Shown here piece by piece: positions 1 through 10,846 of a stretch of 10,846 nt of DNA. The stretch is from Lentzea sp. Its GTDB lineage: Bacteria; Actinomycetota; Actinomycetes; Mycobacteriales; Pseudonocardiaceae. Position 1 is the stretch's first letter; the number at the start of each line of letters is the position of its first letter. The position numbers and the translations under genes are program-made. The notes under the pieces were generated by a model. That model worked only from the letters and a program-made list of their open reading frames with translations, was not told the DNA's origin and did not search any database. The stretch spans positions 1 through 10,846 of the forward strand of contig JASLAV010000436.1 of assembly GCA_030146905.1 (NCBI GenBank), given 5' to 3'.

Positions 1-12
1 ACATCGTGATGA
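1..12 (+). other. possible end of an upstream gene (tandem stop codons)
   Basis: Reading from base 1, the first codons give Thr-Ser followed by two consecutive TGA stops (7-9 and 10-12). This would fit the last residues of a gene entering from the left, but two codons cannot show coding, so this is only a possibility. No complete gene lies before the defence operon starting near 112. Confidence 0.2.
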
Positions 13-24
13 CCCGCAGCACGA

Positions 25-59
25 CCGATCCGGTGCCGCGATCCCGTTGCGGGGATCGG
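25..59 (+). terminator. overlapping alternative stem-loops upstream of jetA
   Basis: Three related segments can pair in two mutually exclusive ways. CGATCCC (39-45) pairs with GGGATCG (52-58) around a 6-nt loop, and CCGATCC (25-31) pairs with GGATCGG (53-59) around a longer loop. Each stem has 7 perfect pairs with a GATC core. There is no T-run after the stem, so a classical intrinsic terminator is not shown. It could end an upstream transcript, be an operator for the jet operon, or be chance in GC-rich DNA. Confidence 0.35.
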
Positions 60-98
60 CCGGTCCCCACGTCACCCGAAAGCTCTACAGCGACCCGC

Positions 99-104
99 TA
101 CCGT
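99..104 (+). promoter_or_regulatory. putative -10 box (TACCGT) for a leaderless jetA transcript
   Basis: TACCGT fits the actinobacterial TANNNT -10 consensus and ends 7 nt before the GTG at 112. Transcription would then start at or next to the start codon. No Shine-Dalgarno sequence precedes either GTG (103 or 112), which supports leaderless translation. No convincing -35 box is visible. The box overlaps the upstream GTG at 103, which argues against 103 as the real start. Confidence 0.4.
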
Positions 105-111
105 GACACAG

Positions 112-1518
112 GTGACGACGTTCCCACCGGTGCCCGCGGACCTGTTCCGCTTCACCACGGCCGAGCACGCGGAGCTGCACACAGCGGTGCTGCGCGCGTT
201 CGGCGTGGCGAACGAGCGCCTGGAGACCGCCCTCACCCTCGACGACGTGCAGCGACGACTCCGGGACGTCGGCTGGTCCGAGCAGGTGACCGACGACGAG
301 CTGACCGCGTCGCTCACCGCTCTGCGTCAGTGGGGCCTGATCGACACGGCGCAGCACCGCCACGGCCTCACCAAGCTCGGCGAAGCGGCGTACGCGGGCG
401 TCCAGCACGCGTTGCGCACCCTCACGAGCAGCGGCTCCCTGCAGACCGCCGTCCTCGACGCGATCGCGGACCGCCTCGACGAGCTGCACGACGTGCAGGA
501 CGACCGCCGCGTGTTCACCGCGCTGATGGAGCTCGAAGGCCACCTCGACGCCCTTCACGCCGGCACCACGCGCTTCAACGCGGACCTGCAGAGGCTCCTC
601 AGGGACGACCAGGCCGACCTCGCCACGTTCCAGGACGTCAAGCGGACCACGATCACCTACCTGCGCGACTTCGTCGCCGACCTGGACGCGCGCAAGCAGC
701 AGATCCGCGACAAGATCGACGGCATCGACGTCACCAAGATCCACGAGCGTGCGCGCAACGGCGCCGACCTGTACCAGGGCACGGACCTGTGGCTGCAGCA
801 ACGCGCAGCGCGCTGGAAGACCCTCCTGTCCTGGTTCCACGACACCCCGCCGCGCGCCGACGAGCTGCAGGACGTGGCGCGCAAGGCGATCGTGCAGCTG
901 CTGCGCGTGCTCGACCGCATCAGCGAACAGCGCAAGAGGCCGACGAACACCGCGGCCGACTTCCGCGCGCTCGCCAGGTGGTTCGCGCGGACCGAGACCG
1001 AGGACGAGGCGCACGAGCTGTTCAACGCCGCGTTCGGCTTGTGGCCCGCGCGGCACGCCCACCTAGCGCACGCCGACGGCGAGCTGCTCCCGAGCGGCGA
1101 GCCGTGGCACAACACGCCACCGGTGCCGGTGTCGCCGCAGCTGCGCGCGACCGGCAAGCAGGAGCACATCGGCAGCACGGGCAAGGTCCGCAACGTCGAG
1201 GAGGTCCGCCGCAACCGCCGCGAGCAGGCCGAGAGGGAACGCCGGGAGCTCGAACACGCCTGGTCGCAGATCCAGACCGACGGCGCCGTCCGGATCTCCA
1301 CGCTCACGAGCCTCGACCACGACACGTTCCACCGGCTGATCGACCTGGTCGGCAGGGCTCTGGGCAGCGACCCGGACAGCACCGGCACGCGCACGGCGGG
1401 CACCACCGACGGCAGGATGCAGATCAACCTGCGCAACGCACGCGGGTGGGCGACGATCACCACCCAGAAGGGCACGCTGAGCGGGCCCGACTACGTGATC
1501 GACGTGCAGAGCCGATGA
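112..1518 (+). CDS. jetA: DUF2397 / TIGR02677 family protein, Wadjet type III JetA (kleisin-like subunit)
   Basis: The protein has 468 aa from GTG 112; GTG 103 would add three residues. I recognise TIGR02677/DUF2397 from the N-terminus (PADLFRFTTAEHAELHTAVL), a winged-helix-like segment at about residues 45-90 (VQRRLRDVGW...LTALRQWGLI), a long helical middle, and the C-terminal end SGPDYVIDV. Length is close to the family norm as I recall it. In Wadjet systems JetA is the kleisin-like subunit bridging the JetC ATPase heads and binding JetB; the complex acts on circular plasmid DNA in the cytoplasm. The stop overlaps the jetB start as ATGA (1515-1518), so the two genes are translationally coupled. 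Start 112 was chosen because a TANNNT -10 box sits 7 nt upstream. The family call is confident; the kleisin role is inferred from studied Wadjet complexes, mainly type I. Confidence 0.92.
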   Translation: MTTFPPVPADLFRFTTAEHAELHTAVLRAFGVANERLETALTLDDVQRRLRDVGWSEQVTDDELTASLTALRQWGLIDTAQHRHGLTKLGEAAYAGVQHALRTLTSSGSLQTAVLDAIADRLDELHDVQDDRRVFTALMELEGHLDALHAGTTRFNADLQRLLRDDQADLATFQDVKRTTITYLRDFVADLDARKQQIRDKIDGIDVTKIHERARNGADLYQGTDLWLQQRAARWKTLLSWFHDTPPRADELQDVARKAIVQLLRVLDRISEQRKRPTNTAADFRALARWFARTETEDEAHELFNAAFGLWPARHAHLAHADGELLPSGEPWHNTPPVPVSPQLRATGKQEHIGSTGKVRNVEEVRRNRREQAERERRELEHAWSQIQTDGAVRISTLTSLDHDTFHRLIDLVGRALGSDPDSTGTRTAGTTDGRMQINLRNARGWATITTQKGTLSGPDYVIDVQSR

Positions 1519-2597
1519 GCAGGACCGGGAACCAGCTCGCGCGGCTGGAGAGCGAGGAGGTGGCGCGTGGTGTGCGGTTGCTGCTCGCGCGTCCGCTGCT
1601 CACGGCCGTCTACGACCACGACGGCTTCGACCTCGTCAGAAGGCGCCGCGAACCGATCGTGAAGTGGTTCGACTACTACTGCGGCTGGCGTGTGCACGTC
1701 GAGCCACGCGCCGGATACGCGCGTCTGTTCAAGACGACGCAACGGCCCGACCGCACGCGTCCGCTGTTCGACCGGCGGCGCTACACGTTGCTGTGCCTGG
1801 TGTGCGCGGAGCTGCTGACCACCCCGATGACGACGGTGGACGCCCTGACGACGCGCACGAGACAGGCGGCCGCGGCGGAGGGGCTGCCGCCGTTCGACCT
1901 GGACCGGCGCAGCGACAGGTCCGCGCTGGCCGACGTGCTGACGTTCCTCGAGGAACACGGCGCCATCGAGAGCGACGAGGTGCAGGTGCGCGCGGACCCG
2001 GTGCTCATCACCCGCCTGCTGGCCGCGCCGAACCCGCCGTCCACGGTGGACAGCGTCGAGGACCTCACGCACGAGTCGCGGTACGAGAACGCGCACCGCA
2101 GCCTGTGGCAACGGCACTCCGTGATGCGCCGGCTGATCGACGACCCCGTGGTCTACAAGGAAGACCTGACCGCGAGCCAGCTCGCGTTCCTGATGTCCCC
2201 CACGGGACGCAAGGTCGTTCAGACGGGCGTCGGGCTCGCCGGGTGCACGCTGGAGGAACGCGCCGAGGGTTTTCTCGTGGTCGACGCCGACGCGATCGCC
2301 ACGGACATGAGGTTCCCGGACGACGACAGCAGCGCGAAGGTCGCCGCGTTGTTGTTGCTCGACCGGTTGGCACAAGGTTCCGCACGGTTCGACGACCTGG
2401 TCGAAGAAGCACGCGAGCTGCTCGCCAAGTTCCGCAACTGGGCCAAGGCCTACCAGTCGGACGGCGGTGCGGGCAGGCTGGCGGCGGACGGGCTCGCACT
2501 GCTCGAGGCGTTCGGACTCGCGCGCACGGAGAACGGCACCGTTCGCAGGCTGCCGGCGGCAGCCAGGTACGCGGTCGAGGAGCAGCAACATGGCTGA
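1515..2597 (+). CDS. jetB: DUF2398 / TIGR02678 family protein, Wadjet type III JetB (KITE-like subunit)
   Basis: The protein has 360 aa. It resembles TIGR02678/DUF2398: an N-terminal segment with LARPLLTAVYDHDGFDLVRR (about residues 20-40), a charged winged-helix-like middle (TLLCLVCAELLTTPMTTVDAL), the conserved block HSVMRRLIDDPVVYKEDLT (about 197-215), and a C-terminal winged-helix-like part ending FGLARTENGTVRRLPAAARY. In Wadjet complexes JetB is a KITE-type winged-helix protein that dimerises and binds the JetA kleisin. The ATG at 1515 overlaps the jetA stop (ATGA) and has only a weak purine stretch before it, so coupled translation is likely. Its last 8 bp overlap the start of jetC. The reading frame happens to stay open back to base 6, but this is the third-position GC shadow of jetA, not an N-terminal extension. 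Confidence 0.92.
   Translation: MSRTGNQLARLESEEVARGVRLLLARPLLTAVYDHDGFDLVRRRREPIVKWFDYYCGWRVHVEPRAGYARLFKTTQRPDRTRPLFDRRRYTLLCLVCAELLTTPMTTVDALTTRTRQAAAAEGLPPFDLDRRSDRSALADVLTFLEEHGAIESDEVQVRADPVLITRLLAAPNPPSTVDSVEDLTHESRYENAHRSLWQRHSVMRRLIDDPVVYKEDLTASQLAFLMSPTGRKVVQTGVGLAGCTLEERAEGFLVVDADAIATDMRFPDDDSSAKVAALLLLDRLAQGSARFDDLVEEARELLAKFRNWAKAYQSDGGAGRLAADGLALLEAFGLARTENGTVRRLPAAARYAVEEQQHG
2577..2582 (+). promoter_or_regulatory. ribosome binding site of jetC (GAGGAG)
   Basis: GAGGAG near the end of jetB lies about 7 nt before the ATG at 2590. It supports that ATG over in-frame starts further upstream (for example 2467) that lie inside jetB. Confidence 0.55.
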
Positions 2598-5500
2598 CCG
2601 GTGGCAACCCAGCCGCGCCGGCATCATCAACGTCTGGCGCTACTACGACGAGATCTTCTCGTTCTACCAGGGCAGGCTGCTGCTCAGGGGCCCCAACGGC
2701 ACCGGCAAGTCGAAGGCGCTCGAACTGCTGCTGCCGTACCTCTTCGACGCGAACCTGCGCCCGCACCGGCTGTCGACGTTCGGCAGCGCGGACAGGACGA
2801 TGCACTGGAACCTCATGGGCGAGGGCAACCAGGGCAGCACCCGCGTGGGGTACGTGTGGCTGGAGTTCCAGCAGGGCGAGCAGTGGTTCACGTGCGGTGC
2901 GCGGCTCCAGGCCACCACGAACACGTCCAACGTCGCCGCCACGTACTTCACGACGTCGCTGCGGGTCGGTGACCTGCTGCTGGTGAACGAGTCCGGGCGG
3001 CCGTTGACCAAGACGGACCTCGCCGCGGCGATGGGCGAACACGGTGTCGTGCACGCCTCACCGGCCGACTACCGGCACACGGTGCGGACGACGTTGTTCC
3101 CCGGCGTGAGTGAGCAGCGCTACGACTCGTTGATCACGGCGCTGCTGCAGCTGCGCACGCCGAAGCTGTCCGAACGGCTCGACCCGAGCGTGCTGTCGTC
3201 GTTGCTGTCGAAGGCGCTTCCGCCGCTGGACCAGTCCGACCTGACGGAGATCGCCGAGGGCTTCGAACGGCTCGACCGCCAGCGCGAGGACCTGCGGCGG
3301 CTGGACGAGGAGATCCTCACCGCGGGGAAGCTCGCGGACGTGCAGCGCGTCTATGCGCAGCGTGTGCTGGGTGCGGCGGCGTACGCGCTGTCGTCTTCCG
3401 CCGAGCACCTCGAAGACACGACGCGTGCCGCGCGGATGAGCGAACGGCGTTTCCAGCGCCAGGTCACCCTGACGGACGAGGCGTTCGAGCAGCTCGTCGC
3501 GCTGGGACGGGAGGCGAGCGCGGTCGACGCCGAGATCGCCGGCATCTCCGACCTGCCCGCCTACCAGGAGGGCAAGCAGCTCGACCTGTTGCGGCAGCAG
3601 CTTTCCGCGGCGACCCTGCGCGCCTCGGAGGCCGCGTCACACGCCTCGAAGCTCCGTGCGCGTGCCATCGCGGACGAGGAGCACGCGTCGCAGGCGAAGG
3701 CCGACGCCGCCGCTCGCGCGGACGACTTGCGGCGTTCGGCAGCGGAGGCCCGCGCGGCCGCTGAGCTCGCGGGCATGCCGTCGGTGTTCGAGGAGATCGA
3801 AGCGAACACGGACACGCGTGCGGGCCGTGAACTGCTCACGGCCGCCGTGGACTCCCGTGTCGCCGAGATCAGCTATCTCATGGGTGCCGTCGCAGCGCAC
3901 GAGAGAGCTGTCGACGCACGGGACGCCGCACGTCAACGGCTGGAGGAGACCCGCGAGGAGCTCGACCTCGCCACGGACGCCGAGGTGGCGGCGCAGTACA
4001 CGTTCGAGCAAGCGTTTGCGAAGTTCCGCGCGGACTTCGACACGTGGGCGCACGGCTGCTCTGAGCTGCGCGTGTCCGAGCACGGCGAGATCGTGGAAGC
4101 CGCTGCCCTCGCCCGCGAGGAGTTCAGCGCCATCGAGGCACGTCTGCACGAGACGCGCACCGCGTTGAACGGTCAGCTCTCGCAGTACAACTCCATCCGC
4201 GAGAAGCTCGCCAACCAGGTCGACGTGCCACCGCCCGCGCCGTACACGCGTGACGGCGCTTACCGCGTGCACGCCGTGGGCGCCCCTCTGTGGCGTCTGG
4301 TCAACTTCCGCCACGGCACGCCACCGGAGGTGTGCGCCGCGGTAGAGGCGGCCCTGGAAGCCTCGGGCCTGCTGGACGCGTGGCTCACGCCGGGCAACTC
4401 GTTCGGCCTGTCCGACCAGGACCGCTTCGCCGAGCCGCTGCTCTCCGGCCCCGCGCCCGGCCGCACGCTGCTGGAGGTGCTCGTCACCGAGGACGAGCGC
4501 TGCTACCAGCTGCTCGAAGGCATCGCGTTCGGTGAGACGGCCACCGGCCACATCGCCGCCATCGGCGCGGACGGCACGTGGCGCCTGGGCAACGCCCACG
4601 GCCGCTGGGTCAAGGAGGCACCCACCTACATCGGCGAGAAGGCGCGCCAACGCGCCCGCGCGGGCCGGATCGCCGAGCTCACCGGCCTGATCGAGCAGCT
4701 GGCCACCGACCTGTCCGGTGTGGACGCGGCGCTGTCCCAGATCGCCGTGCGCCGCGCGACCCTGGCGGGCGAGCTGGCGCGGCAGCCGTCGACGGACCCG
4801 ATCGAGATCGCCGAGGAACAGCGCACGAAGGCGCAGTTGCGTTGCGCGGCACGCAAGGACGCCGTGGCGGCCGCTGCCCGGCGCGTGGCGGACGCCGAGG
4901 CGGCGTTCTCCCTCCACAACGTCACGGACGTACCCGACATGGACGCCGTGACAGCGTTCCGGACCGTGGGCCACCGTTGGCTGGACGACCGCCACGACGC
5001 GTTGGCAGCAGAAGCGCTGTCGGTCGAGGCGGGCAGCCGTGCGTCCGTGAGCAACTCCCTGGCCGACGAAGCCGAGGAAACCGCCGCCGCACGTCAGCAG
5101 GAAGCCGCCGACCTCGCCATCACGCTGGAGACCGTCGAACGCTCCGCGGGCTCCGAGTTCCACGCCCTGGACCAGCAGCTCATCTCGTTGCGCACCAAGG
5201 CACTCGCCATCGCCGAGCAACGCGAACTGCTGCAAGACAAGCAAACGGGCCTAGCGCGCACCCTCGGCACGTTGGAGGAGAAGCGCAAGGTAGACACCGC
5301 ACGAGCCGCAGAGGCCACCACCGCCTACGAAGCGGCCGAGGCCCGCTACCGCCACCTCACCGCCGGCCACCTGCCGTCCGACGCCGGTGAAGTGCCGGAC
5401 GGCCCCGTAGACCCGCGTCTGATCCGCGACGCGGAATCCCGCCTAGGCGTGGCCGTGCACGACGCCCAACACCAACTGGCGGGCCGCATCGGCCTGTCGC

Positions 5501-6360
5501 TGGACCCCGACGACGACGTGACGGTGCTGACCGCATCCCTGGACGGCGCGCGCATGGGCGCCCACGCCCTGCTCGAAGCGCTGCAAGCCGAACGCGACCG
5601 CGTGCGCATGCACATCACCGACGCCGAACGCGACCTGTTCGACCAAACCCTCACCGGCGACACGAGAAGGCACCTGGCACAACGAATCCAGGGCGCCGCC
5701 GAACTCGTCGACATCATGAACCACCGCTTGGAGCGCGTCCAAACCGCCTCGGGCATCCGCGTGCAACTCGACTGGCAGGTGGACCCCCAGCTGCCACCGG
5801 GCACGCGAGAAGCCCGCGACCTACTGCTGCGCACAGACCTCGACGCGTCAGAACGCGCGATGCTGCACCAGTTCTTCCGCGAGCGCGTGGAAGAGGCACG
5901 CGCCCACGACACCGCAACAGGCTGGGAACAACAACTGGCCCAGGTGCTCGACTACACGACGTGGCACCAGTTCGTCGTGAAGGTGGACCGCGGCGAAGGC
6001 TGGGTCCCGGTGACCAAACGCGTCCACGGCGCACTGTCCGGCGGCGAGAAGGCCATCGTGCTGCACCTCCCCCTCTTCGCGGCCGCGGCAGCCCACTACC
6101 ACGCCACCCCGACCGCACCACGCCTGATCCTGCTGGACGAGGTGTTCGTCGGCGTCGACGCCACCAACCGCGGCCAGCTGCTGGAGCTGCTGGTGAACTT
6201 CGACCTGGACCTGGTGCTCACGTCGGACCACGAGTGGTGCGACTACCAGGAGCTGACCGGCATCGCGATCCACCAGCTGACCACCGGCACCGACGGCGAC
6301 GACGCGGTCACGACGGTCCGCTTCACGTGGGACGGGCACAGCCTGCACGCCGACGACTAG
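2590..6360 (+). CDS. jetC: TIGR02680 family SMC-like ATPase, Wadjet type III JetC
   Basis: The protein has 1256 aa, somewhat shorter than the ~1350 aa I recall for TIGR02680. The Walker A motif GPNGTGKS is at residues 34-41 near the N-terminus. Ascending coiled coil covers about 230-550 and a globular hinge-like domain about 554-690 (GAPLWRLVNFRHG...GRWVKEAPTYIGEKA). Descending Ala/Glu/Arg-rich coiled coil covers about 690-1100. The C-terminal half-head carries the ABC signature LSGGEK (1149-1154), Walker B LILLDE (1179-1184), a D-loop VDATNRGQ and a switch His in LTSDHEW. All ATPase motifs are intact. JetC is the SMC/MukB/Rad50-like motor that, with JetA and JetB, is thought to extrude DNA loops and sense small circular DNA. 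The ATG overlaps the jetB end by 8 bp and has a GAGGAG site. Residues about 877-1117 use markedly different codons (see findings). No jetD follows. Confidence 0.96.
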   Translation: MADRWQPSRAGIINVWRYYDEIFSFYQGRLLLRGPNGTGKSKALELLLPYLFDANLRPHRLSTFGSADRTMHWNLMGEGNQGSTRVGYVWLEFQQGEQWFTCGARLQATTNTSNVAATYFTTSLRVGDLLLVNESGRPLTKTDLAAAMGEHGVVHASPADYRHTVRTTLFPGVSEQRYDSLITALLQLRTPKLSERLDPSVLSSLLSKALPPLDQSDLTEIAEGFERLDRQREDLRRLDEEILTAGKLADVQRVYAQRVLGAAAYALSSSAEHLEDTTRAARMSERRFQRQVTLTDEAFEQLVALGREASAVDAEIAGISDLPAYQEGKQLDLLRQQLSAATLRASEAASHASKLRARAIADEEHASQAKADAAARADDLRRSAAEARAAAELAGMPSVFEEIEANTDTRAGRELLTAAVDSRVAEISYLMGAVAAHERAVDARDAARQRLEETREELDLATDAEVAAQYTFEQAFAKFRADFDTWAHGCSELRVSEHGEIVEAAALAREEFSAIEARLHETRTALNGQLSQYNSIREKLANQVDVPPPAPYTRDGAYRVHAVGAPLWRLVNFRHGTPPEVCAAVEAALEASGLLDAWLTPGNSFGLSDQDRFAEPLLSGPAPGRTLLEVLVTEDERCYQLLEGIAFGETATGHIAAIGADGTWRLGNAHGRWVKEAPTYIGEKARQRARAGRIAELTGLIEQLATDLSGVDAALSQIAVRRATLAGELARQPSTDPIEIAEEQRTKAQLRCAARKDAVAAAARRVADAEAAFSLHNVTDVPDMDAVTAFRTVGHRWLDDRHDALAAEALSVEAGSRASVSNSLADEAEETAAARQQEAADLAITLETVERSAGSEFHALDQQLISLRTKALAIAEQRELLQDKQTGLARTLGTLEEKRKVDTARAAEATTAYEAAEARYRHLTAGHLPSDAGEVPDGPVDPRLIRDAESRLGVAVHDAQHQLAGRIGLSLDPDDDVTVLTASLDGARMGAHALLEALQAERDRVRMHITDAERDLFDQTLTGDTRRHLAQRIQGAAELVDIMNHRLERVQTASGIRVQLDWQVDPQLPPGTREARDLLLRTDLDASERAMLHQFFRERVEEARAHDTATGWEQQLAQVLDYTTWHQFVVKVDRGEGWVPVTKRVHGALSGGEKAIVLHLPLFAAAAAHYHATPTAPRLILLDEVFVGVDATNRGQLLELLVNFDLDLVLTSDHEWCDYQELTGIAIHQLTTGTDGDDAVTTVRFTWDGHSLHADD

Positions 6361-6413
6361 CTCGCGAGCTGTGCCAACGCTCGACGTTGCTCGTCCGTCA
6401 GCGGGAACGCCGA
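6357..6413 (-). pseudogene. possible C-terminal remnant of a convergent gene
   Basis: On the minus strand, 6413 to 6357 reads SAFPLTDEQRRALAQLAS and then TAG. It looks like the natural helical, charged C-terminus of a protein. Its stop lies in the same CTAG (6357-6360) that holds the jetC stop, as in tightly packed convergent genes. Upstream the frame hits a stop at once (6414-6416), exactly where P450 homology begins on the other strand. One reading is that an older convergent gene was cut by the event that brought the P450 piece. An 18-residue peptide could be chance, so confidence is low and no family is assigned. Confidence 0.22.
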
Positions 6414-7115
6414 TCACCGTCATCTGCGAACTGCTCGGAGTGCCCAAAGCGGACAGAGAGCTGGTCACCACGCTCACCGCGGGGCTGTTCACGCCGGAGA
6501 CCATGGCGGAGGCCTACGGCAAGTTCGCGGCGTACGTGGACCACCTCGTGGACACCAAGGAGCCCGGTGACGACATCATCACCGAGCTTCGCGACGCGCC
6601 GAACCTCGTGAGCACCCTCGTCCTGCTCATCATCGCGGGCCACGAGACCACCGTGCAGCTCATCGGCAACGGTCTGCTGGCACTGCTGCGCGACCCCGCC
6701 ACGAAGCAGCTGCTGCTCAGCGAACCGATCATGATCCCGGACGCCGTCGAGGAGCTCCTGCGCTTCGACGGGCCGTTCGCACTGGGGGTCTCCCGCGTCG
6801 CCACCACCGACCTGGAGATCGGAGGGGTCACAGTTCCGCGATCTTCGCAGGTCACCGTCTCACTTGGAGCGGCGAGCCGGGACCCGTCACGGTTTTCCGA
6901 CCCGGACGTGGTGCAGCTGGACCGAGACCCACACGTCACGTTCGGTCATGGGATCCACTACTGCGTGGGGGACGAGGCGGGCTCGCATCGAGGGCGAGAT
7001 CGCGTTCGGAACGGTCCTCCGGCGTTTCCCTGAACTCGCGCTCGCCGCTGAGCCCGAGTGGAGGGAGGCATTCATCCGAGGATTGGCATCATTTCGCGTG
7101 CGACCGAAGCCTTGA
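6407..7115 (+). pseudogene. cytochrome P450 remnant: 5'-truncated and frameshifted
   Basis: The reading frame from about 6407 gives the second half of a bacterial class I P450. It starts at TPITVICELLGVPKADRE (normally about residue 150 of ~400), then I-helix LLIIAGHETT, the ExxR motif in AVEELLRFDGPF, and the heme loop FGHGIHYCVG with Cys codon 6962-6964. Ten nucleotides (6971-6980) stand where the usual Ala-Pro-Leu needs nine. The frame therefore shifts by +1 and homology continues as ARIEGEIAFGTVLRRFPELAL to a TGA at 7113-7115. The first ~150 residues are missing, and the segment before the I-helix also looks shorter than usual. No start codon with a ribosome site is present. The reading is a decayed fragment of a monooxygenase gene; a sequencing error could explain the frameshift but not the missing N-terminus. 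Confidence 0.9.
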
Positions 7116-7356
7116 CGGCGGCACGGGCCGCCGGCAGGTCGTCGACGGCGTAAATCTCCGGACAGGAAGCGATGACGAGGTCCTTGTCCGACGCGACAGT
7201 CAGCAAAGAAACTTTCTCCGTCAACGACTTCGCTTGCCGGACCACTCCCTTGGCATCGACGCGAATCAGCGTGACCCACGTCTCTGACCAGGGAAAGTCC
7301 GCAACAGCGCTGGATTTCCTCAGGCCTTCCACATCAAACTCGGCAAATCTGGGCAT
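7072..7356 (-). CDS. small hypothetical protein, 94 aa
   Basis: I do not recognise the family. The product (MPRFAEFDVEGLRKSSAVAD...AREMMPILG) alternates hydrophobic and charged stretches (TWVTLIRVDAKGVV, KVSLLTVASDKDLVIA), suggesting a small alpha/beta cytosolic protein. It has one Cys and no signal peptide or membrane span. Its start is well supported: a TTGACT / TATCTT promoter lies immediately upstream with 6 nt between the -10 box and the ATG, and there is no Shine-Dalgarno site, so the transcript is probably leaderless. Its 3' end overlaps the tail of the convergent P450 remnant by 44 bp. The region around its start (about 7190-7400) is visibly richer in A/T than its neighbours. The 312-aa gene upstream ends 48 nt away on the same strand, so read-through is possible, but the gene has its own promoter. 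Confidence 0.65.
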   Translation of the reverse strand: MPRFAEFDVEGLRKSSAVADFPWSETWVTLIRVDAKGVVRQAKSLTEKVSLLTVASDKDLVIASCPEIYAVDDLPAARAAVKASVAREMMPILG

Positions 7357-7362
7357 GACACC

Positions 7363-7393
7363 AAGATAACGAGTCGAGGTTGCGGAAAGTCAA
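7363..7393 (-). promoter_or_regulatory. sigma-70-type promoter of the 94-aa gene
   Basis: On the minus strand, a -35 box TTGACT (7393-7388, 5 of 6 to consensus) is followed after 19 nt by a -10 box TATCTT (7368-7363). The ATG begins 6 nt after the -10 box, which predicts a leaderless mRNA. It is the best promoter match in the window and lies in the short gap between two minus-strand genes. Confidence 0.6.
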
Positions 7394-7404
7394 AGATCAC
7401 CCTT

Positions 7405-8343
7405 TCACCGCAATGCAGCCAGCAGATGGGACAGGTTGACACCAACGGCGTCCGCCAACCGGCGCACGACTTCCGGAGCGGGTGCCAACGGGTGCGTGTC
7501 ACGGGTGAACGGCAGGCCTTCACCACCGGAAAACTTCGATTGCGGCGTAACGGGCGCGAGGATCGGGTAGACGCGCCAGCGCGGCACCTTCGAGTCCGCC
7601 ATGGCGAGCGTGTTCTCATGCCACAGCATCACGGCGGACGACCGGATGTTGCGCGCGAGGACGCACCCGTAGCCCGTCAGCGTGATCGCGCGCGCGGCCG
7701 CACGCACGGGGTTGCGGAAGTCGCCGTCCACCACCCACACACCGTTTATGACCTCTGCCGAGAGACCTTCCGCCTCCAGCGCGGCGAGGGTTTCGGCGTG
7801 CTGGTCGTCCGCGGCGGCCGTGGCCAGTTCGACGACCTCCTGGACCTCCGAGGCCGTCACGACGCGCGCACCGGCCTCCGTGGAGGCGTACAGGAACCGC
7901 TCGACGTAGCGGTCCTCCGCGTAGGCCGCCCACTCCTGGACCTTCTCCCACGCCGACCGTGCGATGACATCGGCCTCGGAACCGCCACGCAGCCGTGCGT
8001 CCTGCAGCAGCTGTGCGAGCACCACGGCGATGACGGAGCTCAACAGCGCGTCATCGCGTGACTCGTCGCCCTCGGGCACGAGAGAGATCGCCAGGTCGCG
8101 CAGGTCGGCACGCCAGCTCTCGTCGCCCGCCCACACGCCGATGGCGAGCAGGTTCAGGTAGTGGTCCGCGAGGGCCATCCTCACGAGCAACGGCTGGCCG
8201 GGCGCCTCTTTGGCGTCACGGCGCGCGGTCGCCTTGATCTGCTGCCGTTCCGCGGGATCCACCACGCTCACGCGGATCTTGTCGAGTTCGTCGAGGAAGT
8301 CGTCCCACCGGTCATCCGAAAACCGGGCGAAGACGTCGTCCAC
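7405..8343 (-). CDS. hypothetical protein, 312 aa, coupled to folP2-type gene
   Basis: I do not recognise the family. The start is GTG 8343, because GGAGG (8354-8350) lies 6 nt upstream. An alternative GTG at 8361 overlaps the folP2-like stop as GTGA and would add six residues (VSWRYQ). Residues 1-40 are acidic (DDVFARFSDDRWDDFLDELDK). The middle is mainly helical and rich in Ala/Glu/Leu (VIARSAWEKVQEWAAYAEDRYVERFL; EVQEVVELATAAADDQHAETLAAL). The C-terminal third looks more globular (VWVVDGDFRNPVRAAARAITLTGYGCVLARNI, KVPRWRVYPILAPVTP) and ends in a short helix. There is no signal peptide or clear membrane span. Tight coupling to the preceding synthase gene implies co-expression, but no function can be inferred from the sequence. 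Confidence 0.83.
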   Translation of the reverse strand: MDDVFARFSDDRWDDFLDELDKIRVSVVDPAERQQIKATARRDAKEAPGQPLLVRMALADHYLNLLAIGVWAGDESWRADLRDLAISLVPEGDESRDDALLSSVIAVVLAQLLQDARLRGGSEADVIARSAWEKVQEWAAYAEDRYVERFLYASTEAGARVVTASEVQEVVELATAAADDQHAETLAALEAEGLSAEVINGVWVVDGDFRNPVRAAARAITLTGYGCVLARNIRSSAVMLWHENTLAMADSKVPRWRVYPILAPVTPQSKFSGGEGLPFTRDTHPLAPAPEVVRRLADAVGVNLSHLLAALR

Positions 8344-8349
8344 CTGATA

Positions 8350-8354
8350 CCTCC
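8350..8354 (-). promoter_or_regulatory. ribosome binding site deciding the start of the 312-aa gene
   Basis: GGAGG on the minus strand, 6 nt before GTG 8343, is a textbook actinobacterial Shine-Dalgarno site. It lies inside the stretch that an upstream GTG (8361) would translate, so it favours 8343. This start is internal to the transcript, unlike the apparently leaderless starts elsewhere in the window. Confidence 0.65.
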
Positions 8355-8357
8355 AGC

Positions 8358-9182
8358 TCACAGTCGAGCGACGGACTCGAGTACTCGTCTGGTCCGCGCC
8401 ACTTCGTGGGCACGGAAGACCGCGGCGCCCGCCAACGCCGCGATCGCAGTCGCGACGAGGGTTCCCTCGACGCGTTCGTGCAGTTCCACGCCGAGGGTCT
8501 CCCCGACGAAGTCCTTGTTGGACAGCGCCATCAGCACCGGCCACCCGGTCGCCACCAGCTCGTCCGTGTGCCGCACCAGCGCGAGGCTGTGCCATGTGTT
8601 CTTGCCGAAGTCGTGTGTGGGGTCGATCAGCACGCCCTTGCGCGGCACGCCGAGCGCGACCACCTTCTCCGCGTGCGTGGTCGTCTCCGCGATGACGTCC
8701 TGCACGACGTCCGGGTAACTGACCCTGTGCGGGCGCGTGCGGGGCTTGACGCCGCCTGTGTGCGAGCAGACGTACCCGGCGCCGTACTCCGCGGCCACCT
8801 CCGCCAGGCGGGGGTCCGCGCCCGCCCACGTGTCGTTCAGGAGGTCGGCACCGGCCTCGCAGGCGAGCCGGCCGACGTCCGCGCGCCAGGTGTCGCTGCT
8901 GATGACGAGTTCCGGGTAGGCGTCGCGCACACGGGCGATGAACGGCACGACGCGGCGCACTTCCTCACCGGAGTCGACGAGGTCGCCCGGGCCCGCCTTC
9001 ACACCGCCGATGTCGACGATGTCCGCGCCCTCGTCGACGACGCGGTGGACGGCCTCCATCGCGACGTCCTCCGCGTAGTTGGCGCCCTTGTCGTAGAACG
9101 AGTCCGGGGTGCGGTTGATGATCGCCATCACCAGTGCGTGGTCGCGGACGACGGTCCGGCCGCGGAACTGGAGCTCGATCAC
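8358..9182 (-). CDS. folP2: dihydropteroate synthase-like protein, FolP2 type
   Basis: The protein has 274 aa, a TIM-barrel pterin-binding enzyme. Visible blocks: AIINRTPDSFYDKG (residues 20-33, counterpart of NVTPDSFSDGG), VDIGGVKAGPG (counterpart of DIGGESTRPGA), ISSDTWRADV, LLNDTWAG, DPTHDFGKNTWHSL, LMALSNKDFVGE (Ser/Lys pterin-site motif) and a final FRAHEV. The pattern matches mycobacterial FolP2 (for example Rv1207) rather than FolP1: NRTPDSFYDKG and GGVKAGPG are its hallmarks. FolP1 joins p-aminobenzoate and dihydropterin pyrophosphate in folate synthesis. FolP2 lacks the STRP loop contacting pABA and sulfonamides, and as I recall the M. leprae copy did not replace DHPS, so the true reaction is uncertain. 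GTG 9182 is the first start in frame; upstream there is only a weak -10-like TAGACA. The stop overlaps or abuts the downstream 312-aa gene; an unrelated DUF2786 gene is divergent. Confidence 0.92.
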   Translation of the reverse strand: MIELQFRGRTVVRDHALVMAIINRTPDSFYDKGANYAEDVAMEAVHRVVDEGADIVDIGGVKAGPGDLVDSGEEVRRVVPFIARVRDAYPELVISSDTWRADVGRLACEAGADLLNDTWAGADPRLAEVAAEYGAGYVCSHTGGVKPRTRPHRVSYPDVVQDVIAETTTHAEKVVALGVPRKGVLIDPTHDFGKNTWHSLALVRHTDELVATGWPVLMALSNKDFVGETLGVELHERVEGTLVATAIAALAGAAVFRAHEVARTRRVLESVARL

Positions 9183-9188
9183 ATCCCG

Positions 9189-9194
9189 TGTCTA
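9189..9194 (-). promoter_or_regulatory. weak -10-like box (TAGACA) before folP2-type gene
   Basis: On the minus strand TAGACA ends 6 nt before the GTG at 9182. The spacing matches the other leaderless starts in this window, but the last base deviates from TANNNT and no -35 is visible. A GGGA sequence directly next to the GTG is too close to be a good ribosome site. Confidence 0.25.
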
Positions 9195-9231
9195 CCAGGT
9201 GGTCCCCGGCTCGTGCACATGGCGGACGTCT

Positions 9232-9237
9232 CATACT
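9232..9237 (+). promoter_or_regulatory. -10 box (CATACT) for the DUF2786 gene
   Basis: CATACT is close to TATACT and ends 7 nt before GTG 9245, with no Shine-Dalgarno site, suggesting a leaderless transcript. The divergent folP2-type start is only 62 nt away, so the two promoters must overlap in their upstream halves. No convincing -35 is visible. Confidence 0.4.
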
Positions 9238-9244
9238 GCCTCGC

Positions 9245-10309
9245 GTGGAACTGGTGAAAGCGGTCGACGAGCTCTGGCAGCGGGGCTGGCTGCCGTACGA
9301 CGTCCGCGAGATCGTGTCGCGTTCACTCGACGAGTCGGCCACGTCCCTCGTGGTGGACGTGATCGCTTTGTCCTGTTCGCCTCATCACGAGGCGACCGTG
9401 CACCCCCGCTGGCGGCGTCAGCTCGAGGAGATCGGCGCCTCCGTCTGGTGGGAGGGACCGCTGCTGGAGGCGTGGGCGACCCGTCACATCGAGACACGGG
9501 CGTACGCGTCCCGCACGGCCAATGAGCTGCTGAAGTTCCTCGGACGGTTGCCGTCGTTGCCGCGCATCCTGCCGTTGCCGGGCGACAGGCTGATGTCGGC
9601 CGTGCGCGCGGGCCTGGACCCGAAGGTGCTCAACCGGGTGCGCGGCCTGCTCGCGAAGGCGGAGTCGACGTCGTTCCCCGAGGAGGCGGAGGCGCTGTCG
9701 GCGAAGGCGCAGGAGCTGATGAACCGGCACGCGCTGGAACGGGCGATGCTCGACGCGGACCTGCCGGCCATGGCGACCTCGCGGCGGATGTGGCTGGACA
9801 AGAGCTACTTCAAGGAGAAGTCGCAGCTGGTGCACGTGGTGGCGTCCGCTTTCCGTTCGCGGGCGGTCGCCTACGACGGGTTCGGCTTCGTCGCGCTGGT
9901 GGGCGACGAGGTGGACCTGGAGAGCGTGGAGCTGCTGTCGACGTCGCTGCTGGTGCAGGCGACCAGGGCGATGGTGGCGGCCGGCGGCCGGGCCGGGAAG
10001 GGCAGCGAGGCGCGCTCGCGGCCGTTCCGCAGGTCGTTCCTGGTGGCGTTCGCGTCGCGGATCGGCGAGCGGCTGGAGACCGTCCCCGACGTCCCGGACA
10101 TCGAGGACGAGCGGCTGCTGCCGGTGCTCGCGGACCGCAAGAAGGCCGTGGACACGTTGTTCGAGGAGATGTTCACGCAGACGCGCACCTCGCGCGTGAC
10201 GGTGCGTTCGGCGGCGGGATGGGGTGCCGGGCGCGCGGCGGCGGACGCCGCGGACATCGGAACCGGCCGGAGCTCGGTGACGTCGGGTCAGCCCCACCCC
10301 TTCGGGTGA
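9245..10309 (+). CDS. DUF2786 domain-containing protein
   Basis: The protein has 354 aa from GTG 9245, chosen because a -10 box sits 7 nt upstream; an open frame back to 9134 runs into the folP2-type gene on the other strand and is rejected. Residues about 1-120 form a helical N-terminal region (ELVKAVDELWQRGWLPYDVREIVSR). The DUF2786 signature is at about 125-165: DPKVLNRVRGLLAKAESTSF, then EEAEALSAKAQELMNRHAL. It is followed by an alpha/beta segment (VHVVASAFRSRAVAYDGFGFVALVGDEVDLESVELLSTSLLVQATRAM) and a C-terminal GWGAGRAAADAADIG motif, both usual in this family. The family is widespread in actinobacteria and its biochemical role is unknown to me. There is no signal peptide or membrane span. 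The gene is divergent from the folP2-type gene and followed after 75 nt by another plus-strand gene with its own putative promoter. Confidence 0.9.
   Translation: MELVKAVDELWQRGWLPYDVREIVSRSLDESATSLVVDVIALSCSPHHEATVHPRWRRQLEEIGASVWWEGPLLEAWATRHIETRAYASRTANELLKFLGRLPSLPRILPLPGDRLMSAVRAGLDPKVLNRVRGLLAKAESTSFPEEAEALSAKAQELMNRHALERAMLDADLPAMATSRRMWLDKSYFKEKSQLVHVVASAFRSRAVAYDGFGFVALVGDEVDLESVELLSTSLLVQATRAMVAAGGRAGKGSEARSRPFRRSFLVAFASRIGERLETVPDVPDIEDERLLPVLADRKKAVDTLFEEMFTQTRTSRVTVRSAAGWGAGRAAADAADIGTGRSSVTSGQPHPFG
10295..10308 (+). terminator. small stem-loop at the stop of the DUF2786 gene
   Basis: CACCC (10295-10299) and GGGTG (10304-10308) form a 5-bp stem with a CTTC loop over the last codons and stop. 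No T-run follows, so it is at best a weak terminator or an RNA 3'-end stabiliser. Confidence 0.25.
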
Positions 10310-10371
10310 ACTCCCCGCATCACAGGAGCTTCCAGGGGCCTCACCGGGAAAAAACCGTCAGACCGCCTCCC

Positions 10372-10377
10372 TAACGT
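10372..10377 (+). promoter_or_regulatory. -10 box (TAACGT) for the partial HTH gene
   Basis: TAACGT fits TANNNT and ends 7 nt before ATG 10385. No Shine-Dalgarno sequence precedes the ATG, so a leaderless transcript is predicted. An A-run (10349-10354) lies about where a -35 would be, but it is not a consensus match. Confidence 0.42.
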
Positions 10378-10384
10378 CGATCCC

Positions 10385-10846
10385 ATGACATCCACCTTCT
10401 ACAACGAGGTCAAGCTCGGCGAGGTCAACTACCGGCTGAGCGCCACGACGAACTCCGACGAGGCCCTGGTGCTGGACCTGCTGGGGTCGCTCGACTCAGG
10501 CGAGGTGATCGCGGACGGCCGCCTGCGCATGCCGGTCGAAGGCGGCGCCACGGTCGGCAGGCTGCTGTGCCGCGTCCTCACCGCCCACACGCGCCTGCGC
10601 CCCCGCCCGTCCCGGCACGCGAACGCCAACCAACCCTGGACCGAATCCCTCGACACGGAGCTCCGCACCGCCTGGCTCGCCGGCGCGGAGGACACCGCCA
10701 CCGCACTCGTCAAGTCCCTGGCCGGCACCATGCAGCGCTCCACCACGGCCATCCGCGCCCGCCTGGCCAAGGTGGGCTGCGACCCGGACGTGCCCGGCCG
10801 CGAGCTCTCCGCGGCAGCCGCCTCCCTGCTGTGGGCGAACACGGAG
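10385..10846 (+). CDS. hypothetical protein with helix-turn-helix-like segment, 3'-partial
   Basis: From ATG 10385 the frame stays open for 154 codons to the end of the window, so the C-terminus is missing. Residues 1-70 look like a small alpha/beta domain (FYNEVKLGEVNYRLSATTNSDEALVLDLLGSL, then a glycine turn and VGRLLCRVLTAHTRLRPRPSR). Residues about 98-130 (WLAGAEDTATALVKSLAGTM, then QRSTTAIRARLAKVGCDPDV) have the spacing of the small homeodomain-like helix-turn-helix in which a TxxAIRARLxKxG recognition helix follows a first helix; DNA binding is thus plausible. A TANNNT -10 box 7 nt before the ATG supports the start. The gene lies 75 nt after the DUF2786 gene on the same strand. The family is not recognised; a regulator is the most likely role but this is inference. 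Confidence 0.78.
   Translation, partial: MTSTFYNEVKLGEVNYRLSATTNSDEALVLDLLGSLDSGEVIADGRLRMPVEGGATVGRLLCRVLTAHTRLRPRPSRHANANQPWTESLDTELRTAWLAGAEDTATALVKSLAGTMQRSTTAIRARLAKVGCDPDVPGRELSAAAASLLWANTE

Follow-up and report, generated by a model that had tools for sequence, protein, structure and literature searches.

A conserved type II Wadjet motor in Lentzea that probably works without a JetD nuclease

What does a jetABC operon do when the jetD that normally completes it is missing? The question is raised by a 10,846-nucleotide stretch of DNA (the window, meaning the whole stretch analysed) from Lentzea, a genus to which this soil bacterium belongs. An earlier note had described here a complete and intact motor without its cutter, and had offered as explanations a deleted jetD, a nuclease encoded elsewhere or a decaying locus. 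We consider it probable, at roughly 0.58, that these genes specify a working type II Wadjet motor (JetA2-JetB2-JetC2), passed on by vertical descent, that does without JetD.

The jetABC operon and its type

The three motor genes lie on the forward strand and were each identified by profile and by PADLOC. The kleisin-like jetA (TIGR02677/DUF2397) occupies positions 103-1518, with a GTG start at 103 or 112; the KITE-like jetB (TIGR02678/DUF2398) occupies 1515-2597, overlapping jetA by 4 nt; and jetC (TIGR02680), encoding a MukB-like SMC ATPase, occupies 2590-6360, overlapping jetB by 8 nt. Profile scores of 352.6 bits (TIGR02677), 229.3 (TIGR02678) and 916.6 (TIGR02680) were all far over the cut-off. 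The ATPase motifs of JetC were intact, namely Walker A GPNGTGKS (2689-2712, from residue 34), the ABC signature LSGGEK (6034-6051, from residue 1149) and Walker B LILLDEV (6124-6144, from residue 1179), and these motifs were complete in 23 of 23 sequences checked. The complete, overlapped trio and the intact motifs of the earlier note were thus confirmed.

Its type III label was not. The best PADLOC names for the three proteins were JetA2, JetB2 and JetC2, none of these best matches was to a type III component family, and going by the names we read the locus as a predicted type II Wadjet. In the PDB, the sole JetC match at E ≤ 0.01 was 9qe0/9qe1, whose JetA also matches; to judge by a reference carried in PMC12647877, these entries are probably the type II Wadjet of Neobacillus vireti. 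A search of a plasmid collection returned three records, each covering 6-7% of the window and matching there at 73-75%.

The absence of jetD after jetC was borne out by a custom JetD profile, which had no matches over the whole window. Because the profile was seeded with stop-to-stop frames, its first ~80 positions pick up part of jetC, and matches to these positions were ignored. In the source strain itself the search for jetD covered the window, and a JetD further left or elsewhere in that genome may exist.

The site in Lentzea and the constraint on its genes

Twenty-two orthologous loci were fetched, 21 from Lentzea and one from a sister strain; the four loci L002-L005 come from the same genomes as L033, L029, L026 and L019. 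In all 22, jetABC is kept at the same chromosomal site with the downstream neighbours c4 and DHPS in common, and c4, DHPS and a DUF2786 gene were called in every locus further down from jetABC. By the JetD profile, jetD followed jetC in none of the 22 loci, and no jetD was detected within ~10 kb in 14 of them. The intact motor without a cutter therefore extends across the genus Lentzea. Two exceptions stood out among 24 Lentzea genomes: in our reading, jetC is split by frame breaks in G003 and a clear jetC ortholog is absent from G024.

The earlier note had pointed out a gene-tail scar and a P450 remnant behind jetC, where jetD would be expected. The scar is real but is no trace of jetD. It lies on the reverse strand at 6357-6412, reads FPLTDEQRRALAQLAS-stop and is the C-terminal tail of c10 (DUF6998-like in L034), a small gene convergent to jetC that was called in 17 of 22 relatives. 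It ends at a deletion junction (6409-6412, 4 nt matched by both sides) at which ~4.3 kb of the relative L016 is missing from the window. The same deletion truncated the 5′ end of the cytochrome P450 gene, whose forward-strand remnant (6409-7115) also changes frame near the region for haem binding. Deletion of a jetD from the site after jetC was rejected, since no fetched ortholog has jetD there and the scar belongs to c10.

The earlier note had also pointed to the stretch directly upstream as a place where jetD might lie. There, jetD was found in 8 of 22 loci (4 full, 4 truncated), and in the four with a full gene the end of this JetD1 lies 33-72 nt from the called start of jetA. The upstream jetD is part of a separate tandem jetABCD, belonging to a distinct jetABC lineage and lost repeatedly. 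Since JetD1 stands upstream in 4 of 22 loci and has left its tail in others, the jetABCD-jetABC tandem looks ancestral. At the position of the leader, the JetD tail persists as a gene end in 8 of 22 loci and as a short scar in L017, L024, L032 and L039, and the upstream Wadjet genes are decayed in several relatives. The leader of the window itself (1-102) is homologous to L023 from base 27 and to L030 from base 44, both loci without a profile-detected jetD, and the JetD C-terminal tail was not found in bases 1-102. A jetD directly upstream therefore exists among the relatives, but it belongs to the other lineage and has left no tail here.

The jetABC genes are under purifying selection. Across 22 sequences, all near the median length, dN/dS was 0.290 for jetA, 0.241 for jetB and 0.182 for jetC, excluding any sequence shorter than 85% of the median and any pair whose dS fell below 0.05. 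The weakest constraint, that on jetA (0.29), is on a par with that on the neighbouring P450 (0.294). The comparison proposed in the earlier note, of loci with and without jetD, gave a divided answer: constraint persists without jetD, with jetA/B/C values of 0.294/0.248/0.186 in the 13 loci lacking a profile-detected jetD plus the window, but these are slightly higher than the 0.248/0.221/0.155 of the four loci with a full upstream jetD. For the subsets, the gene sets dropped pairs with dS < 0.03 and two orphan subsets had no dS limit; L034 was left out of the dN/dS sets.

JetD elsewhere in Lentzea and in the Pseudonocardiaceae

A further JetD, JetD3, was present in 24 of 24 Lentzea genomes searched, in all of which it is without two of the three Toprim acidic residues (E replaced by R or H, and DxD by DxT or DxS). 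By an alignment-based count, E-D-D is kept in 69 of 73 other JetD rows (62 distinct). The JetC of this third locus has the signature LSSGET. Strong JetD proteins are encoded elsewhere in the genomes G009 and G012, and G014 and G015 have a JetD under the TIGR02679 cut-off, yet with E and DxD; G014 is, going by matching coordinates, L. fradiae, the nearest relative of the window, where this JetD (with ENP and DxD) sits at another Wadjet locus. At the sensitivity of the profiles, 6 of 24 Lentzea genomes had no competent-looking JetD: G004, G006, G007, G011 and G020 hold the changed JetD3 only, with no JetD_C matches, and in G010 JetD3 is accompanied by no more than a degraded fragment that keeps E but lacks an in-frame DxD.

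Orphan jetABC loci also occur in Amycolatopsis. Five of eight such genomes had one JetC match and, at profile sensitivity, no DUF2399 or JetD_C match. The other three carry an armed Wadjet on the same contig, its DUF2399 gene lying upstream of the orphan jetC at a distance of 8-12 kb; the two of these that were compared are of the same JetD type. In the JetC tree, which omits L059, L092 and L095 for want of one long JetC frame in each and has five rows labelled unknown, the Lentzea clade stands beside jetD-bearing Saccharopolyspora and Actinophytocola xanthii. A single clade of Lentzea and Amycolatopsis orphans was rejected (AU p 1.5e-5; 10 orphan rows against 22). The loss of JetD in the Amycolatopsis clade was thus an event apart from that in the clade of the window. 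Across 90 Pseudonocardiaceae genomes, DUF2399 was not detected within 8 kb of 34 of 80 JetC loci, and no DUF2399 at all was detected in 18 of the 59 genomes counted. L078 and L092 (both Streptomyces) and L086 (contig end) were also without jetD by profile and were not counted among the orphans.

One structural feature was set aside. The JetC coiled coil is shortened in pairs, by 14 aa after residue 502 and by 6 and 17 aa after residue 932; in the Amycolatopsis orphan L043 it is not shortened there, and the shortening, at first considered to reflect a lost docking site for JetD, was therefore not used as evidence.

A motor without its cutter, its rivals and its known relatives

That relatives keep the motor in working order suggests a cutter-less motor doing another job, perhaps DNA folding or silencing. 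The best reading is a derivative of Wadjet II reduced to its motor and resembling MksBEF, whose activity is predicted from its genes. JetABC would still hydrolyse ATP, load on DNA and extrude loops; without a cutter the outcome would be compaction, segregation or silencing of chromosome or plasmid DNA, as in MksBEF, and not plasmid cleavage.

The main rival, which we regard as unlikely though worth serious weight, holds that JetABC has kept its role in plasmid cleavage by using a JetD supplied in trans, either by the upstream tandem jetABCD or by another Wadjet locus. The closeness of JetD1 to jetA, the tails left in other relatives, the competent-looking JetD proteins of G009, G012, G014 and G015 and the three armed Amycolatopsis genomes all fit such borrowing. 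Yet JetD1 comes from a different jetABC lineage, the orphan jetABC is still constrained where JetD1 has gone, and at profile sensitivity no competent-looking partner was detected in the six Lentzea and five Amycolatopsis genomes described above.

It is considerably less probable that the motor has come to serve some other effector unrelated to JetD. The convergent c10 could be proposed for this role, being weakly DUF6998-like in L034 (29.3 bits, cut-off 27; under the cut-off in L030, at 18.2) and having a pattern that we take to be PD-(D/E)XK-like, and SLFN-type helicase genes stand upstream in 5 of 22 loci. Against this, c10 is on the opposite strand, and among the families adjoining jetABC no unassigned one was called in all 22 loci; c10 as an obligate new effector was rejected, the window retaining only its tail. 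In most Amycolatopsis orphan loci jetC is followed by a gene of ~1000 aa that in our reading is probably regulator-like with TPR repeats, and it was rejected as an effector on that account. The least probable account is that of a relic being lost. The broken P450 beside jetABC, the decaying upstream Wadjet genes and the broken jetC of G003 are compatible with decay, but near-median lengths, dN/dS of 0.18-0.29 and motifs intact throughout contradict it.

The reading of a motor without JetD may extend to the family, with the odds evenly balanced. Type II Wadjet would have been turned repeatedly into nuclease-free SMC complexes in the Pseudonocardiaceae, the clade of the window, the Amycolatopsis clade and the widespread third-locus lineage each having retained JetABC. 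JetD would have disappeared, been cut short ahead of the Toprim domain or, in Lentzea, survived as a conserved protein with altered catalytic residues. At the level of the family, such complexes would act as condensins or in DNA silencing, having been derived from a defence system separately from MksBEF. In the review PMC10586767, MksBEF is considered likely to have arisen from JetABCD by loss of JetD, and the same is speculated for MukBEF; in the present case that step would have been repeated separately and in part recently. Because sister species differ in having an armed, a scarred or an unarmed version, they offer a natural comparison of a Wadjet motor without its cutter, and attention is drawn to the conserved JetD3 of Lentzea with its altered catalytic residues. 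Cutter-less loci may be misread by programs for which a subset of the four genes is enough to report Wadjet. A Wadjet match with JetA, JetB and JetC only is tabulated for Paenarthrobacter lasiusi, apparently without comment (PMC11719660).

Among known systems, the locus resembles type II Wadjet (JetABCD; DUF2397, DUF2398, TIGR02680, DUF2399/DUF3323) in its three motor subunits encoded as an operon, its gene order and overlaps and its ATPase motifs, and its closest kin outside the clade of the window are complete JetABCD operons. It differs in that the operon's own jetD, for the DUF2399/DUF3323 Toprim nuclease, is missing from the window and from all 22 orthologous loci fetched. With the MksBEF condensin of Pseudomonas aeruginosa it shares, at the level of the locus, an SMC-kleisin-KITE motor without JetD/MksG; since the component families are those of type II, the likeness is one of organisation only, and whereas a part in organising the chromosome is ascribed to MksBEF, for the complex of the window such a role would be a prediction. 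MukBEF is likewise a nuclease-free SMC-kleisin-KITE complex, and PADLOC describes JetC2 as MukB-like, although the protein families of the two complexes differ.

The jetABC core and the scar behind it

The left end of the window carries jetA (103-1518), jetB (1515-2597) and jetC (2590-6360) on the plus strand, with overlaps of 4 nt between jetA and jetB and 8 nt between jetB and jetC. All three scored far above their respective NCBIfam cut-offs and the ATPase motifs of JetC were intact, bearing out the complete, overlapping trio described in the earlier note. The type III label given there did not hold: the best PADLOC matches were JetA2, JetB2 and JetC2, and because of these names we read the locus as type II. 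At E <= 0.01, JetC matched nothing in the PDB but the JetC chain of 9qe0/9qe1 (E 4.8e-75), whose JetA was also matched by the window JetA (1.4e-16); nothing relevant matched JetB. Going by a reference in PMC12647877, 9qe0 would be the N. vireti type II complex.

As claimed earlier, no jetD adjoins jetABC within the window, where our own JetD profile (built from 57 seeds) matched nothing. Among the JetC relatives found, the closest came from 21 Lentzea loci and were 84-88% identical in the best segment, the nearest being that of L. fradiae (L025, 89% over 1254 columns); JetC of 'Nocardia sp.' NRRL S-836 was 70% identical. At 7405-10309 the site is followed by conserved genes: one unnamed, one for dihydropteroate synthase (DHPS) and one with DUF2786.

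Nucleotides 6357-6412 (minus strand) encode the final residues of c10, a small gene called convergent to jetC in 17 of 22 relatives. Blastn against the orthologous locus L016 gave homology up to window position 6412 (L016 13826) and again from 6409 (L016 18144); therefore ~4.3 kb of L016 is missing in the window, with 4 nt at the junction matched by both sides. Besides c10, the missing DNA takes in one RNase_T/BRCT gene and one LuxR-type gene, along with the 5′ portion of a P450. The gene-tail scar noticed earlier is genuine and is the tail of c10. Deletion of a jetD from this place is rejected, as the JetD profile matched nothing after jetC in any of the 22 orthologous loci.

Probable loss of jetD upstream of the site

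When the 22 orthologous loci were searched with flanks of up to 10 kb, 14 had no JetD profile match and four (L019, L026, L029, L033) had a full jetD ending 33-72 nt 5′ of the called jetA start. The gene was front-truncated with catalytic residues kept in L016, L018 and L020, and degraded in L027 (E present, no DxD in frame). The four full JetDs resemble that of L096, which belongs to a different jetABCD lineage, at 410-427 bits; compared with the JetD of L035, sister to the orphan itself, the score is 132 bits. The jetC preceding these full JetDs lies far from the orphan jetC in the tree (rows L002-L005). Among the loci without a profile match, the jetD tail persists as a DNA scar in L017, L024, L032 and L039 (0/200 base shuffles as good); for L022 and L034, 3/200 and 2/200 shuffles were as good. 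Given these full genes and tail scars, a jetABCD-jetABC tandem seems, from sequence comparison, to be ancestral, its armed half having been lost several times. Upstream of the window jetA no jetD tail was found (103/200 shuffles as good); homology of the window leader begins at base 27 with L023 and at base 44 with L030, both loci lacking a profile-detected jetD. SLFN-type helicase genes (~610-630 aa) lie 5′ of jetA in L017, L023, L025, L031 and L032, as a tandem pair in all but one of these loci, at the place where other species have jetD, marking a gene-turnover site.

In a FastTree phylogeny of 93 JetC proteins, 23 Lentzea-type orphans (jetABC without a jetD of its own) formed one clade, whose neighbours Saccharopolyspora and Actinophytocola xanthii bear jetD, and eight Amycolatopsis loci without adjacent jetD formed a second. 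A single clade of both was rejected (AU p 1.5e-5; 32 rows, with 6 and 4 orphans); as judged from these trees, the two losses are separate. Five of the eight Amycolatopsis genomes (completeness not given) had one TIGR02680 match and none to DUF2399 or JetD_C. The other three carry a second, armed Wadjet on the orphan's contig, with a DUF2399 that precedes the orphan jetC by 8-12 kb.

JetD elsewhere in Lentzea and Pseudonocardiaceae

DUF2399 was present in 24/24 Lentzea genomes, all of which contain JetD3, a divergent JetD found by protein query; in the loci fetched it sits beside or close to the jetC belonging to a third Wadjet locus. This third, conserved type II locus lies at L098:5723-14326 and equivalents. 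Between jetC3 and JetD3, on the opposite strand, are inserts that differ by species: a CdiA_C-type protein and neighbour (L098:6797-7150) or a TetR with MDMPI_N (L100:6344-7617). In all 24 JetD3 proteins the Toprim glutamate is replaced by R (H in one) and DxD by DxT (DxS in one), changes that presumably abolish cutting, as we take it from Toprim chemistry. Two acidic residues are lost, yet selection is purifying (dN/dS 0.196; Toprim half 0.194; 23 sequences). E-D-D was kept in 69 of 73 other JetD rows (these 69 being 62 distinct sequences), the remaining four being truncated, degraded or in an alternate frame, and E276, D325, D327 and G330 were invariant across 36 JetDs; a review describes the acidic Toprim residues as conserved in JetD (PMC10586767). 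AlphaFold models of both JetD kinds best matched PaJetD 7til, C. glutamicum MksG 8b7f and Topo VI-A at low TM-scores (~0.26-0.39 by query length), which supports the predicted fold family only.

By our reading of the searches, JetD3 is the only DUF2399 protein in 12 of the 24 genomes, apart from minor pieces (short, degraded or sub-threshold; G003, G010, G019). JetD_C matched in six of these and not in G004, G006, G007, G010, G011 or G020. The remaining 12, L. fradiae included, hold another DUF2399 protein or truncated piece, which counts against a picture free of competent JetD; the L. fradiae JetD, encoded at a different Wadjet locus, carries both ENP and DxD. The cutter is absent at the locus and, at profile sensitivity, from some relatives' genomes.

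Ninety Pseudonocardiaceae genomes, drawn evenly, were surveyed by scoring the best six JetC candidates per genome; loci that fell below the cut-off or were divided between contigs were excluded, and two loci of G115 in two frames stayed in. On these best six, at least 80 JetC loci passed, and 34/80, or 32/70 outside the four Lentzea genomes, had no DUF2399 within 8 kb. DUF2399 was found nowhere in 18 of the 59 genomes counted, nine of these 18 being single-contig. Twenty-eight of the 32 were of the third-locus kind; with eight chosen for a nearby DUF2399 they make 36 loci, not a frequency, in which JetD left no trace in 21, a partial piece in seven and a full or nearly full gene in eight. Two of the eight (L185, L190) had lost the Toprim glutamate and kept DxD, possibly a first step of inactivation. 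JetC motifs were intact in 35/36 (the L182 frame is broken), and most loci had upstream genes of similar size. Pieces of JetD without Toprim, N-terminal or partial, lie directly 3′ of or near jetC in L107, L140, L158-L160 and L163, Pfam confirming DUF3323 in L107 only. L176 (G133) has the unusual order jetC-jetA-jetB around its TIGR02680 gene and no JetD match. G040 presents the reverse, JetD without JetC: a strong TIGR02679 JetD (L097; G040:C2:980476-981573; 324.6 bits) and no TIGR02680 match among 8 of 18 candidates scored.

Constraint, proposed activity and precedents

For the window together with 21 Lentzea sequences (22 in all), Nei-Gojobori median dN/dS was 0.290, 0.241 and 0.182 for jetA, jetB and jetC, with DHPS at 0.110 and P450 at 0.294. 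In the comparison the earlier note had proposed, values were 0.294/0.248/0.186 for the window and 13 loci without profile-detected jetD and 0.248/0.221/0.155 for four loci with full upstream jetD: slightly higher where jetD is missing, and all far below 1. The orphan jetC of L106 (10791-14644) in G003, a single-contig genome, is split by frame breaks; sequencing error is possible, since other Wadjet genes there are broken as well.

From motifs and constraint we infer that the orphan JetABC is active as an SMC motor, with loop extrusion that would no longer end in cleavage; possible roles are chromosome folding, a contribution to segregation, or silencing of incoming DNA. No study of type II JetABC without JetD was found in the open literature, most subscription papers lying outside coverage. 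Nearest in print are a statement on MksBEF (PMC10586767) and a table row in PMC11719660 with a JetABC-only match.
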